64,000 bases of DNA from Intestinibaculum porci. Its GTDB lineage: Bacteria > Bacillota_I > Bacilli_A > Erysipelotrichales > Coprobacillaceae. Every line of letters begins with the position of its first letter. Positions within the stretch are counted from its first letter, which is position 1. The translations under genes and the position numbers were made by a program. The notes under the pieces were generated by a model that made no database searches, was not told the DNA's origin, and was given only the letters and a program-made list of their open reading frames with translations. Of the stretch, positions 1 through 64,000 are shown piece after piece. The stretch spans positions 310,001-374,000 of the forward strand of contig NZ_AP019309.1 in assembly GCF_003925875.1 (NCBI RefSeq), in the 5' to 3' direction.

Positions 1-170
1 AAGATTTAGATGCGAAATTTGTGAAAGAATCTATTGAAGCGGGAATGACGAACTTAAAAGGTCACCGTTTAGTTGGCGGTATCCGTGCTTCTATTTACAA
101 TGCAATGCCTTATGAAGGCGTTGAATATTTAGTGAACTTTATGAAGAAATTCGCAGAAGAAAATAAATAA
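1..170 (+). CDS. serC: Phosphoserine aminotransferase, 3' end only
   Basis: The gene begins before the window; 56 codons remain, read from base 3 and ending in TAA at 168-170. The visible residues [12 protein letters not shown] and [10 protein letters not shown] match the C-terminal end of phosphoserine aminotransferase, the PLP enzyme that makes phosphoserine from 3-phosphohydroxypyruvate in serine synthesis. serA, the preceding pathway step, starts 10 bases downstream with no terminator between, so the pair is probably co-transcribed. Only the tail is seen, so the PLP lysine cannot be checked. Confidence 0.85.
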
Positions 171-180
171 GGAGAAGATC

Positions 181-1350
181 ATGGCTATTAAAATTAAAAC
201 AATGAATAAAATCTCTAACAAGGGATTAGCATTATTTGATGAGCGTTATGAAGTTGGTGATGAGATCACTGATGAAGATGCGATTTTAGTCCGCAGTGCG
301 AAGCTGCATGATTATCCAATGGGAGAAAACTTAAAGGCTATTGCTCGCGCTGGTGCCGGCACCAACAATATTCCAGTGAAGGAATGCGCAGATCGCGGGA
401 TTGTTGTTTTCAACACTCCAGGGGCGAATGCCAATGCCGTTAAGGAACTCGTATTATGTTCTTTATTCCTTTCTTCCAGACGTGTCCTGGAAGGGATCGA
501 ATGGACTAAAACAATAACGGGCGATGACTTTGGCAAGCAGGTCGAAGCCGGCAAGAAACAGTTTGTCGGTCCAGAAATCGAAGGTAAGACATTAGGGATT
601 ATCGGTTTAGGGGCTATTGGTGTGGCAGTCGCTAATGCAGCAGTTAAATTAGGTATGAATGTCATTGGTTATGATCCTTATATTTCTGTCAATGCGGCTT
701 GGAAACTCTCTAAATGGGTCAAGAAAGCAGCAAGCCAGGATGAAATCTTCCAGGAAGCAGACTATATCACTATTCATGTGCCAGCTAATGATGAAACGAA
801 GAACATGATCAATGCGAAGGCGATCAATGAAATGAAACCAGGCGTCCATGTCTTGAACTTTGCACGTGATGCCTTAGTCAATACTGATGATATGATTGAT
901 GCCTTAAAGAAAGGCAAAGTAGCGCGTTATATCACAGACTTTGGGACCGAAGCTTTAGCCCATACAGACAATGCGATTGTGATGCCGCATTTAGGGGCTT
1001 CGACACCAGAATCAGAAGAAAACTGCGCTACCATGGCAGTTGAAGAAGTAATGGATTTCTTAGAAAACGGGAATATCCGTAACTCTGTTAACTTCCCAAC
1101 AGTTGTGGAACCACGTACAACAACTTATCGTTTATGTATCATCCATAAGAATATTCCTAATATGTTAGCGAAGTTCGCTGGGACGATTGCGAAGAAAGAT
1201 ATGAACATCGAAAACATGGTGAACAAAGCACGTGGCGACTATGCTTATACGATCATTGATACGAATGATTTAAGCGAAGATATCACCAAAGCGATTGAAA
1301 AACAGGAAGGCGTCATTAAAGCGCGTATCATCGCGAAAGCTTTATTCTAA
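181..1350 (+). CDS. serA: D-3-phosphoglycerate dehydrogenase
   Basis: Cytoplasmic NAD enzyme oxidising 3-phosphoglycerate to 3-phosphohydroxypyruvate, the first step of serine synthesis. The 389-residue protein has the Rossmann motif GIIGLGAIG near residue 140, then the dehydrogenase active-site signals in order: Arg in NFARDALVN, Glu in FGTEAL and His in MPHLGASTPE. The last 70 residues form an ACT-type regulatory domain, as in the short SerA class. The ATG follows GGAGAA at 171-176. It sits directly behind serC and is closed by a hairpin terminator. The family call is firm; serine feedback through the ACT domain is inference. Confidence 0.95.
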   Translation: MAIKIKTMNKISNKGLALFDERYEVGDEITDEDAILVRSAKLHDYPMGENLKAIARAGAGTNNIPVKECADRGIVVFNTPGANANAVKELVLCSLFLSSRRVLEGIEWTKTITGDDFGKQVEAGKKQFVGPEIEGKTLGIIGLGAIGVAVANAAVKLGMNVIGYDPYISVNAAWKLSKWVKKAASQDEIFQEADYITIHVPANDETKNMINAKAINEMKPGVHVLNFARDALVNTDDMIDALKKGKVARYITDFGTEALAHTDNAIVMPHLGASTPESEENCATMAVEEVMDFLENGNIRNSVNFPTVVEPRTTTYRLCIIHKNIPNMLAKFAGTIAKKDMNIENMVNKARGDYAYTIIDTNDLSEDITKAIEKQEGVIKARIIAKALF

Positions 1351-1355
1351 AAATG

Positions 1356-1382
1356 AACTGCGTGTAAAAGCGCAGTTTTTTT
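1356..1382 (+). terminator. Intrinsic terminator of serCA
   Basis: AACTGCG and CGCAGTT form a 7-bp stem followed by seven T, six bases after the serA stop. Confidence 0.85.
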
Positions 1383-1442
1383 GCACTTTGTTTGCGGTGG
1401 CTGTGATATAATGATAGAGTACATCAAAAAGGAGGACAAGCC

Positions 1443-1769
1443 ATGGCAAAACGCAGAAAACTGACCTATAAAGCAAAGATCTTACTGTATCTTGCGGGCG
1501 CTTTGGTCCTGCTGATTTTTGCGATTGGTCTGATTCAGTCTTCCTATATGGTTTACTTTGATAGCTCTTATCGTAAGACCTATGTCATTACCACAAAATT
1601 AAAACTGCTGGGCTGGATGCCAGCAGTGATGGGCTTATGTCTATTACCGACGATGTTTGATTTTTTACGAAGAGCCCGTCGGGTGTATCGCAATGAACAA
1701 AAAAGAAGACGGCGCTTAGCCAGGGAAAGGCGTCGCCGTCGTTTAAAACAAAGATCAGGGATCTCTTAA
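1443..1769 (+). CDS. Small two-helix membrane protein with a very basic tail
   Basis: A 108-residue protein I do not recognise. Hydrophobic segments lie at about residues 12-32 and 55-74, so both ends should face the cytoplasm, and residues 77-105 are dominated by Arg and Lys (RRRRLARERRRRR). Such a tail could bind nucleic acid or acidic lipid; that is speculation. It has its own extended -10 box (TGATATAAT, 1404-1412), a strong GGAGG at 1431-1435 and its own terminator, so it is a monocistronic unit. No function is assigned. Confidence 0.7.
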   Translation: MAKRRKLTYKAKILLYLAGALVLLIFAIGLIQSSYMVYFDSSYRKTYVITTKLKLLGWMPAVMGLCLLPTMFDFLRRARRVYRNEQKRRRRLARERRRRRLKQRSGIS

Positions 1770-1781
1770 GGGATCCTTTTT
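1757..1781 (+). terminator. Terminator overlapping the small membrane gene stop
   Basis: AGGGATC pairs with GATCCTT (one G-T pair) and runs into five T. The stem starts inside the last codons of the preceding gene. Confidence 0.65.
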
Positions 1782-2661
1782 ATAATGGCTTCTGATAGAA
1801 GTTGCCTTTAACGGCCATCGACTGGGTCACATTGACAAAGGCATGAGGATCAATCGCCATGACTTTACTGGTCATATCATTCAGTTCATCTTCTGAGATA
1901 ACGGTATAGATCATTGTCCGGTTTTCATGCTTATAAGAGCCTTGGGCATTTAAGCGAGTAGCCCCATGGTTGGTCTGACTGTATATCTCTTTTTCGATTT
2001 CATCAGGTTTGTTGGTCACAATAAACATTGTGATCTGATGATCGTTTTTATTAAACGTGTTAATGGCCTGGGTTGAAACGAACTGGAAAATAATTGAATA
2101 AAGGGAGGCTTCAAAACCAAATAAGGCGCCCGCAATTAATAAGATGCAGACATTAAAACCTAAGATAATATTCCATGAACGAATATTAAACTTACGATTC
2201 AGATAAACGGCCACAAAGTCAGTGCCGCCGGAAGAAGCGCGTCCTTTTAAGGCAATGGAGATCGCAATGCCATTGATCAGCCCGCCAAAGACGGCCACTA
2301 ATAAAGGATCAGTGGTAATTTTATAGGAAGGGATCAAGTCAACCATAAAGGAGTTGAGGACGATCATTAAGACACTGAAAGTGGTAAATCGTTTAGAGAT
2401 AAACTTAAAACCAATGGCAGCGGGGATCGCATTAAGTAAAATGTTGATCAGAAAATAAGGAATGTGGATCCCAGCAAATTTCATTAAAGTTCGCTGGACT
2501 AATAAGCTCAGCCCGGTAATTCCGCCCGGGACTAAGTTGCCTGCCCGGACGAATGTTTTGATGTTGACAGCCATGATCAAGGCTGAAATGACAACGAAAA
2601 GAGCCGAACGGGCAAAACTAATCTCGCGTCCAAATTTTCTTTTAAATCTCATGTATTCCAT
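1780..2661 (-). CDS. YitT-family membrane protein (DUF161/DUF2179)
   Basis: A 293-residue integral membrane protein of the YitT family, common in Firmicutes and of unknown transport role. Visible signs are the early family motif NLVPGGITGLS, a further conserved stretch RASSGGTDFVA, about five to six hydrophobic segments up to residue 200, and a soluble C-terminal DUF2179 domain carrying MIYTVIS and IDPHAFVNV. The start at 2661 follows GGTGA on the minus strand at usable spacing; a second ATG lies three codons in. It is divergent from pstS. The family is clear, the substrate unknown. Confidence 0.85.
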   Translation of the reverse strand: MEYMRFKRKFGREISFARSALFVVISALIMAVNIKTFVRAGNLVPGGITGLSLLVQRTLMKFAGIHIPYFLINILLNAIPAAIGFKFISKRFTTFSVLMIVLNSFMVDLIPSYKITTDPLLVAVFGGLINGIAISIALKGRASSGGTDFVAVYLNRKFNIRSWNIILGFNVCILLIAGALFGFEASLYSIIFQFVSTQAINTFNKNDHQITMFIVTNKPDEIEKEIYSQTNHGATRLNAQGSYKHENRTMIYTVISEDELNDMTSKVMAIDPHAFVNVTQSMAVKGNFYQKPL

Positions 2662-2760
2662 TTATATCACCAAAATTATTGTAACGGATGTACATTTTAA
2701 TGCAAGAAAATCTCTCCGATGTGTAAATTTTATCTTTTCATATCCATAACCATGAGAAAA

Positions 2761-2917
2761 CTTTAACGTTCCTTTACATAGTAAACGATCATTTGATTCT
2801 AAAAGCCGATAATTTTACCTTATCTTTACATTCGCATTTTTTCTTAATACTTTTAACTTAATATTCATTCAAATTTACATAAGCATGCTATTTAACCCAT
2901 AAGGTGATTCCTATAAT
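2761..2917 (+). promoter_or_regulatory. pstS promoter with 11-bp-phased PhoP-box-like repeats
   Basis: This gene-free stretch between the divergent yitT-like gene and pstS carries repeated TTWAC-like hexamers. The best run is TTAACT (2853), TTCATT (2864) and TTACAT (2875), exactly 11 bp apart. Further pairs lie at 2761/2772 and 2813/2824, also 11 bp apart. A -10 box TATAAT is at 2912-2917. The family's known PhoP box is tandem TTAACA-like hexamers with about 5-bp gaps, so phosphate control is likely; PhoP binding itself is inference. Confidence 0.7.
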
Positions 2918-2967
2918 GGGAGTCGTCGAAGAAAGGAAAAGTACATACGACAGGAGGAAATAAATTT

Positions 2968-3801
2968 ATGAAAAAAGTATTATCTATGGGTTTAGCTTTA
3001 GCGGCTGCGTTATCGTTAACAGCCTGCAAAGGAGGCTCTACAAGTAGCTCGGGAGAAAGCTTATCTGGTAAAGTTTCCTTAAACGGTTCTACTTCAATGG
3101 AAAAATATGTGACAGCTTTAGGCGAAGGCTTTAAGGAAAAATATCCTGATATGACAGTGGAAACACAGTTCACTGGTTCATCAGCTGGACTGCAGGCTTT
3201 AATTGATGGGCAGTGTGATATCGCGGATAGCTCACGTTCTTTAACGCCAGCTGAAAAGAAGAAAGGCTTAGTGGAAAATGTGGTCGCTATCGATGGGATC
3301 GCTATTTCCTTAAATAAGAAAAACAAAGTCAATAACGTTACTGCAAAACAGTTAGCGGATATTTATACGGGTAAGATCACTAACTGGAAACAGCTTGGCG
3401 GCGCGGATGAAAAGATCGTTGTCATCGGCCGTGAATCAGCATCTGGTACACGTGCAGCCTTTGAAGAATTATTAAAGGTGGAAAACAAATGTAAATATGC
3501 ACAGGAACTTGATAACACTGGTGCCGTAGTAGCAAAATGTGCATCAACAACCGGTGCAATCGGTTATGTTTCATTAGACGCCGTTGATAACACAATCAAA
3601 ACAGCAAAACTTAATGGTGTTGAGGCAACAGAATCAAACATCAAAGCTGGTACTTATAAATTATCTCGTCCATTTGTTATGGCAACGAAAGGGGCAATCT
3701 CAAAACAGAATAAAAAAGTCCAGGCAATCTTCAAATATGTCAACTCTGATGAAGGCCAGAAGATCTTGAAAAAGGTGGGCTTAATCAGTGCAAAGAAGTA
3801 A
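2968..3801 (+). CDS. pstS: Phosphate ABC transporter substrate-binding lipoprotein
   Basis: Captures extracellular inorganic phosphate for the PstCAB importer. The 277-residue precursor has a lipoprotein signal ending in LTAC, with the lipid-modified Cys at residue 20. The mature part has the phosphate-binding signatures GSTSMEK, TGSSAG and RESASGTRAAF. Length is normal. The ATG follows AGGAGG at 2953-2958. It opens the pst operon behind a phased PhoP-box region, so it should be induced under phosphate starvation. Confidence 0.95.
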   Translation: MKKVLSMGLALAAALSLTACKGGSTSSSGESLSGKVSLNGSTSMEKYVTALGEGFKEKYPDMTVETQFTGSSAGLQALIDGQCDIADSSRSLTPAEKKKGLVENVVAIDGIAISLNKKNKVNNVTAKQLADIYTGKITNWKQLGGADEKIVVIGRESASGTRAAFEELLKVENKCKYAQELDNTGAVVAKCASTTGAIGYVSLDAVDNTIKTAKLNGVEATESNIKAGTYKLSRPFVMATKGAISKQNKKVQAIFKYVNSDEGQKILKKVGLISAKK

Positions 3802-4750
3802 TAGTATGCATTTAGATACAACAGTGACTAAAAATACTTCGGTCTTTGGTTCGCGCAGTAGTCGCTCCGCAACCGAAAAAGCGGCAGCCGTGATCTTTGC
3901 GATCTGCGCAGCCGTTTCGGTTGTGGCAGTTGTTTCCATCACCGGGTATATGATTTATTCTGGCGCACCGGCTTTATTCAAAGTCGGTCCCGCCGAAATT
4001 CTTTTCCATACGGTTTGGGAACCAACCGCGGGGAAATTCGGGATTGCCTACATTATCTTAACCTCTATTGTCGGGACTGCCTTTGCTGTTTTAATTGGTG
4101 TCCCAATTGGTATATTAACGGCGGTGGCCTTAAGTGAGTTGTGCACTCCACGCTTAAAACGCATCTTAAAAGCCGCTATTGAGTTATTAGCCGGGATTCC
4201 TTCCGTTATTTATGGTTTATTAGGGATTCTGATTATTAACCCCGCCATGTATTCTTTAGAAAAGCTCATCTTCGCTCATGATTCCTCTCATCAGTTTACG
4301 GGAGGATCCAACTTAATTGCGGCGATCTTAGTCTTAGTCATTATGATTTTACCAACTTTAATCAATGTCTCATCAACGGCCATTGATGCCGTGCCTCAGC
4401 ACTTACGTATGAGTTCAAGAGCCTTAGGAGCGACGCAGATTCAGACGATTTTCAAAGTTGTGATTCCTGCCGCTAAAAACGGGATCTTATCAGCGATTGT
4501 CTTAGGTGTTGGCAGAGCGATCGGGGAAGCAATGGCGATTCTGTTAGTCGCGGGGAACAGCGTTAACTTACCGTTACCGTTTAACTCAGTCCGTTTCTTA
4601 ACGACCGCGATTGTCTCTGAAATGTCTTATTCCAGCGGCCTGCATCGTCAGGTGTTATTTACGATTGGTTTAGTTTTATTCATCTTTATCATGATCATCA
4701 ATATTGTTTTACAGCGCATCATGAAGAAAGGAGCCGAAGATGGAAAGTAG
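3788..4750 (+). CDS. pstC: Phosphate ABC transporter permease PstC
   Basis: Integral membrane permease of the phosphate importer, with about six transmembrane helices and the permease loop LLAGIPSVIYG followed by the EAA-type segment SSRALGATQ. Two starts compete. GTG at 3788 overlaps pstS by 14 bases and follows AAAGGTGGG at good spacing. ATG at 3806 has only a weak AAGAAG ahead. I use the GTG; the ATG form would be 314 residues. The first 30 residues are Ser/Thr-rich and poorly conserved, so they do not settle it. Confidence 0.93.
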   Translation: MQRSNSMHLDTTVTKNTSVFGSRSSRSATEKAAAVIFAICAAVSVVAVVSITGYMIYSGAPALFKVGPAEILFHTVWEPTAGKFGIAYIILTSIVGTAFAVLIGVPIGILTAVALSELCTPRLKRILKAAIELLAGIPSVIYGLLGILIINPAMYSLEKLIFAHDSSHQFTGGSNLIAAILVLVIMILPTLINVSSTAIDAVPQHLRMSSRALGATQIQTIFKVVIPAAKNGILSAIVLGVGRAIGEAMAILLVAGNSVNLPLPFNSVRFLTTAIVSEMSYSSGLHRQVLFTIGLVLFIFIMIINIVLQRIMKKGAEDGK

Positions 4751-5615
4751 TCAACATACAACCCTCATGCAAAAACATGCTCGACCAAGTGATGTGATTA
4801 TGAAATCGCTCATCTATCTTTGCGCCATCCTTTCTTGCGCGCTGGTCGTCTTTATTATCATCTATGTTTTTGCAAAAGCGATCCCGCATTTTAAATTCAG
4901 TAACCTATTAGTGGCGCAGTCAAAACTGTTCCATCCTAATGGATTATTAGGTTCGCTTATTAATACGCTTTACATTATTATTGGTACCTTATTATTAGCC
5001 TGTCCAATTGGTATTGGCGGCGCGATTTACTTAAATGAATATGCAAACAATAAGAAGGTTGTCAATGTCATTACCTTTACTTCCGAAGTTTTATCTGGGA
5101 TTCCTTCGATTATCTTCGGGTTATTTGGGATGATCTGTTTTGGGCAGTTATTACAGTTACAGTATTCGATTCTCACTGGCTGTCTGACTTTAACCTTATT
5201 AATCTTACCGATTATTATTCGTAATACCCAGACGGCTTTGGAATGTGTGCCAAAAAGTTACCGTGAGGCAGCCCAGGGGATGGGTTCAACAAAGTGGTAT
5301 ATGATTCGTACAGTGATTTTGCCAAGTGCAATTCCCGGCATCTTAACGGGTGTCATTCTGGCGATGGGACGTATCATTGCCGAATCTGCAGCTCTCTTAT
5401 TTACCGCTGGTTCTGGTTACTTTATGCCCCGCGGTTTCTTCTCGCACTTATTTGAAAGTGGGGGAACCTTAACGATTGATCTGTATATGCGTATGAGTAA
5501 TGCGCAATATGGTCAGGCTTTCGTAATCGGGATGATTCTGATTATCATCATTCTCTTAATGAATGCATTGGCCAAATGGATTTCTACAAAATTTGATGTA
5601 AACAAGGTGAAATAA
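4740..5615 (+). CDS. pstA: Phosphate ABC transporter permease PstA
   Basis: Second permease subunit of the phosphate importer, 291 residues with about six transmembrane helices. The matching loop is VLSGIPSIIFGLFG and the coupling segment EAAQGMGSTKW is clear. Its ATG lies inside the pstC 3' end with an 11-base overlap, which suggests translational coupling and equal amounts of the two permeases. pstB follows after three bases. Confidence 0.94.
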   Translation: MESSQHTTLMQKHARPSDVIMKSLIYLCAILSCALVVFIIIYVFAKAIPHFKFSNLLVAQSKLFHPNGLLGSLINTLYIIIGTLLLACPIGIGGAIYLNEYANNKKVVNVITFTSEVLSGIPSIIFGLFGMICFGQLLQLQYSILTGCLTLTLLILPIIIRNTQTALECVPKSYREAAQGMGSTKWYMIRTVILPSAIPGILTGVILAMGRIIAESAALLFTAGSGYFMPRGFFSHLFESGGTLTIDLYMRMSNAQYGQAFVIGMILIIIILLMNALAKWISTKFDVNKVK

Positions 5616-5618
5616 ATC

Positions 5619-6374
5619 ATGAACACAAAAATGGATATTAAAAACCTGAACTTATGGTATGGTGAGAAACATGCTTTAAAGAATACCAACTTAACGATTC
5701 AGGAACATAAAATTACCGCTTTTATCGGTCCTTCTGGATGTGGGAAGTCAACCTTTTTAAAAACTTTAAACCGCATGCAGGACTTTAATGAAGGGGTGCG
5801 CATTGAAGGTAAAGTCACTTTAGATGATGAAGATATCTTTGATCCTAAAGTGGATACGACTTTATTAAGAAAGAAAGTCGGGATGGTTTTCCAGCAGCCT
5901 AACCCTTTCCCTATGTCAATTTATGACAATATTGCCTATGGCCCAAGAATCCATGGCATCAAAGCCAAAGATCAGCTAGATCAAATTGTTGAAGAATCTT
6001 TAAAGCAGGCGGCTTTATGGGACGAAGTCAAGGATACTTTAAAGAAATCAGCTTTAGGATTATCTGGCGGTCAGCAGCAGCGTCTTTGTATTGCTCGCTG
6101 TCTCGCCGTTCATCCGGAGGTCATTTTACTAGATGAACCAACCAGTGCCTTAGATCCAATCTCAACCTTGAAGATCGAAGAACTGTTAGTGCAGCTAAAA
6201 GATCATTATACAATCGTCATCGTCACTCACAATATGCAGCAGGCTTCACGTATCGCCGATTATACGGCGTTCTTCTTACAGGGCGAGATTATCGAATATG
6301 GAGAAACAGAAAAGATCTTCTCATTCCCTTCAGATAAACGTACCGAAGATTATATTACAGGAAGGTTTGGATAA
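5619..6374 (+). CDS. pstB: Phosphate ABC transporter ATP-binding protein
   Basis: Cytoplasmic ATPase that powers PstCA. All nucleotide-binding signals are present: Walker A GPSGCGKS at residues 37-44, signature LSGGQQQR at 148-155, and Walker B VILLDEP ending near 174, with the switch His in VTHN. Length (251) is typical of PstB. AAGGTG about ten bases upstream serves as ribosome site. phoU follows after four bases, giving the usual pstSCAB-phoU order. Confidence 0.97.
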
Positions 6375-6378
6375 GCTT

Positions 6379-7026
6379 ATGACTCTGCGATCAAACTATG
6401 AAGAAGAATTACGCAATCTTGACGTGGAACTCGTCAAGATGGGTAATCGTGTTGAAAAAGCCATTAAGAGGGCGAAAGAAGCCTTCTTAAATGGTGATGT
6501 CAAACTGGCTAAAGAAGTCGTTGACAAAGATACGAAAATCAATGCGAACGAACGAGAAATTGAAGCCCTCTGTTTCCATCTGATGTTAAGAGAAGCGCCA
6601 GTGGCAACGGATTTAAGAGTGATTACGACGGATTTAAAAGTGGTCACGGATTTGGAACGAATCGGTGATCAGGTCGCTGATTTATGCGAGCTGTTATCTG
6701 AAGGTCGTCATTATACCAAAGCTGACTTATTAGTGCCATTATTTAATACCACTCAGGTGATGATCCATAATGTCCTTTACGCTTATGTCGGCCGAGACTT
6801 AGACGCGGCGAAAGTCGCCGCGAAGATGGATGATCAGGTCGATACCTACTATTACGATGTAAAGGATAAACTGATTAAGGCGTTAAAAGAGAATACCATT
6901 GATGTCGATGAAGCGATTGATTTATTAATGACCGCCAAACATTTAGAACGGGCGGGCGATCATGCCACGAATATTTATGAGTGGTTAGAATTTATGACAA
7001 ACGGAAAGCTGGAAGACGTACAGTAG
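6379..7026 (+). CDS. phoU: Phosphate signalling regulator PhoU
   Basis: A 215-residue, all-helical cytoplasmic protein that links Pst transport state to the PhoR kinase. Two repeats of the PhoU three-helix fold are visible, each with the metal-binding type signature: ERIGDQVADL in the first and ERAGDHATNI in the second. I place the start at ATG 6379, just after the pstB stop, since an upstream in-frame start lies inside pstB and adds unrelated sequence. The length then matches PhoU proteins. Confidence 0.94.
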   Translation: MTLRSNYEEELRNLDVELVKMGNRVEKAIKRAKEAFLNGDVKLAKEVVDKDTKINANEREIEALCFHLMLREAPVATDLRVITTDLKVVTDLERIGDQVADLCELLSEGRHYTKADLLVPLFNTTQVMIHNVLYAYVGRDLDAAKVAAKMDDQVDTYYYDVKDKLIKALKENTIDVDEAIDLLMTAKHLERAGDHATNIYEWLEFMTNGKLEDVQ

Positions 7027-7041
7027 GGATGAATGTCATTC

Positions 7042-7115
7042 TTAACGTAATCTTAACTTAATAAACATAAAATTAAGATGTTTCTAAAGGTCATGTTAAG
7101 ATAATATGGTACAAT
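7042..7115 (+). promoter_or_regulatory. phoPR promoter with two 11-bp-spaced TTAAC repeats
   Basis: CTTAACGTAAT and CTTAACTTAAT lie 11 bp apart (TTAAC at 7042 and 7053). TTAAGAT occurs at 7073 and again at 7096. An extended -10 (TGG then TACAAT, 7107-7115) follows and no good -35 is visible, which fits an activator-dependent promoter. Autoregulation by PhoP is inference. Confidence 0.6.
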
Positions 7116-7136
7116 AGAGACAAGGAAGTGACATTT

Positions 7137-7817
7137 ATGAATGAACGTGTATTTGTCATCGAAGATGATGAAAATATTCAGGAGATTGTCAAACTGGCTT
7201 TAGAGTCAAGTGGCTATGAAATTACCCTTTTTGATAACGCCATCGATGCCATCGTGGCGATTCATGAAAATCCCCCCGATTTAGCCATCTTTGATATCAT
7301 GTTGCCTGAACTTGACGGCATCTCCGCAATAAAGAAAATCAGAGAAACCAATACATCGATGCCGATTATGGTCTTATCGGCCAAAGATCGAGAAATCGAT
7401 AAGGTCCGTGGCTTAGATAGCGGCTGTGATGACTATATGACGAAACCTTTCGGCGTGCTCGAACTTTCGGCCAGAGTACGTTCACTGCTTAGACGGACGA
7501 AGAAAACTGTCAAGGTGTTAGAGACCCCAACTTTAAAAATTGATAAGGCCAAACATATTGTCTTACTCAATGACAAGCGGTTAGAACTCACCCATAAGGA
7601 ATATCAGTTATTAGTATATCTGGTAGAAAACCGCGACCGTGTGGTCGAACGAGAGGAACTGCTCAACAGTATCTGGGGCTATGACTTTGTCGGCGAATCA
7701 CGCGCTTTGGATGTGCATATTCGCTCTCTGCGTGCGAAGCTGAATGATGATGGATCCAAATATATTAAGACAATCCGCAGTGTCGGGTATCGTTACATTG
7801 AGGACAAGCAGGAATGA
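7137..7817 (+). CDS. phoP: Phosphate-type response regulator (PhoP/PhoB class)
   Basis: OmpR-family transcription factor of 226 residues. The receiver is intact: acidic pocket EDD at 9-11, phosphoacceptor Asp53 in IFDIMLP, Ser/Thr switch in LSAKD and Lys103 in MTKPF. A C-terminal winged helix covers about residues 130-224 with LTHKEYQLL and VDVHIRSLR-like sequence. I choose ATG 7137 behind AAGGAAGTG; a GTG three codons earlier overlaps that ribosome site. Position right after pst-phoU and coupling to the kinase support the PhoP assignment. Confidence 0.88.
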   Translation: MNERVFVIEDDENIQEIVKLALESSGYEITLFDNAIDAIVAIHENPPDLAIFDIMLPELDGISAIKKIRETNTSMPIMVLSAKDREIDKVRGLDSGCDDYMTKPFGVLELSARVRSLLRRTKKTVKVLETPTLKIDKAKHIVLLNDKRLELTHKEYQLLVYLVENRDRVVEREELLNSIWGYDFVGESRALDVHIRSLRAKLNDDGSKYIKTIRSVGYRYIEDKQE

Positions 7818-9517
7818 CGAGAGCTATTATCAAGTCATTCGTCATTGTCCTCTTATTGTCTTTAGCGATCACATCATTAACCAGCTTTTTACTCATTTCA
7901 CAAAGTGAACTCAATCATACCCAGCGGGAGATGATCTATGCTGTTAAACTGATGGATGACAACATTGATTTCCATAAAGATTTATCAAAACAGGTTGATC
8001 ATCTGCAGCGGATTACCTTAGATGGCAAGCAGACACGTATTTCAATTATTAATCACCAAGGCAAAGTCGTGGCTGATACATACCGCCGTTATATTTCAGC
8101 CAATCATTTAAATCGTCAGGAAGTGCATCAGGCGATTTACAGCAAGTCTCATACCGGCTTTTCGGTGCGTACGAGTGATACGACGAGTGAACGAATGCTT
8201 TATGTGGCGTATTTCCACAACAATTATGTTTTACGTTTAAGTGTTCACTATGGCGGCGTGCGTGAGTATTTGCCTTCTCTGATTCCTGCTTTAGCGGCGA
8301 GTTTTGCCTTAGCGTTTGCCATTTCTATTCTCTTGGCCCGTTTCTTAAGTGGTCTGATCACCAGACCATTACGGGAAATCGATGATTCTTTACGTAACAT
8401 GAGTGATGATTATCGTTTTGAATTGCATGAATACCCTTATGAGGAATTCAATCATATTATGAACACGATTGAAGATTTATCCCATCGCTTACGAAAATCT
8501 ATGCGCGAAACGAAATTTGAACAAAAGAAGATCGATGATATCATCGATCGGATGAAAGAAGGATTTATCCTTCTTGATGAACATCATGATATTCTTTCCA
8601 TTAATAAATCAGCCATTAAAATTATTGGTGACCTTAAAGAGAAAGATCACTTGGAAGATTATGTCGATTATCCTAATCTGATTGAAGCTTTATCTTCCAC
8701 TCACGATCGTGAGAAGATCGAATTAAAGATCCATCACAACTACTATAAATGTTATATCTCGAAGTTTCCTTTTGGCATTGCCTTATTCTTTGTCGATGTC
8801 ACCGCGGTGAAAAAGAGTGAACAGATGCGTGAGGATTTCTTCTCGAGCGTTTCTCATGAAATGAAAACACCGATCACATCCATTCGCGGCTATTCGGAAT
8901 TATTACTTGCTGGCGTCATCACTGATGAAGAGCAGGAAAAGGAAATGTTAAGAAAAATATTAACCCAGGTTACGAATATGTCCAACCTGATCAATGATAT
9001 CCTCATGTTATCAAGATTAGATAACGATGATCTGATGGTGGAACTGGTGCCAATGAAGATGCGCACCTGCGTGGATGATGTTTTAGAAAACTATGAAGGA
9101 ATGATGGTGAAGGAAAATATCACCATCGAAAAAGAAGTCGAAGATATGACTTATGTTGGCAATCACCAGCAAATTTCTACCTTATTAAGCAACCTGATCT
9201 CGAATGCCATCAAGTACAATAATCCAGGCGGTAAAATCTTTGTCCGCATTTACAAAGAGAATGAGAATATGGTGATGGAAGTGGAAGATAATGGGATTGG
9301 CATCCCGGAAAAGGATCAGAAACATGTCTTTGAACGTTTTTATCGCGTGGATAAAGGACGTTCTCGCGCCAAAGGCGGAACCGGCTTAGGCTTAGCGATT
9401 GTCAAACATGTGACGGCTTATAACCATGGCCATATTCATTTAGAATCTACTTTTGGCAAAGGGACTCGCATTACTATTACCTTACCGCTTCATCAGCATC
9501 GTAAAGCGATCCAATAA
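7814..9517 (+). CDS. phoR: Phosphate sensor histidine kinase (PhoR class)
   Basis: Membrane kinase partner of the preceding regulator, overlapping it by four bases (ATGA). Order in the 567 residues: membrane helix 6-29, extracellular sensor about 30-152, second helix 155-178, HAMP 180-235, a PAS domain about 240-335, the phosphoacceptor His348 in SVSHEMKTP, then the ATPase domain with LISNAIKYNN, DNGIGIP and GTGLGLAIVKH. This is the B. subtilis PhoR layout. In that family the signal is relayed through PhoU and the PAS domain. Confidence 0.88.
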   Translation: MTRAIIKSFVIVLLLSLAITSLTSFLLISQSELNHTQREMIYAVKLMDDNIDFHKDLSKQVDHLQRITLDGKQTRISIINHQGKVVADTYRRYISANHLNRQEVHQAIYSKSHTGFSVRTSDTTSERMLYVAYFHNNYVLRLSVHYGGVREYLPSLIPALAASFALAFAISILLARFLSGLITRPLREIDDSLRNMSDDYRFELHEYPYEEFNHIMNTIEDLSHRLRKSMRETKFEQKKIDDIIDRMKEGFILLDEHHDILSINKSAIKIIGDLKEKDHLEDYVDYPNLIEALSSTHDREKIELKIHHNYYKCYISKFPFGIALFFVDVTAVKKSEQMREDFFSSVSHEMKTPITSIRGYSELLLAGVITDEEQEKEMLRKILTQVTNMSNLINDILMLSRLDNDDLMVELVPMKMRTCVDDVLENYEGMMVKENITIEKEVEDMTYVGNHQQISTLLSNLISNAIKYNNPGGKIFVRIYKENENMVMEVEDNGIGIPEKDQKHVFERFYRVDKGRSRAKGGTGLGLAIVKHVTAYNHGHIHLESTFGKGTRITITLPLHQHRKAIQ

Positions 9518-9553
9518 GAAAAAGAACTAAGTGTGAAAACTTAGTTCTTTTTC
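9518..9553. terminator. Bidirectional terminator between phoR and hsp20
   Basis: A 14-bp perfect stem (GAAAAAGAACTAAG with CTTAGTTCTTTTTC) has A-rich and T-rich flanks, so it can end transcripts from either side. Confidence 0.88.
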
Positions 9554-9563
9554 ATATAGGGGA

Positions 9564-9968
9564 TTATAAAATGTCAATATACTTCTTTTCTTCTTCGTGT
9601 TTTACATTCTTAGGAATAATAATATTCAATTCACCCTGATCAAAGGATGCTTTAATATCTGATTCCTTAAGAGCATCACCGACATAGAAACTACGTTTCA
9701 TATCACCGGTGTATCTTTCACGACGGATGATCTTGCCATCTTTTTCTTCTTTGTTTTCCTGATGGGCTTTCGCTTCAATATATAAATAGCCATGATCTAA
9801 ATGCATCTGAATATCTTCTTTTTTATAACCAGGCAATGCAATACTTAAAGCGTAATGATCAGCAGTTTCTCTGACATCGCATTTCATCACATCGTTACGC
9901 TTTGGTGTGAAGAAATCATCATCAAAATAATTATTAAATAAATCATCAAATCCTGTTAAATATCTCAT
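9564..9968 (-). CDS. Small heat-shock protein, Hsp20/alpha-crystallin
   Basis: ATP-independent holdase of 134 residues. The N-terminal arm (GFDDLFNNYFDDDFF) is typical of bacterial Hsp20, and the alpha-crystallin domain shows ALSIALPGYKKEDI, YLYIEAKA and the family motif near the end, GELNIIIPK. The gene stands alone, ends at the shared terminator and is preceded by a promoter overlapped by a CIRCE-like inverted repeat, so heat-shock repression by HrcA is likely. Confidence 0.92.
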   Translation of the reverse strand: MRYLTGFDDLFNNYFDDDFFTPKRNDVMKCDVRETADHYALSIALPGYKKEDIQMHLDHGYLYIEAKAHQENKEEKDGKIIRRERYTGDMKRSFYVGDALKESDIKASFDQGELNIIIPKNVKHEEEKKYIDIL

Positions 9969-10007
9969 ATATCAACGCCTCGTCTTTCTTTTTCTTAGTA
10001 CACCTTC

Positions 10008-10049
10008 ATTATAGTCCTCTCATTAGCAATGTCAAGCATAGAGTGCTAA
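10008..10049 (-). promoter_or_regulatory. hsp20 promoter overlapped by a CIRCE-like operator
   Basis: On the minus strand TTGACA (10035-10030) and TATAAT (10013-10008) are 16 bp apart. On the plus strand TTAGCAATG (10023-10031), a 9-base spacer and GAGTGCTAA (10041-10049) match CIRCE (TTAGCACTC-N9-GAGTGCTAA) with a perfect right arm and a left arm that departs at its last three bases. HrcA control is inferred from the family. Confidence 0.78.
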
Positions 10050-10161
10050 ATAAATTATAAAAACTGACAAATAAATTTATTAACTGCTAAGTCATTGACA
10101 AAGAAAAATACACAATGATAATCAAAATAATGTTATAATGGGAGAAAGAGAGGTGGATTTG

Positions 10162-11340
10162 ATGAATTTTTTGTATATTTCTCCGACATTTCCTAAATAT
10201 TATTATAACTTTTGCGATGCCCTCAAGAAAAAGGGAATCACTGTTTTAGGAATCGGGGATACACCTCTTGAAAAAATGAATCAGGAAATGAAAGACAGCT
10301 TTCAGGAATACCAGTATTTGCCTTCTTTAGAAAATTATGATGATCTGATGAAAGCGACGGCTTATTTTATTTATAAGTATGGCCGAATTGATTTTATTGC
10401 GTCCAATATTGAATACTGGTTAGAAAGTGAAGCAAAACTGCGTGATGATTTCAATATTGCCAGAGGCATTCGCGGTGAGGCCATTGAAGAAGTGAAAATC
10501 AAATCGGTTATGAAGGATTTGTTTATTAAGGAAGAGATTCCCACCGCTCCTTATGAAATGGTCACCACTTTTCGTAAAGCCAAAACCTTTGCGAAGCACC
10601 ATCATTATCCGCTCATCCTCAAGCCGGATAATGGGATGGGTGCCATGCATGTGCATAAGATCCACAATGGAAAAGAGTTAGCGCATTTCTTTGGGGAGAT
10701 TCATGATTATAATTATATTATGGAAGATTATGTCGACGGCATTGTCGAAACATACGATGGCTTATGTAACAGTAAGCGTGATGTCTTATTTGACAGCAGT
10801 ATGATTTTTCCGACACCGTTAATGGATATTGTTAATGGGCAAAAGACCAGTGTTTCCATTATCCAAAAAGATGTACCTAAGGATTTAAGACAATTAGGGC
10901 AAAAGATCTTACGTCTTTTTCCTAGTGAAGGGAGTTTCTTCCATATTGAATGTTTTCGCTTAAAGAAAGACTGTGCCGGTTATCATAAAGGAGATTTAGT
11001 TGTCTCGGAAGTGAACATGCGCTTACCGGGCGGTCATATTCCAGAAGTGATGAACTATATTCATCATGTTGACTTATATGAGATGTATGCCCAGATGATT
11101 CAGGATGATACCACCACGCAAAAAGCGCAGCGTGATTATTATGGGGTCAATGTAGGTCGTCGCAATAATGGGAAATATCATTATAAGAGTCGTGAAATTA
11201 AGTATAAGTATCAGGATCAGCTGGTGATGGTGGAACATGTGCCAGCCGTCTTATCTGATGCTTTGGGGGATACTAGCTATGTGGCGAAATTTAAAACAAT
11301 GCAGGAAGTGCGCTCGTTTATTAACGAGTGCACGAAATAG
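10162..11340 (+). CDS. ATP-grasp protein, first of a tandem pair
   Basis: A 392-residue ATP-grasp protein; the family joins a carboxylate to an amine or thiol through an acyl-phosphate. Residues 1-100 form the pre-ATP-grasp fold. Nucleotide and metal signals are LKPDNGMGA at 153-161 and the acidic-Asn motif EVNMRLPGG at 283-291. ATG 10162 follows AGAGAGGTGG; an earlier in-frame ATG lies in the -10 box. It heads a three-gene unit with an esterase and a close paralogue, both starting within about 30 bases of the previous stop. The substrate is unknown; amino-acid or peptide ligation is the general possibility. Confidence 0.82.
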   Translation: MNFLYISPTFPKYYYNFCDALKKKGITVLGIGDTPLEKMNQEMKDSFQEYQYLPSLENYDDLMKATAYFIYKYGRIDFIASNIEYWLESEAKLRDDFNIARGIRGEAIEEVKIKSVMKDLFIKEEIPTAPYEMVTTFRKAKTFAKHHHYPLILKPDNGMGAMHVHKIHNGKELAHFFGEIHDYNYIMEDYVDGIVETYDGLCNSKRDVLFDSSMIFPTPLMDIVNGQKTSVSIIQKDVPKDLRQLGQKILRLFPSEGSFFHIECFRLKKDCAGYHKGDLVVSEVNMRLPGGHIPEVMNYIHHVDLYEMYAQMIQDDTTTQKAQRDYYGVNVGRRNNGKYHYKSREIKYKYQDQLVMVEHVPAVLSDALGDTSYVAKFKTMQEVRSFINECTK

Positions 11341-11348
11341 GAGGAGCT

Positions 11349-12104
11349 ATGAAAGTCGAATATTATAAAGAATATAGCCAATGCCTGGAACGAGATATGG
11401 CCTTCAAGGTTTATGGTGATGGCGGCCGTCCTTTCCTCGTTTTCCCAACGCAGGATGGGCGTTTCTATGATTATGAAAATCAGGGGATGGTGGATGTCAT
11501 TGCCCCATGGATTGAAAAGGGAGAAGTCCAGTTATTCTGCGTGGACTCAATGGATCAAGAAGGCTGGAGTCCCAGCAATTTAGACAATGAACATCGCTGC
11601 TATATCATCGAACAGTACTATTATTATATTGTGAATGAAGTGGTGCCAAGAATTTTTGAAATCAATGCCAATGGCGGGGACTATGCCGATGGCATCTATA
11701 CCACAGGCTGTTCCCTGGGTGCTTCCCACGCCCTGAATTTCATGTTAAGAAATCCAGAAATTTTTACTGGATGTATTGCTTTAAGTGGGTATTATGATAG
11801 TGATCTCTTCTTTGGCGATTACCATAATGATATTCTCTATCGCAATTCGCCGGTAGAATATATTAATGGCATGAGTTATGATCATCCATATGCTGAAAAA
11901 TATCGTCATTGCAAGATCATTCTCTGCTGCGGGCAGGGAGCCTGGGAAGAGGAAATGATTCGTTCTGCATCGCGGATGCGCGAATTGTTCGATGCGAAAG
12001 ATATTCCTGCCTGGATTGACTTCTGGGGTTATGATGTCAATCATGACTGGAACTGGTGGCGTATTCAGCTGCCATACTTCTTAGCGCATATCTTACGTGA
12101 TTAA
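11349..12104 (+). CDS. Alpha/beta-hydrolase, putative esterase family
   Basis: A 251-residue cytoplasmic hydrolase without signal peptide. The nucleophile elbow GCSLG places Ser at 122, and a likely catalytic His is H232 in NHDWNWW, as in esterase-D/Fes-type putative esterases. Start ATG 11349 has an ideal AGGAGG, which overlaps the stop of the upstream ATP-grasp gene. Lying between two ATP-grasp paralogues suggests it works on the same substrate, for example releasing or trimming an ester or thioester intermediate; this is inference. Several Trp and Tyr residues crowd the C-terminal end. Confidence 0.8.
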   Translation: MKVEYYKEYSQCLERDMAFKVYGDGGRPFLVFPTQDGRFYDYENQGMVDVIAPWIEKGEVQLFCVDSMDQEGWSPSNLDNEHRCYIIEQYYYYIVNEVVPRIFEINANGGDYADGIYTTGCSLGASHALNFMLRNPEIFTGCIALSGYYDSDLFFGDYHNDILYRNSPVEYINGMSYDHPYAEKYRHCKIILCCGQGAWEEEMIRSASRMRELFDAKDIPAWIDFWGYDVNHDWNWWRIQLPYFLAHILRD

Positions 12105-12130
12105 GTTTTACTATTAGGGGGAACCATGAT

Positions 12131-13450
12131 ATGAATGTAATTTTTATTTCGCCACATTTTCCGTATTACTACTATAACTTCTGTGATCGTCTGAAAAAGC
12201 GGGGCGTTAATGTCTTAGGGATCGGTGATACGCCTTATGACAATATTTCCCAGCAGACGAAAGATGCACTCAATGAGTATTACTATGTCAAATCATTAGA
12301 AAACTATGATGATGTTTATAAAGCGGTGGCTTTCTATATTAGTAAATATGGCCGCATCAGCTGGATTGAGTCAGAAAATGAATACTGGCTGATGTTAGAA
12401 GCGCATTTACGCAGTGACTTTAATGTCAATACCGGTCCTAAGTATGAAGCGATGGGACCATTACGTTATAAATCGAAGATGAAAGATGTTTATAAGTCAG
12501 CCAATATTCCAGTGGCACCTTACATCGTCTTAACGTCTTTAGATCAGGGCTTGCAGTTTGCCCGTGATCATGGCTATCCATTGGTTGTGAAACCGGATAA
12601 TGGGATGGGCGCGAGTGATACGCATAAACTCACCAGTGATGAAGACTTCATTGATTTCTATGCAAATAAGCAGAAAGATATCTCTTATATTTGTGAAGTA
12701 TGTATCCCTGGTCGGGTAGAAACCTTTGAAGGCATCACGGATTCTAAGGGCAAGATCTTAGTCTGTACCTCTCATGTGATGGTCAATCAGGTCATGGATA
12801 ATGTCAATGAACAGAAAGATACATTGTTCTACTCTCAGGAAGTGGAAGGCAAGGATATTTACACCGTCGGCAATGCGACCGTTCAGGCTTTTAAAGCCTA
12901 TGGCCGTTTCTTCCATTTTGAATTCATGCGCTTAGAGGAAGATCATCCGGAATTAGGCAAGAAGGGGGACTTATTAGGATTAGAAGTCAATATGCGTGCC
13001 CCAGGTGCTTATATTCCAGAAATGATGAACTTATGTTACGACATAGATGTGTATACGATCTGGGCAGACATGATTCTTTATGATACATGTTACTATGAGA
13101 TCAAACGTAAACACTGGGTGGCTTATGCCGGCCGTCGTAATTCGAAAGGCTATGCATACCGCTCGCAGGAATTGTATGATCTCTTTAGAGATAACATCAG
13201 TTTTGAAACCGATGTGCCTAAAGCTTTAGCAGAAGCGATGGGGGATCATATTTATGTCTTTAGAGCTGCTTCTTATGATGAAATGAAGAATATTGCGGAT
13301 ACCATTCTTTTACCAGCGGGGGATCGGGCAAAGATCTTAGCGCGTAAAGAAGCGGAAATGCGTGAAAAAGAAGCAGAACAGTTAGAGAAAGAAGCGAAAG
13401 AAGCGCGTGAACGGGCCATTGAAGCACGCCGCATCGCGGATTCGTTCTAG
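12131..13450 (+). CDS. ATP-grasp protein, second of the tandem pair
   Basis: Paralogue of the gene at 10162: the openings MNVIFISPHFPYYYYNF and MNFLYISPTFPKYYYNF align without gaps, as do VKPDNGMGA (153-161) and EVNMRAPGA (285-293). It is longer (439 residues) because of a C-terminal charged helix from about residue 395, rich in Glu, Lys, Arg and Ala, that should form a coiled coil and may mediate assembly. The start follows AGGGGGAACC. A terminator follows, closing the operon. Two similar but not identical ligases suggest two successive additions or a heteromer; not proven. Confidence 0.82.
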   Translation: MNVIFISPHFPYYYYNFCDRLKKRGVNVLGIGDTPYDNISQQTKDALNEYYYVKSLENYDDVYKAVAFYISKYGRISWIESENEYWLMLEAHLRSDFNVNTGPKYEAMGPLRYKSKMKDVYKSANIPVAPYIVLTSLDQGLQFARDHGYPLVVKPDNGMGASDTHKLTSDEDFIDFYANKQKDISYICEVCIPGRVETFEGITDSKGKILVCTSHVMVNQVMDNVNEQKDTLFYSQEVEGKDIYTVGNATVQAFKAYGRFFHFEFMRLEEDHPELGKKGDLLGLEVNMRAPGAYIPEMMNLCYDIDVYTIWADMILYDTCYYEIKRKHWVAYAGRRNSKGYAYRSQELYDLFRDNISFETDVPKALAEAMGDHIYVFRAASYDEMKNIADTILLPAGDRAKILARKEAEMREKEAEQLEKEAKEARERAIEARRIADSF

Positions 13451-13481
13451 AAGGAATGCCTCGGCATTTCTTCTTTTTTTT
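13451..13481 (+). terminator. Terminator of the ATP-grasp/esterase operon
   Basis: GGAATGCC pairs with GGCATTTC (one G-T pair) and is followed by a run of T after TTC. Confidence 0.8.
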
Positions 13482-13555
13482 CGTATTCATCGCGTTTATT
13501 CTCTTCTTAATAGCCTGATATAGGTAATTCTTATAATAGAATGATGGTTATAAGA

Positions 13556-13714
13556 TTGACAAATAGATATAAGTGGATTATGATAAACCCACAAACCACA
13601 TAGGAATTACGTGGGATTTGGAAAGGGTGATCGTTATGAGTAAAGGAGACATGTGTATCTAAGATACATTCATCAATATAATAAAGATTATTAATTAAAG
13701 GGAGATTTCATAGA
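13556..13714 (+). promoter_or_regulatory. metQ-like promoter and 5' leader with a mini-ORF
   Basis: TTGACA (13556-13561) and TATGAT (13579-13584) are 17 bp apart, a near-consensus promoter. The transcript would carry a leader of about 120 bases. At 13636-13662 lies an eight-codon ORF (peptide MSKGDMCI) behind AAAGGGTG. The end of that ORF also forms a hairpin (TGTATC/GATACA). No S-box, T-box or terminator run is visible in the leader. Confidence 0.6.
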
Positions 13715-14533
13715 ATGAATAAAAAAGTATTAGGAAGTTTATTAGCCGGCGTTTTAACATTAGGAGCATTAACCGGATGCTCATCAAAGAGTGAAAATAC
13801 AGTGATCAAGGTGGCTGCCTCACCAACGCCACATGCGATTATCTTAAAACATGTCAAACCAGAATTAAAGAAACAGGGTTATGACTTACAGGTGACGGAA
13901 TATTCTGATTATGTACAGCCTAATAATGTTGTGAATGATGGCGATTTTGATGCCAACTATTTCCAGCATACCCCATACTTAGAAAACTTTAATAAAGAAA
14001 ACAAAACAGATATCGTTTCTGCTGGGAAGATCCACTATGAACCATTTGGTATTTATCCAGGTACTAAGAAGTCTTTAAAGAAGATCGCTAAAGGGGATGT
14101 TGTGGCAGTACCTAATGATGTGACAAATGAAGCGCGTGCTTTATTGTTATTACAGGATCAGGGTATCATCAAATTAAAGAAGGGTGCCGGCATCAATGCG
14201 ACAACCAAAGATATTACTTCTAACCCTAAGAAGATTGATTTCAAAGAATTAGAAGCTGCCCAGGTTTCACGTGTCAATAAGGAAGTTGCTTTCGTGGTAT
14301 TAAATGGGAACTACGCTTTAGATGCTGGTTACAGTGTTGAAAAAGATTCTTTAGCTTTAGAAAAAGCCGATTCTGAGGCTGCTTCTACCTATGCTAATAT
14401 CATTGGGGTTAAGAAGGGCAATCAGAATGAAAAAAAGATTAAAGCCTTAGTGAAAGTCTTAAAATCAAAATCAACGCAGAAATGGATTCAAAAACGTTTC
14501 AAAGGTGCAGTTGTTGGCTACACTGGAAAATAG
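13715..14533 (+). CDS. metQ: MetQ/NlpA-type substrate-binding lipoprotein
   Basis: Extracellular lipoprotein of the methionine-uptake family, 272 residues. Lipobox LTGC gives Cys22. The mature protein has family signals VAASPTPHAIIL, DANYFQHTPYL and the ligand-site segment AVPNDVTNEARALLLL. The usual partners MetN (ATPase) and MetI (permease) are not next to it, so it must use a transporter encoded elsewhere. The ATG follows AAAGGGAG. Methionine as ligand is inferred from family; other NlpA proteins bind dipeptides or other amino acids. Confidence 0.85.
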   Translation: MNKKVLGSLLAGVLTLGALTGCSSKSENTVIKVAASPTPHAIILKHVKPELKKQGYDLQVTEYSDYVQPNNVVNDGDFDANYFQHTPYLENFNKENKTDIVSAGKIHYEPFGIYPGTKKSLKKIAKGDVVAVPNDVTNEARALLLLQDQGIIKLKKGAGINATTKDITSNPKKIDFKELEAAQVSRVNKEVAFVVLNGNYALDAGYSVEKDSLALEKADSEAASTYANIIGVKKGNQNEKKIKALVKVLKSKSTQKWIQKRFKGAVVGYTGK

Positions 14534-14540
14534 CGGGATG

Positions 14541-14568
14541 AGCATCTCTTAAATGGGATGCTTTTTTT
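14541..14568 (+). terminator. Terminator of the metQ-like gene
   Basis: AGCATC (14541-14546) pairs with GATGCT (14557-14562) and runs into seven T. Confidence 0.85.
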
Positions 14569-14569
14569 C

Positions 14570-14650
14570 TTAACAAAATCTTAACAATTACTTAATTATA
14601 CGTTAAATCCATGTTTTTTGGTTGTGTTTAAGATAGTAAGATGGTATGAT
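14570..14650 (+). promoter_or_regulatory. Four-repeat PhoP-box-like array and promoter of the deacetylase
   Basis: TTAACA (14570), TTAACA (14581), TTAATT (14592) and TTAAAT (14603) are spaced by exactly 11 bp. An extended -10 (TGG then TATGAT, 14642-14650) follows 42 bp after the last repeat start, with no good -35. The pattern resembles those ahead of pstS and phoP in this window and the known PhoP box of Firmicutes. Confidence 0.7.
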
Positions 14651-14671
14651 TCGACACGGGAAGTGATAACT

Positions 14672-15865
14672 ATGGAGAATAAATACAACCTACATGAGTA
14701 CAAAAGACCACATAATACCAGAAATATCATCATCGTGATTGTGGCTGTCGCGCTGATTATTACATGTGGTTACGTGATTTATTTCAACTTCTTTTCAAGT
14801 CCATTGAAATCAGGTGTTGAAATAGAAGCAGGCACAACAAAATTAAAGGTGAAAGACTTTGTGAAAAATGATAAATACAAAGCTTCCATTAAAAATGGAT
14901 TAACAGCGAAGCAGTTACAAACCGTGGGCGAACATAACATCACTGTAACGGTCAAAGGACATGACTATACAACAACGGTAAAAGTTGTGGATCATACAAA
15001 ACCTACCTTAACGGGCGTGAGCGCCTTAACCGTTGATTTAAATAGCAAACCAGATTACACCAAAGGTGTGAGCGTTAAAGATAACGCTGCTGGAAAAGTG
15101 AAATTAACGGTTGACAGTAAAGCGGTCAAACTGAATAAAGCTGGCACCTATCCAATTACCTATAAGGCGAAAGATGCAGCCGGTAATGTGACAAGTGAAA
15201 GTACAAAAGTGAAAGTTGTCGACTTAGAAAAATTAATGAAAGAAAAAGTTGTTTACTTAACTTTTGATGATGGACCTTCACAAAATACACCAAAAATCTT
15301 AAAGATTTTAAAGAAGTATAAAGTCAAAGGAACATTCTTTGTGACAGCCCAGGAACCTGGCTATTTCAAATATATGAAGCAGGCTCATGATCAGGGCAAC
15401 TTCATTGCCGCCCATTCTTATACCCATAAGTTTAGTATCTATCGCAGTGAAAAAGCGTATTTCGATGACTTAGATAAGATTGAAGCTGTCATTAAGAAAT
15501 ATACAGGCAAGACTTCACCAGTCTTACGATTCCCAGGCGGCTCTTCGAATACCGCTTCAAGACATTTCGCTAATGGCATTATGACCAAATTAACGAAAGA
15601 TGTCTTAAAGAAAGGGTACCAGTATGTTGACTGGAACTTAGATTCTACCGATGCCTCTGGTAATAATGTTCCGGTTGCGAAATTAGTCGCTAACGGCACT
15701 TCAACATATTCCAACAACTTATGTATCTTAATGCATGATACGGGAGCTAAACATACGACAGTCAAAGCTTTACCAGCGATTATCGAATATTATAAGAAAC
15801 ATCATTATAAATTTGAAACCCTGGAAAACAGTCCGCATGTTTACCATCATCATGTCAATAACTAA
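14672..15865 (+). CDS. Membrane-anchored polysaccharide deacetylase (NodB domain)
   Basis: A 397-residue surface enzyme expected to remove N-acetyl groups from peptidoglycan or another wall glycan. A cytoplasmic stub precedes one membrane helix at about 18-41. Two Ig-like beta repeats follow (about 50-185; the second ends in KAKDAAGNV), then the NodB domain. Its motifs are TFDDG (197-201), HSYTH (His248, His252), RFPGGS and LMHDTG. ATG 14672 follows GGGAAGTG; a longer reading frame would begin upstream of the -10 box and is rejected. The promoter suggests phosphate-starvation control. Confidence 0.9.
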   Translation: MENKYNLHEYKRPHNTRNIIIVIVAVALIITCGYVIYFNFFSSPLKSGVEIEAGTTKLKVKDFVKNDKYKASIKNGLTAKQLQTVGEHNITVTVKGHDYTTTVKVVDHTKPTLTGVSALTVDLNSKPDYTKGVSVKDNAAGKVKLTVDSKAVKLNKAGTYPITYKAKDAAGNVTSESTKVKVVDLEKLMKEKVVYLTFDDGPSQNTPKILKILKKYKVKGTFFVTAQEPGYFKYMKQAHDQGNFIAAHSYTHKFSIYRSEKAYFDDLDKIEAVIKKYTGKTSPVLRFPGGSSNTASRHFANGIMTKLTKDVLKKGYQYVDWNLDSTDASGNNVPVAKLVANGTSTYSNNLCILMHDTGAKHTTVKALPAIIEYYKKHHYKFETLENSPHVYHHHVNN

Positions 15866-15888
15866 AAGAGCTTGTCTAAGCTCTTTTT
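15866..15888 (+). terminator. Terminator of the deacetylase gene
   Basis: AAGAGCTT, a GTCT loop and AAGCTCTT followed by T. Its loop region doubles as the -35 box (TTGTCT) of the next gene. Confidence 0.85.
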
Positions 15889-15900
15889 CTCTTATATAAT
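15872..15900 (+). promoter_or_regulatory. Promoter of a probably leaderless gene
   Basis: TTGTCT (15872-15877) and TATAAT (15895-15900) are 17 bp apart. The expected start point, about seven bases later, falls on the A of the next ATG at 15907, and no ribosome site is visible. Confidence 0.55.
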
Positions 15901-15906
15901 GGCCTT

Positions 15907-16218
15907 ATGAATGAGAAAGATTTTTTAGATTTTAAGGAAACCACACAAATTAACTGGACCATGCAATATGCTTCGCATATTTATATCCTGCAGGGGGAGA
16001 AAGAGAAGAAAGGCTATCTTTTACATGTCTATCTCTGCCCGAAAAAGAAGATCAACTTTAAAGCCAAACGCTTAAGCTTAGACGAGGAATACAGCTATCG
16101 CGGGAAAACGTTAAATGAAGCACGGGAAAAAATGATGCAGGCGAAGATCTTTGATCACAAAAGCTTTAAGGATATTTATCCAGAGATCTTAGTGATTGAT
16201 AAATTCAGCCATAATTAA
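15907..16218 (+). CDS. Hypothetical protein, 103 residues
   Basis: A soluble, charged protein that I do not recognise, without signal peptide or membrane segment. The N-terminal half looks like alternating beta strands (YASHIYILQGEKEKKGYLLHVYLC), and Lys is abundant. The gene has its own promoter and terminator. The ATG lies six bases after the -10 box with no Shine-Dalgarno sequence, so the mRNA may be leaderless. A second ATG codon three codons downstream also lacks a good ribosome site. Function unknown. Confidence 0.65.
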   Translation: MNEKDFLDFKETTQINWTMQYASHIYILQGEKEKKGYLLHVYLCPKKKINFKAKRLSLDEEYSYRGKTLNEAREKMMQAKIFDHKSFKDIYPEILVIDKFSHN

Positions 16219-16246
16219 AAGATTAGGGAATGCCTAATCTTTTTTC
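16217..16246. terminator. Bidirectional terminator
   Basis: AGATTAGG (16220-16227) pairs with CCTAATCT (16233-16240), with A and T runs on the two sides; it ends both convergent genes. Confidence 0.87.
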
Positions 16247-16758
16247 TTACGCTTCTTTTCTTCTTCTTTTTTCACTTCCGCAATCGTCTTTTCGTTATGA
16301 ATTGCCTGTTCGACCGAAATTGTATAAACAACTGACATAATGGTTTTGCGAAATAAATTCTGGATTTCCAGTGAGACAGTATAGTCATGCGGTTCATCTA
16401 CGCCGCGGTAGAGCTCTTCAAAGACATCACAGAACTGATCATAAGCCATGGCTGTTGGCGCATGGTCAAACTGAACCTTAATTAATTTGGAAATATCTTC
16501 TAAAGAATAGACCTTTTTCAAAAGACATATTACAATAAAGTAAGCAACATGGTTACGCACATATTTTTTCTTAATGGGAGCGCTCACGATTTTACTTTTG
16601 ACATAATTATTGATCATTGTACTCGTTACGATCTTATCATCGTCATCGAGTTTCATAAAAGAGAGACTGCTTTCAACCAGGTTAATGACCTGGTCCATAT
16701 AAAGAGGAAAGTCCGGGATTTCTTCCCAGCGTAATAAATGTATAGATTTTTCACTCAT
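16234..16758 (-). CDS. DUF1836 protein, MerR-like putative regulator
   Basis: A 174-residue cytoplasmic protein of the DUF1836 family found in Firmicutes. Family signals are LLRWEEIPDFPLYMDQV near the start, TSTMINNYVKSKIV (a helix-turn-helix-like segment around residues 45-62) and KKYVRNHVAYFIVICLLK. The tail is a Lys/Glu-rich helix. The family is often described as MerR-like, so DNA binding is plausible but no target is known. It is convergent with the previous gene and divergent from the DegV gene. Confidence 0.82.
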   Translation of the reverse strand: MSEKSIHLLRWEEIPDFPLYMDQVINLVESSLSFMKLDDDDKIVTSTMINNYVKSKIVSAPIKKKYVRNHVAYFIVICLLKKVYSLEDISKLIKVQFDHAPTAMAYDQFCDVFEELYRGVDEPHDYTVSLEIQNLFRKTIMSVVYTISVEQAIHNEKTIAEVKKEEEKKRKKKD

Positions 16759-16831
16759 TAATCATCACCACCATCACCATACATCATAAAAGAATACTTG
16801 TCAATTCATCTAGTGTTGAATACTAAATGTA

Positions 16832-16860
16832 TTGACATAAATGTCTATATTTGATAGTTT
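16832..16860 (+). promoter_or_regulatory. Promoter and small dyad ahead of the DegV gene
   Basis: TTGACA at 16832-16837 with an A/T-rich -10 region about 15-17 bp later. The -35 is part of a perfect dyad GACAT-AA-ATGTC (16834-16845), a possible operator. Confidence 0.45.
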
Positions 16861-16892
16861 AGGAATGGAAAGTGTGGATCGGAGGTCTTAAC

Positions 16893-17726
16893 ATGAGAAT
16901 TATTACAGATACGAGTGCAATGTATACACCAGAAGAGGCAAAAGCCCACGACATCGATTTATTACCTTTAAGTGTCACAATCAATGGGAAAACATATAAA
17001 GAATATGTCGATATCATGCCCGAGGCATTTATTGAAGAAATCAAGAAAGGCGGGATGCCGTCTTCTTCTCAGCCGCCTATTGGGGAAACGATGGAGACAT
17101 TTGAAAAATATCCTGATGAAGAGATGATTGTTTTAAATATGGCCGATGGCTTATCAGGCACGTATGCCTCAACCTTAGCTGCTAAAAACAGTATGGATCA
17201 TGCCGATGCCATCCATGTGATTAATACCATGACCCTGTGTGGACCACATCGTTATTTAGTTGATTTAGCCATTCAGATGCGTGATGCTGGCGCTTCCACG
17301 CAGGAGATTATCAATGCCATTCATAAACATATTGCCGATACCAAGTCTTTTCTTATTCCGGCAGATTTTGAATTCTTAAAGAAAGGCGGCCGTTTATCGC
17401 CGATGGCGGCGAAAGTCGGGGGCATGTTAAAGATTGTGCCCGTCTTAGAATTAAGCGAAGATGGCAAAACATTAGAAAAGTTTGCAATTAAGAAAACCGA
17501 AAAAGGAGCTCTCAAAACCGTTATTAAATTCTTTAGTGAACGCGGGGTTGATGAGCGCTATAAGATTTACATTACCCATGCTGGTGATTTAGAGAAAGCT
17601 AAACGTTATGAGGCATTATTAAGAGAAGCTTTCCCACAGACAGAAATGGAAATTATCGAATTATCACCAGTCTTTATTACCCATGGCGGACCGGGCGCAA
17701 TTGCGATCCAAATGATTGTGAAATAA
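16893..17726 (+). CDS. DegV-family fatty-acid-binding protein
   Basis: A 278-residue protein of the DegV/FakB family, which binds a fatty acid and presents it to the FakA kinase for phospholipid synthesis. The lipid-site signatures are RIITDTSAMYTPEEA at the N-terminus, MADGLSGTYAST around residue 85, and the closing THGGPGAIAI segment. ATG 16893 follows GGAGGT at 16880; an in-frame ATG seven codons earlier has no ribosome site. No kinase gene is adjacent. Which fatty acid is bound cannot be told. Confidence 0.9.
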   Translation: MRIITDTSAMYTPEEAKAHDIDLLPLSVTINGKTYKEYVDIMPEAFIEEIKKGGMPSSSQPPIGETMETFEKYPDEEMIVLNMADGLSGTYASTLAAKNSMDHADAIHVINTMTLCGPHRYLVDLAIQMRDAGASTQEIINAIHKHIADTKSFLIPADFEFLKKGGRLSPMAAKVGGMLKIVPVLELSEDGKTLEKFAIKKTEKGALKTVIKFFSERGVDERYKIYITHAGDLEKAKRYEALLREAFPQTEMEIIELSPVFITHGGPGAIAIQMIVK

Positions 17727-17764
17727 CGTGTTTCTAGGTATAATGCCATCAAGGATGTGAGGAT

Positions 17765-18364
17765 ATGAAAAAATTTGTACGTAATATCAAAAGTATTGTC
17801 ATCACCGTCATTCTGGTGGCTGTCATCTTTTTCGCTGGCGTCATGTATGCGAAAACGCATTATCGCGGTAATGGGACAAAGGTCAGTGATACAACTGTAA
17901 AAAATGCCTTGGTTTCCATTTCGGAGTTAGCGACATCAGATTATCATTATACAAAAGTCGGGAAGTTCACCAATTCTTTAAAACTCAATGGCTGGACCAT
18001 TCCGTTTACGGAAAAATCTTTCTTATTAACCTATGAAGGGGATATAAAAGCCGGCTATGATTTAAGTGATGCGAAAGTATCTGTTAGTAATAAACGGATT
18101 ACCGTGACTTTACCAAAAGTGAAAGTCCTAGAAAATACGATCAGTGAAAAAAGCATTAAAGTCTATGATGAGAAGAATAATATCTTCAATAGTATCAGTG
18201 TCAGTGATTATAAAGCCTTTGCCTTGAAAGAAAAAGGCAAAGCCAAAAAAGAAGCTATTCAAAATGGCCTTTACCAAAGAGCTTATAAACAGGCTTCCTT
18301 ATTAATCACCACCCATATTCAGGCTTTAAATAACAACTACAAAGTGACCATTAAGCAGGCCTAG
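17765..18364 (+). CDS. DUF4230 membrane-anchored protein
   Basis: A 199-residue protein with a single N-terminal membrane helix (about residues 10-28) and an extracytoplasmic DUF4230 domain: the early LVSISELATSDYHYTKVGKF and YEGDIKAGYDLSDAKV stretches are typical, followed by ITVTLPKVKVLENTI. The family is widespread in Firmicutes and has no known function. It starts 39 bases after the DegV stop and may share its transcript. It ends at a terminator that overlaps its last codons. Confidence 0.8.
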   Translation: MKKFVRNIKSIVITVILVAVIFFAGVMYAKTHYRGNGTKVSDTTVKNALVSISELATSDYHYTKVGKFTNSLKLNGWTIPFTEKSFLLTYEGDIKAGYDLSDAKVSVSNKRITVTLPKVKVLENTISEKSIKVYDEKNNIFNSISVSDYKAFALKEKGKAKKEAIQNGLYQRAYKQASLLITTHIQALNNNYKVTIKQA

Positions 18365-18377
18365 CGCCTGTTTTTTT
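18356..18377 (+). terminator. Terminator of the DUF4230 gene
   Basis: CAGGC and GCCTG form the stem, with the stop codon in the loop, followed by seven T. Confidence 0.8.
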
Positions 18378-18393
18378 GAGAAAGGAAAGGATT

Positions 18394-19110
18394 ATGGAAT
18401 TAGAAATCTGTTGCGGGAGCTATGAAGATGCCCTGATTGCTTATCAGGGCGGCGCACGCCGCGTTGAACTCAATAGTGCGCTTTATTTAGGCGGGTTAAC
18501 GCCAAGTTTAGGATCTCTCATTTTAACGAAAAAACTGCCAGGTTTAAAAGTGATCGCGATGGTCCGCTGCCGTGGGGCGGGTTTCTGTTATAGCAGGGAG
18601 GAATTTGCGCAAATGATGCTTGATGCGAAGCTCATGTTAGAACACGGCGCTGATGGCTTAGCCTTTGGTTTTTTACAGGCAGATGCTCGTCTGGATCTTC
18701 CCAAAATTCGTCAAATGATTACGCTTATTCACAGGTATCATAAAGAAGCCGTCTTTCATCGGGCTATTGATGTGAGTGACAACCTGCTAAAAAATACGAA
18801 AATACTAACGAATTTAGGCGTTGATCGCATTTTAACAAGCGGCGGTTATCCTAAGGCTATTGATGGCCTTGAGACGTTCGCAGCGCTTTTATCTTATGAC
18901 GTGGAAATCTTAGCTGGATCAGGCATTAGCGCAGAAAATGTCCAGGCCTTTAAAGAGATTGGGATCACGCAGGTGCATGCCTCCTGTCGCGCATTCGTGA
19001 ATGATCCAACGACTTCAGGGCAGCATGTCAGCTTTGCCTATTTAGACAACAATTACGAACGTGTTTCATTATCAAAAGTAACGGCATTAAGGAGGGCTAT
19101 TAATGAATAA
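18394..19110 (+). CDS. cutC: CutC family TIM-barrel protein
   Basis: A 238-residue cytoplasmic TIM-barrel protein. The N-terminal family signal is ELEICCGSYEDALIAYQGGARRVELN, followed by LGGLTPSLG, MVRCRGAGF and FHRAID. CutC was first linked to copper tolerance, but the link has been questioned, and no copper gene lies nearby. ATG 18394 follows AAAGGAAAGG; an upstream in-frame TTG is rejected. The gene overlaps the next one by eight bases. Confidence 0.9.
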   Translation: MELEICCGSYEDALIAYQGGARRVELNSALYLGGLTPSLGSLILTKKLPGLKVIAMVRCRGAGFCYSREEFAQMMLDAKLMLEHGADGLAFGFLQADARLDLPKIRQMITLIHRYHKEAVFHRAIDVSDNLLKNTKILTNLGVDRILTSGGYPKAIDGLETFAALLSYDVEILAGSGISAENVQAFKEIGITQVHASCRAFVNDPTTSGQHVSFAYLDNNYERVSLSKVTALRRAINE

Positions 19111-19633
19111 AACAATCTTTTTTGGCGATTCTATTATTGAATTTTTCCCTTTAGATTACTTTTTCAAAGAGGCGATCAATAGGGGATATGCGGGGTATAC
19201 AACATTAGAATTAAAAGCGTTTATCCCGGATGTGATCAGGCAAAAGCCTAAACGCCTTATTTATTTGGCAGGGACTAATGATTTTAACGAATACAATAAA
19301 CGCTTACCGCTAGCGATTGCGACGACGATTCAGGAAACGCTCGCCATGATTCAAAAAGCGTGCCCGGATTGCGACATCATTCTGTGTTCTCTCTTGCCTT
19401 GTGATCACACGCATATTGATATGCATACGATGAATCGAGGCATTCGCACGAATGAAATGATCCAGGCTCTTAATACTCTTTTATCACAGCTGCCTTATCA
19501 TTATCTGGATTTGTTTTCTTTATTTTATGATGGTCAGGTGGCGCGAAGATATTATGTTGATTCGCTGCATGTCAATGAAGAAGGATACGCCTTGATCGCA
19601 GAAAAAATCAAAGAAGCTTTAATCTCGTATTAA
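19103..19633 (+). CDS. SGNH/GDSL-type hydrolase
   Basis: A 176-residue lipase/esterase-like enzyme with all SGNH blocks: FFGDSI (nucleophile Ser10), NRGYAG (Gly), GTNDF (Asn) and DSLHVNEEGY (Asp and His near the C-terminus). No signal peptide is seen, so it should act in the cytoplasm, perhaps as a thioesterase, lysophospholipase or acetyl-esterase. Its start lies inside the cutC 3' end behind GGAGGG, so the two are translationally coupled. Substrate unknown. Confidence 0.87.
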   Translation: MNKTIFFGDSIIEFFPLDYFFKEAINRGYAGYTTLELKAFIPDVIRQKPKRLIYLAGTNDFNEYNKRLPLAIATTIQETLAMIQKACPDCDIILCSLLPCDHTHIDMHTMNRGIRTNEMIQALNTLLSQLPYHYLDLFSLFYDGQVARRYYVDSLHVNEEGYALIAEKIKEALISY

Positions 19634-19687
19634 TATTTGTATAATAGTTAAAAGTTGACATATTCGTGTCGCTTTAGGCGAAATGAA

Positions 19688-19710
19688 GAAAGCCGGAAAA
19701 GGCTTTTTAT
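19688..19710 (+). terminator. Terminator of cutC and the SGNH gene
   Basis: AAAGCC and GGCTTT enclose GGAAAA and are followed by T. Confidence 0.7.
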
Positions 19711-19783
19711 ATAATGGAAATTCCTTGCATAAAATGAATGCTTTTTGGACTTTTTGAAGATTTTTCAAGGAGAAAAATTTTTA

Positions 19784-19817
19784 TTGTAATGTCTCTTGAT
19801 TGTGTTATAATCACAAT
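19784..19817 (+). promoter_or_regulatory. typA promoter with a dyad centred on the -10 box
   Basis: TTGTAA (19784-19789) and extended TATAAT (19806-19811) are 16 bp apart. The -10 is framed by a perfect inverted repeat ATTGTG (19799-19804) and CACAAT (19812-19817). The half-sites resemble Rex sites (TTGTG..CACAA), but the centre is one base shorter than consensus. Confidence 0.55.
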
Positions 19818-19840
19818 GGAAAAAAAGGAAGGTGCGCAAG

Positions 19841-21670
19841 ATGGAAATTAGAAATGTTGCAATTATCGCCCATGTCGATCACGGGAAAACAACATTAGTC
19901 GACCAGTTATTAAAACAGTCTGGTACATTAGATGCTCATGAAGAAATCGCTGACCGAGCAATGGATAGTAATGATCTTGAAAGAGAAAGAGGGATCACAA
20001 TCTTATCCAAAACAACTGCGATTCATTATAAAAACTATAAAATCAACATCATGGATACACCTGGCCATGCCGATTTCGGTGGCGAAGTAGAACGTATCAT
20101 GAATATGGTGGATGGTGTTTTATTAGTCGTTGATGCTTATGAAGGGACCATGCCACAGACGCGCTTCGTATTAAAGAAAGCTTTAGAAGCGCATGTCAAA
20201 CCAATCGTTGTCATCAATAAAGTAGACCGTCCTGTCGTTCGTATTTCAGAAGTAATGGACGAAGTCTTAGAATTATTTATGGAATTAGGGGCTGATGATG
20301 ATCAGTTAGACTTCCCAACAGTTTACGTTTCTGCGTTAAACGGGACATCTTCATTAGATCCTGATATCAATACTCAGGTCCATAATATGGATTGTTTATT
20401 TGACATGATTGTCAAAGAAATCCCTGCCCCAATCGTTGATACCGCTGATGGATTACAGTTCCAGCCATCATTATTAGACTACAATGATTATGTTGGCCGT
20501 ATTGGGATTGGTCGTGTGGAACGCGGTAAAGTCCATGTCAATGACAATGTTACCTGTGTCCGTGCTGATGGGACATTAACCAAATTCAGAATTCAGAAGT
20601 TATTCACATTCTTAGGCTTACATCGTATTGAAGTCGAAGAATTAGATGCTGGTGATATTGGTGCGATCGCTGGTTTAGCGGATATCGGTGTTGGTGAAAC
20701 CGTATGTGACAATGCCCACATTGATCCATTACCATTATTACATGTTGATGAACCAACTATTCAGATGGTATTTGGTACTAACACATCACCATTTGCCGGT
20801 AAAGAAGGAAAATTCGTTACTGCCAGCAAGTTAGAAGCGAGATTACTTCGCGAAACGAACAAAGACGTATCTTTAAAAGTAGAACGTGTCCCTAATAAAG
20901 AAGAATGGATTGTCTCAGGTCGTGGGGAATTACATTTATCGATCTTAATTGAAACATTAAGACGTGAAGGTTACGAATTACAGGTTGCTCGTCCTCATGC
21001 CATCATTCGTGAAATCAATGGTGTGAAGATGGAACCATTCGAAGATGTTTATATCGAAGCACCTGATGACTGCATCGGTTCCGTCATCGAATCATTAGGT
21101 TTAAGACGTGGGATCATGGAAAACATGGACTCAGAAAACGGCATGACAAAAGTCGATTACATCGTTCCTTCAAGAGGTTTAATTGGTTTCATGACGAACT
21201 TCTTAACGATGACAAGAGGTTATGGTATTATCAACCATACCTTCCGTGAATATCGTCCAGTTGAAGGAGATACTGTCGGCGAAAGACAGTTAGGTGTCTT
21301 AATCTCTATTGATTCAGGTCAGACGACTGCTTACTCATTAGGCGCAGTTGAATCACGTGGGGTTATGTTCGTTGGCCCTGGTGTCGAAGTTTATGAAGGT
21401 ATGATTGTTGGTGAACACTCTAAAGACAATGACTTAGTGGTTAATGTCACAAAGGGTAAACAGATGACCAACACTCGTTCTTCGACAAAGGATTCTACCG
21501 TTGTCTTAAAACGTCCAAGACAGTTCAACTTAGAAGGCTGCTTAGACTATATCAATGAAGATGAATTAGTCGAAGTAACACCTAAGAATGTCCGTTTAAG
21601 AAAGAAATACTTAACAGAAATGGATCGTAAACGCGCATACCGTGCGAAAAACGCCGCTGAAAAAGCATAA
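19841..21670 (+). CDS. typA: Ribosome-associated GTPase TypA/BipA
   Basis: Translational GTPase of 609 residues that acts in 50S subunit assembly and stress or cold adaptation. The G motifs are complete: AHVDHGKTT (G1), DTPGHADF (G3 with catalytic His), NKVDRP (G4) and the SAL-type segment (G5). The C-terminal half carries the BipA-specific domain, including [15 protein letters not shown] 19841 follows AAGGAAGGTG. The preceding GTG adds three residues and is less likely. Monocistronic, with its own terminator. Confidence 0.96.
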
Positions 21671-21673
21671 ATG

Positions 21674-21699
21674 AATGGGGGAGCAAATCCCCCATTTTT
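21674..21699 (+). terminator. Terminator of typA
   Basis: AATGGGGG and CCCCCAT form a strong stem with an AGCAAAT loop and five T. It overlaps a spurious upstream start of the next gene. Confidence 0.9.
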
Positions 21700-21716
21700 C
21701 ATACAAGGAGAACAGG

Positions 21717-22607
21717 ATGAGAAAAGAATTACTGCCCTTATTTGTAAGTACCCCGGATCACCATTATTACATTTATGAAACAGGGACCCTCAAGTGCATT
21801 ATTGAAAAGTTATCATTTGGTCGTTTCAGTCTGTTGACAACCCTCCAGGCTGATCGCGAAACAGCTTCTTTTGTCGATCATCTGTTTATTCATCATAGCG
21901 ATTTTGTCAAACGCTCTTATGTTGATCATCAGGAACTTTGTATTGTTTTTAAAGCTGACACAACCAAAGAAAACTTTCTTGCAGTTATGAAAGAACTCCA
22001 TGACTATATTGATGTGCATCATTTACTGCAGGTCTGCAATCACTGTCATGAAGTTAAGCCGCTTTCTTATGTGCATAATGAGGAAACGATCGATCTGCTT
22101 TGTGATGACTGTTTCACTTCTTTGACAGAAACATCCTATCCCGTGAAGAGCTTAGGTTTATTAAGCGCTATTGTCCTTTGCATATTTCCAGCTATTGTAT
22201 GGCCGGTTTTACATGACTTAGGTTATCCTATTATCTTAGATGGCATCCTTTTTGGCATATGCAGTTTTAAAGGTTTTCTTCTGTTAGGGGAGAATATCGA
22301 TCGCAAGGGTTTAGGCCTTAGTTTTTTGGCGGTCGTTATCACTTTATCGATCGCTCAGTTGTTTGCCTTTGCCTTTGAAATTACGCAGGTTTTTCAAACC
22401 AACTTTAAAGTCACGATTTCACTTTCCCAAGGCTTCGCCGCCTTGCCGGATTTCTGGGGTGCAGATCTTTTAGGCGTTGCCTTAACTTATATTATTCCAG
22501 CATTGATGTTCACTTTGATCACTTTATTTGTTTTGTATAGAAACTATAAGAAAAGACATAATCATCGTCATGCCTTTGAAAAATTAACAATTGATTACGA
22601 AAAATAG
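21717..22607 (+). CDS. Membrane protein with a cytoplasmic zinc-ribbon-like domain
   Basis: A 296-residue protein I do not recognise. Residues 1-100 are soluble and mixed alpha/beta. Two Cys pairs follow, CNHC near 103 and CDDC near 127, spaced like a zinc ribbon. Four hydrophobic segments occupy about residues 145-285, and the C-terminus is His- and Lys-rich. ATG 21717 follows AAGGAGAACAGG; the longer frame would start inside the typA terminator. A similar membrane-plus-zinc-ribbon arrangement occurs in the small gene at 30406, but the order of the parts is reversed. Role unknown. Confidence 0.72.
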   Translation: MRKELLPLFVSTPDHHYYIYETGTLKCIIEKLSFGRFSLLTTLQADRETASFVDHLFIHHSDFVKRSYVDHQELCIVFKADTTKENFLAVMKELHDYIDVHHLLQVCNHCHEVKPLSYVHNEETIDLLCDDCFTSLTETSYPVKSLGLLSAIVLCIFPAIVWPVLHDLGYPIILDGILFGICSFKGFLLLGENIDRKGLGLSFLAVVITLSIAQLFAFAFEITQVFQTNFKVTISLSQGFAALPDFWGADLLGVALTYIIPALMFTLITLFVLYRNYKKRHNHRHAFEKLTIDYEK

Positions 22608-22639
22608 CCCTTAAACACAAGTTTATTTAGCTTTCTATA

Positions 22640-22668
22640 TTGAAATCATAAATAAAAGATGGTATATT
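22640..22668 (+). promoter_or_regulatory. Promoter of the DUF6465-like gene
   Basis: TTGAAA (22640-22645) and TATATT (22663-22668) with a 17-bp spacer. Confidence 0.6.
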
Positions 22669-22702
22669 GACTTCGTTATCTTAATTTCAGGGGGATCGCG
22701 TA

Positions 22703-22921
22703 ATGAAAACAAAGATTCAGGTTCAGTTTATGGACAAAGATGTCAATGTAGCTGATATTGAAAAGACAGTGAAAGAAGATTTAAAATCAAGAGAAGTTAA
22801 AATTAACTCTCTTGCAAACTTAGATGTTTATTACAAACCAGAAGATGGTTCTATCTACTACGTTGCAACGACTAAAGACAACAAAGTTTACGATGTAGAT
22901 GATCAGCCATTACACATCTAA
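22703..22921 (+). CDS. DUF6465-like small protein, 72 residues
   Basis: A short cytoplasmic protein with predicted alpha then beta structure: KIQVQF at the start, then IEKTVKEDLKSREVKINSL, then LDVYYKPEDGSIYYVATT. The pattern of a helix followed by a KPEDGxxYYV hairpin matches the DUF6465 family of Firmicutes as I recall it; function unknown. It has its own promoter, a GGGGGATC ribosome site and a terminator. Confidence 0.65.
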   Translation: MKTKIQVQFMDKDVNVADIEKTVKEDLKSREVKINSLANLDVYYKPEDGSIYYVATTKDNKVYDVDDQPLHI

Positions 22922-22926
22922 AATCC

Positions 22927-22949
22927 GCCAGCTGCCTGCTGGCATTTTT
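22927..22949 (+). terminator. Terminator of the DUF6465-like gene
   Basis: GCCAGC (22927-22932) and GCTGGC (22938-22943) followed by ATTTTT. Confidence 0.82.
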
Positions 22950-22962
22950 ATTTATATGAAAC

Positions 22963-22985
22963 GAGCAAGGTGCATCACCTTGCTC
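22963..22985. terminator. Perfect 10-bp hairpin downstream of the minus-strand secreted gene
   Basis: GAGCAAGGTG and CACCTTGCTC around a CAT loop. It lies just past the stop of the gene at 22993. No U-run follows on either strand, so termination is uncertain; it may stabilise the mRNA end. Confidence 0.5.
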
Positions 22986-22992
22986 TTGATTA

Positions 22993-23796
22993 TTACTTGA
23001 CTTTGATGGTAAGGGTATAGTATTTGTTCATTTCATTAGTTACCAGCTTTGCATTAATGGTGGCAGTGCCTTTCTTCTTCGTTTTTACAACATCATTTTT
23101 CAAAGATACAATCTGCGGATCACTATTTGTATAACGGATCTGTGATAAGGAAAGGGCATATCTTTTCTTACCCACTTGCGCCTGCGAAATCAGGCGTACA
23201 CTTTTTCCCTTAGATAGTGTCAAAGTATTTTTCTTCGCCTTATTACCATTGACTACAGTTTTGATCATCGCTGGGGTGACGCGCTTATTAGCTAAACGAT
23301 AGTAATACTGATAAGCGCCATTTTTTAGTTTGATCAGATTTTTGTCTTTGATGACTTTAGCTTTGCCAAAGGCACCTTTGGCACAGTAGGTAACACTTGC
23401 TGGAACGATCACTTTCGTGGCTTTAGTAAAAGCTTTGGCTTCGACTTTTTTGATTGGCAAGTCAGAGATGTTAAGCGAAGAGAGTTTCACTGTATTCGCT
23501 GTGCCTAAGTAACGGGTGATAGAAATTCCTGTCACCGTGACATGTTTTGATGAATCATCTAAGAGAAAGCGATACTGGAAGAAATCGCGTTGATGTAAAC
23601 GAGTGAGGTAACGCAAATAATCATGCGCTGCCTGCTTATTGCCTTCACCATTTTTTTCAATATCGTAATCAAAGTCATCTTCAGTAAGAAGCGTCATCTG
23701 ATCTTCTCTTAATTCCTGATCGGTAAATTCATACGCTTTAATAGGGGCTTGAGATAAAAACAAAGCGACTGTCATTAGTAATAGTGTCTTTTTCAT
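22993..23796 (-). CDS. Secreted protein with BspA-like repeat and Ig-like domain
   Basis: A 267-residue exported protein with signal peptide MKKTLLLMTVALFLSQAPIKA (cut after KA near residue 21). The middle part (about 100-150) has one or two repeats like BspA-type leucine-rich repeats, with KKVEAKAFTKATKVIVPASV and KGAFGKA. The C-terminal 90 residues look like a bacterial Ig-like (Big_2) fold, with ALSLSQIRYTNSDPQIVSL and GTATINAKL. I place the start at 23796, since the ten codons before it are polar. Function unknown; cell-surface binding is likely from the domains. Confidence 0.72.
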   Translation of the reverse strand: MKKTLLLMTVALFLSQAPIKAYEFTDQELREDQMTLLTEDDFDYDIEKNGEGNKQAAHDYLRYLTRLHQRDFFQYRFLLDDSSKHVTVTGISITRYLGTANTVKLSSLNISDLPIKKVEAKAFTKATKVIVPASVTYCAKGAFGKAKVIKDKNLIKLKNGAYQYYYRLANKRVTPAMIKTVVNGNKAKKNTLTLSKGKSVRLISQAQVGKKRYALSLSQIRYTNSDPQIVSLKNDVVKTKKKGTATINAKLVTNEMNKYYTLTIKVK

Positions 23797-23934
23797 AGGA
23801 TCATCCTTTCTTCTTAAAATAAGCATAGCAACCCTTTACAGTAACATCAAGAAAACGAAAAAATATTGAAAAAACAGTAAAAATTCAATTACATGAGAGC
23901 GTTTGATATAATGAGACTGAAAGGAGAGGTGACC

Positions 23935-24693
23935 ATGAAGAAAGTCAGTTTATTAATGATTCCCATTGTCTTATCAACGTTTTCTTTAACCCCAGTGCAG
24001 GTAAAAAAACAAATGAACATTGCCTTATATCAATACGCGCAAGTGAATACTTCAGTAAAAAAGTGGGAGAAAGGGCAGTTACCTACAAGTAAAGTGAAAA
24101 CAGATCCAATCCAAAAGAATGTCTATACCAATGGCAAATTAGCTAAGATTAAAGGGATCACTTTATCAAAGGATCGCAAAACCCTAACCCTTGATCATGT
24201 TAATAGACCACATGATGAATTGATGATCTCCCAGCTTTCTGGTGACTTTAAAATTATTTTCAAAGGAACGAATCGTTTACGCAGTTTATTTGTGATTGCT
24301 GCAAATAAAAAGGCTGCATTGACAATAGCTGCTAAGCAGAATGGGACATTACTTTGTGATGATCAGCAGGATGTCTTTTTTGGCAGTCGCGCTGCACGTT
24401 TGTATTTAAGAAATATGAAGAGCGTTCATATCGAAAACAATGTCAACATGCATCTTTATCATCATAATCGTGATCTCTCGACATTAATCAGCTATGCCTA
24501 TCCTAAAACGGGATCCGGTTTACAGATTGATGGAACACTGACCACCTCTGGCAGAGTCTATCGCAAGCTTGATCAAAGCCCTGCGCATACTTCCCAAACC
24601 ATGCATTATCTCTCTTATGGCGATGCTTATAATGATGATGATACGGGTTATACTTTACCTTATTCCTTAACAATTGCCCCACATAAAGTATAA
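23935..24693 (+). CDS. Secreted protein of unknown function, 252 residues
   Basis: An exported protein with signal peptide MKKVSLLMIPIVLSTFSLTPVQ. The body has repeated short beta-strand-like segments (LTLDHV, FKIIFKGTN, LTIAAKQNGTLLC, VHIENNVNM) that could stack as a beta-helix, as in carbohydrate-binding or lyase-like proteins; this is a guess from pattern. ATG 23935 follows AAGGAGAGGTG, and an extended -10 (TGATATAAT) lies near 23904. It is divergent from another secreted protein at 22993. No catalytic motif is seen. Confidence 0.68.
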   Translation: MKKVSLLMIPIVLSTFSLTPVQVKKQMNIALYQYAQVNTSVKKWEKGQLPTSKVKTDPIQKNVYTNGKLAKIKGITLSKDRKTLTLDHVNRPHDELMISQLSGDFKIIFKGTNRLRSLFVIAANKKAALTIAAKQNGTLLCDDQQDVFFGSRAARLYLRNMKSVHIENNVNMHLYHHNRDLSTLISYAYPKTGSGLQIDGTLTTSGRVYRKLDQSPAHTSQTMHYLSYGDAYNDDDTGYTLPYSLTIAPHKV

Positions 24694-24694
24694 G

Positions 24695-24721
24695 AATGTG
24701 TCAGCGTTCGCTGGCATTTTC
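24695..24721 (+). terminator. Terminator of the secreted-protein gene
   Basis: GTCAGCG and CGCTGGC-like arms around TT, inside AATG/CATT, followed by T-rich sequence. Confidence 0.65.
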
Positions 24722-24777
24722 TTTATTTCTTTTTCATGCTATAATGAGCTTGAGCCTTAAAAGAAAGGAGTACGATT

Positions 24778-25827
24778 ATGATAGCTACATTGTTTGTTTA
24801 TTTAGCGATCTTTATTGTGATGCTGCTGGTATTTCAGATTATTTTCTTTGAAGTTAGCCGCAGCCGTGCCTTAAAAGTCGGCAATTACGAATGGTTCGCT
24901 AACCTCAATAAACCTTTTAATTATACAAGAACCGGAACGATGATTTTTATCTGTTTTATCTGTTACTTATTTGGCGGAAGTGATACTTCTTCGACATTAG
25001 AATGGGTCATCTATCTGATCATTTTCTGTGCCTGCGGCGTTATTGCGGATGCCGTGACCCAGTTCTTATTACAAAAATATGGACAGATTCGCTGTAAGAA
25101 GCAGTTAGAAACGGCAGATAAACTGGATGTTGAATTTGATAAAATCAAAGAAGGCTTAACGGATGATGAAAATTATGAAGTCTCAATGCCTCGCTATAAC
25201 GAGACATTGATTGCCAAACAGTATATTAAGCCCGAAGATCATTTGGCTTTTATGAGTGTTGATGGCGGGCAGTATGTGAAGAACTTTGGTGACTATCCAG
25301 CCGCTACCTTCGATGTTGAACCTTATGTTGATACCAATCAGGTGGAAGCGACATTAAGCAGTACGCCCGTGCGTGCCACCACCTTAACGCCAACCCAGCA
25401 GCTGCCATTCAAAGATAATCGTATGGATGTCATCTTTGATGAATACGCTAACTATGATAAAAATGAAATTACGAGGGTATTAAAACCTGGCGGCACTTTC
25501 ATTGTCAATCAGTATGGAACCGATAATCTTAAAGAATTTATCTCGATGTTTATGCCTTTAGGCATGAGCGGTTCATGGGATTTAACGAATTGTAAACAAA
25601 CACTGGAAAGTGTTGGCTTCAAGATCTTAGAAGGCTATGAAGATTATGGCTATATCAGATTTAGAAATATTTCTCAGCTTCATACTTATATGAAACAGGC
25701 GGTGCCTGATGTGGCGGAGAATCCTGATAAATATAAAGCTTTCTATACCAAAGCAATCAACGATATTAAAGAGAAGAACTTCTTCCAGATAACAACTTAT
25801 CGTTTCTTAGTCGTAGCCAGACATTAG
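24778..25827 (+). CDS. Membrane-anchored methyltransferase-like protein
   Basis: A 349-residue protein that fuses three membrane helices (about 3-22, 52-68 and 76-98) to a cytoplasmic domain resembling class I SAM methyltransferases of the Methyltransf_11 type. The later motifs are clear: LPFKDNRMDVIFDEYANYD and ITRVLKPGGTFIV. The glycine-rich SAM loop expected before them is not canonical; the equivalent stretch reads HLAFMSVDGGQYVKNFG. The enzyme may use SAM differently or be a non-catalytic relative. The ATG follows AAAGGAG. Monocistronic. Confidence 0.68.
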   Translation: MIATLFVYLAIFIVMLLVFQIIFFEVSRSRALKVGNYEWFANLNKPFNYTRTGTMIFICFICYLFGGSDTSSTLEWVIYLIIFCACGVIADAVTQFLLQKYGQIRCKKQLETADKLDVEFDKIKEGLTDDENYEVSMPRYNETLIAKQYIKPEDHLAFMSVDGGQYVKNFGDYPAATFDVEPYVDTNQVEATLSSTPVRATTLTPTQQLPFKDNRMDVIFDEYANYDKNEITRVLKPGGTFIVNQYGTDNLKEFISMFMPLGMSGSWDLTNCKQTLESVGFKILEGYEDYGYIRFRNISQLHTYMKQAVPDVAENPDKYKAFYTKAINDIKEKNFFQITTYRFLVVARH

Positions 25828-25829
25828 TG

Positions 25830-25852
25830 ACAGGAATTCCTGTCGCTTTTCT
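25830..25852 (+). terminator. Terminator after the methyltransferase-like gene
   Basis: GACAGGAATTCCTGTC is a perfect palindrome followed by a T-rich tract. Confidence 0.7.
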
Positions 25853-25926
25853 TTAGACTGATTTAAGGAAAAGCTGTGTTTTTTCTTAATAAACAGGTCT
25901 TATAGTAATCATAAGGAAGTGAAGAT

Positions 25927-26592
25927 ATGAAACATAATAAAGTACGTAAAAAAAGAGCGCGCACCATCAATATCAAGCCTTTTCTCGTGGCGGCGATCGT
26001 TATTGCCTTAGTTTATGCTTATAGCTATTTTAGTACTCTCCAGTACCAGTATACGATCACTAATGGCGCTTTAACAATGAATCATTATACAGTGACTCAA
26101 AACTATTTAACGAAAAATGCTTATTCCAGACCAGGCATTGCTTTAAGAAAAGTCAATGGGGTGGTTGTCCATTATACTGCTAATAAAAACTCTACAGCTA
26201 AAGAGAATCGGGATTACTTTGAATCCTTAGCCACAAATCATAAAACCCATGCTTCAAGTCATTTTATTATTGATAGTGATGGCTCAATTCTTCAATGTAT
26301 TCCCTTAACAGAAATCTCTTATGCTTCCAATTCAAGAAATGTGGATACCATTTCGATTGAATGCTGCTACGAGGATGATAGCGGCAAGTTCACCAGAGCG
26401 ACTTATACTTCACTTATTGCATTAGTGAAAGCTTTGATGAATCAGTATCACTTAGATGCTAATGATGTGATTCGTCATTATGATATTACCGGGAAGCTTT
26501 GTCCGATCTATTTTGTCCGTAATCCGGATGAATGGTTAGCCTTTAAAAAGCGTCTTGATCAGTGGTCAATATTCGGAATTGTATACTTTTAA
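25927..26592 (+). CDS. N-acetylmuramoyl-L-alanine amidase (amidase_2)
   Basis: A 221-residue cell-wall hydrolase with an N-terminal membrane helix (about 17-36) and a zinc amidase_2/PGRP domain outside. Metal ligands are seen as His in VVHYTANK, His in VIRHYDITGKLCP, and the Cys of that same motif. The SSHFIIDSDGSILQ and SISIECC-like strands belong to the fold. It should cut the MurNAc-L-Ala bond of peptidoglycan. The ATG follows AAGGAAGTGAAG. Expressed alone. Confidence 0.9.
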   Translation: MKHNKVRKKRARTINIKPFLVAAIVIALVYAYSYFSTLQYQYTITNGALTMNHYTVTQNYLTKNAYSRPGIALRKVNGVVVHYTANKNSTAKENRDYFESLATNHKTHASSHFIIDSDGSILQCIPLTEISYASNSRNVDTISIECCYEDDSGKFTRATYTSLIALVKALMNQYHLDANDVIRHYDITGKLCPIYFVRNPDEWLAFKKRLDQWSIFGIVYF

Positions 26593-26711
26593 GCTTAACT
26601 ATAAGGATTTTGTATAACAAATGTAAAATAGTAGAAAGTGGAATTATGACCATATTAAGAGTATAAATTTAATTGTTAAATTGTGAACGTGAAAAAACTT
26701 GAGAAAGAAGT

Positions 26712-26759
26712 TGAAAGCGTTTAAAAAAGTGTTGATAGCAAACGAAAATGTGATATAAT
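26712..26759 (+). promoter_or_regulatory. ptsH promoter with upstream cre-like site
   Basis: TTGATA (26732-26737) and extended TATAAT (26754-26759) with a 16-bp spacer. TGAAAGCGTTTAAA at 26712-26725 fits the CcpA cre consensus with one mismatch and lies just upstream of the -35, the place typical of CcpA-activated promoters. Confidence 0.6.
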
Positions 26760-26787
26760 AAATTCATATTCAAGGAGGAATTATTCA

Positions 26788-27063
26788 ATGGAAAAATTTA
26801 GTTTTACAGTTATCGATCCAGTTGGATTACATGCTAGACCAGCAACAATCTTAGTTAACCAGGCAAGCAAATTTGCTTCTAATGTTAAGTTATTATATAA
26901 CGGAAAAGAAGTTAACTTAAAATCTATCATGGGTGTTATGTCTTTAGGTGTACCAACTAAAGCTACTGTTGAAATTCAGGCTGAAGGCGACGACGAAAAA
27001 GATGCAATCGATTCAATCAAGAAAGTCGTTGTTGAACAGAAAGTCGCTGAAGAAGTAGAATAA
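26788..27063 (+). CDS. ptsH: Phosphocarrier protein HPr
   Basis: General PTS phosphocarrier, 91 residues. Catalytic His15 lies in GLHARPA and the HPr-kinase target Ser46 in [12 protein letters not shown], so both the sugar-transport and the CcpA-signalling roles are possible. The ATG follows AAGGAGGAA. Enzyme I is not adjacent; the gene is bounded by its own promoter and a terminator, unlike the common ptsHI operon. Confidence 0.97.
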
Positions 27064-27082
27064 TTTATACAATGACATAATG

Positions 27083-27115
27083 ATAAAAGAGGAGCTTAGG
27101 CCCCTCTTTTTTGTT
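27083..27115. terminator. Terminator after ptsH
   Basis: AAAAGAGG and CCTCTTTT arms with a T-run; the A-rich left flank could also serve the convergent gene. Confidence 0.75.
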
Positions 27116-27377
27116 AGAATTCTATTTCTGCTTCCACATCATCAAGTAATGCTAATAAGTTATGAACATAACGATCACGACTGAATGGTTCCTGAGTCGT
27201 CATAATATTGATGGATTCCTGGTAGATGACCTTCGCAATCTTTTCTTTTGCTTTCTTTTCATCTAATCCTCTGGTTAATAAAGTTTCATAAACGGTTTTT
27301 GCTTCCTTTGGATTCTCGGTCGTAATCTGTTCATTGACCGCTGTTAAGAGTTCATTTAATAATTGTTTATTCATCAT
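27114..27377 (-). CDS. Small hypothetical protein, helical
   Basis: An 87-residue soluble protein predicted to be all alpha-helical (NEQITTENPKEAKTVYETLL, DEKKAKEKIAKVIYQESI). I recognise similar short conserved proteins in Firmicutes but no named function. The start codon (ATG 27377, with a second ATG next to it) lies inside the 3' end of the upstream HD-domain gene behind GAGGAG, so the pair is translationally coupled and may act together. Confidence 0.68.
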   Translation of the reverse strand: MMNKQLLNELLTAVNEQITTENPKEAKTVYETLLTRGLDEKKAKEKIAKVIYQESINIMTTQEPFSRDRYVHNLLALLDDVEAEIEF

Positions 27378-27978
27378 TGTTCTCCTCATGTTTTTGAATG
27401 TTTTCTAAAAAATACGTTGCTTCCATATCGGCAGTACTTAAGGCAAAGGCTAATGGATATTTATTAAAGGCCTGACCAACCTGACTGTCTGATTCGGTGG
27501 AAGAAAAGCCCATATGATAGCGGATCGCCATCGCTTCGGCAGCGGTTAAAGGAATATAATGCTGGATCATAAAGACACTCTTTTCCCCATGACCATAAGG
27601 GAAGGGGTCTTCAAACACATAATAAGGGACCTGTTGCCACGCGCCATTGATCTTCTTGTTTTTCGTATCAGTTTTATACACATTACACTTGCATAAATCA
27701 TGCAGTAAAGCGATGATCGCAATGGTTTCTTCACTGACATCAAGTTCATAGATTTCTTTCACGCGGGGGCGTGATAAATAGTCTTTTAAACAGTCATACA
27801 CCTGCAAAGAGTGTTCACATAAGCCGCCTTCATAAGCGCCATGATAACGGGTACTTGCCGGGGCGGTAAAGAAGTCTGATTTATTGATGATGTAGTTTAA
27901 AAGATGTTCACTGTTACGCCGTTTGATATAAGTCTCAAATAACGAGATAAATCTTTCTTTGTTCTTTTCGATATCCAT
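27367..27978 (-). CDS. HD-domain protein, putative phosphohydrolase
   Basis: A 203-residue cytoplasmic protein with an HD-type metal site: an early His in CEHSLQVYD, then the paired LLHDLCK, then later His residues in GHGEKS and IRYHMG. This arrangement fits HD nucleases and phosphohydrolases such as YhaM-like or OrnHD proteins. ATG 27978 follows GAGGTGAAAG; an upstream in-frame start is unlikely. The substrate (nucleotide or RNA) is not clear. It precedes and overlaps the small helical gene at 27114. Confidence 0.8.
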   Translation of the reverse strand: MDIEKNKERFISLFETYIKRRNSEHLLNYIINKSDFFTAPASTRYHGAYEGGLCEHSLQVYDCLKDYLSRPRVKEIYELDVSEETIAIIALLHDLCKCNVYKTDTKNKKINGAWQQVPYYVFEDPFPYGHGEKSVFMIQHYIPLTAAEAMAIRYHMGFSSTESDSQVGQAFNKYPLAFALSTADMEATYFLENIQKHEENNDE

Positions 27979-28075
27979 ATCTTTCACCTCACCTAAGTAT
28001 AGCATAAAAGACATGTTATCTCATTAGTATTGTGATCATCTTAAAAAGTGAGTACAATTGTCGTGGGTGATAATA

Positions 28076-28570
28076 ATGAGTAAAAAGAAAAAGATTAAAA
28101 CAAATGCATTACGCTTATTAGATCGTGATCATATTCCTTATCGGGTTGAAGAATATGAATATGATGATGAACATTTAAGCGGGGAACATATTATTGATCA
28201 GGTCTCTTTAGAGGCGCCGGATATTTATAAGACTTTGGTCTTACAGGCGGATGATGATCATCAGTATCTTGTTTGCTGCATTCCGGTGTTAGAAAGTATT
28301 GATTTAAAGAAACTTGCTAAGCTTTCCGGACATAAGAAAGTGGAAATGATCCATATGAAAGATTTACTTAATACCACTGGTTATATCCGTGGCGGCTGTT
28401 CGCCAGTGGGGATGAAAAAACAGTTTCCAACTTATTTTGATGCGACCATTACAAAGAATCGTGAGATTGCTTTATCGGCAGGCAAACGTGGTTATCAGAT
28501 GATTGTTAACTCTTTAACGATTGTGGATTATACAAAAGCGACGGTTGGTGATGTGCTAAAAGAAGATTAA
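28076..28570 (+). CDS. ybaK: Cys-tRNA deacylase, YbaK/EbsC type
   Basis: A 164-residue trans-editing factor that hydrolyses Cys-tRNA(Pro) made in error by prolyl-tRNA synthetase. The fold's signals are YKTLVLQADDDHQYLVCCIP, KKLAKLSGHKKVEM, and the substrate loop TGYIRGGCSPVGMKK. Length fits the family. ATG 28076 follows GGGTGATAAT; an earlier TTG is rejected. The gene is monocistronic. A more distant relative lies at 40501. Confidence 0.9.
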   Translation: MSKKKKIKTNALRLLDRDHIPYRVEEYEYDDEHLSGEHIIDQVSLEAPDIYKTLVLQADDDHQYLVCCIPVLESIDLKKLAKLSGHKKVEMIHMKDLLNTTGYIRGGCSPVGMKKQFPTYFDATITKNREIALSAGKRGYQMIVNSLTIVDYTKATVGDVLKED

Positions 28571-28673
28571 TTACATCATTTAAAATACGAAGAAAAAAAT
28601 TTTTTCGACTTGGAAGCGTTTTATATACAAACCGTTTCTAAATTTTGTTATAATGGGCGTAGAGGTGACAATA

Positions 28674-30359
28674 ATGGATTATAAAGCAAATTATGAAAAA
28701 TGGTTAAACTTCGAGGGTTTAGATGCTTCCCTCAAAAATGAATTAAAGAGCATGGATGAAAGCACTAAGGAAGATGCTTTCTATAAGAATATTGAATTCG
28801 GTACAGCCGGGATGCGTGGCTTACTTGGTGCCGGCACTAACAGAATGAACATTTACATGATCCGTAAGGCTAATGTTGGTTTTGCAAAATGGATTCTGGA
28901 ACAGCCTGATGGAGCTAACCGTGGCGTTGCAATCTCTTATGATAACCGCCATATGTCTTATATCTTCGCTAATGAATCTGCCAAAGTATTAGCTGGTTTC
29001 GGTATTAAGACTTACTTAATGGAATCATTAAGACCAACACCTGAATTATCATTCGCAGTAAGATATTTCAAATGTGCTGGCGGGATTATGATTACAGCTT
29101 CTCATAACCCAGCTGAATACAACGGATATAAAGTTTATGATGATACAGGCTGTCAGTTAATTCCTGAATGGGCTGATCAGGTTACTAAATATGTCAATGA
29201 AGTAGAAGATGAATTAACAGTTAAAGTGCCTTCAAGTGATGAAGCTTTTGATTACATCAACTGGGTTGGCGAAGAAGTTGACAAAGCTTACTATGATGCC
29301 GTTAAGACTTGTGAAATCAACCCTGGCTTAGATAAATCAGATTTCAAGATCGTTTACTCACCACAGCATGGTGCTGATAACTGGCCAGTTCGTACCGTAC
29401 TTCGTGATTTAGGTTATGATTTAGTGCCAGTATTATGTCAGTGTGCCCCAGATCCTGATTATACAAACACCAAATCACCAAACCCAGAAGTCCCATCTTC
29501 TTATGAAGAAGCGATCAAAGTCGCTAAGAAAGTTGATGCTGATGTCATCGCTATTACTGACCCAGATGGTGACCGTTTAGGTGTTGTTGCTAAACATAAT
29601 GGTGAATATGTCTTAATGTCAGGTAACCAGAGTGCTGCGGTTTATCTGGAATACATCTTATCGCAGTTAAAGAAGCAAGGTAAATTACCAAGCAATGCGG
29701 TGATGTATAACACGATCGTTACATCTGATTTAGGTGAATTAGTTGCCCGCAGCTACGGTGTTGATGTAGAAAAGACATTAACTGGTTTCAAATTCATTGG
29801 TGATAAGATCAGAAAATACGAAAAGACTGGTGAAAAACAGTTCATCTTCGGTTATGAAGAATCATATGGCTGCGTTGTTAAACCATTCGTTCGTGATAAA
29901 GATGCCGTTCAGGCCGTATTATTAGCTGCTGAATGTGGTAACTTCTATAAGAAACAGGGCAAAGATTTAATCGATGTCTTAAATGAATTATATGCAAAAC
30001 ATGGTACTTTCAAAGAATCACAGATCGCTTTAGCAAAAGCTGGTGTTGAAGGCGCTAAGAGAATCCAGGAAATTATGGCTACTTTACGTGCTGATCATCC
30101 AACTCAGATTGGTGATTACAAAGTCACTTTAGCAGAAGATTATCAGGAATCTAAACGCAGTGATGGTACAACAATCGATTTACCAAAATCTAATGTCTTA
30201 AAATACTACTTAGAAGATGGTTCATGGATTGCCGCTCGTCCATCAGGAACAGAACCAAAATGTAAGTTCTATTTCTCAATTAAAGGTAAAGATGCCGATG
30301 ATGCAGCGGCTAAGACTGAAAAACTTCAGAAAGCAATGATGGCATTAATTGGTGAATAA
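28674..30359 (+). CDS. pgcA: Alpha-phosphoglucomutase / phosphomannomutase
   Basis: A 561-residue enzyme interconverting glucose-1-phosphate and glucose-6-phosphate, feeding UDP-glucose for wall and lipoteichoic acid synthesis. The serine phosphorylation loop is TASHNPAEYNGYK, the metal loop DPDGDRLG, the sugar-binding GYEESYG and the phosphate-binding RPSGTEPKCKFY. ATG 28674 follows GAGGTGACAAT, and TATAAT with upstream TGT lies at 28648. The gene name follows the Bacillus orthologue; the enzyme class is certain, the sugar preference is by family. Confidence 0.94.
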   Translation: MDYKANYEKWLNFEGLDASLKNELKSMDESTKEDAFYKNIEFGTAGMRGLLGAGTNRMNIYMIRKANVGFAKWILEQPDGANRGVAISYDNRHMSYIFANESAKVLAGFGIKTYLMESLRPTPELSFAVRYFKCAGGIMITASHNPAEYNGYKVYDDTGCQLIPEWADQVTKYVNEVEDELTVKVPSSDEAFDYINWVGEEVDKAYYDAVKTCEINPGLDKSDFKIVYSPQHGADNWPVRTVLRDLGYDLVPVLCQCAPDPDYTNTKSPNPEVPSSYEEAIKVAKKVDADVIAITDPDGDRLGVVAKHNGEYVLMSGNQSAAVYLEYILSQLKKQGKLPSNAVMYNTIVTSDLGELVARSYGVDVEKTLTGFKFIGDKIRKYEKTGEKQFIFGYEESYGCVVKPFVRDKDAVQAVLLAAECGNFYKKQGKDLIDVLNELYAKHGTFKESQIALAKAGVEGAKRIQEIMATLRADHPTQIGDYKVTLAEDYQESKRSDGTTIDLPKSNVLKYYLEDGSWIAARPSGTEPKCKFYFSIKGKDADDAAAKTEKLQKAMMALIGE

Positions 30360-30364
30360 TATTT

Positions 30365-30387
30365 AGGAGTCAACAGTGTTGACTCCT
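30365..30387 (+). terminator. 10-bp hairpin after phosphoglucomutase
   Basis: AGGAGTCAAC and GTTGACTCCT around AGT form a perfect stem, but only CTT follows, so it may be a leaky terminator or an mRNA end-protector. Confidence 0.5.
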
Positions 30388-30405
30388 CTTAAGTAGGTGA
30401 CAAAT

Positions 30406-30681
30406 TTGAAAAAATTAAAACGTGTTCAGATGATGGTAGCGATCACGCCCAAAGTCAGTATGGCTTTAGCGGTTATTGCCTGTATCTTTTATCTGATTGG
30501 GATGAAAGCAAGTGCTTATATTGTCATTGGGGCGATTGCCGTACTACTTGTCATCTATCTTATTCTTTGCCTGACAGCTTGGCGCTGTCCTCATTGTCAT
30601 CAATATCTTCCTACTAAAAATGCCGGTAAGATAACGAAATGTCCAGCCTGCAATAAGAATATTTTTGATGAAGATGAATAA
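30406..30681 (+). CDS. Small membrane protein with C-terminal zinc ribbon
   Basis: A 91-residue protein with two membrane helices (about 15-33 and 38-60) followed by a cytoplasmic zinc-ribbon-like tail: CPHC then CPAC, 18 residues apart. I place the start at TTG 30406 because AGGTGA lies seven bases ahead; GTG 30397 overlaps that ribosome site. It follows phosphoglucomutase by 46 bases and may be read from the same transcript. Function unknown. Confidence 0.7.
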   Translation: MKKLKRVQMMVAITPKVSMALAVIACIFYLIGMKASAYIVIGAIAVLLVIYLILCLTAWRCPHCHQYLPTKNAGKITKCPACNKNIFDEDE

Positions 30682-30712
30682 CTGTAATGCCTTCGGGCAC
30701 TACAGTTTTTTC
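30681..30712 (+). terminator. Terminator of the zinc-ribbon gene
   Basis: ACTGTA-TGCC, a TTCG loop, GGCA-TACAGT and six T. Confidence 0.88.
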
Positions 30713-30784
30713 TTGTATAAAAATGTTTCATATTTTTAAGTGGCGTATAGATAATTAAATATCGCTTGTCGTAAAAGAATATGT

Positions 30785-30849
30785 TATAATGGATAAGCAG
30801 GAGTTGAGAAGGGGAAATCCTTTAACCACTTCATAAAATATGTTACAAT
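30785..30849 (+). promoter_or_regulatory. Two -10 boxes upstream of tRNA-Arg
   Basis: Extended TGT-TATAAT ends at 30790 and extended TGT-TACAAT at 30844-30849. The second would start transcription about eight bases before the tRNA; the first would give a 60-base leader. No other gene is seen between 30713 and 30857. Confidence 0.5.
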
Positions 30850-30857
30850 AAGGACAT

Positions 30858-30932
30858 GTCCTCATAGCGTAATGGATAGCGCATCGGCCTCCGGAGCCGA
30901 ACGTGCGGGTTCGAATCCCGCTGAGGGCACCA
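30858..30932 (+). tRNA. tRNA-Arg (anticodon CCG)
   Basis: Cloverleaf: acceptor GTCCTCA/TGAGGGC (one G-T pair), anticodon stem TCGGC/GCCGA around CTCCGGA giving CCG (reads CGG), T arm GCGGG-TTCGAAT-CCCGC, and encoded CCA at 30930-30932. A hairpin terminator follows. Confidence 0.95.
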
Positions 30933-30943
30933 TTTTACAAGTG

Positions 30944-30974
30944 AAGAGCGAAAGCTCTTTTTTTTTTTTTTTTT
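30944..30974 (+). terminator. Terminator of tRNA-Arg
   Basis: AAGAGC-GAAA-GCTCTT followed by a run of more than 15 T. The same 16-base hairpin closes tRNA-Gln at 42609. Confidence 0.92.
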
Positions 30975-30976
30975 AT

Positions 30977-30998
30977 TATGTGACAAAACTGTCACATA
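30977..30998. repeat. 22-bp perfect dyad upstream of the structured RNA
   Basis: TATGTGACA, AAAC, TGTCACATA: a perfect 9-bp inverted repeat. It could be an operator over the promoter of the RNA that follows, or the first hairpin of that RNA. Confidence 0.6.
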
Positions 30999-31010
30999 TA
31001 GAAATATTAG

Positions 31011-31204
31011 GCGCAGGCTTGCCTGCGCAATTCTGAAGCGTGAATGACCGTATGGACTGAAGCGCGGCAGAATGTTAAGCCGGGAGCCGGTGTCAGAGGC
31101 AAAGGGACGCCAAAGTGACCTCGCATGGTGGTCCGCCTGACTAGCCTTCGGGTGAAAGGGAAAAGAGGCCTCGTTCAAACGTGCGTCAGCACGTTTTGGC
31201 GAGG
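31011..31204 (+). ncRNA. GC-rich structured non-coding RNA candidate
   Basis: About 190 bases with no convincing reading frame and a GC content I count as about 58% over 31021-31200, well above the neighbours. Paired segments: GCGCAGGC/GCCTGCGC (31011-31028), ATTCTG/CAGAAT (31030/31068), GTCA-GGC/GCC-TGAC (31092/31135) enclosing GGAC/GTCC, and CCTCG/CGAGG (31169/31200) enclosing AAACGTGC/GCACGTTT. A-rich single strands lie between helices, and CTGAAGCG is repeated 24 bases apart. It does not look like RNase P, SRP, tmRNA or a riboswitch class I know. Strand and ends are inferred; it may extend to the hairpin at 31248-31263. Confidence 0.62.
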
Positions 31205-31247
31205 TAGTTCACTTGTCTGCCACGAGGTAAATAAGAAGAAAAACTGC

Positions 31248-31263
31248 TGTCTAGTTCTAGACA
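31248..31263. repeat. Short hairpin downstream of the structured RNA
   Basis: TGTCTAG-TT-CTAGACA, a perfect 7-bp stem without a T-run. It could mark the 3' end of the RNA. Confidence 0.45.
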
Positions 31264-31267
31264 AAAT

Positions 31268-31293
31268 AAAAAGAGACACATGATGTGCCTCTT
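31268..31293 (-). terminator. Terminator of the minus-strand membrane gene
   Basis: On the minus strand AAGAGGCACA and TGTGTCTCTT (one mismatch) are followed by TTTATTTT; the stem begins at the stop codon. Confidence 0.75.
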
Positions 31294-31783
31294 AACTGCG
31301 TCTGGAGATTGCTCGTCTTAAAACAGGGATATCCACAAAACGGGTTGAGAATTTAAATGACTTTTGTGAATAGACAAAAGACAATTCATGATGATAGTTG
31401 AGATCGACTTTTTTCATCTTACGATAATCGACTAACATTCTTCCCACTAACATTGACTTTTGTCCTACTAAAGTGATGTTGGCGACCTGGAAAGAATAGA
31501 TCAGTGAATAAAGAGCAATCGCGGTAACGGCATTAAGATAATAGACCGCTTTGCCTTTCATTGCAAAGAGAATAGCTAAAATGGTACAGCCAATGAGGAT
31601 CACGATATGTAAAATACTGCCGACAATGTAGAAAACTTTTCCAGCGTTGGTTAAGGCGAATTTTAATGAGTGATCTCGTTTTTTTGTTTTATAAATTGTA
31701 ACGTAAACATTGATGATCATATAAGTAAAATAGGCCGCAATGATGATCATCAGTAATGTCATAAATTGATAAAATGAATCCAT
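31292..31783 (-). CDS. Two-helix membrane protein with cytoplasmic tail
   Basis: A 163-residue protein I do not recognise. Membrane helices lie at about 7-28 and 51-74, with a third weak hydrophobic stretch near 84-100. The C-terminal 60 residues are soluble and rich in Lys, Arg and Ser. I place the start at ATG 31783 behind AAGGAGT; an upstream in-frame ATG lacks a ribosome site. Monocistronic. Confidence 0.68.
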   Translation of the reverse strand: MDSFYQFMTLLMIIIAAYFTYMIINVYVTIYKTKKRDHSLKFALTNAGKVFYIVGSILHIVILIGCTILAILFAMKGKAVYYLNAVTAIALYSLIYSFQVANITLVGQKSMLVGRMLVDYRKMKKVDLNYHHELSFVYSQKSFKFSTRFVDIPVLRRAISRRS

Positions 31784-31906
31784 GATGAGACTCCTTCCTA
31801 TGTCATTAATTATACATGGAACCGCTTTAATATACAATTACAAATTCTTGACTATAGATTTCCTTACTATGAATCAGTATAATAGTGGGAAAAAGAGGTG
31901 GAAACT

Positions 31907-32620
31907 ATGTTAGAGAAAAAGCATAAAGTAGAATTTAGAGACTGTGATTTTGCGTCAAGGATCAAGATGAATGTCCTTTTTGAACTGTTTGCGGAGGTAG
32001 CGACAGCGGATGCTTTACAAACTGGGGTATGGCGTGAAGATCTGCAGGGGCAATGTGGCTGGATTGTCACAAAGCAGACATTAAAACTTTATGAGGATAT
32101 CTGTCTAGGCGATGAGATTACTATTACAACGCAATATATGAAGCCGAGTGCTGTTATTTTTCCACGATATTACAAGATCCTAAAAGAAGGAAAACTGATT
32201 GGTGAATGTTTCTCACAGTGGACGCTTTTTGATTTAGTGAAACGTCGCGTTGCCCGTCCGAAAAGTGTCGGCATTGTGATTCCGGAGTTAACGGAGAAGA
32301 TGACACCGCCAGAAAGGCTGATGCCGTTAGAAGAAGAAAGTGGGCAAACATATCATGTCCGCTATAGTGATATTGATATGAATGGACATCTCAATAATAC
32401 CCAGTATATTCGCATTGCTTATGATCTTTTGGAAATGGATTATTTAAAAAATCATCGTTTATGTGAATTATCCATTAATTATGAGAAAGAAGTTCCACCT
32501 TGTACAGCTTTACAATTAGCGATGAAACGAGAGAAAGATACATTTATGATTGAAGGGCGACAGGAGGAATCTTGCTTCCTTATTCGTTTGACATTTAGGG
32601 AGGCGCATGATCATGATTAA
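31907..32620 (+). CDS. Acyl-ACP thioesterase, FatA type
   Basis: A 237-residue double-hotdog thioesterase that releases fatty acids from acyl carrier protein. The first hotdog opens with KVEFRDCDFASRIKMNVLFELFAEVAT, the second with YHVRYSDIDMNGHLNNTQYIRI, whose Asp/Asn/His cluster is the catalytic region of the family. ATG 31907 follows AGAGGTGG. The next gene overlaps its end by eight bases. In anaerobic Firmicutes such enzymes tune membrane lipids or make free fatty acids. Confidence 0.9.
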   Translation: MLEKKHKVEFRDCDFASRIKMNVLFELFAEVATADALQTGVWREDLQGQCGWIVTKQTLKLYEDICLGDEITITTQYMKPSAVIFPRYYKILKEGKLIGECFSQWTLFDLVKRRVARPKSVGIVIPELTEKMTPPERLMPLEEESGQTYHVRYSDIDMNGHLNNTQYIRIAYDLLEMDYLKNHRLCELSINYEKEVPPCTALQLAMKREKDTFMIEGRQEESCFLIRLTFREAHDHD

Positions 32621-33221
32621 AGAAGTACCTTTTGTCACTTTTCAAATTGATGGGAAAGACTATTATGGCGGCAGTCAGGAATGGTATGATAACCGTTTTG
32701 CCCAAATGGCTGGCTGTAGTGCTGTTTTGGCGAGCAATCTTTTTTACTATTATACCGATCACTTGAATGTTTTGTATCCCGCTTACCGGGATACGATGGA
32801 TTTCTGGTTTGAAAAGAATAAACCAGGTCTGATTGGTTTCCCATACTTTATGAAGTTTACCCATAACTTTTTAGAAGAAATGGCTTATCGCCATGTTTCT
32901 TTAAAGGTGGATATGAAGAAGGGCGTCGCTTCTGTTGAAGAAGGCTGGTCTTTTGTGAAGAACGCCATTGATGATGGGCGCCCGGTGGGAATGTTAATAC
33001 TAACGCATACGGCAAAGGCGATTGATGAAGAAACCTGGCACTGGATGTGTATTACGGGGTATGATGATGTCAAAAAAGAAGTGATCATTTCTTCGGTTGG
33101 AGAAAGGATCACTATGAAGGCTGAGACATTGTTTAAGCCACATTTTAGAAATGTCGTAAAGATGTTAAGCTTTGTAAATCCGGAGGAAGATTACTCTTCA
33201 CAAGTAATTGTTCACCCGTAA
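32613..33221 (+). CDS. C39-like papain-fold protein
   Basis: A 202-residue cytoplasmic protein with a papain-like Cys/His arrangement: AGCSAVLASNLFYY near residue 35 (nucleophile Cys) and the His of WHWMCITGYDD near 145, as in C39-like peptidases and BtrH-type acyltransferases. ATG 32613 sits nine bases after AGGGAGG; the ATG six bases earlier is too close. Coupling to a thioesterase is unusual and suggests acyl or lipid-linked substrate. The 3' end overlaps the convergent rluD-like gene by 77 bases. Substrate unknown. Confidence 0.65.
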   Translation: MIKEVPFVTFQIDGKDYYGGSQEWYDNRFAQMAGCSAVLASNLFYYYTDHLNVLYPAYRDTMDFWFEKNKPGLIGFPYFMKFTHNFLEEMAYRHVSLKVDMKKGVASVEEGWSFVKNAIDDGRPVGMLILTHTAKAIDEETWHWMCITGYDDVKKEVIISSVGERITMKAETLFKPHFRNVVKMLSFVNPEEDYSSQVIVHP

Positions 33222-34050
33222 GGGGATGAATGAGGGCGATCGCATAGGCGTGCAAAGCCTGTCTGTGCAAAGAGCCAAAAGGTTTTCCATAAAGCGGATC
33301 GCCAAGTAAAGGATGCTGAATAGAAGCCATGTGGACACGAATCTGATGACGTCTGCCGGTTTCTAAAATGCATTTTACTAAGGCGTAGTTTGAATGATTT
33401 TCTAAACACTGATAATGCGTAATGGCATGCGATCCATGAGGGGCAACCCTCATTTTTTTGGCATTATGGCGATCTCTGGCAATATCTGCATCGATCGTAT
33501 GGATCTTCTGATCAGGGAAGGTGCCTTTCGTGAATGCTAAATAATGACGATGAATCGCTTTCCTTTTTAACATCTCATCCAGGTAAGACTGAAAGAGATA
33601 GGATTTGCAGAAGATCACCAGTCCGCTGGTGTCGTCGTCTAAACGATGAATAAAGCGAACTGGTAAATCAAGACCACAGGAAGCGTAATAACCGGATACA
33701 TAATTGGCTAATGAATGGGTATCTTCCTGATGGGCCGGATAGACTGGTAAAAAGGGCGGCTTATTGACGATGAGCAGTAAGTCATCCTCATAGACAATAT
33801 CAAGCTCTTCAAAAACTGGACGATACATGCCATCATCTCTTTCGTAAGCTTTAAGACTGAGAATATCACCCGTTTTTAAGGGTGCGTCATAGACATATTC
33901 ATGATTAAGGGTGTAATCCTTATACTGATGTAAGAGATGTTTATTCTTTTTGGAGAAGTGATAAGCTTCAAAGAAATCTGATAAGTGTTTACCATCCCAG
34001 GTATGATCAATCGTTAGAATGAGCTGATCAGCGCGTTTGATGAATTTCAT
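33145..34050 (-). CDS. RluA/RluD-family pseudouridine synthase
   Basis: Isomerises uridine to pseudouridine in rRNA or tRNA; 301 residues. An N-terminal S4-like region precedes the catalytic domain with RFIHRLDDDTSGLVIF (catalytic Asp in HRLD), and the later family motif ETGRRHQIRVHMA with HPLLGDPLYGKP. Which site it modifies cannot be told from sequence. The start overlaps the end of rlmA by four bases, so the two RNA-modification genes form an operon. Confidence 0.92.
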   Translation of the reverse strand: MKFIKRADQLILTIDHTWDGKHLSDFFEAYHFSKKNKHLLHQYKDYTLNHEYVYDAPLKTGDILSLKAYERDDGMYRPVFEELDIVYEDDLLLIVNKPPFLPVYPAHQEDTHSLANYVSGYYASCGLDLPVRFIHRLDDDTSGLVIFCKSYLFQSYLDEMLKRKAIHRHYLAFTKGTFPDQKIHTIDADIARDRHNAKKMRVAPHGSHAITHYQCLENHSNYALVKCILETGRRHQIRVHMASIQHPLLGDPLYGKPFGSLHRQALHAYAIALIHPLTGEQLLVKSNLPPDLQSLTSLRHF

Positions 34051-34853
34051 GGGCGATAAACGGTAATCCGTAAATCAATCGTGACATCAAGTGATGGTAA
34101 AGTATCTAAGATGCCTCTCTTCTCTTTTTTGATATGGTAATAATGAGGGGTCATCTTTAATAAGTTTAAGGCATCTTCGTGGGATGGGATGGAAATCTTT
34201 TTGGTGAAGTCATAACTTTCTAAGACATTAAAAGGTAAACGGATATGTTCATCACTTTTGACTTTGACTTCATCATAAATGAGATGTTTGATTTCAATCA
34301 GATGATTACGGTTAGCGGTGACGTGGATAATATAGCCATCTTCTTTGAGACAGCGCGCTAATTCTTCTTTATTAACAACGGTGAATAAGGCCATGATGAC
34401 ATCCATTGAATGATCACAAACGGGGATGTTTTTCGAATTACCCACCATCCAGATAATATCTTTATCATAACGGGTAGCCATATTAATGGCTTCTTTTGAG
34501 ATATCTAAACCATAGTAGGTATTTTCATTACCTAATTCCTGTTTTGCGCGATAGGTATAATAGCCTTCCCCGCAGCCTAAGTCTAAGATCTGTAAAGGCT
34601 GAGAGCTATGCGCTTTGATATAATTGGTGCATTCAAAAAGAATAGGATCATAGTAACCCTGATCTAAGAAAGCTTTTCTGGCAATTAAGGATTCTTTTGA
34701 ATCACCAGGATTGTTATGGGCTTTATCAGGATTTAATAAGAGATTGACATAGCCTCGTTTAGAGATGTCATAGTTATGATGATTCACGCACTGATAAGTT
34801 TTATCAATGCGCTGAAGTGGTTCATGACACTTCGGACATGCTAAATAGTTCAT
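34047..34853 (-). CDS. rlmA: 23S rRNA (guanine-N1)-methyltransferase RlmA
   Basis: SAM-dependent methyltransferase of 268 residues. A zinc knuckle opens the protein (CPKC at 6-9, then CVNHH near 22-26), followed by YDISKRGYVNLLL, a signature of the RlmA family, and the SAM loop ILDLGCGEGYYT. In Gram-positives the related RlmA(II) methylates G748; the type here is not certain. The upstream start at 34853 has no strong ribosome site but fits the family N-terminus exactly. Confidence 0.9.
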   Translation of the reverse strand: MNYLACPKCHEPLQRIDKTYQCVNHHNYDISKRGYVNLLLNPDKAHNNPGDSKESLIARKAFLDQGYYDPILFECTNYIKAHSSQPLQILDLGCGEGYYTYRAKQELGNENTYYGLDISKEAINMATRYDKDIIWMVGNSKNIPVCDHSMDVIMALFTVVNKEELARCLKEDGYIIHVTANRNHLIEIKHLIYDEVKVKSDEHIRLPFNVLESYDFTKKISIPSHEDALNLLKMTPHYYHIKKEKRGILDTLPSLDVTIDLRITVYRP

Positions 34854-34937
34854 ATATATTCCTCACTTTTCGCGTTGATTATATCATGTTTATTTTCTAA
34901 TGAAAATCTCGTATAATGGGGAAAAGGAGATGACGGC

Positions 34938-35195
34938 ATGTTTAGTAAGCATACGATTGATTATAATCTGCTTGTAAAACAGCAGTTGAAGTCTGTGGCA
35001 GTTTTAGAAAAACAGGCTGAAGATGAAGAAGATCCTTTTATTAAAGCAGCTTTAATGAAAGTGATTATTGAAAAGTATGATGAATGTATTGATTGCGTGC
35101 GTCATGGTGCACACTATAGTGCTTACCACTTTGCCAATCTCAAGAAAGAACATGAAAAGAAACTGAAGGAGTTGAAGACGGATGAAGATCTATAA
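34938..35195 (+). CDS. Small helical hypothetical protein, 85 residues
   Basis: A soluble, mostly helical protein that I do not recognise; charged at both ends, with one central hydrophobic patch (FIKAALMKVIIEKYDECIDCV). The ATG follows AAAGGAGATGA. It overlaps the Sel1-repeat gene by 14 bases, and that gene overlaps a tRNA/rRNA methyltransferase gene by the same amount, so the three are translationally coupled. Confidence 0.65.
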   Translation: MFSKHTIDYNLLVKQQLKSVAVLEKQAEDEEDPFIKAALMKVIIEKYDECIDCVRHGAHYSAYHFANLKKEHEKKLKELKTDEDL

Positions 35196-36183
35196 TACAG
35201 CTTTAAAAGAAGATATTATGCAGGTCGTTAAAGCGCAGGGACAGGCTCTCTTATGGGATCCGGAAGCTTTCAGTCAGGCTCTGGCGCCTTATCTTACCAT
35301 CTATCCAGAAGAAGTGTATCTGATGCAGCAGGCTGTTGACTTAGGGCTCTTTGATGTGCGCCTGTTGAATCGTCATTTTTCTATTTATGATCATGTCAGT
35401 GTGCTCTCACAGTTTCAGGAAATCGATGAAGAAGATGCCTTATATATGGTATGTATGGTTCAGCAGATTATTGAACAGTTTGACTGGGATATCATGATTC
35501 TGAATTTAGATGAAACCGTGGATACGGCCTTAGATCATGGGGATGGCCGCGCTCTTTATACCTTAGCCTTGGGTTTTTATGATGGCTTAGGTGTGGCTCA
35601 GGATTTTGAAAAAGCTTATGACCTTTTTGAGAAATCATACCAGCAGGGCTATATGCAGTCTTGTTACTACTTAGGGAAGATGAATCAGTATGGCTTAGGC
35701 ACTGAAGAAGACAAAGAGCAGGCCAAAGCGTATTATCTTAAAGGTGAAAAAGCGGAAATGCATGAAAATGCTTATGGCTTAGGCTTATTAGCGGAAGAAG
35801 ATCAGGTAGATCCGATTCCTTATTATGATGAGAGTGATCTGCCGGCCGCGGCCTTTGCGGCTGGTAATTATTACCTTAGTCATCATGATGAAGCGAAAGC
35901 GATGATGGAATACTTCCGGGGCGCTAAACAGTTAGATCCTGAATGTATGAATGCCTATGGCAAGATTTATATGCGCTCTGGTGGCTTACATTCGGGTTTA
36001 AAATATATTACTTACGCCTATTATGCCGGTAATGAAGATGCCACTGAATATTTAGGGTATCTGTTTGTGAAAGGCGAAGGCGTCGAGAAAAATGTCGGCC
36101 GCGGTTTAGAGCTATTAAAGCAGGCTGCGGATATGGGCAGTGAAAAAGCAAAGGAGCTTATGAGTATTTATGAAGCTGTATAA
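35182..36183 (+). CDS. Sel1-like repeat protein
   Basis: A 333-residue cytoplasmic protein of paired helices. After an N-terminal region (1-115) at least four Sel1/TPR repeats are seen: ALYTLALGFYDGLGVAQDFEKAYD, CYYLGKMNQYGLGTEEDKEQA, a degenerate copy around ENAYGLGLLAE, and ATEYLGYLFVKGEGVEKNVGRG near the C-terminus. Such repeats hold protein partners together. The partner is unknown; coupling to the RNA methyltransferase gene suggests a link but proves none. Confidence 0.8.
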   Translation: MKIYNTALKEDIMQVVKAQGQALLWDPEAFSQALAPYLTIYPEEVYLMQQAVDLGLFDVRLLNRHFSIYDHVSVLSQFQEIDEEDALYMVCMVQQIIEQFDWDIMILNLDETVDTALDHGDGRALYTLALGFYDGLGVAQDFEKAYDLFEKSYQQGYMQSCYYLGKMNQYGLGTEEDKEQAKAYYLKGEKAEMHENAYGLGLLAEEDQVDPIPYYDESDLPAAAFAAGNYYLSHHDEAKAMMEYFRGAKQLDPECMNAYGKIYMRSGGLHSGLKYITYAYYAGNEDATEYLGYLFVKGEGVEKNVGRGLELLKQAADMGSEKAKELMSIYEAV

Positions 36184-36898
36184 AAAAGGAGCGGAGACAT
36201 CTTATACTTTAGGTGTTTTTCCAACCATTGAATTATTAAAAAATAAACCGGAGATTGTGAAAAGAGTGGTTGTGTCTTCAAAAATTGAAGAAAATCGCGG
36301 CTATCCACTCATTAAAGAATTATGTCAGAAACATCATATTACAATTGATATTCATGATCCAACGATTAAAAAGTTATCACCTAAAGCCAACTGTTATGCG
36401 ATTGGGATATTTGAAATCTTCCATGAAGATTTAGAAGAAGGCAATCATGTGGTCTTAGTCAATCCGATGGATATGGGTAATATGGGAACGATCATGCGTA
36501 CAATGTTAGGCTTTAACATCACGAACTTAGCCATTGTCACTCCAGCGGTGGATATTTATGATCCTAAAGTTGTCCGCGCTTCAATGGGGGCAATCTTCTC
36601 TTTACATGTCAAGTACTATGATCGTTTTGAAGATTATTATCAGGAATATGATCATGAAATGTATCCTTTCATGTTAAAGGGGGCAAAGAATATCCATCAG
36701 GTAAAACCAACGGGCGCTTATTCGTTAATCTTTGGCAATGAAAGCAGCGGTCTTGATGATTCCTTCTTACATTATGGACAAAGTGTTTTTATTCCCCATA
36801 GTAATCGCATTGATTCATTAAATCTTTCTCAGTCCTTAGGTATTGGTCTTTATCATTTTACCTCTGCGGAGTTCGAAAATAAGAAAGTTTTACGTTAA
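36170..36898 (+). CDS. TrmH/SpoU-family RNA methyltransferase
   Basis: A 242-residue SPOUT methyltransferase for ribose 2'-O-methylation of tRNA or rRNA. All three knot motifs are present: NPMDMGNMGTIMRT (motif 1), LIFGNESSGLDD (motif 2) and IPHSNRIDSLNLSQSLGIG (motif 3). The ATG lies 14 bases inside the Sel1 gene. Target nucleotide not predictable. A bidirectional terminator follows. Confidence 0.9.
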   Translation: MKLYKKGAETSYTLGVFPTIELLKNKPEIVKRVVVSSKIEENRGYPLIKELCQKHHITIDIHDPTIKKLSPKANCYAIGIFEIFHEDLEEGNHVVLVNPMDMGNMGTIMRTMLGFNITNLAIVTPAVDIYDPKVVRASMGAIFSLHVKYYDRFEDYYQEYDHEMYPFMLKGAKNIHQVKPTGAYSLIFGNESSGLDDSFLHYGQSVFIPHSNRIDSLNLSQSLGIGLYHFTSAEFENKKVLR

Positions 36899-36922
36899 AA
36901 AGCTGTCATGTGACAGCTTTTT
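36897..36922. terminator. Bidirectional terminator
   Basis: AAAAAGCTGTCA and TGACAGCTTTTT form a perfect 12-bp stem with TG loop, ending both convergent genes. Confidence 0.9.
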
Positions 36923-37586
36923 AACTTGTGAAGGTGAGCACGTTTGAGTCGTGTCCATAATATTTTTCAGTAATGCCCTGACGATAAGGTCGTACTTTTA
37001 AATAATAAGAAGACGCATCAGGAACATCATCCACGATGATTTTTCCGAAATGGACGTAGGCAGGCATCGGTTTGGTGAAGTTTTTGGAAGTCGAACAGAG
37101 CACCTGATAATCAGTGATATCTTTCGCTTCATTTATTTTTGCAGTGATCCTCGTCCCTTTCTTTTGAAAGTGGCTGATCTTTGTTTTCGGGAAGACTTTC
37201 ATTTTCGCCAGGGGATAGCTGGTCTTCTTAATATTGAAAGAATAAGGATAGCTGCTTCCAAGATAGTTGTTGATTTTGAAATAGTAAGTGCCTTTTTTAA
37301 GATAGTGATTGTAATGGTCATAGGTGCTTACTGCTTTTCCTTTACTGTTTAAGTAAGAGAGTTCGACATTGACCTGACCATTGAAGGTGATCGCAATCTT
37401 GGCGCTGCGCGTCAGGGTGAACTTAAAATACTTCTGACTTTCTCCTTTGACTTTGGTTTTGTAAGTCTTATTACAAATAATGGGCTGCGCTGTTTTGAAG
37501 GCCTTGGTAGCTTTGGCGTAAGTGTTAACATAGCCCATTGATAATAGACATGAGGCACTTAAAACAGCCGGTAAAATATGTTTCAT
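36921..37586 (-). CDS. Secreted protein with PPC-like and fibronectin-like domains
   Basis: A 221-residue exported protein with signal peptide MKHILPAVLSASCLLSMGYVNTYA. Residues 40-125 resemble bacterial pre-peptidase C-terminal (PPC) domains: QKYFKFTLTRSAKIAITFNG and LKKGTYYFKINN. The rest resembles a fibronectin type III fold (ITDYQVLCSTSKNF, SSYYLKVRPYR). No enzymatic domain is present. Function unknown; binding or adhesion is suggested by the folds only. Confidence 0.72.
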   Translation of the reverse strand: MKHILPAVLSASCLLSMGYVNTYAKATKAFKTAQPIICNKTYKTKVKGESQKYFKFTLTRSAKIAITFNGQVNVELSYLNSKGKAVSTYDHYNHYLKKGTYYFKINNYLGSSYPYSFNIKKTSYPLAKMKVFPKTKISHFQKKGTRITAKINEAKDITDYQVLCSTSKNFTKPMPAYVHFGKIIVDDVPDASSYYLKVRPYRQGITEKYYGHDSNVLTFTS

Positions 37587-37660
37587 AAAATCATCTCCTA
37601 TAGCTTATTATAATAGGTAAACGCTCCCATCAAAAGGGTTTCTAAACGTTTTGTGAAAAC

Positions 37661-37684
37661 CGTTTAAAAACGCGTTTAAAAACG
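37661..37684 (+). repeat. Tandem 12-bp repeat upstream of fba
   Basis: CGTTTAAAAACG occurs twice head to tail, and further AAACG/CGTTT elements lie just upstream (37643-37662). The repeats sit about 70 bp before the likely -10 (TATTAT, 37751) and may bind a carbon-responsive regulator. Confidence 0.55.
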
Positions 37685-37792
37685 ATGTAAAAATTAAAAT
37701 CAAATATTAAAAAAAAGAGGTAAATCCTTTTCATGGCTTTAGAAAAAGTGTATTATATGTGTAGATAATTAAGAAAAAGGAGAGATTAAAAA

Positions 37793-38662
37793 ATGGGATT
37801 AGTATCCGCAAAAGAAATGATCGATAAGGCTTTAGAAGGCCATTACGCTATCGCTCAGTTCAACATTAATAACTTAGAATGGACAAAGGCTATTCTTCTT
37901 GAATGTGAAGAATTAAAAGCTCCAGTTATCTTAGGTGTATCTGAAGGTGCAGCTAAATACATGACTGGTTTCAACACTGTACATGCAATGGTTGCTGCTA
38001 TGGTTGATGCATTAAACATCACTGTTCCAGTTGCATTACACTTAGACCACGGTTCATATGAAGGTGCTAAAGCTGCTTTAGCTGCTGGCTTCACTTCAAT
38101 CATGTTCGATGGTTCTCATTATCCAATCGAAGAAAACGTTGCTAAAACAAAAGAATTAGTTGAATTATGTCATTCAAAAGGCGCTTCTATCGAAGCTGAA
38201 GTTGGTGGCATCGGTGGTGAAGAAGACGGTGTTATCTCAACTGGTGAATGTGCAGATCCAAAAGAATGTGCAGAAGTTGCTGGTTTAGGTGTTGACTTCT
38301 TAGCATGTGGTATCGGTAACATCCATGGTAAATATCCTGCTAACTGGGCTGGTTTACAGTTCGACGTATTAGCATCAATCAAAGATGCAATCGGACCTAA
38401 GATGCCTATGGTATTACATGGTGGTTCAGGTATCCCTGATGAACAGGTTAAGAAAGCAATCTCTTTAGGTGTATCTAAAGTTAACGTTAACACTGAATTA
38501 CAGTTAGTATTCGCTGACGCTACTAGAAAATACATCGAAGCTGGCAAAGATCAGCAGGGCAAAGGCTACGATCCTCGTAAGTTATTAGCTCCAGGTTTCG
38601 AAGCTATCAAAGCTGGCGTTAAGAACAGACTTGAATGCTTCGGCTCAATCGGAAAAGCTTAA
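37793..38662 (+). CDS. fba: Class II fructose-1,6-bisphosphate aldolase
   Basis: Zinc-dependent glycolytic aldolase of 289 residues. Metal and substrate signals are HLDHGSYEGA (catalytic Asp and zinc His), EAEVGGIGGEEDG, GNIHGKYP and the phosphate-binding VLHGGSGIPDE and VNVNTELQ. The codon use is strongly biased to A/T-ending optimal codons, as expected for a highly expressed gene. The ATG follows AAGGAGAGA. The upstream 200 bases hold an array of CGTTT/AAACG motifs. Confidence 0.97.
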   Translation: MGLVSAKEMIDKALEGHYAIAQFNINNLEWTKAILLECEELKAPVILGVSEGAAKYMTGFNTVHAMVAAMVDALNITVPVALHLDHGSYEGAKAALAAGFTSIMFDGSHYPIEENVAKTKELVELCHSKGASIEAEVGGIGGEEDGVISTGECADPKECAEVAGLGVDFLACGIGNIHGKYPANWAGLQFDVLASIKDAIGPKMPMVLHGGSGIPDEQVKKAISLGVSKVNVNTELQLVFADATRKYIEAGKDQQGKGYDPRKLLAPGFEAIKAGVKNRLECFGSIGKA

Positions 38663-38676
38663 TTATTCTATTTTTA

Positions 38677-38699
38677 AAAGGTGCTTCGGCACCTTTTTT
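38677..38699 (+). terminator. Terminator of fba
   Basis: AAAGGTGC-TTCG-GCACCTTT plus T-run. Confidence 0.92.
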
Positions 38700-38816
38700 A
38701 GTTTCGCTATTTTTTGATTCGAAAGACTAAATATAATGGCAGTAAGTAGACAGATGTTTAATGGCAAGTGGGAAAATGCTCTCTTTAGAACCTCTTAGCA
38801 AATAACTTCCACATTA

Positions 38817-38906
38817 TGAGCGGAACGTCAGAAAAACGTTTTAATCTTTGGCGATTCATTCACTACTGATAAAGGAATTGATGGTGTTGCATCTTGGCAT
38901 AGTTAA
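38817..38906 (+). pseudogene. Fragment of an SGNH/GDSL hydrolase
   Basis: One open stretch of about 28 codons between stops reads ERQKNVLIFGDSFTTDKG followed by IDGVASWHS, very like the start of an SGNH hydrolase (block I GDS, then the typical ASW). No start, later blocks or further frame are seen, so it looks like a remnant. The rest of 38700-38980 shows no gene, only a TATAAT at 38732 and a hairpin at 38946. Confidence 0.4.
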
Positions 38907-38945
38907 CTGTGCAAACCAAAAAGTATTTGCGCTGTTATATCATAT

Positions 38946-38970
38946 AACCTGGTAGGTTTTTATTTTTTTT
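38946..38970 (+). terminator. Terminator-like hairpin without an assigned gene
   Basis: AACCT and AGGTT followed by TTTATTTTTTTT. It may end the decayed gene or a small RNA starting near 38740. Confidence 0.55.
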
Positions 38971-38981
38971 AATCATATCTC

Positions 38982-39010
38982 TTGATAAACCTTAAACCTA
39001 TATGTATAAT
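38982..39010 (+). promoter_or_regulatory. Promoter of the Rrf2-cysK operon
   Basis: TTGATA (38982-38987) and TATAAT (39005-39010), 17 bp apart. Confidence 0.7.
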
Positions 39011-39037
39011 GGGTTTGTAGTAAAGAAGGAGATGATA

Positions 39038-39472
39038 ATGATGATGGTATCGACAAAGGGACGGTATGCTTTGCGGGTAATGATTGATTTAGCTGAACAT
39101 GACCCAGAATCGTATATTCCTTTGAAAGAAATTGCGGAACGGCAAGAAATTTCTGAGAAATACCTGGAAGTTATCGTCAAGTCTTTAACGAAGGCTCACT
39201 TCCTTGAAGGTTTACGAGGAAAGGGTGGGGGTTATCGATTGACGAGAGACGCTTCCACATACACGGTTGCAAGTGTATTAAAGATTACCGAAGGTAGTCT
39301 TGCCCCTATTGCCTGTCTCAGTGATGATCCCAATACCTGTAATCGGGCAGCATCCTGTAAGACCTTACCGATGTGGATGGGGCTAGAAAAAGTAATCGAA
39401 GATTATCTTGGGGGTATTACCATCCAGGATTTAGCAAACACCGGCAATGAAGCCGACAATTATGTGATATAA
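39038..39472 (+). CDS. Rrf2-family transcriptional regulator
   Basis: A 144-residue winged-helix regulator. The N-terminus STKGRYALRVMIDLAEH and the wing region GLRGKGGGYRLTRD are typical of Rrf2. Three Cys lie near residues 92-106 (CLSDDPNTCNRAASC), the spacing of Fe-S-binding members such as IscR; CymR, the cysteine-metabolism regulator, belongs to the same family. It sits directly upstream of cysK, so a CymR-like role is likely. Several ATGs crowd the start (39032, 39038, 39041, 39044); 39038 has the best spacing from AAGGAG. Confidence 0.87.
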   Translation: MMMVSTKGRYALRVMIDLAEHDPESYIPLKEIAERQEISEKYLEVIVKSLTKAHFLEGLRGKGGGYRLTRDASTYTVASVLKITEGSLAPIACLSDDPNTCNRAASCKTLPMWMGLEKVIEDYLGGITIQDLANTGNEADNYVI

Positions 39473-39487
39473 GAGGAGAAAAGAAAA

Positions 39488-40420
39488 ATGTCAAAAGTAT
39501 ACACAAACGCTGACCAGTTAATTGGTCATACACCATTATTAGAATTAACACACGTAGAAGCAAAATATAACTTAAAAGCAAAAATTGTAGCGAAGCTTGA
39601 ATATTTCAATCCCGCGGGATCAGTGAAAGATCGTATCGCTAAACAGATGTTAGATGACGCTGAAAAAGCAGGTAAGATCAATAAAGAAACAGTAATTATT
39701 GAACCAACTTCAGGGAACACAGGGATTGGTTTAGCATCAGTCGCTGCCGCTAGAGGCTATCGTATTATCATCGTTATGCCAGAAACAATGTCAGTTGAAA
39801 GACGTGCTTTAATGAAAGCATACGGTGCTGAATTAGTCTTATCACCAGGGGCTACTGGAATGACTGGAGCAATCAAGAAAGCGAATGAATTAGCTGCGCA
39901 GTATCCAAATAGCTTCATTCCTTCACAGTTCACAAATGCGTCTAACCCTAAAGCACATTATGAAACAACAGGTCCAGAAATCTGGGAAGATACTGATGGC
40001 AATGTTGATTTCTTTGTAGCTGGTGTGGGGACTGGCGGTACTTTAACAGGGACTGGTAAATTCTTAAAGGAAAAGAATCCTGATGTCAAAGTTGTCGCTG
40101 TAGAACCAAAAACTTCTCCAGTTTTATCAGAAGGTCATGGCGGACCACATAAGATCCAGGGGATCGGTGCTGGTTTCGTACCAGAAGTCTTAGATACTAA
40201 GATTTATGATGAAGTGATCACTGTTGATAATGATGATGCTTTCACTTATGGGAAAGTTGTTGGTCATTCAGAAGGTATCTTAGTAGGTATTTCTTCAGGG
40301 GCTGCTTTAAAAGCTGCGATTGAGTTAGCTCAGCGTGAAGAAAATGCTGGTAAGACAATCGTTGTCTTATTCCCAGATACTGGTGATCGTTATTTATCAA
40401 CACCATTATTCCAGGACTAA
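39488..40420 (+). CDS. cysK: Cysteine synthase (O-acetylserine sulfhydrylase)
   Basis: PLP enzyme of 310 residues making cysteine from O-acetylserine and sulfide. The PLP lysine lies in [10 protein letters not shown], the substrate loop is [12 protein letters not shown], and the phosphate-binding [10 protein letters not shown] and C-terminal SSGAALKAA are intact. It starts 15 bases after the Rrf2 regulator stop. In related bacteria the CysK protein can also serve as co-sensor for the regulator CymR; that may hold here but is not shown. Confidence 0.96.
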
Positions 40421-40427
40421 TCAATTG

Positions 40428-40460
40428 AAGGTCAATGGCTTGTGCCATTGACCTTTTTTT
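40428..40460 (+). terminator. Terminator of cysK
   Basis: AAGGTCAATGGC-TTGT-GCCATTGACCTT and a T-run. Confidence 0.92.
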
Positions 40461-40500
40461 AGGCTTTTGTATAATGGAAGACAAAAAAGGAGTATTGAGC

Positions 40501-40998
40501 ATGACAAAAGAAGAGGTTTTACAGACATTAGAGACACTGGGTATCACTTATACAAAAGTGGATCATGAAGCGATTGAGACGATGGATGGTCTTGATAAAG
40601 TAGAAAAACAGTTAAATCATCGTGTAGCGAAAAACCTGTTTCTGACGAATCGTCAGAAAACGCGTTTCTATCTCTTGTTAACCGTGGGAGATAAGAAGTT
40701 TAAGACGAAGGAATTATCGCATCAGATCAATAGTGCTCGCTTATCTTTTGGCAGCGGGGAAGATATGGAAAGACTATTAGGCTGTCATCCTGGCTCAGCA
40801 AGTATTTTAGGCTTGCTTAATGATCAGGAAGGAAAGGTGCAGCTGCTGATTGATGAAGATCTGCTTCAGGATGATTATATCTGCGCTCATCCTTGTTTTA
40901 ACACATCAACGTTAAAGATGAAAAAAGATGATGTGATCACTATCTTTTTACCTTATGTGAAGCATGACTATATCGCTGTAAAATTAATAGGGGAATAA
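40501..40998 (+). CDS. YbaK-domain prolyl-tRNA editing protein (ProX/PrdX-like)
   Basis: A 165-residue free-standing editing domain related to ProXp/PrdX, which deacylate Ala-tRNA(Pro). Signals: HEAIETMDGLDKVEKQL near the start, then NLFLTNRQKTRFYLLL and the loop LGCHPGSASILGL. ATG 40501 follows AAGGAGTATTGAGC; a longer frame would begin upstream inside the cysK terminator. It is the second YbaK-superfamily member in the window (28076). Which mischarged tRNA it clears is inferred only. Confidence 0.85.
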   Translation: MTKEEVLQTLETLGITYTKVDHEAIETMDGLDKVEKQLNHRVAKNLFLTNRQKTRFYLLLTVGDKKFKTKELSHQINSARLSFGSGEDMERLLGCHPGSASILGLLNDQEGKVQLLIDEDLLQDDYICAHPCFNTSTLKMKKDDVITIFLPYVKHDYIAVKLIGE

Positions 40999-40999
40999 A

Positions 41000-41030
41000 A
41001 AAGAGGGGATATTCACGTGAATATCCCCTA
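41000..41030 (-). terminator. Perfect palindrome terminating gltX
   Basis: AGGGGATATTCAC and GTGAATATCCCCT form a perfect 26-bp palindrome (41004-41029). On the minus strand it runs into TTTTTT. Confidence 0.8.
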
Positions 41031-41034
41031 AAAA

Positions 41035-42474
41035 TTAGGCTTCTGGATTTTGGGCAACGTATGCTTCTAAATCGGCAATAGCCTGTTTCATACGTCTTAA
41101 GGTTTCTTCTTTGCCTAAGATATGAGCGATTTCGACAGATCCGCCAGGAGTCATGGCTTTATTTGATAAAGCGACACGGATTGGCCACATAATACGGCCA
41201 TTCTTTAATTCATGCGCTTTGGCTAAATCCATCTGCATATGCATCATACCATCATCATCACTGTAATCTTCCCAGGCTTCCATGGCTGGCAGGGCAATTT
41301 TTAAAGCTTCTAAAGAGTTGACTGGATTGGTTTTCATCTTTTTATGCTTATAAATAGCTGCATCAAATGGTAGACATTCATTGATGAAGTCAACCATTGG
41401 TGCTACGTCTTCTTTGTTGACACGATCAAGACGTGGCTGTAAGACTAATGAAACTTCTTTTAAGTCGACATCTCTGGTAATAGTATCGGCATATAAATGT
41501 TTAACGGTATTATGGAAAGTATCTAAGTCCATATTTCTTAAATACATACCGTTCATCCAAGTCAACTTAGTTTTATCAAAGATGGCTGGCGCTTTAGAGA
41601 TACGATCAACGGTAAATTGTTTGATTAATTCTTCTAAAGATAAGATTTCTTCATCCTGAGGAGCCCAGCCTAATAAAGCGATGTAGTTTAAGATCGCTTC
41701 TGGTAAATAACCTTCGGCCTTTAAGTCCTGGAATGAAGCATCACCATTACGTTTTGATAACTTATGATTTTCATCTTTCATAACTGGTGGTAAATGGATA
41801 TAAGTTGGTCTTTCCCAGTTAAAAGCATCATATAATAAGTTATATTTAGGGGTTGATGATAAATATTCATTCCCGCGGACAACGACATTGATGCCCATTA
41901 AATGGTCATCGACAACGTTGGCAAAGTTATAAGTTGGATAACCATCTGATTTTAGTAAGACCTGATCATCTAAAGAATCACAAGGCGCTTCAATATGACC
42001 GTAGATTTCATCATCGAAATCAGCGATGCCTTCTTCTGGAGTCGTCTGACGAATGACATATTCTTCCCCAGCATCTAAACGCTTCTGGATTTCTTCCTTT
42101 GATAAGCGGCGACAAGGATCTTTTTCGTTTTCGCCGATTTCTTCTTTACAGAAACAGTAATGCGCCCCACCGACTTCAATAAGCTTAGTGGCATACTCTT
42201 TATAAAGAGGCAGTCTTTCTGACTGAACGTAAGGACCGACTTTACCAGGACGATCTGGTCCTTCATCCCAGTTTAAACCAGTTTCTTTGAGAACATCATA
42301 AATGATGTCGACAGCACCTTCGACTTCACGTTTCTGATCGGTGTCTTCAATTCTCAAAATAAAGTCACCATCGCTATGTTTAGCGATCAGATAACAGTAG
42401 AGGGCGGTTCTTAAATTACCGATATGCATGTAGCCAGTTGGGCTAGGTGCAAATCTTGTACGAATTTTTTTCAT
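41035..42474 (-). CDS. gltX: Glutamyl-tRNA synthetase
   Basis: Class I aminoacyl-tRNA synthetase of 479 residues charging tRNA-Glu (and often tRNA-Gln in bacteria using the amidotransferase route). The HIGH motif appears as APSPTGYMHIGN and the KMSKS-equivalent as KLSKRNGD. The start at 42474 follows GGGAGAAG; the upstream in-frame codons overlap the tRNA-Gln gene on the other strand and are spurious. It is interesting that tRNA-Gln and tRNA-Glu genes lie directly beside it. Confidence 0.96.
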   Translation of the reverse strand: MKKIRTRFAPSPTGYMHIGNLRTALYCYLIAKHSDGDFILRIEDTDQKREVEGAVDIIYDVLKETGLNWDEGPDRPGKVGPYVQSERLPLYKEYATKLIEVGGAHYCFCKEEIGENEKDPCRRLSKEEIQKRLDAGEEYVIRQTTPEEGIADFDDEIYGHIEAPCDSLDDQVLLKSDGYPTYNFANVVDDHLMGINVVVRGNEYLSSTPKYNLLYDAFNWERPTYIHLPPVMKDENHKLSKRNGDASFQDLKAEGYLPEAILNYIALLGWAPQDEEILSLEELIKQFTVDRISKAPAIFDKTKLTWMNGMYLRNMDLDTFHNTVKHLYADTITRDVDLKEVSLVLQPRLDRVNKEDVAPMVDFINECLPFDAAIYKHKKMKTNPVNSLEALKIALPAMEAWEDYSDDDGMMHMQMDLAKAHELKNGRIMWPIRVALSNKAMTPGGSVEIAHILGKEETLRRMKQAIADLEAYVAQNPEA

Positions 42475-42522
42475 TTTTTTCTTTACTTCTCCCAAAATTA
42501 TGATATAGTAATACATGCCGAT

Positions 42523-42598
42523 TGGGGTATAGCCAAGTGGTAAGGCAACGGACTCTGAATCCGTCATTGCGCTGGTTCGAATCCAGCTACCCCAGCCA
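42523..42598 (+). tRNA. tRNA-Gln (anticodon CTG)
   Basis: Acceptor TGGGGTA/TACCCCA, anticodon stem ACGGA/TCCGT around CTCTGAA giving CTG (reads CAG), T arm with GGTTCGAATCC, encoded CCA at 42596-42598. CAG is the dominant Gln codon in the surrounding genes. Confidence 0.96.
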
Positions 42599-42608
42599 GT
42601 TGAAATTC

Positions 42609-42630
42609 AAGAGCGAAAGCTCTTTTTTTT
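42609..42630 (+). terminator. Terminator of tRNA-Gln
   Basis: AAGAGC-GAAA-GCTCTT plus T-run, identical to the hairpin after tRNA-Arg at 30944. Confidence 0.9.
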
Positions 42631-42657
42631 ATACCTTCGACAAGTTTACAAAAAAAA

Positions 42658-42733
42658 TGGTAGTCCGTAGGGGGTTCGAACCCCTGAATGCTTGGATGAG
42701 AACCAAGTGTGTTCACCACTTCACCAACGGACC
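42658..42733 (-). tRNA. tRNA-Glu (anticodon CTC)
   Basis: Minus strand: acceptor GGTCCGT/ACGGACT (terminal G-T pair), anticodon stem CTTGG/CCAAG around TTCTCAT giving CTC (reads GAG), T arm GGGGTTCGAACCCC, and encoded CCA at 42660-42658. A TATACT -10 box with TTGTTT 16 bp upstream lies to its right. Confidence 0.94.
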
Positions 42734-42832
42734 ATTTCCATGCATAAGTATAACACATTTACTTTTCAAAACAATAGTCTTTTTTGTGCCCTGACCGAGT
42801 TCTTCCAAAAATTGCCATATTAGTCAATAGTT

Positions 42833-42861
42833 TTGCCTTTTTATAGGGAATTGGTTATAAT
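42833..42861 (+). promoter_or_regulatory. murA promoter
   Basis: TTGCCT (42833-42838) and TATAAT (42856-42861) with a 17-bp spacer. Confidence 0.6.
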
Positions 42862-42919
42862 CTAGGGGAGAGCACAAAGATGCTTAGGAATAGTTTTTCA
42901 TAGAAAGGAATTACACAAT

Positions 42920-44194
42920 ATGGCACAAGAATGCATTGCAATAGAAGGCGGACATCCACTTCGCGGAACCGTTCGTATTTCCGGCGCGAAGAACGCGACA
43001 GTCGCATTAATCCCAGCGATCGTTTTAGCATCTTCCCCGGTTGAAATTTATGGCGTCCCAGAAATTTCTGATGTTGAGGCGTTATCCACATTATTAAAAG
43101 AATTGAACTGTGATGTAGAAAAAGAAGGAGATACCTTAAAAGTCGATCCAACACACTTAAAAAATGTCCCTTTAGTCAGTGAAGCGGTTGATAAACTGCG
43201 CGCTTCCTATTATTTTATGGGCGCTTTATTAGGCCGTTATAAACATGTCACGATCAAAATGCCAGGGGGCTGTTATTTAGGTCCTCGGCCGATTGATTTA
43301 CACTTAAAAGGCTTTGAAGCGTTAGGCGCTGATATCAGCTATAATGATGAAGATCAGACTTATACTTTAAAAGCGGAGCACTTAGTCGGAGCACCAATCT
43401 ATCTTGATTTCGCTTCCGTTGGCGCAACGATTAATATTATGTTAGCGGCGGTTCAGGCGGAAGGCCGGACGGTTATTGAAAATGCGGCGAAAGAGCCAGA
43501 AATCATCGATGTAGCGAACTTATTAACCAAAATGGGCGCTCGCATCCGCGGGGTCGGGACAGATACGATTACGATTGATGGCGTAAGTGAAATGCATGGA
43601 ACCAACCATGAAATCATTCCTGACCGTATTGAAGCGGGAACATTCCTGATTATTGCGGCGGCAGCTGGTGAACAGGTATTAGTGCAGAATGTGATCACTC
43701 AGCACTTGGATGCTTTACTTTCTAAATTACGTGAATTAGGTGTCCGGATGGAAGTTATTGGCGACAGTATTCTCGTTTGGGGCGGTTTCCATGACTTTAA
43801 ACCAGTTGAGGTGACAACCCAGATCTATCCTGGTTTTGCGACGGATTTACAACAGCCGCTGACAACTTTATTAACCCAGGCTCACGGTAAATCAAAGGTG
43901 ACCGATACCATTTATACCGCACGCTTTAAACACTGTGAACAGCTCAACAAAATGGGTGCTGATATCACTTTAGGGGATGGCTGCTGCTACGTGAATGGAC
44001 CAACGCCATTACATGGGGCACGCGTTCAGGCGACAGACTTACGCTGCGGAGCTGCTTTAGTGGTTGCCGGCTTAATGGCGGAAGGCATTACAGAGATTAC
44101 CAATGTCTATCATATCGACCGCGGCTACGATAATATCGATCGTAAATTAACAGCTTTAGGAGCTCAGATTTCCCGTTATATGGTAGAAGATTAA
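42920..44194 (+). CDS. murA: UDP-GlcNAc 1-carboxyvinyltransferase MurA
   Basis: First committed enzyme of peptidoglycan synthesis, adding enolpyruvate to UDP-GlcNAc; 424 residues. The substrate Lys-Asn pair is in SGAKNATVAL. The active-site Cys, target of fosfomycin in this family, is in PGGCYLGPRPIDLHLKGF, and the closing region has DLRCGAALVVAGL and RGYDNID. The ATG follows AAAGGAATTAC. It has its own promoter. Confidence 0.96.
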   Translation: MAQECIAIEGGHPLRGTVRISGAKNATVALIPAIVLASSPVEIYGVPEISDVEALSTLLKELNCDVEKEGDTLKVDPTHLKNVPLVSEAVDKLRASYYFMGALLGRYKHVTIKMPGGCYLGPRPIDLHLKGFEALGADISYNDEDQTYTLKAEHLVGAPIYLDFASVGATINIMLAAVQAEGRTVIENAAKEPEIIDVANLLTKMGARIRGVGTDTITIDGVSEMHGTNHEIIPDRIEAGTFLIIAAAAGEQVLVQNVITQHLDALLSKLRELGVRMEVIGDSILVWGGFHDFKPVEVTTQIYPGFATDLQQPLTTLLTQAHGKSKVTDTIYTARFKHCEQLNKMGADITLGDGCCYVNGPTPLHGARVQATDLRCGAALVVAGLMAEGITEITNVYHIDRGYDNIDRKLTALGAQISRYMVED

Positions 44195-44203
44195 TTTTTT
44201 AAA

Positions 44204-44221
44204 AAAGGGTTGCACAACCCT
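44204..44221 (+). terminator. Weak terminator-like hairpin after murA
   Basis: AGGGTTG-CA-CAACCCT followed by ATTATT rather than a T-run. Confidence 0.5.
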
Positions 44222-44296
44222 ATTATTGATGCTATTATGTATGAGCAACTTACTTTGAAGTAGCACATTATTTCAAGGCGGAAGGAGATAATCAAA

Positions 44297-44500
44297 ATGA
44301 AAAAAGGAATTCATCCAAATTACAAAAAAGTAAAAGTAATCTGTACATCATGTGGTAACACATTCGAAACTGGTTCAGTTTTAGATGAAATTCGTGTTGA
44401 TACTTGCTCAAACTGCCATCCATTCTATACTGGTAAACAGAGATTTGCTAGTGCTGATGGACGTGTAGAAAAGTTCAACAAGAAATATGGTTTAAAATAA
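44297..44500 (+). CDS. rpmE: 50S ribosomal protein L31
   Basis: A 67-residue ribosomal protein of the zinc-binding (C+) type: CTSC near residue 16 and [14 protein letters not shown] near 37 supply the four Cys. The ATG follows GGAAGGAG. The leader between murA and rpmE (44222-44296) may hold regulatory structure, but nothing definite is visible. A strong terminator follows. Confidence 0.96.
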
Positions 44501-44511
44501 TGACAGATGGG

Positions 44512-44540
44512 AATAGAGAGCAGTGCTCTCTATTTTTTTT
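44512..44540 (+). terminator. Terminator of rpmE
   Basis: AATAGAGAGCA and TGCTCTCTATT, followed by eight T. Confidence 0.88.
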
Positions 44541-44545
44541 CATCA

Positions 44546-44572
44546 AAAAGATCAGCGGATCCGCTGATCTTA
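44546..44572 (-). terminator. Terminator of the cytidylate kinase-like gene
   Basis: AAGATCAGCG-GATC-CGCTGATCTT is a palindrome; read on the minus strand it is followed by TTT. Confidence 0.75.
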
Positions 44573-45148
44573 TAGCTGTTTATACATTTCAACGATGATT
44601 TTTGCGGCTTCATCTAAGCCGAAATCACTATTGATTGTCAAATCAAAGTTTTTGAGTGCACCCCATTTATTAGTGGTGTAGTAATTATAGTAGTTTTCAC
44701 GTTTCTTATCCCTTGATTTGACATATTTGAGTTCATTATCATGTACTTCTTTATAGTCATCACGTACCCGTTTGACACGTGATTCGATTGGCGCATGAAT
44801 GAAGACTCTTAAAACCTGGGAAAAATCTTCCAGGATGTAATCGGCACAGCCGTTGACGATGATGCAGGAATCATGCGAAGCAAGATGTCTGATAATTTTC
44901 GACTGGGTCGCAAAGACCTGATCGTTAAGGGGCATCTGGAAAGTTCCGCCCGACATCGTATAGAGGAAACCGGAACTGCGTTCCTGTGACGCTTTACGAA
45001 TGGTGCGAATATCGAAACCGAGTTCTTCGGCAGCGAGATCGATAATCTGGTTATCGTAATATACGAGACCAAGCATATCGGCTACTTTCTGTGCGATCAG
45101 GCGACCGCCTGATCCGTATTCTCTTGCAATAGTAATGATTTTAGGCAT
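44570..45148 (-). CDS. Cytidylate-kinase-like protein
   Basis: A 192-residue P-loop protein of the cytidylate_kin2 family. The nucleotide site is ITIAREYGSGGRLIAQKVAD, with the kinase-like CIIVNGCADYIL and RVKRVRDDY. Unlike the true Cmk of about 220 residues it lacks a clear CMP-insert, so the substrate is uncertain. ATG 45148 is preceded by AGGAGGG at six bases; the ATG two codons earlier touches the ribosome site. Monocistronic. Confidence 0.85.
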   Translation of the reverse strand: MPKIITIAREYGSGGRLIAQKVADMLGLVYYDNQIIDLAAEELGFDIRTIRKASQERSSGFLYTMSGGTFQMPLNDQVFATQSKIIRHLASHDSCIIVNGCADYILEDFSQVLRVFIHAPIESRVKRVRDDYKEVHDNELKYVKSRDKKRENYYNYYTTNKWGALKNFDLTINSDFGLDEAAKIIVEMYKQL

Positions 45149-45271
45149 AATCATCCCTCCTTTTTCTTTATTTTACCATATTTTTCATGCATATCTTTAT
45201 AAAATAAACAAGAAGGAAAAAATCCACCCAAGAAAGGCGCTTCATGATATAATAAGGAAGCAGGTGAAAAT

Positions 45272-46024
45272 ATGAATTATTACGTTTTAGCGAGTGGTTC
45301 CAAAGGGAATGCGACCTTTGTCCATGAAGGACATACCGGGATTCTCATTGACTGCGGGATCACCAGAAAACAGCTCAATTACAAATTAGCGAGCTTAGGC
45401 TTTAGTGAAGATGATATTAACTATGTCTTTTTAACGCATGATCATTATGATCATAAGAAGAATATTCATACCTTTGATGCGAAGAAAATCTATAGCGGAC
45501 AGGACAATATTCAGGACTTAGATAAAGCGCATATCTTAAAACCTTATACCCATTATCAGTTTGGAGACTTTGATGTAGAGACTTTAAAGATCTCTCATGA
45601 TGCGACCAATCCGATGGCTTTTATCTTACGAGGCGAAGAGTCATTACTGTATATGACGGATACTGGTTATGTCTCTAAGAAGAATCGTGGATTGATTCAT
45701 GACTTAAATTATTATATCATTGAAGCTAACCACGATGTCGAAATGTTAATGAAGACGAGAAGACCATTATTTCTTAAAAACCGTATATTAGGAGATATGG
45801 GACATCTCAATAACGAGTATAGTGCGCTTTTGATGTGTGAAGTGATGGGTCAGGATACTAAAGAAATAACCTTAGCGCATCTCTCACAGGAAGCCAATAC
45901 AAAGGAATTGGCATTAAAGACTTATTATCAGGTCTTTGATGAACACCATATTCAATTTGATCACAAAAATATTAAAGTGGCCGATCAGGTCGATATCGTT
46001 TCAGGAGGAAGAAATGAAAATTAA
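45272..46024 (+). CDS. Metallo-beta-lactamase-fold hydrolase, YycJ/WalJ type
   Basis: A 250-residue hydrolase with the metal motif LTHDHYDH at about residue 53, an N-terminal LASGSKGNATFV typical of the YycJ group, and later Asp and His ligands in MTDTGY and EANHD. In Bacillus the relative lies with walRK and rlmH; here walRK is absent but rlmH overlaps by 11 bases, keeping that pair. YycJ is thought to be a nuclease linked to replication or DNA repair. The ATG follows GCAGGTGAAAAT. Confidence 0.88.
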   Translation: MNYYVLASGSKGNATFVHEGHTGILIDCGITRKQLNYKLASLGFSEDDINYVFLTHDHYDHKKNIHTFDAKKIYSGQDNIQDLDKAHILKPYTHYQFGDFDVETLKISHDATNPMAFILRGEESLLYMTDTGYVSKKNRGLIHDLNYYIIEANHDVEMLMKTRRPLFLKNRILGDMGHLNNEYSALLMCEVMGQDTKEITLAHLSQEANTKELALKTYYQVFDEHHIQFDHKNIKVADQVDIVSGGRNEN

Positions 46025-46493
46025 GATTATTGGAGTTGGCAAACTCAAAGAAAAGTATCTCAAGGAAGGAACCGAAGAATACATTAAGAGAATTTCTGCA
46101 TACGCTGATGTAGAAGTGATCGAAGTGGAAGATGAACCGATTCCTAAGAACCCTTCTTTAGCTCAGGAAGTTATGGTCAAAGCCAAAGAAGGACGCCGTG
46201 TCTTAGATAAAGTCAAACAGTCTGATTATATGATTTTATTAGACGTTGCTGGAACAGAATTGGATTCTGTCGATTTAAGCAAATATATCGAAAAGCAGAT
46301 GTTAGATGGTCATTCTACTATTGCCTTCGTTTTAGGCGGTTCATTAGGGAATAGTGAAGATGTCTTAGAAAGAGCAGATTACCGCTTAAGCATGTCAAGA
46401 ATGACGATGCCTCATCAGTTAGCACGCTTAGTGTTATTAGAACAGATCTATCGTTCATTCAAGATCATGAAAGGTGAAACATACCATAAATAA
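46014..46493 (+). CDS. rlmH: 23S rRNA pseudouridine-1915 N3-methyltransferase RlmH
   Basis: SPOUT methyltransferase acting on assembled 70S ribosomes; 159 residues, exactly the usual length. Signals: MKIKIIGVGKLKEKYLKEG at the start and the knot motif VLGGSLGNSEDVLERAD, closing with MTMPHQLARLVLLEQIYRSF. ATG 46014 follows TCAGGAGGAAG inside the preceding gene; longer readings in this frame are spurious. Confidence 0.96.
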   Translation: MKIKIIGVGKLKEKYLKEGTEEYIKRISAYADVEVIEVEDEPIPKNPSLAQEVMVKAKEGRRVLDKVKQSDYMILLDVAGTELDSVDLSKYIEKQMLDGHSTIAFVLGGSLGNSEDVLERADYRLSMSRMTMPHQLARLVLLEQIYRSFKIMKGETYHK

Positions 46494-46498
46494 TTTTT

Positions 46499-46527
46499 CA
46501 GGAAGCTTAAAGCTTCCTTTTTCTCTT
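46499..46527 (+). terminator. Terminator of rlmH
   Basis: AGGAAGCTT and AAGCTTCCT arms with a T-run. Confidence 0.85.
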
Positions 46528-46534
46528 TTTGGAG

Positions 46535-46640
46535 TATAATAAAGATATAGTTTTAACCTATAGTTAAGAGGCACTAATTTCTATAACCTCTATAGGGAAT
46601 TATGTTTTATAATAAAAAAGACAAAGAGAGGGTATACAAA
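46535..46640 (+). promoter_or_regulatory. Leader of the metF-metH operon with a long inverted repeat
   Basis: TATAAT at 46535-46540 would give a leader of about 95 bases. CCTATA (46557) then GAGG (46568) can pair with CCTCTATAGG (46587-46596), leaving a small bulge; the loop holds CACTAATTTCTATAA. A second TATAAT lies at 46608. No cobalamin riboswitch core or S-box is visible. It may be an operator or an RNA element. Confidence 0.45.
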
Positions 46641-47501
46641 GTGAAAATTATTGATCGTTTACAGGAAGACAAAATCACATTATCATTTGAAGTCTTTCCA
46701 CCAAAATATTCCAAGAACTATGACGCTGTTTCGCAGAAAGCCTTAGAGATTGCCAAGCTGCATCCGGATTTTATGTCCGTGACCTACGGCGCCGGCGGCG
46801 GAACGAGTGAATATACCGTGAATATCGCCAAAGAGATCCAGCAAAGGGAAGGCGTTGACGTCTTAGCCCATTTAACATGCGTCTCTTCCACCAAAGAGAA
46901 AGTGCATAATATGTTAGAGATCTTTAAAGCGAATGGCATTGAAAATATTATGGCCTTACGTGGTGATTTGCCAGATGGAGAAACACCGCATCATTATGAA
47001 CATGCCTCAGAACTGATTAAAGAAATCAAAGCCTTTGATCCGAATTTCTGTATTGGCGGAGCCTGTTATCCAGAAGGACATCCAGAAGCACATAATAAAA
47101 ATGTGGATATCGAAAATCTCAAAAAGAAAATCGATGCGGGCTGTGATTTCTTAACCTCCCAGATGTTCTTTGACAATGCCATCTTCTACAATTTCTTATT
47201 CCGCGCACGGGAAGCAGGCATCCAAGTGCCGATTGTGGCGGGCATTATGCCAATCACTAGAAAAGAGCAAGTAAAACGGGCGATCCAGTTATCTGGCTCC
47301 AGTGTGCCAGGTCGTTTCGTGTCCATGGTTGATGCCTTTGGCGACAATGAACCAGCGATGAAACAGGCTGGTATTATCTATGCGACCGAGCAGATTACGG
47401 ATCTGATCGCTAACGGGGTTAAACATATTCATGTTTATACGATGAATAAACCAGATGTGGCCAAAGGCATTATGGATAACTTATCGGAGATTTTGAAGTA
47501 A
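46641..47501 (+). CDS. metF: 5,10-methylenetetrahydrofolate reductase
   Basis: FAD enzyme making 5-methyl-THF, the methyl donor for methionine synthase; 286 residues from GTG 46641, which follows GAGAGGG. Signals: LSFEVFPPK at the start, SVTYGAGGG, LAHLTC, NIMALRGDLPDG, and QMFFDNAIFYNF. An ATG 13 codons earlier coincides with a -10-like box and adds unconserved residues. The stop overlaps the next ATG by one base, beginning a tightly coupled operon that runs to 52807. Confidence 0.95.
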   Translation: MKIIDRLQEDKITLSFEVFPPKYSKNYDAVSQKALEIAKLHPDFMSVTYGAGGGTSEYTVNIAKEIQQREGVDVLAHLTCVSSTKEKVHNMLEIFKANGIENIMALRGDLPDGETPHHYEHASELIKEIKAFDPNFCIGGACYPEGHPEAHNKNVDIENLKKKIDAGCDFLTSQMFFDNAIFYNFLFRAREAGIQVPIVAGIMPITRKEQVKRAIQLSGSSVPGRFVSMVDAFGDNEPAMKQAGIIYATEQITDLIANGVKHIHVYTMNKPDVAKGIMDNLSEILK

Positions 47502-48142
47502 TGAAGCCTATTCGGAAAAGTGAAGTCTTACGTTATCTGGGCTATAAGAAACATATGGATATCTCCGCAGAAACCGATCAGCTTGTCGATGAATGCATTG
47601 AAGACTTGAAAAAAGTGATTCAGCCGTCAATGACTTATCAGCGTTTTCCTCTTATTCGTCATGATGGAATCTTGGATATTTCCGGCATGGAAATATCTTC
47701 TCAAAGTTTATCGAAGAACTTAGAGAACTGTGAGGAAGTCTATCTGTTTGCGGCGACGGCGGGAATCGGTATTGACCGGATGATCAAACGAGCGGAATTA
47801 ACCAATATGGCTAAAGCCGCCATTTATCAGGCGGCGGGGGCTGAAATCGTTGAATGTATCTGCGACGAACTGAATGAAAAGCTAGCCGCGAAAGTGAAGG
47901 AAGAGGGGTACTTCCTGAAACCGCGCTTTTCTCCTGGCTATGGGGATACGACCCTGGAATTGCAAAAAGATTTTGAGCGGTTATTACATATGTCGGAGAT
48001 TGGCATTCATTTAAATGCCTCACTCTTAATGGTCCCTTCTAAAAGCGTGACCGCTTTTATTGGGATCACCAAGCAAAAACAAAAACGACAATCTGGATGC
48101 GCGTCGTGTGATCGTCTGGATTGCCCGGCAAGGAGGGAATAA
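47501..48142 (+). CDS. Methionine synthase reactivation-domain protein
   Basis: A 213-residue stand-alone relative of the C-terminal activation domain of MetH (Met_synt_B12), which reduces and remethylates inactive cob(II)alamin using SAM. Signals: LFAATAGIGIDRMI, and the SAM-binding stretch LKPRFSPGYGDTTLELQ, equal to the RxxxGYP-like site of MetH. The protein ends with CASCDRLDCPARRE, a Cys-rich tail. metH starts one base after its stop and lacks this domain itself, so the two should work as a split enzyme. Confidence 0.88.
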   Translation: MKPIRKSEVLRYLGYKKHMDISAETDQLVDECIEDLKKVIQPSMTYQRFPLIRHDGILDISGMEISSQSLSKNLENCEEVYLFAATAGIGIDRMIKRAELTNMAKAAIYQAAGAEIVECICDELNEKLAAKVKEEGYFLKPRFSPGYGDTTLELQKDFERLLHMSEIGIHLNASLLMVPSKSVTAFIGITKQKQKRQSGCASCDRLDCPARRE

Positions 48143-48143
48143 A

Positions 48144-50522
48144 GTGACATTTTTAGAGCGATTAGGAAAAGAATGGCTATTCTGGGATGGCGGTACCGGT
48201 ACGATTTTACAAAGCTGGGGTCTCAAAGCTGGGGAACTGCCAGAGCGCTGGAATATCGAACATCCTGAAAAAATCGTTGAACTTAATAGAATGTATTTCG
48301 AAGCGGGCAGTGATATCGTCAATACCAATACCTTTGGCGCTAATAGTTTAAAACTCCCTGGCGAGGTTGAAGCGGTTGTCACCGCCGCGGTGGAAAATGC
48401 GAAAAAAGCCCGCTTATTAGCGGGGCGTGATAATGATGGCTATATTGCCTTAGATATGGGCCCAACGGGAAAATTACTGGAGCCGCTTGGCGACTTGCCT
48501 TTTGAAAAAGCCATTGATCTTTATAAGGAAGTGGTGCGTGCCGGCGTAAAAGCTGGTGTTGATCTCATCCTTATTGAGACGATGACGGATTCTTATGAAA
48601 TGAAAGCTGCCGTTTTAGCGGCTAAAGAAGAAAGCGACTTACCCGTTTGTGTGACCATGACCTTTGATGAAAAGGGAAAACTGTTAACGGGGGGCACTCC
48701 GGAAGCGATGGCCGCAATGCTTGAAGGATTGCGTGTTGATGCCATCGGCGTCAACTGCGGCCTTGGTCCTAATCAGCTAAAGCCATTTGTGGAACGCTTA
48801 TGCGACGCCTCTTCATTGCCAATTATTGTCAATCCTAATGCTGGCTTACCAAAAAACAAAGATGGTGTGGATTACTATGATATGGGGCCAGAGGAATTTA
48901 CCGATTATATGGCGGATATTGCCCGCACTTGTGATGTAGCCGTATTAGGCGGCTGCTGCGGGACAACGCCGGATTATATTCGTTTAGAAAAAGAGAAGTG
49001 TCTCGCGATACCTTTTCGAAAGCCAACGGTGAAACATCATAGTCGCGTGACCTCTTTCTCGCAGGTTGTTGAGATTGGGAAAAAGCCCGTTATTATTGGG
49101 GAGCGTATTAACCCAACCGGGAAAAAGAAATTCAAAGCGGCGTTAAAAGAGCATGATATCAACTATATCTTATCGCAGGGTTTAGAGCAGGAAGATGCAG
49201 GTGCGCATATTCTTGATGTCAATGTTGGGTTACCGGGCATTGATGAACCGGCAATGTTAGTTGAAGTGATGACGAAACTGCAGAGCGTGCTCGCTTTACC
49301 GCTGCAGATTGATACCGGTGATGTCGTGGCGATGGAAAAAGCCTTACGCGCTTATAACGGGAAACCGATGTTAAACAGTGTGAATGGCAAACAGGAAACG
49401 ATGGATGCCGTTTTTCCATTAGTCGCAAAGTACGGCGCCGTCGTTGTGGCGCTGGCGTTAGATGAACGCGGCATTCCGCAAACCAGTGATGAACGTATTG
49501 AAATTGCCCAGAAGATTTACAAAGAAGCGGCGAAATATGGGATCTCAAAAGATGATATTGTCATTGATGGCTTAGCCATGACCGTTTCCTCTGATCCAAC
49601 ATCCGCCTTAACAACATTAGAGACAATCCGCCGGATTCGTGATGAATTACGTGGTCATTCGATTTTAGGGGTTTCCAATATTTCTTTCGGGTTACCGAAC
49701 CGTAAAGTTTTAAATGCGAACTTCTTTACCATGGCGATGCAGAATAGTTTATCCTGCGCGATTGTCAACCCGAACTTAAGTGCGATGATGGATAGCTATC
49801 GGGCTTATATTGCCTTATGCAATTTAGATACGAACTTTAATGAATATATTACCGCTTATGCGGATGTCAAAGCGGCGTCCGTAAAGAAAGAATCCCAGGC
49901 GATGAGCTTATATGAAAGTATTAAACGCGGGATGGATCAAAATGCGGCCGCGGCGACGAGAGAAGGGTTAAAGACCAAAGATGGTTTAACGCTGATTAAT
50001 GAAGAGTTAATTCCCGCTTTAGATGAAGTAGGGAAAGGCTTTGAAAAAGGGACACTCTTCTTACCGCAGCTTCTTATGAGCGCCGAAGCTGCCAAAGCAG
50101 CCTTTGCGGTCGTTAAAGAATCAATGCAGGGCCAAGCGCGTGAAGTCAAAGGACGTATTATCTTAGCGACAGTGAAAGGCGATGTTCATGATATTGGGAA
50201 GAATATCGTGAAAGTCATGTTAGAAAACTATGGCTTTGAAGTCTTAGATTTAGGCAAAGATGTGCCGCCGGAAAAGATTGTTCAGGTGGCGTTAGATGAA
50301 AATATTCGTTTAGTGGGTTTAAGTGCTTTGATGACCACGACAGTTGTCTCAATGGAAGAAACGATTAAACAGCTACGAGCCAAGAAGCCAGACACGTTAG
50401 TATGTGTTGGCGGGGCCGTGATGACCCAGGATTATGCCGATGAAATCGGTGCAGATGCGTATTGTAATGATGCAATGGAAACAGTGCATTATGCCAATAA
50501 AGTTTTTCATGTGGAGGAGTAA
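48144..50522 (+). CDS. metH: Cobalamin-dependent methionine synthase, without activation domain
   Basis: Transfers methyl from 5-methyl-THF to homocysteine through B12; 792 residues. Order: homocysteine domain with zinc Cys205 (VNCGLGP) and Cys271/272 (GGCCGTTP); pterin domain with IIGERINPTGKKKF around 320; cap and B12 domain with DVHDIG, the cobalt His at 682. The protein stops after the B12 domain; the full E. coli enzyme has about 1,230 residues. The missing part is encoded just upstream. GTG 48144 follows AGGAGGGA; a longer frame overlaps the upstream gene. Confidence 0.95.
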   Translation: MTFLERLGKEWLFWDGGTGTILQSWGLKAGELPERWNIEHPEKIVELNRMYFEAGSDIVNTNTFGANSLKLPGEVEAVVTAAVENAKKARLLAGRDNDGYIALDMGPTGKLLEPLGDLPFEKAIDLYKEVVRAGVKAGVDLILIETMTDSYEMKAAVLAAKEESDLPVCVTMTFDEKGKLLTGGTPEAMAAMLEGLRVDAIGVNCGLGPNQLKPFVERLCDASSLPIIVNPNAGLPKNKDGVDYYDMGPEEFTDYMADIARTCDVAVLGGCCGTTPDYIRLEKEKCLAIPFRKPTVKHHSRVTSFSQVVEIGKKPVIIGERINPTGKKKFKAALKEHDINYILSQGLEQEDAGAHILDVNVGLPGIDEPAMLVEVMTKLQSVLALPLQIDTGDVVAMEKALRAYNGKPMLNSVNGKQETMDAVFPLVAKYGAVVVALALDERGIPQTSDERIEIAQKIYKEAAKYGISKDDIVIDGLAMTVSSDPTSALTTLETIRRIRDELRGHSILGVSNISFGLPNRKVLNANFFTMAMQNSLSCAIVNPNLSAMMDSYRAYIALCNLDTNFNEYITAYADVKAASVKKESQAMSLYESIKRGMDQNAAAATREGLKTKDGLTLINEELIPALDEVGKGFEKGTLFLPQLLMSAEAAKAAFAVVKESMQGQAREVKGRIILATVKGDVHDIGKNIVKVMLENYGFEVLDLGKDVPPEKIVQVALDENIRLVGLSALMTTTVVSMEETIKQLRAKKPDTLVCVGGAVMTQDYADEIGADAYCNDAMETVHYANKVFHVEE

Positions 50523-50527
50523 AAGAT

Positions 50528-51916
50528 ATGAAGAAAATTTTAACCGGCTTACTGTCAGCCGCAATGACGGTGTCAATGGCGACAACGGTGGCGTTAGCAG
50601 CCAATTCACAGACGAAGGTGAAACCAGCTTTAAACAAAGTGGTTGGCTACTACACCAAAAATAACACCCTCTCTTCGAGTGATCAGGTTATTTCTGTAGC
50701 TTCTTTAGGCTTAGATGCCTCAAGTAAAAGCTTCAAATTGGATCCTGATTATAAAAAGTCATTGGCATCTTTATCAACAAAATCTATTGGTGAATTTACG
50801 AAAGGAATCGTAGCCATTACCTTATTAGGTGATAATCCTGCTTCTTATCAGGGCAAGAATTATGTCAAAAGCTTAGAAGGCTTAGTCGCTAAAGATGGTT
50901 CCATCAAAGGAACAACTGGCCCTAACCAATCTGTTTATGCACTTTATGCTTTAGAGTCAGTTAATTCATCTAAAGTTTCTGTGGCCGCTAAATACTTAGC
51001 TTCACAGGCTATGGATAACGGAGCTTTCTGGTATAACTACAATGGCAAGTTTGCGGATGATGCAACGACGGCCTGGGTCATTGAAGCATTAACTTTAGCC
51101 AATAAAAAAACATATGCCCCTGTTATTAATAAAGCTTTTGCCTATTTAGAAGGCGGCTATAAGCAGGATGGCTCTTATGACAATAGCGGTTTTGGTGGTA
51201 ACGCGGATACGCAATCTTGCGTCTTACAGGCTTATGCCGTTTACAATAAAAAGTCAATGAAAACGAAAGCGGTAGATTATCTGCTTTCAAAACAGTTAGA
51301 TGATGGTTCATTTAGTGCTCTTAACTATACAACAGGTAAGGAAGAAAGCAACGCTTATACAACGGTTGAAGCAGCGCGCGCTTTAGGTACATATACTTAT
51401 GGCTCTGTTTATCAGCAAGCTGCTGCTTTCAATGCCTCATATCATAAACTGACAAAAGATAACGTGAAGTTATCAAAGACGACTTATGTTTATAATGGTA
51501 AACGCCAGCAGCCAACCGTCAAAGTCACTTATGACAAAAAAGCTCTTAATAAGAAAAACTACGTTGTCACATTACCAAAAGAAGCTAAGAAAGTTGGCAA
51601 ATATACGATCACGGTCAAAGGAAAGGAAGATTATAAGGGCATTGTTAAAGTCACTTATACAATCACTCCGGCAGCGGTGAAAGTCAAGAGCGTGAAAGGC
51701 GTCAAGAAAGGCTTTGTTGTATCTTATCAGAAAGCGCCTAAAACAACTGTGCAGGTGGCTTATACTTTAGACAAGAAAACAACCTATAAAAAGACGACTA
51801 AATCAGTCTTAAAAGTTTCTGCTTTAAAAGCTGGTAAAACATACGATGTGAAAGTCCGTGCTTTACAGAATGGGGTTTATGGACCTTGGTCTAAGAGTGT
51901 TCAGGTGAAAGCTTAA
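50528..51916 (+). CDS. Secreted alpha/alpha-toroid protein, transcobalamin-like
   Basis: A 462-residue exported protein with signal peptide MKKILTGLLSAAMTVSMATT and cleavage after ALAA near residue 25. Residues 30-300 form repeated helix pairs of the terpene-cyclase/prenyltransferase toroid type, with KDGSIKGTTGPNQSVYALYAL, DDATTAWVIEAL, KQDGSYDNSGFGGNADTQS and LDDGSFSALN. This is the fold of the N-terminal domain of transcobalamin and intrinsic factor. A beta domain (305-380) and a fibronectin-like domain follow. Six bases after metH with its ribosome site inside metH. A corrinoid ligand is inference from context. Confidence 0.8.
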   Translation: MKKILTGLLSAAMTVSMATTVALAANSQTKVKPALNKVVGYYTKNNTLSSSDQVISVASLGLDASSKSFKLDPDYKKSLASLSTKSIGEFTKGIVAITLLGDNPASYQGKNYVKSLEGLVAKDGSIKGTTGPNQSVYALYALESVNSSKVSVAAKYLASQAMDNGAFWYNYNGKFADDATTAWVIEALTLANKKTYAPVINKAFAYLEGGYKQDGSYDNSGFGGNADTQSCVLQAYAVYNKKSMKTKAVDYLLSKQLDDGSFSALNYTTGKEESNAYTTVEAARALGTYTYGSVYQQAAAFNASYHKLTKDNVKLSKTTYVYNGKRQQPTVKVTYDKKALNKKNYVVTLPKEAKKVGKYTITVKGKEDYKGIVKVTYTITPAAVKVKSVKGVKKGFVVSYQKAPKTTVQVAYTLDKKTTYKKTTKSVLKVSALKAGKTYDVKVRALQNGVYGPWSKSVQVKA

Positions 51917-52284
51917 TGCGAAAGATTCTTATTTGCCTGATGTTAGCACTCGGCTTAGTGATCAGTCCGGTCAGTGCGAAAAAGAAAAAGGCTATGGTGA
52001 CGCTAAAAGTTATTGGTATTCATAAAACTTTTTACAACAAAAAACTGAGTTATAAAAAAGGAGAAACAGCTTATACGCTTTTAAAGCGCAGTAAGCTTAA
52101 ACTGAAAACCAAAGGCTTTGGGCCGTTCCTCTATGTTTCATCGATCAATGGCTTGGCGGAAAAGACGCATGGCAATCTTTCAGGCTGGATGTATAAAGTT
52201 GGGAAAAAAGCGCCTAATGTGGGGGCGAATGCTTATAAGCTGAAGGCTAATATGAAAGTCACATGGTATTATGTCAATTATTAA
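51916..52284 (+). CDS. Secreted DUF4430 protein (transcobalamin C-terminal-like)
   Basis: A 122-residue exported protein: signal peptide of about 21 residues (MRKILICLMLALGLVISPVSA), then a single DUF4430 domain with GETAYTLLKRS, FGPFLYVSSINGLAEK, LSGWMYKVGKK and VTWYYVNY. DUF4430 is the domain found at the C-terminus of eukaryotic transcobalamins. Its ATG shares one base with the stop of the toroid gene, so the two proteins correspond to the two halves of transcobalamin made as separate chains. B12 binding is inferred. Confidence 0.82.
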   Translation: MRKILICLMLALGLVISPVSAKKKKAMVTLKVIGIHKTFYNKKLSYKKGETAYTLLKRSKLKLKTKGFGPFLYVSSINGLAEKTHGNLSGWMYKVGKKAPNVGANAYKLKANMKVTWYYVNY

Positions 52285-52807
52285 ATTCCCGTCGGTTAAA
52301 GAAATTGCGTTAATTGGGATCTTAGCTGCAGTGAATATCGCTTCGCGATTATTCCTGCAGTTTTTGCCCAATATTAAACCGGTGACCGCGATTATTATTT
52401 TATCAGTCATGCTCTTTGGCTTAGCCTTTGGCTTAAAACTGACGATTGTCACAACGATCGTTTCTGATGTCTTTTTAGGCCTTGGCTTATGGACGGTGTT
52501 TCAGATTCTGGCCTGGAGCGTGATTTGTCTTTTGACGAGTTTATTAATGATTCCTTATCGTCGGAAAGAACATGGACCGCCGTTAATACCGATGGCCATT
52601 TACAGTGCCGCGATGGGCTTTGTCTTTGGTTTTGTCGTCTCTTTTGAACAGTTTGTTTATGGCGGCTGGGGTCTTTTTATTCCTTACTACATCGCCGGGC
52701 TGAGTTTTGATGCTTTGCATGCTGGAGGCAATTTCTTTTTCTATCTCATCTGTGCCCCGATTCTGATGAAAGTGATGAAAAATGAAGCTAAAAAATTAGT
52801 ACATTAA
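52271..52807 (+). CDS. ECF transporter S component, probably for cobalamin
   Basis: A 178-residue substrate-binding membrane subunit of an energy-coupling-factor importer, with about five to six helices. Typical signals are KEIALIGILAAVNIASRLFLQ near the start and the conserved AFAFG-like LAFGLKLTI stretch, then YIAGLSFDALHAGGNFFFY. The ATP-binding and T subunits are not in the window and would be shared. It overlaps the DUF4430 gene by 14 bases and ends the metF-metH operon, so B12 or a precursor is the likely substrate. Confidence 0.83.
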   Translation: MSIIKFPSVKEIALIGILAAVNIASRLFLQFLPNIKPVTAIIILSVMLFGLAFGLKLTIVTTIVSDVFLGLGLWTVFQILAWSVICLLTSLLMIPYRRKEHGPPLIPMAIYSAAMGFVFGFVVSFEQFVYGGWGLFIPYYIAGLSFDALHAGGNFFFYLICAPILMKVMKNEAKKLVH

Positions 52808-52830
52808 AAGGCTGCTTATTGGCAGCCTTT
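52806..52830. terminator. Terminator of the metH/B12 operon
   Basis: AAAGGCTGC-TTATTG-GCAGCCTTT with T-rich flank; A-rich on the other side, so it may serve the convergent gene too. Confidence 0.85.
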
Positions 52831-52834
52831 CATT

Positions 52835-54901
52835 TTATTCTTTTGGTTTACGAGCGGCGATCACGCGCTGCTGTAAAGTGGAATCCATGAATTCATAATC
52901 TAAGAATTCCTGATCGAAGAAGCCCTGACCTTGCGTCATCGAACGTAAGTCAATCGCATAGTTCATGATTTCTGTCTGTGGCGCTTCAGCGGTAATCTTC
53001 ATGATGCGGTCATCTAAGATTTCCTGACCGATGACACGGGCACGATGTTTATTGAAATGCGACATAATATCGCCCATGAATTCTTCTGGTACATAAACAT
53101 TGATCGTGACATATGGTTCTAATAAAGCTGGTTTCGCTTCTGGCAATGCTTCCTTGAAGCACATAATCGTGGCTGTCTTGAAGGCTTGTTCACTAGAATC
53201 GACAGAGTGATAAGAACCATCGAGTAAAGTGGCTTTTAAGCCTAAAACTGGATAAGAGGCTAAAACACCATGCTTGCAGGCTTCCTGTAAGCCTTTTTCA
53301 ACAGCTGGGAAATAGCTCTTAGGGACGGCGCCGCCAAAGACTTGTTCTTCAAAGACATAAGCGGTGCTGTAGTCATGAGATGGTTCGAATTTAATTTCGA
53401 CATCACCATACTGGCCATGACCGCCAGATTGTTTCTTGTATTTTGTACGATGGGTGACTTCGCCACGAATGGTTTCGCGATAAGGGATGATAATATCATC
53501 TAAAGCCACTTCAACTTTGTATTTATTCTTTAAGCGAGAGACAACTGAGTCTAAGTGAATATCACCTAAACCATAGAGGCACTGCTGAGATGTTTCGGCA
53601 TTGGTTACAAAACGCAGGCAAGGATCTTCTTCGAGGAAACGCGCGAGCGCTGCCGAGATCTTGTCTTCGTTCGTTTTGCCAAGCGGACGAATAGCACGGC
53701 CATAATATGGCTGTGAGAATTTGATCGGTTCGACTTCGATTGGGAAGTTTTTATCGGATAAGACATCATTGGTCTTGGTATGATCGAGTTTCTGAATGGC
53801 CCCGATATCACCGGCGTTGAGTTCATCAACTTCAATCATGTTCTTGCCCTGCATAATATACAGCTTCGCTAATTTTTCTTCCCCTTTATTACGCTGATTA
53901 ATGAGTGTCATATTCGGACGGATCGTCCCGGTTAACACCTTGATTAATGAAATACGACCGATAAATGGGTCAGAATAAGTTTTGAAAACCTGCGCTGCAG
54001 GCGGCAACTTTTCATCGAAACCGATGATTTCATCTTCATCGGTCAGATTATTATGAATGATGAAGGAATTGCTCATATCACCGCTGGCGCTAAAGAACGC
54101 TACCATCGAATTTAAAATGATGGAAATACCAATCTGATCAGTGCCGCAAAGCACCGGAATCAAGGTCTTATTGACTACGCCAAGGCGTAAAGCCTGAGAA
54201 ATCTCTTCACGTGTAAATGGTTCTTCATTGAGATATTTCTCTAATAATTCATCGCTGGTGTTAGCGACGGCTTCATCGATCATCGCTTTAACCGGTTCAA
54301 TGAGATCATCCATACCTTCAGGAATAGGACAAGGATGGGTCTGATCACCTTCAAAACGACGGCCTTCCATTTTCGCGACATTGACATAGCCGACCATTTT
54401 TTCGCCTTCCATGATTGGCACCTGGATTGGGGCGATGACTTTGCCATAGGTATCCTGTAATTCTTTCAGCTTTTCATGATAATTGCCATTTGGTTTATCG
54501 ATGCCGTTGATATAAATCATGCGGGCTTTATCGTGTGCTTTATACATCGCTTCTTTAGTTCCGGTGGTCAAGCCTTTGGTGGCTGGGACGATGATTAAAA
54601 CACTTTCTGATACCGCTAAGGCTGCATCGACTTCACCATTGAAATCAAAAGCACCCGGAGTATCAAGTAAATTGATTTTACAGTTATTCCATTCCACAGG
54701 AATAGGGGTCAAAGAAATTGAAGACTGACGTCTGACTTCTTCGGGATCATAATCGGAAAGCGTGTTTCCGCGTTGAATTGTTCCAACTTGGCCTATCTGA
54801 CCACTACGATAAGCCATGGCCTCAATTACGGATGTCTTGCCACTTCCTGAGTGTCCGAGAACCGCAACAGTGCCCATTTCGTTGGAGTGATAGTTTCTCA
54901 T
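52835..54901 (-). CDS. Elongation factor G-like protein with altered GTPase site
   Basis: A 688-residue EF-G paralogue with all five domains (domain IV contains QSGGHGQYGDVEIKF). The GTPase motifs are unusual: G1 is GHSGSGKT (residues 16-23); G3 is DTPGAFDF, with Ala in place of the catalytic His; G4 is NGID rather than NKMD. This matches the EF-G-like/EF-G2 group, whose role is unclear, rather than the true translocase. ATG 54901 follows AAAAGGAGATGA. Monocistronic; codon use is ordinary. Confidence 0.85.
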   Translation of the reverse strand: MRNYHSNEMGTVAVLGHSGSGKTSVIEAMAYRSGQIGQVGTIQRGNTLSDYDPEEVRRQSSISLTPIPVEWNNCKINLLDTPGAFDFNGEVDAALAVSESVLIIVPATKGLTTGTKEAMYKAHDKARMIYINGIDKPNGNYHEKLKELQDTYGKVIAPIQVPIMEGEKMVGYVNVAKMEGRRFEGDQTHPCPIPEGMDDLIEPVKAMIDEAVANTSDELLEKYLNEEPFTREEISQALRLGVVNKTLIPVLCGTDQIGISIILNSMVAFFSASGDMSNSFIIHNNLTDEDEIIGFDEKLPPAAQVFKTYSDPFIGRISLIKVLTGTIRPNMTLINQRNKGEEKLAKLYIMQGKNMIEVDELNAGDIGAIQKLDHTKTNDVLSDKNFPIEVEPIKFSQPYYGRAIRPLGKTNEDKISAALARFLEEDPCLRFVTNAETSQQCLYGLGDIHLDSVVSRLKNKYKVEVALDDIIIPYRETIRGEVTHRTKYKKQSGGHGQYGDVEIKFEPSHDYSTAYVFEEQVFGGAVPKSYFPAVEKGLQEACKHGVLASYPVLGLKATLLDGSYHSVDSSEQAFKTATIMCFKEALPEAKPALLEPYVTINVYVPEEFMGDIMSHFNKHRARVIGQEILDDRIMKITAEAPQTEIMNYAIDLRSMTQGQGFFDQEFLDYEFMDSTLQQRVIAARKPKE

Positions 54902-55098
54902 GTTATCATCTCCTTTTTGCTTTATTACTAAATAAAGAAACTTTCTGATTCCATTCTAGCACAATGATTTAAAAAGGAAAACGCTTCCAGCATTTTCTTA
55001 AAAAATTTTTATGACTTTTTGAAGAAAGACGAAAATGCTTTTTTGACCATTCTAATAGTGATACAATAAGCTTTATATAAGAAAGCGAGAGAACAAAT

Positions 55099-55383
55099 AT
55101 GAATTATCCTGCAGTGATTTTATTGATTTTATTATTTGTTTCTAATGCAATGGCATTAGATTTCCTGTATAATGATAAAGCTAAATTTTCCGGCATATTT
55201 AATATATTAAGCTTATGTCTTGCCGTGGCCTTAGCTTATACCTTTGATCAGATCAAAAGTATTATGATCTTTTTAGGGGTGGCGGTCGTCATCGTGATTG
55301 CGATTGTGCTTGTGCGATGGCTATTGCGGCGCAAGCTGGAGAAAAAAACGAAAATAAAAGGAGAAACAGATGAAAACAATTAA
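55099..55383 (+). CDS. Small three-helix membrane protein
   Basis: A 94-residue protein with hydrophobic segments at about 3-20, 30-50 and 55-74 and a charged C-terminal tail (RRKLEKKTKIKGETDENN). I do not recognise it. It overlaps the cyclophilin gene by 14 bases, and the cyclophilin ribosome site (AAAGGAG) lies inside its end, so the pair is coupled. Confidence 0.7.
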   Translation: MNYPAVILLILLFVSNAMALDFLYNDKAKFSGIFNILSLCLAVALAYTFDQIKSIMIFLGVAVVIVIAIVLVRWLLRRKLEKKTKIKGETDENN

Positions 55384-55855
55384 TTTCGAAATTGAAATGA
55401 ATGATGGAGCTGTGATGAAAGGGGAATTATATCCTGAAGTAGCTCCAGAAACTGTCGATAACTTTGTTAATTTATGTCATGAACAATTTTATAATGGTTT
55501 AACATTCCACCGTGTCATTCCTGGTTTTATGATCCAGGGCGGTGACCCATTAGGAAATGGTACCGGCGGCAGCAAGAAAAAGATCAAAGGTGAATTCAAT
55601 GCTAATGGATTCAAGAATGATTTATCACATAAACGCGGGGTTATCTCAATGGCGCGGGCAATGGATTATAACTCAGCGAGCTCACAGTTCTTTATCATGC
55701 ATGCTGATTATCCATTCTTAGATGGTGATTATGCAGCTTTTGGTCAGGTGACTGAAGGTTTAGAAGAAGTGGATAAAATTGCGAACGTGCCAACTGGTCC
55801 AAATGATAAACCATTGACAGATGTTGTTATTAAAGAAATAAGAATTGTAGACTAA
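55370..55855 (+). CDS. Peptidyl-prolyl cis-trans isomerase, cyclophilin type
   Basis: A 161-residue cytoplasmic cyclophilin that speeds proline isomerisation during folding. Catalytic-site signals: FHRVIPGFMIQGGDP (catalytic Arg), SSQFFIMH and AFGQVTEG. There is no signal peptide. The gene overlaps a small membrane-protein gene, and no clear terminator follows, only an A/T-rich weak dyad at 55857-55883. Confidence 0.94.
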   Translation: MKTINFEIEMNDGAVMKGELYPEVAPETVDNFVNLCHEQFYNGLTFHRVIPGFMIQGGDPLGNGTGGSKKKIKGEFNANGFKNDLSHKRGVISMARAMDYNSASSQFFIMHADYPFLDGDYAAFGQVTEGLEEVDKIANVPTGPNDKPLTDVVIKEIRIVD

Positions 55856-55983
55856 ATATAAATGTAATTGTTTATATTTGTGGAAATCCCATCAATTGAG
55901 TTTAAAATTATAGATAATATGCAAGCTTTTTATAGAAATTTATGTGCAAATTCTATATAATTAAACAGTAGGAGGTTTTTCTG

Positions 55984-56601
55984 ATGAAAGAAGGAATTCG
56001 TAAAGAATATAAAAAGGTCTACGATGCCTCTTCAAAGCGGATTGATATTGTCCAGGTCCCAGAGTTTAACTTTATTATGGTCGATGGAATCGGAAACCCG
56101 AAGGTTGAAGAGTTTAAGTTAAAGAAACATGCTTTAAAAATTCTCTCACAGGAGATACGTGAATATTTCAAAAAAGAAAAAGACCTTTTGTATCTTATTT
56201 CCCCTTTAGAAGGATTATGGGATACGTATGATAATTCACGCTTTGACGTGACCCGTAAAAAGATGATTCGTTTTACGTTAATGATGGCCCAGCCAAAACT
56301 GCTTGATGAAGCCACCTTCGAAATGATCAAACAGCGTACGGCTATTAAAAAGGATAATCCTTACATCGTTGATGTGTATCTGAAGAAATACTGTGAAGGC
56401 GAATGTGTCCAGACTCTCCACCGCGGTCCTTATAATACCGAGATTGAAGATACGAAGAAGCTGATGGAATATATCACAATTCAGAATATGAAGCTCGTAG
56501 GCTTCCATCATGAAATTTATCTGAAGGATGAAGAAAAAGTTGATGAAGAAAAACTAAAAACCATCATCAGATATGCGATTGAAGAAGAGCAAGGGATGTA
56601 A
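55984..56601 (+). CDS. GyrI-like domain protein
   Basis: A 205-residue cytoplasmic protein with a GyrI-like/SHS2 small-molecule-binding fold. Signals: the N-terminal YDASSKRIDIVQVPEFNFIMVDGIG, the middle FTLMMAQPKLLDEATFE, and LHRGPYNTEIEDTKKL with QNMKLVGFHHEIYL, typical of this family near the end. The relatives are often fused to AraC or MerR regulators; here the domain stands alone. The ligand is unknown. The ATG follows AGGAGG. The 128 bases before it hold a TATAAT near 55957. Confidence 0.78.
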   Translation: MKEGIRKEYKKVYDASSKRIDIVQVPEFNFIMVDGIGNPKVEEFKLKKHALKILSQEIREYFKKEKDLLYLISPLEGLWDTYDNSRFDVTRKKMIRFTLMMAQPKLLDEATFEMIKQRTAIKKDNPYIVDVYLKKYCEGECVQTLHRGPYNTEIEDTKKLMEYITIQNMKLVGFHHEIYLKDEEKVDEEKLKTIIRYAIEEEQGM

Positions 56602-56681
56602 GTCTCTTGTTTTTTATTTGCATAATTGCTTTCAAAGGGTAAAATCTTTGGTAAAGTAGTAGGTAAGAGGAGGGTGATCCT

Positions 56682-57434
56682 ATGAAATTTATTTCGTGGA
56701 ATGTAAACGGCATCAGAGCCGCCGTTAAGAAAGGCTTTGAAGATTTCTTTAAAGAAGCGGATGCAGATATTTTTGCGATCCAGGAAACCAAAGCGCAGCC
56801 AGAGCAGATCGCTTTAGATTTTCCAGATTATCATATGTACACCAATTCAGCCGTGAAGAAGGGCTACAGCGGGACCGCCGTATTTACTAAAAAAGAGCCT
56901 TTAAACGTGACTTATGGCATTGGCAAGGAAGAACATGATCAGGAAGGAAGAGTTATTACCTGTGAATTTGAAGATTTCTATTTTGTGACCTGTTATACGC
57001 CTAATTCGCAAACTGAATTAGCCAGACTGGATTACCGGATGCAGTGGGAAAAGGATTTCTTAGCGTATTTGGATGCTTTAGATGAAAAAAAGCCAGTTGT
57101 TTTATGCGGTGATTTAAATGTGGCACATCATGAAATTGATTTAAAAAATCCCCAGAGCAATCATAAAAATGCGGGCTTTAGTGATGAAGAACGCTCAGCG
57201 ATGACGCGTTTATTAAGTCATGGATACATTGATACCTATCGTTACTTCTATCCTGATCAAGTGGAATACAGCTGGTGGAGCTATCGCTTTAAATCAAGAG
57301 AAAGAAACGCTGGCTGGCGCATTGACTATTTTATTGTCTCAAAACGGTTTATTGAACACTGCCGCGATGCTAAAATATATACCGATGTGATGGGCAGTGA
57401 TCATTGCCCGGTGTCTTTGGAGGTTAATCTATGA
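56682..57434 (+). CDS. exoA: Exodeoxyribonuclease III / AP endonuclease
   Basis: DNA repair enzyme of 250 residues cutting at abasic sites. All motifs of the ExoIII/APE1 family are present: SWNVNGIRAA, the Mg ligand Glu in QETKAQ, GDLNVAHHEIDLKNP, GWRIDYFIVS and the catalytic pair SDHCPV at the end. The ATG follows AGAGGAGGGTGATCC. The stop overlaps the next gene by four bases, forming an operon with the yfcE-like phosphodiesterase. Confidence 0.96.
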   Translation: MKFISWNVNGIRAAVKKGFEDFFKEADADIFAIQETKAQPEQIALDFPDYHMYTNSAVKKGYSGTAVFTKKEPLNVTYGIGKEEHDQEGRVITCEFEDFYFVTCYTPNSQTELARLDYRMQWEKDFLAYLDALDEKKPVVLCGDLNVAHHEIDLKNPQSNHKNAGFSDEERSAMTRLLSHGYIDTYRYFYPDQVEYSWWSYRFKSRERNAGWRIDYFIVSKRFIEHCRDAKIYTDVMGSDHCPVSLEVNL

Positions 57435-57970
57435 GAATAATGATTATTTCTGATATTCATGGGGATTATGACTGTCTCAAAAATGTCTTAGATTTCTATG
57501 AAGAGAAGCAGTGTGATCAGCTGATTATTTTAGGGGATCTGCTTTACCATGGTCCCCGCAATGATCTGCCAGCTGGTTATGCGCCTAAAAAATGTATTCC
57601 TTTGCTTAACAGTTATAAGGACCAGATTTTAGCGGTGCGGGGGAATTGTGATGCGGAAGTGGATCAGATGGTCTTAGCATTCCCCATGCGTAGTGATTAT
57701 GCCTTAGAAAATATTGATGGGCATACATTCTTTATCACGCATGGTCATCTTTATGATGAAAAGCATATGCCATATCTTAAAAAAGGTGATGTGTATCTTT
57801 ATGGTCATTATCATGTTCCGGTCTTTGAAGATCATGGCTATTATAAAGTGAATCCGAATTCTATTTCCCTAGCGAAGCAGGGAGAGAATGGTTTTCTCAT
57901 CTACGAAAATGAAACTTTTACCCGTTATAACCTCGCTCATGAGATTTTGGAACAAAGAAAAATTGACTAA
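57431..57970 (+). CDS. yfcE: YfcE-type phosphodiesterase
   Basis: A 179-residue metallophosphoesterase. The dimetal motifs are in order: ISDIHGDYDCL, LGDLLYHGPRND, VRGNCD, ITHGHLY and YGHYHVP. YfcE hydrolyses model phosphodiesters; the natural substrate is unknown. It overlaps the stop of exoA by four bases (ATGA), so it is translated from the same message. Confidence 0.92.
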   Translation: MRIMIISDIHGDYDCLKNVLDFYEEKQCDQLIILGDLLYHGPRNDLPAGYAPKKCIPLLNSYKDQILAVRGNCDAEVDQMVLAFPMRSDYALENIDGHTFFITHGHLYDEKHMPYLKKGDVYLYGHYHVPVFEDHGYYKVNPNSISLAKQGENGFLIYENETFTRYNLAHEILEQRKID

Positions 57971-57984
57971 TCAATAAAAAATGG

Positions 57985-58012
57985 TGAAAACGCTTTAAAA
58001 GTATGGTATTTT
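57985..58012 (+). promoter_or_regulatory. cre-like site and palindromic operator ahead of the GntR gene
   Basis: TGAAAACGCTTTAA (57985-57998) fits cre with one mismatch. AAAAGTATGGTATTTT (57997-58012) follows; its reverse complement AAAATACCATACTTTT recurs at 60331, and a one-base variant at 58797. It lies just before the regulator's ribosome site, the place for autorepression. Confidence 0.65.
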
Positions 58013-58033
58013 ATATTTATGAGGTGAGGGAAA

Positions 58034-58741
58034 ATGCCTAAATATAAAACAATCGCGGATGAGATCAGAGCGAAAATCTTAAACCACGAATATGAATTAG
58101 GGCAGAAGCTCCCCTATGAATATGTTCTTTGTGTAACTTATCACTGCAATAAAGAAACGATGAAAAAGGCCTTGGATATCCTTGTTAAGGAAGGCTATAT
58201 TATCCGCCGCCGCGGAGCGGGGACATTTGTCAAGGATACGAAACCGGAAAATTTATCGACGCGGACGAATAATCGCTCTTTAACGATTCGCTATAAAGGT
58301 ATCAAAAAGGTGACGACCGATGTGATCACCTTTGAGGTTATTCCCTGTGATGCGTTTCTCGCAGATAAACTGCATATTGAAGAAGGGGATTTTGTCTACC
58401 ATATTATTCGTAACCGCTCTTTAGACGACGTGCCCTATGTTGTCGAGATCTCTTATATCCCATTAGCACTGATACCAAACTTAAAAATTGATATTTTGCG
58501 TCATTCTTTGTATGAATATGTTGTCTCTGCATTAAAGCTAAAAGTGCAGTCAACTTCCGTGGTGATCACGGCGGATGTGTCAGGGGATAATGAGCAGCAG
58601 TTTCTTGGCTTAAAAGCTGTCGAACCTTATATTCAGGAGGCCTGTATTTCTTATTTATCCGATGGCTCAGTGTTAGAGTATACGATGGATCGATTCCACT
58701 ATAAAAGCTATGAGTTCAAAACCAATATTATCAGTCAGTAA
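58034..58741 (+). CDS. GntR-family (HutC/UTRA) transcriptional regulator
   Basis: A 235-residue repressor-type protein. N-terminal winged helix (1-75): PKYKTIADEIRAKILNHEYELGQKLP and the wing VKEGYIIRRRGAGTFV. A UTRA ligand domain follows (95-230) with FVYHIIRNRSLDDVPYVVEISYIP, the usual sugar-phosphate sensor of the HutC branch. It precedes the PTS IIC gene and shares an operator with it, so it probably senses the imported sugar phosphate. The ATG follows GAGGTGAGGG. Confidence 0.9.
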   Translation: MPKYKTIADEIRAKILNHEYELGQKLPYEYVLCVTYHCNKETMKKALDILVKEGYIIRRRGAGTFVKDTKPENLSTRTNNRSLTIRYKGIKKVTTDVITFEVIPCDAFLADKLHIEEGDFVYHIIRNRSLDDVPYVVEISYIPLALIPNLKIDILRHSLYEYVVSALKLKVQSTSVVITADVSGDNEQQFLGLKAVEPYIQEACISYLSDGSVLEYTMDRFHYKSYEFKTNIISQ

Positions 58742-58770
58742 GGCATTTATTTGCCTTGCTTTTTATTTTG
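58740..58770 (+). terminator. Terminator of the GntR gene
   Basis: AAGGCA-TTTAT-TTGCCTT then GC and TTTTTATTTTG. Confidence 0.75.
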
Positions 58771-58796
58771 TTAATGAGACATAGATGTTTAAAATA

Positions 58797-58856
58797 AAAA
58801 TACCGTACTTTTGTTAAAGAAAGCGTTGACATTTGTCATTTGAGATTTTATACTAT
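58797..58856 (+). promoter_or_regulatory. PTS IIC promoter with operator and cre-like site
   Basis: TTGACA (58826-58831) and TATACT (58849-58854) are 17 bp apart. AAAATACCGTACTTTT (58797-58812) is the second copy of the operator. AAGAAAGCGTTGACA (58817-58831) matches the cre consensus with one mismatch and covers the -35. TGACA-TT-TGTCA (58827-58838) is a further perfect dyad. Glucose repression and GntR control are both likely. Confidence 0.7.
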
Positions 58857-58893
58857 GGTTGTCGAAAATATTTCAAAGGGAGGAAAAAAGAAT

Positions 58894-60276
58894 ATGGACG
58901 GTTTTGCAGACGCATTGGGACGTGCTGGTGCTTGGGCAGGCCAAAACAAATATTTGGGTGCCATTAAGAACGCGTTCCAAAACTACATGCCAGCGACCAT
59001 TGCCGGTGCAGTTGGCGTATTATGGTGTAACGTATTAGTTAACAATCAGACAGGTTTAGGAAAATTCTGGAGCGGAATTATGGTTCTGGAAGTTTTAAAT
59101 CCGATCTTCTCCGCTATGCAGTTCGCCACAATTGGATGTATTTCAATTGGTATTTGTATGTTAGTAGGGCAGGAAATTGCCGAAGCTAACGGTGAAAAAG
59201 GTGCTTATCCAGCAGTTTTAAGCTTTATCTTATTATTAATGGTAACACCTACAAACTTCTCAATCTTCTATGATACAAAGAAGAAAGCAGCTTCTTATAT
59301 CGCTGCCAATCGAACGGGCGCGATCGATGCCGCGACCAAGAGTTTTGGTAAAGCGGTTGGCTCATTCTCAGCAATTGAATCCTCTTACATTGCGGCAACT
59401 GGTTTGTTCACTGCTTTATTAGTGGGGATCATTGGTTTGGAAATTTATAACATGTTCCGTAAAAATGATCATTTAAAGATCAAGATGCCTGAACAGGTTC
59501 CACCTGGAGTTGCGAAAGCATTCGAAGTTTTAATTCCTACTGTTTTAACTTGTATCGTTGTTGGTTTGGTTGAATTAGTTGTTCAGTTATTAACTGGCTC
59601 TGAATTAAATGCTTTAATCTTCAACTCAGTACAAAAACCATTACAGAACATCATTGGTAACAATATTGTGGCTGTATGTGTACTTTATATCATTATCTCA
59701 TTATTCTGGTGCGTTGGGATCCATGGTAACAACATGGTTTCTGGTGTTAAGGAACCAATCTTCAGACCATTACTTTACGCTAACGTAACAGCTTTCAGAA
59801 AAGGCGAAAAGATTCCTTATGTCTTCAACTTAACAATGTTACAGATGTTTGGTGAATTCGGTGGCTCTGGGGTTACAATCGGTTTAGTTATCGCGATCTT
59901 AATCTTCTCTAAACGTGAAGATAACAGAACAATCGCTGGTATCTCTCTTGTTCCAGGTTTATTCAATATCAATGAAACAGTGACATTTGGTATTCCACTT
60001 GTCTTAAACCCAATCTTAGATATCCCATTCTTATTAGCACCTTGTGTATGTTTAATTGTTGGTTATATCTTAATTAACATTGGCTTCTGTCCAAAAATCG
60101 TTGTGGAAGTTCCTTGGACTTGTCCACCAGTCATCTTCGGCTTTATCGCTACTGGCGGCAACATCTTCGGTGCCATCTCACAGTTAATCGTCATTGCTGT
60201 ATCATTCTTAGTTTACACACCTTTCTTATTCATCTACGAAAGACAGCAGAACAAAGAATCTGCAGCTGCAGAATAA
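58894..60276 (+). CDS. PTS sugar transporter IIC, lactose/cellobiose family
   Basis: A 460-residue membrane permease with about ten helices that carries and helps phosphorylate a beta-glucoside or similar sugar. Signals: AFQNYMPATIAGAVG at the start, FWCVGIHGNNMVSG in the middle and NINETVTFGIPLVLNP near the end, the substrate-site motif of the family. IIA and IIB partners are not adjacent and must lie elsewhere. ATG 58894 follows GGGAGG; a longer frame overlaps the -10 box. Regulated by the divergent operator and cre site. Confidence 0.9.
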   Translation: MDGFADALGRAGAWAGQNKYLGAIKNAFQNYMPATIAGAVGVLWCNVLVNNQTGLGKFWSGIMVLEVLNPIFSAMQFATIGCISIGICMLVGQEIAEANGEKGAYPAVLSFILLLMVTPTNFSIFYDTKKKAASYIAANRTGAIDAATKSFGKAVGSFSAIESSYIAATGLFTALLVGIIGLEIYNMFRKNDHLKIKMPEQVPPGVAKAFEVLIPTVLTCIVVGLVELVVQLLTGSELNALIFNSVQKPLQNIIGNNIVAVCVLYIIISLFWCVGIHGNNMVSGVKEPIFRPLLYANVTAFRKGEKIPYVFNLTMLQMFGEFGGSGVTIGLVIAILIFSKREDNRTIAGISLVPGLFNINETVTFGIPLVLNPILDIPFLLAPCVCLIVGYILINIGFCPKIVVEVPWTCPPVIFGFIATGGNIFGAISQLIVIAVSFLVYTPFLFIYERQQNKESAAAE

Positions 60277-60287
60277 CAAAAAACTAT

Positions 60288-60312
60288 AAAGGAAGGTTCG
60301 CCTTCCTTTTCT
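60288..60312 (+). terminator. Terminator of the PTS gene
   Basis: AAGGAAGG-TTCG-CCTTCCTT plus TTTC. Confidence 0.88.
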
Positions 60313-60330
60313 TATACCCCTGGGCCATGA

Positions 60331-60376
60331 AAAATACCATACTTTTGTGGTGAGAGAAAGGGAATCATGATATAAT
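60331..60376 (+). promoter_or_regulatory. Third operator copy and promoter of the 60396 gene
   Basis: AAAATACCATACTTTT (60331-60346) is the same 16-mer, inverted, as at 57997. An extended -10 TGA-TATAAT lies at 60368-60376. The gene downstream is therefore a likely third target of the GntR protein. Confidence 0.6.
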
Positions 60377-60395
60377 ATGCAAGAGGAGAAAGCGT

Positions 60396-60890
60396 ATGGA
60401 AGAAAAGAAATTTGATGTCAAACCCAATACCCCGGTTGGTATTTTTCTAGCTATTTTAGCATTAATGGGGGTTTATTATCTTTACAAGTTTATTTATGGT
60501 TTCATGACTGCAGCGTCATTTTGGGTATATATCGTATTCTTAGCAGGGATGTTCTATTATTTCTTAGGCTGTCGTCCTTATCAGTATATTGTCTCGAATA
60601 AGGAAGTCATTAAGAAAAAACGATTATTCCCAGCTAGTCACTTGGACTTATTAAAAGCCGAAAATATTACCGATGCCGTGCCGCGGATGGCCGATCTGAT
60701 TACGCGTCCGCATGCCATTGAAATTTATGATGAAAATAAGAAACGTTATAAATACTTCCCAAAGGATGTAGAAGGCTTTACGGGAGCAGTATTAGCACAG
60801 AACAAACGTATTCACTGCAATGTGGCTGCGTATACCGATCATCATCGGACCATTAAAAAAAGAGCGCGACGCGATCGTCGCAAAGCATAA
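60396..60890 (+). CDS. Membrane protein with PH-like cytoplasmic part
   Basis: A 164-residue protein with two helices (about 13-34 and 40-58) and a soluble C-terminal domain with the beta pattern YQYIVSNKEVIKKKRLFP and IEIYDENKKRYKYFPKD, reminiscent of bacterial PH domains. The tail is strongly basic (KKRARRDRRKA). Unrecognised function. The ATG follows AGAGGAGAAAG. Its promoter carries the operator shared with the GntR and PTS genes, so it may be part of the same regulon. Confidence 0.7.
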   Translation: MEEKKFDVKPNTPVGIFLAILALMGVYYLYKFIYGFMTAASFWVYIVFLAGMFYYFLGCRPYQYIVSNKEVIKKKRLFPASHLDLLKAENITDAVPRMADLITRPHAIEIYDENKKRYKYFPKDVEGFTGAVLAQNKRIHCNVAAYTDHHRTIKKRARRDRRKA

Positions 60891-60913
60891 GATACACTGC
60901 GGTGTATCTTTTT
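60889..60913 (+). terminator. Terminator of the 60396 gene
   Basis: GATACAC-TGCG-GTGTATC and TTTTT. Confidence 0.88.
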
Positions 60914-60925
60914 AAATACAGAAAA

Positions 60926-60968
60926 GGGGAAGATGCTATCTGACATCCATCATATAGCTTTCTTCCCC
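60926..60968 (-). terminator. Terminator folding over the response-regulator stop codon
   Basis: GGGGAAGA-GCTAT and ATAGC-TCTTCCCC pair across the stop codon; on the minus strand TTTTC follows. Confidence 0.65.
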
Positions 60969-61613
60969 AAATTTACGGATATAGTGATCATATGATCCCG
61001 CTGCATTTAATTTATTAATGAGTGAGTTCATAATGGCGATCAGGGATGTCTGATCTTCATAGATTGCATTGCCCCAGAGCTTTTCAAAAAGCGCTGTATT
61101 AGAGTGTGGCTGGTAAGGCTGTTTAACTAAGACAGTGAGCAGTTTAAACTCTTTTTCGGTTAAAGATAAAACCTGATCATTAATGAAAGCGCTGCGGGTT
61201 GTTGTATCCAAAATAATATCTTTAAAACGATAGATATTTCTTGGCTTTAAGATACCATTGCGGTACACTGAGAGTAACTTCTGATAGATGTCCTCAATCG
61301 TATAAGGACGCGTCAGATAATCATCGGCACCGCTATCTAAGAGGCTTTCTAAATAGCTGCCAGAGACAGCATTGGTTAACACTAAGGTTAAGGCATTGCG
61401 ATGCAGTTTATTGGCAATCAAAAGCTTCTTGAGATTTAAACGCGGAAAGGTTTCATGGATGATGATCATCGATGTGTTGATATTGTTTTCATCAAGATCA
61501 TCAATAGTGCTAATCGTGGTCACGGGCATCTGATGACTTTCTAATAAAGCGCTTAGCTGAGCACTGAATTTGGGATCTTCATGAATCAGGGTCACGGTTA
61601 ATTGGTTTAACAT
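60936..61613 (-). CDS. Atypical OmpR-type response regulator without phosphoacceptor
   Basis: A 225-residue winged-helix regulator. The receiver fold aligns with the PhoP protein at 7137, but key residues are changed: the phosphoacceptor Asp is replaced by His (MIIIHETFP against AIFDIMLP), and the Lys of TKPF is Arg (TRPY). The DNA-binding domain (130-225) is normal, with LSLTEKEFKLL and IMNSLINKL. So it should act without phosphorylation. ATG 61613 follows GAGGTGA. It is divergent from glnN and no kinase is adjacent; control of glnN is inferred. Confidence 0.85.
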   Translation of the reverse strand: MLNQLTVTLIHEDPKFSAQLSALLESHQMPVTTISTIDDLDENNINTSMIIIHETFPRLNLKKLLIANKLHRNALTLVLTNAVSGSYLESLLDSGADDYLTRPYTIEDIYQKLLSVYRNGILKPRNIYRFKDIILDTTTRSAFINDQVLSLTEKEFKLLTVLVKQPYQPHSNTALFEKLWGNAIYEDQTSLIAIMNSLINKLNAAGSYDHYIRKFGEESYMMDVR

Positions 61614-61681
61614 AATATTCACCTCTAAAACCTATTATAAAGCAAAGCGCGTCATAACTCTAGAATAATAAAAACTTAAAA

Positions 61682-61733
61682 TGATAAAAATTTATCACAT
61701 ATTATTGACATGGGAGACATGTTTACCTATAAT
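61682..61733 (+). promoter_or_regulatory. glnN promoter with two dyads
   Basis: TTGACA (61705-61710) and TATAAT (61728-61733) with a 17-bp spacer. TGATAAA-AA-TTTATCA (61682-61697) is a perfect dyad upstream of the -35, and ACATG-GGAGA-CATGT (61709-61723) lies between the boxes. They could bind a nitrogen regulator, or the atypical response regulator encoded next door. Confidence 0.7.
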
Positions 61734-61787
61734 GGTACCCATAAAGAAGAGAATTCTTTATCTGAAACGCTAAGGAGGAACCCAAAT

Positions 61788-63869
61788 ATGGAGATGAAAG
61801 ACCTACTCGATGAATATGGCTGCATGACTTTCAGTGATGATGTCATGAAAGAACGTATTCCAAAATCTACTTACAAAGCTTTCCATGAAGCATTAGACAA
61901 TGGTGAAGCTTTACCTAAAGAAGTGGCAACGGTAATTGCCAATGCCATGAAGATCTGGGCAATTGAACATGGGGCAACCCATTTTACACATTGGTTTACA
62001 CCAATGACTGGTTTAACAGCTGAAAAACACGATGCATTCTTAGAACCAACTCACGATGGTAGTGCGGTGTTAGAATTCAGTGGTAAAACATTAAGAAAAG
62101 GTGAACCTGATGCTTCTTCATTCCCTTCAGGCGGTTTACGTGCAACATTCGAAGCGCGTGGCTATACTGCTTGGGACTGTACATCACCAGCCTTTGTAAA
62201 AGATGGTTCATTATATATTCCAACATTATTCTGTTCTTATACTGGTGAAGCATTGGATAAGAAAACACCTTTATTAAGATCTGTTGATGCTTTATCGAAA
62301 TCATCAGTACGTTTATTAAAGAAATTAGGCTTGGAAGACGTGACAAGCGTATCTGCTTCAGTAGGGGCTGAACAGGAATATTTCTTAGTCGCTGATGAAT
62401 ATTATCAGAAACGTATGGACTTACGTTTAACTGGCCGTACTTTATATGGTTCAATGGCTCCTAAAGGACAGGAACTTGAAGATCATTACTTTGGTTCAAT
62501 CAAACGTAAAGTCGGTGCTTTCATGAAGGACTTAGACCGTGAATTATGGAAATATGGTATTCCTTCAAAGACAAAACATAACGAAGTGGCACCAGCACAG
62601 CATGAAGTTGCCTGTGTTTACGCAAAGGTGAATATCACTACTGATAACAACCACTTATTAATGCAGATCGCTCAGGATATCGCTAAGAAACATGGTTTAA
62701 GATGCTTATTACATGAAAAACCATTCGATGGCGTGAACGGTTCTGGTAAACATAACAACTGGTCAGTTACGACAAATACTGGTGTGAACTTATTCAATCC
62801 AGGTCCAAACCCAATTGAAAACTTACCTTTCTTAGCTACTTTAGCAGCAACTATTAAAGGTGTTGATGAATACGCTGAATTATTAAGAATGTCCGCTGCC
62901 AGCGCTGGTAACGATCATCGTTTAGGGGCGAATGAAGCACCACCAGCTATCATCTCAATCTTCTTAGGGGAAGAATTAGATGACTTAGTAGATACCATCG
63001 TGAATGGCACTGCGTTAAGTGATAACACGAAAGAAAGATTCAAAACGGGGGTTGCCGTTGTACCTGATTTCTCTAAAGATACAACTGACCGTAACAGAAC
63101 ATCTCCATTTGCCTTCACAGGTAATAAATTCGAATTCCGTGCCGTTGGTTCAGCACAGTCAGTCGCTGGTCCAAACACTGTTTTAAATACCATCTTAGCT
63201 GAAGAATTTGATCAGATCAGTGATGCCATTGATGCTGGTGAAAAACCAATGGATATCATCAAGAGATTCTTATCTGAACATAAACGTATCATCTTCAATG
63301 GTGATGGCTATTCTAAGGAATGGGAAGAAGAAGCGGCAAGACGTGGCTTACCAAACAACAAGAATACCGTTGATGCGGCAGACTGCTTATTAGATGAAAA
63401 GAATGTAGAATTATATTCTAAACATGGTGTTTATACAAAAGTCGAATTAGACTCACGTTATGAAATTATGTTAGAAAACTATTCTAATACCCTTCAGGTT
63501 GAAGGTTTAACGGCCTTAAAGATGGCGAAGAATGAAATCTATCCAGCCGTTGTTAAATACATCGGTAAAGTCGCTAAAGACGCAAAAGACTTAGCGGAAT
63601 TAGGCGTTGATAACAGCTTCTTAAAAGCAAACTTAGAAGAATTAACCACTTTAGCAACGAAGATGAATGCCCAGATGGCTACCTTAGAAGAAAAGATCAA
63701 TACTGTCAGATCTGCAGACTTAGACGTCAAGGAAACCGCTGTTTTCTGGCGTGATGAAGTCTTAACAGCAATGGCTGATTTAAGAGCTACTGCTGATAAG
63801 TTAGAAACATTAGTTGATGAAAAAGATTGGCCAATGCCTAACTACGTTGATTTAATGTTCGGTATCTAG
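61788..63869 (+). CDS. glnN: Glutamine synthetase, type III
   Basis: ATP-dependent ammonia assimilation enzyme of 693 residues, the GSIII class common in anaerobes. Signals: ATHFTHWFTPMTG near 65, FPSGGLRATFEARGYTAWD, VSASVGAEQEYFLV (metal Glu), NEVAPAQHEVA, and LHEKPFDGVNGSGKHNNWS. The last 150 residues are helical. ATG 61788 follows AAGGAGGA; a longer frame would begin over the promoter. A GSI-type glnA with GlnR is not seen here. Highly expressed by codon use. Confidence 0.97.
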   Translation: MEMKDLLDEYGCMTFSDDVMKERIPKSTYKAFHEALDNGEALPKEVATVIANAMKIWAIEHGATHFTHWFTPMTGLTAEKHDAFLEPTHDGSAVLEFSGKTLRKGEPDASSFPSGGLRATFEARGYTAWDCTSPAFVKDGSLYIPTLFCSYTGEALDKKTPLLRSVDALSKSSVRLLKKLGLEDVTSVSASVGAEQEYFLVADEYYQKRMDLRLTGRTLYGSMAPKGQELEDHYFGSIKRKVGAFMKDLDRELWKYGIPSKTKHNEVAPAQHEVACVYAKVNITTDNNHLLMQIAQDIAKKHGLRCLLHEKPFDGVNGSGKHNNWSVTTNTGVNLFNPGPNPIENLPFLATLAATIKGVDEYAELLRMSAASAGNDHRLGANEAPPAIISIFLGEELDDLVDTIVNGTALSDNTKERFKTGVAVVPDFSKDTTDRNRTSPFAFTGNKFEFRAVGSAQSVAGPNTVLNTILAEEFDQISDAIDAGEKPMDIIKRFLSEHKRIIFNGDGYSKEWEEEAARRGLPNNKNTVDAADCLLDEKNVELYSKHGVYTKVELDSRYEIMLENYSNTLQVEGLTALKMAKNEIYPAVVKYIGKVAKDAKDLAELGVDNSFLKANLEELTTLATKMNAQMATLEEKINTVRSADLDVKETAVFWRDEVLTAMADLRATADKLETLVDEKDWPMPNYVDLMFGI

Positions 63870-63897
63870 AAAGGAGGGGGATGACCCCTTCTTTTGT
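63870..63897 (+). terminator. Terminator of glnN
   Basis: AAGGAGGGG and CCCCTTC arms (one bulge) around GATGA, followed by TTTTG and TTTT. Confidence 0.7.
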
Positions 63898-64000
63898 TTT
63901 CAGGATCAAGCATTTCAGGGGTACTCATTATTTATCATTTTGTAGTTGGTTTTTTTAAATAATTTGATACAATCATTCCTGTAGATGGCACTCGGTGCAA
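63898..64000. other. Trailing sequence, start of the next unit
   Basis: No gene is visible. TGA-TACAAT at about 63965-63973 looks like the -10 box of a transcription unit beyond the window; the last 15 bases (GGCACTCGGTGCAA) contain the dyad GCACT/GGTGC. Confidence 0.35.

Follow-up and report, generated by a model that had tools for sequence, protein, structure and literature searches.

In the genome of Intestinibaculum porci, three genes on the forward strand lie directly behind a gene for B12-dependent methionine synthase, and we refer to them as T (50528-51916), D (51916-52284) and S (52271-52807). Coordinates are those of the analysed window, a stretch of 64,000 nucleotides (RefSeq assembly GCF_003925875.1, contig NZ_AP019309.1, positions 310,001 to 374,000). 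T and D overlap by one base and D and S by 14 bases, and T starts six bases after the last base of metH. T is a secreted protein with a signal-peptide-like start, a predicted alpha/alpha toroid (about residues 25-308) and an Ig/fn3-like C-terminal beta region (about residues 310-462), D is a secreted single-domain DUF4430 protein, and S is a CbrT-like ECF S component. The sequence-only reading had described the three genes and their overlaps correctly, but did not mention the beta region of T.

The three genes are the end of a co-directional block on the forward strand that begins with metF (46602-47501; PF02219, 1.3e-84). It is followed by a separate Met_synt_B12 activation-domain protein (47501-48142; PF02965, 1.6e-6) and by metH (48060-50522), which lacks the activation domain but has the S-methyl_trans, Pterin_bind, B12-binding and B12-binding_2 domains. 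Judged from the sequence, the true start of metH is probably near 48144. Immediately after S, at 52808-52840, an inverted repeat AAAGGCTGC...GCAGCCTTT is followed by a T-rich run, a probable terminator that closes the operon before the convergent gene.

Sequence and structure of the three proteins

In Pfam, S matched ECF_trnsprt only below its cut-off (6.9e-5), but in the PDB its only significant match was 6fnp, ECF-CbrT of Lactobacillus delbrueckii, at E=1e-24 over residues 10-166 with about 35% identity. That complex has been shown experimentally to transport cobalamin and cobinamide (PMC5997447). When the class was searched with the CbrT fragment, the family of the window gave the best matches.

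D matched DUF4430 (PF14478, 1.5e-17, residues 49-120) and is the only DUF4430 protein in the genome. A profile of full-length D found only low-complexity matches to its linker in the PDB, but a profile trimmed to the domain matched 3u7z at 5e-16 and haptocorrin (4kki) at 3.6e-5, with transcobalamin-2 and intrinsic factor weaker.

T gave weak Prenyltrans and SQHop_cyclase matches in Pfam and an fn3-like match at residues 390-460. A broad T profile matched squalene-hopene cyclases best (1.6e-10) and reached intrinsic factor at E=0.0036. AlphaFold2 predicted a confident toroid for residues 1-308 (pLDDT 92.6, pTM 0.88), and a Foldseek search with the model matched, among others, drimenyl diphosphate synthase (2.3e-6), transcobalamin (2.0e-4) and intrinsic factor (9.9e-4). 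By itself the toroid does not discriminate between cyclases and B12 carriers. The DXDD and QW motifs of the cyclases are however absent from the window T and not conserved in the family, with one stray match each in 21 sequences, and residues 1-308 of the window T contain only one Cys and one His.

Conservation and natural fusions

The order T-D-S recurs in 19 distinct loci (28 were fetched, nine of them twice) and is thus not due to chance. Most of the relatives are from gut genera of the window's family or near it, i.e. Kandleria, Sharpea, Faecalibacillus, Massilimicrobiota, Longibaculum, Stoquefichus and Thomasclavelia, and one is from a different family (locus L136; retrieved loci are given by their L numbers). 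The neighbours differ. The genes metF, activation domain and metH are adjacent in only five of the loci, the window, L032, L036, L039 and L041, all with the same split of metH, while metG is found in L033 and, by position, in L034, and a GT4 and RNase R neighbourhood in L035 and its like. It is the T-D-S unit that is conserved, and not its link to metH.

In other families of the class, a lipoprotein with DUF4430 first and the toroid second precedes a separate D and S (12 loci). Many Clostridia encode T and D as one chain in transcobalamin order. In the order of the L191 genome, 105 of 295 genomes match the T-D protein of L191, and 31 retrieved ORFs, some of them duplicates, hold both domains in one chain with the toroid first, for instance in L191, L184 and L200. 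These chains have a signal peptide, the toroid, a linker, two adjacent TM segments and then DUF4430. In most of the window's family T ends with a hydrophobic segment and D begins with one, so the two-gene form looks like the fused chain cut in the loop between the TM segments, although the direction of that change is not shown. The T proteins of the window and of Kandleria lack the C-terminal TM segment and carry a beta region instead. In L111 (5994-7151) a single ORF fuses an extracellular DUF4430 domain to an ECF S component.

A profile of the fused T-D chain hit only cyclases by sequence, and the relation to transcobalamin thus rests on structure for the fused chain, and otherwise on two profiles, one of them the trimmed D-domain profile. 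The AlphaFold2 model of the L184 chain (pLDDT 85.7, pTM 0.60) had transcobalamin, intrinsic factor or haptocorrin as its first 15 PDB matches, with E from 3.3e-7 to 9.5e-6 over 449-520 columns, against 4.0e-4 for the next hit. Its beta domain matched the transcobalamin beta domain bound to CNCbl (5np4, TMt 0.69, rmsd 2.8 A). The whole-chain TM-score was low, with an rmsd of about 20 A over both domains, since the placement of the domains is not fixed in the model, and the closed arrangement of transcobalamin was not obtained.

Regulation and genomic context

All 13 T-containing D-T-D-S or T-D-S loci of one set scanned had an Rfam cobalamin riboswitch just upstream of the first gene, which in every one of them was the T-containing gene. 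In the window's family, all six loci scanned that are not linked to metH had one, and L178 an AdoCbl riboswitch, while the four metH-linked relatives and the window had none. A cobalamin riboswitch was also found in ten of 15 loci of a mostly D-S set, in L189, and in five of 20 loci of the Clostridia set, where most loci are short. The distances from the ORF start run from about -40 to +150 bases, negative values being ORFs called too long. In Christensenella intestinihominis (L180, 4063-9492), an AdoCbl riboswitch is followed by a 1557-aa protein with a DUF4430 domain and then an S component that is 49% identical to the window S, a possible gene transfer between distant lineages.

The window genome has no cobalamin riboswitch. 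It has only two TP_methylase genes, one a CobA-HemD type (SUMT) in a siroheme-like cluster and one of 319 aa that was not examined further, and no corrin-ring methylases beyond SUMT were seen. The genome uses B12 through MetH and, on this evidence, must import it. A housekeeping EcfA1-EcfA2-EcfT-truA-type locus is present, and the only FecCD-type system found, with two FecCD genes, lies beside a siderophore-like binding protein (substrate inferred).

D-S pairs are also found together with nrdJ and pduO. The order nrdJ-DUF4430-S-pduO in Lactobacillus intestinalis equals the published nrdJ-cbrS-cbrT-pduO of L. delbrueckii (PMC5997447), and we infer that CbrS is very probably a D protein.

Discussion

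The most likely explanation is that T and D are the alpha and beta halves of a bacterial transcobalamin-like cobamide binder, made as two secreted chains and working with the CbrT-type S component encoded with them. We hypothesize that D binds a cobamide outside the cell, that T closes over the complex, giving high affinity and possibly protecting the ligand, that the complex docks on S, which takes the cobamide, and that S joins the EcfA1-EcfA2-EcfT module so that the cobamide is released inside for MetH. These steps and the two-chain complex are inferred from homology, fold, fusions and regulation and have no binding data behind them, characterised ECF importers need no extracellular partner, and D-S or S alone occurs in many genomes, so T is dispensable to some, but we hold the explanation with rather high confidence. 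It agrees with the sequence-only reading, which proposed that the two halves of transcobalamin are here separate chains that clamp B12 and hand it to S. The toroid does not match only prenyltransferases or lyases, and S does not group with a non-corrinoid family. The closeness to metH, which that reading also noted, is however incidental, and the unit is one form of a widespread system.

There is a precedent for a clamp of two chains. Human transcobalamin alpha and beta domains made separately co-elute only when CNCbl is present, and the beta domain alone binds CNCbl and cobinamide (PMC5599065). In this family cobalamin binds beta first and alpha then closes (PMC11107200). A two-chain clamp of T and D is therefore plausible without a covalent link. 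The animal carriers release B12 only after proteolysis (PMC11107200), and the hand-off to S remains an inference, but the D-S fusion and the frequent adjacency of D and S suggest that D contacts S.

An alternative is that only D and S form the uptake unit, and that T is a surface or scaffold protein, for adhesion or wall binding, that travels with them without contacting the vitamin. D-S pairs without T are as common as T-D-S in the loci examined. The window T ends in an fn3/Ig-like region typical of surface proteins, and in [Clostridium] spiroforme and a relative (L166, 6977-8251; L167, 6976-8268) the T position holds an ORF of 424-430 aa with no toroid match although D and S are kept. Nevertheless, T is fused to D in two orders and two different topologies, it is the T-containing gene that comes first behind the riboswitch in the 13 loci, and the best structural relatives of the T-D chain are B12 carriers, and we find this alternative unlikely.

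That T would be an enzyme of the terpene cyclase, prenyltransferase or lyase fold, unrelated to B12, has in its favour that the isolated toroid scores better against squalene-hopene cyclase and drimenyl diphosphate synthase than against transcobalamin. But the cyclase motifs are not conserved, Cys and His are few, so there is no conserved zinc site, T is exported, and it is fused to DUF4430 and controlled by B12 riboswitches in relatives, which makes this very improbable. It is also possible, but rather doubtful, that the system mainly captures another corrinoid, such as cobinamide or cobamides with other lower ligands, or a metal chelate. CbrT also carries cobinamide (PMC5997447), the beta domain of transcobalamin binds it (PMC5599065), and the nearest solved DUF4430 structure, 3u7z, is titled "putative metal binding protein". 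The riboswitches and the metH, nrdJ and pduO neighbours point to corrinoids in general, but nothing in our data separates the cobamides from one another.

Animal transcobalamin, intrinsic factor and haptocorrin share with T and D the toroid and the DUF4430-type beta domain, with profile and fold matches to both halves. Here the domains are on two chains and encoded with an importer, rather than taken up by receptor endocytosis, and some bacterial relatives have the reversed D-T order. Pfam Cobalamin_bind (PF01122) was not found in T and reached only E=0.017 in L191, 14.5 bits against a cut-off of 25, and a literature search for the contact residues of transcobalamin gave nothing. Although the system probably works like a transcobalamin, we do not place it in that family, because the domains are not in one chain, the PF01122 cut-off is not reached and binding is not shown. 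In the L. delbrueckii nrdJ-cbrS-cbrT-pduO cluster no toroid gene is listed, and no role for CbrS is given in the parts of PMC5997447 consulted, while here D is joined by T. BtuG, BtuH and the DUF4465 surface binders of Bacteroidetes are also dedicated to extracellular B12 capture in gut bacteria, but have other folds, such as the BtuG beta-propeller, work with outer-membrane BtuB (PMC6977713, PMC10404256, PMC8941943, PMC13398666) and are not related to the toroid plus DUF4430. BtuF of BtuCDF has the comparable role of an extracytoplasmic binder that feeds an ATP-driven importer, but its fold and transporter class are different.

B12 import in Gram-positive gut bacteria is largely unassigned, and our results assign a likely role to DUF4430 and its toroid partner across Bacillota and predict what the unexplained cbrS gene does. 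We found no description of a bacterial toroid/DUF4430 B12 system in the open literature searched, which does not exclude subscription papers. A more far-reaching hypothesis, which we consider slightly more probable than not, is that Bacillota possess a widespread class of bacterial transcobalamins, two-chain or single-chain in T-D or D-T order, that act as dedicated extracellular cobamide clamps for ECF-CbrT importers. ECF transporters are generally thought to work without extracytoplasmic binding proteins, and these would then be ECF transporters that have one. The animal B12 carriers may descend from, or share an ancestor with, this bacterial module, and the link makes their origin, and possible competition for B12 in the gut, directly testable.

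In L063 (5789-8146), L064 (3973-6339) and L065 (2440-4641), beta-propeller (PQQ/BamB-like) proteins, one with a weak LPXTG anchor match, lie next to S in D-EcfT-EcfA-S operons and are a possible further surface capture component, and in L188 (3405-5702) a transglutaminase-core protein is directly upstream of D-EcfT-EcfA-S. Genes for B12-dependent ribonucleotide reductase, adenosyltransferase and a CbrT-like S component travel together on plasmids of L. plantarum (L237), E. faecalis (L238) and L. intestinalis (L236), with DUF4430 in the lactobacilli, as a portable B12-dependent RNR module. Arrays of DUF4430 domains occur, with three domains in L110 (4999-7861) and L112 (4558-5592), and in L110 and L128 (3714-5657) a DUF4430 protein takes the place of the toroid gene behind a cobalamin riboswitch, which suggests beta-only capture variants.
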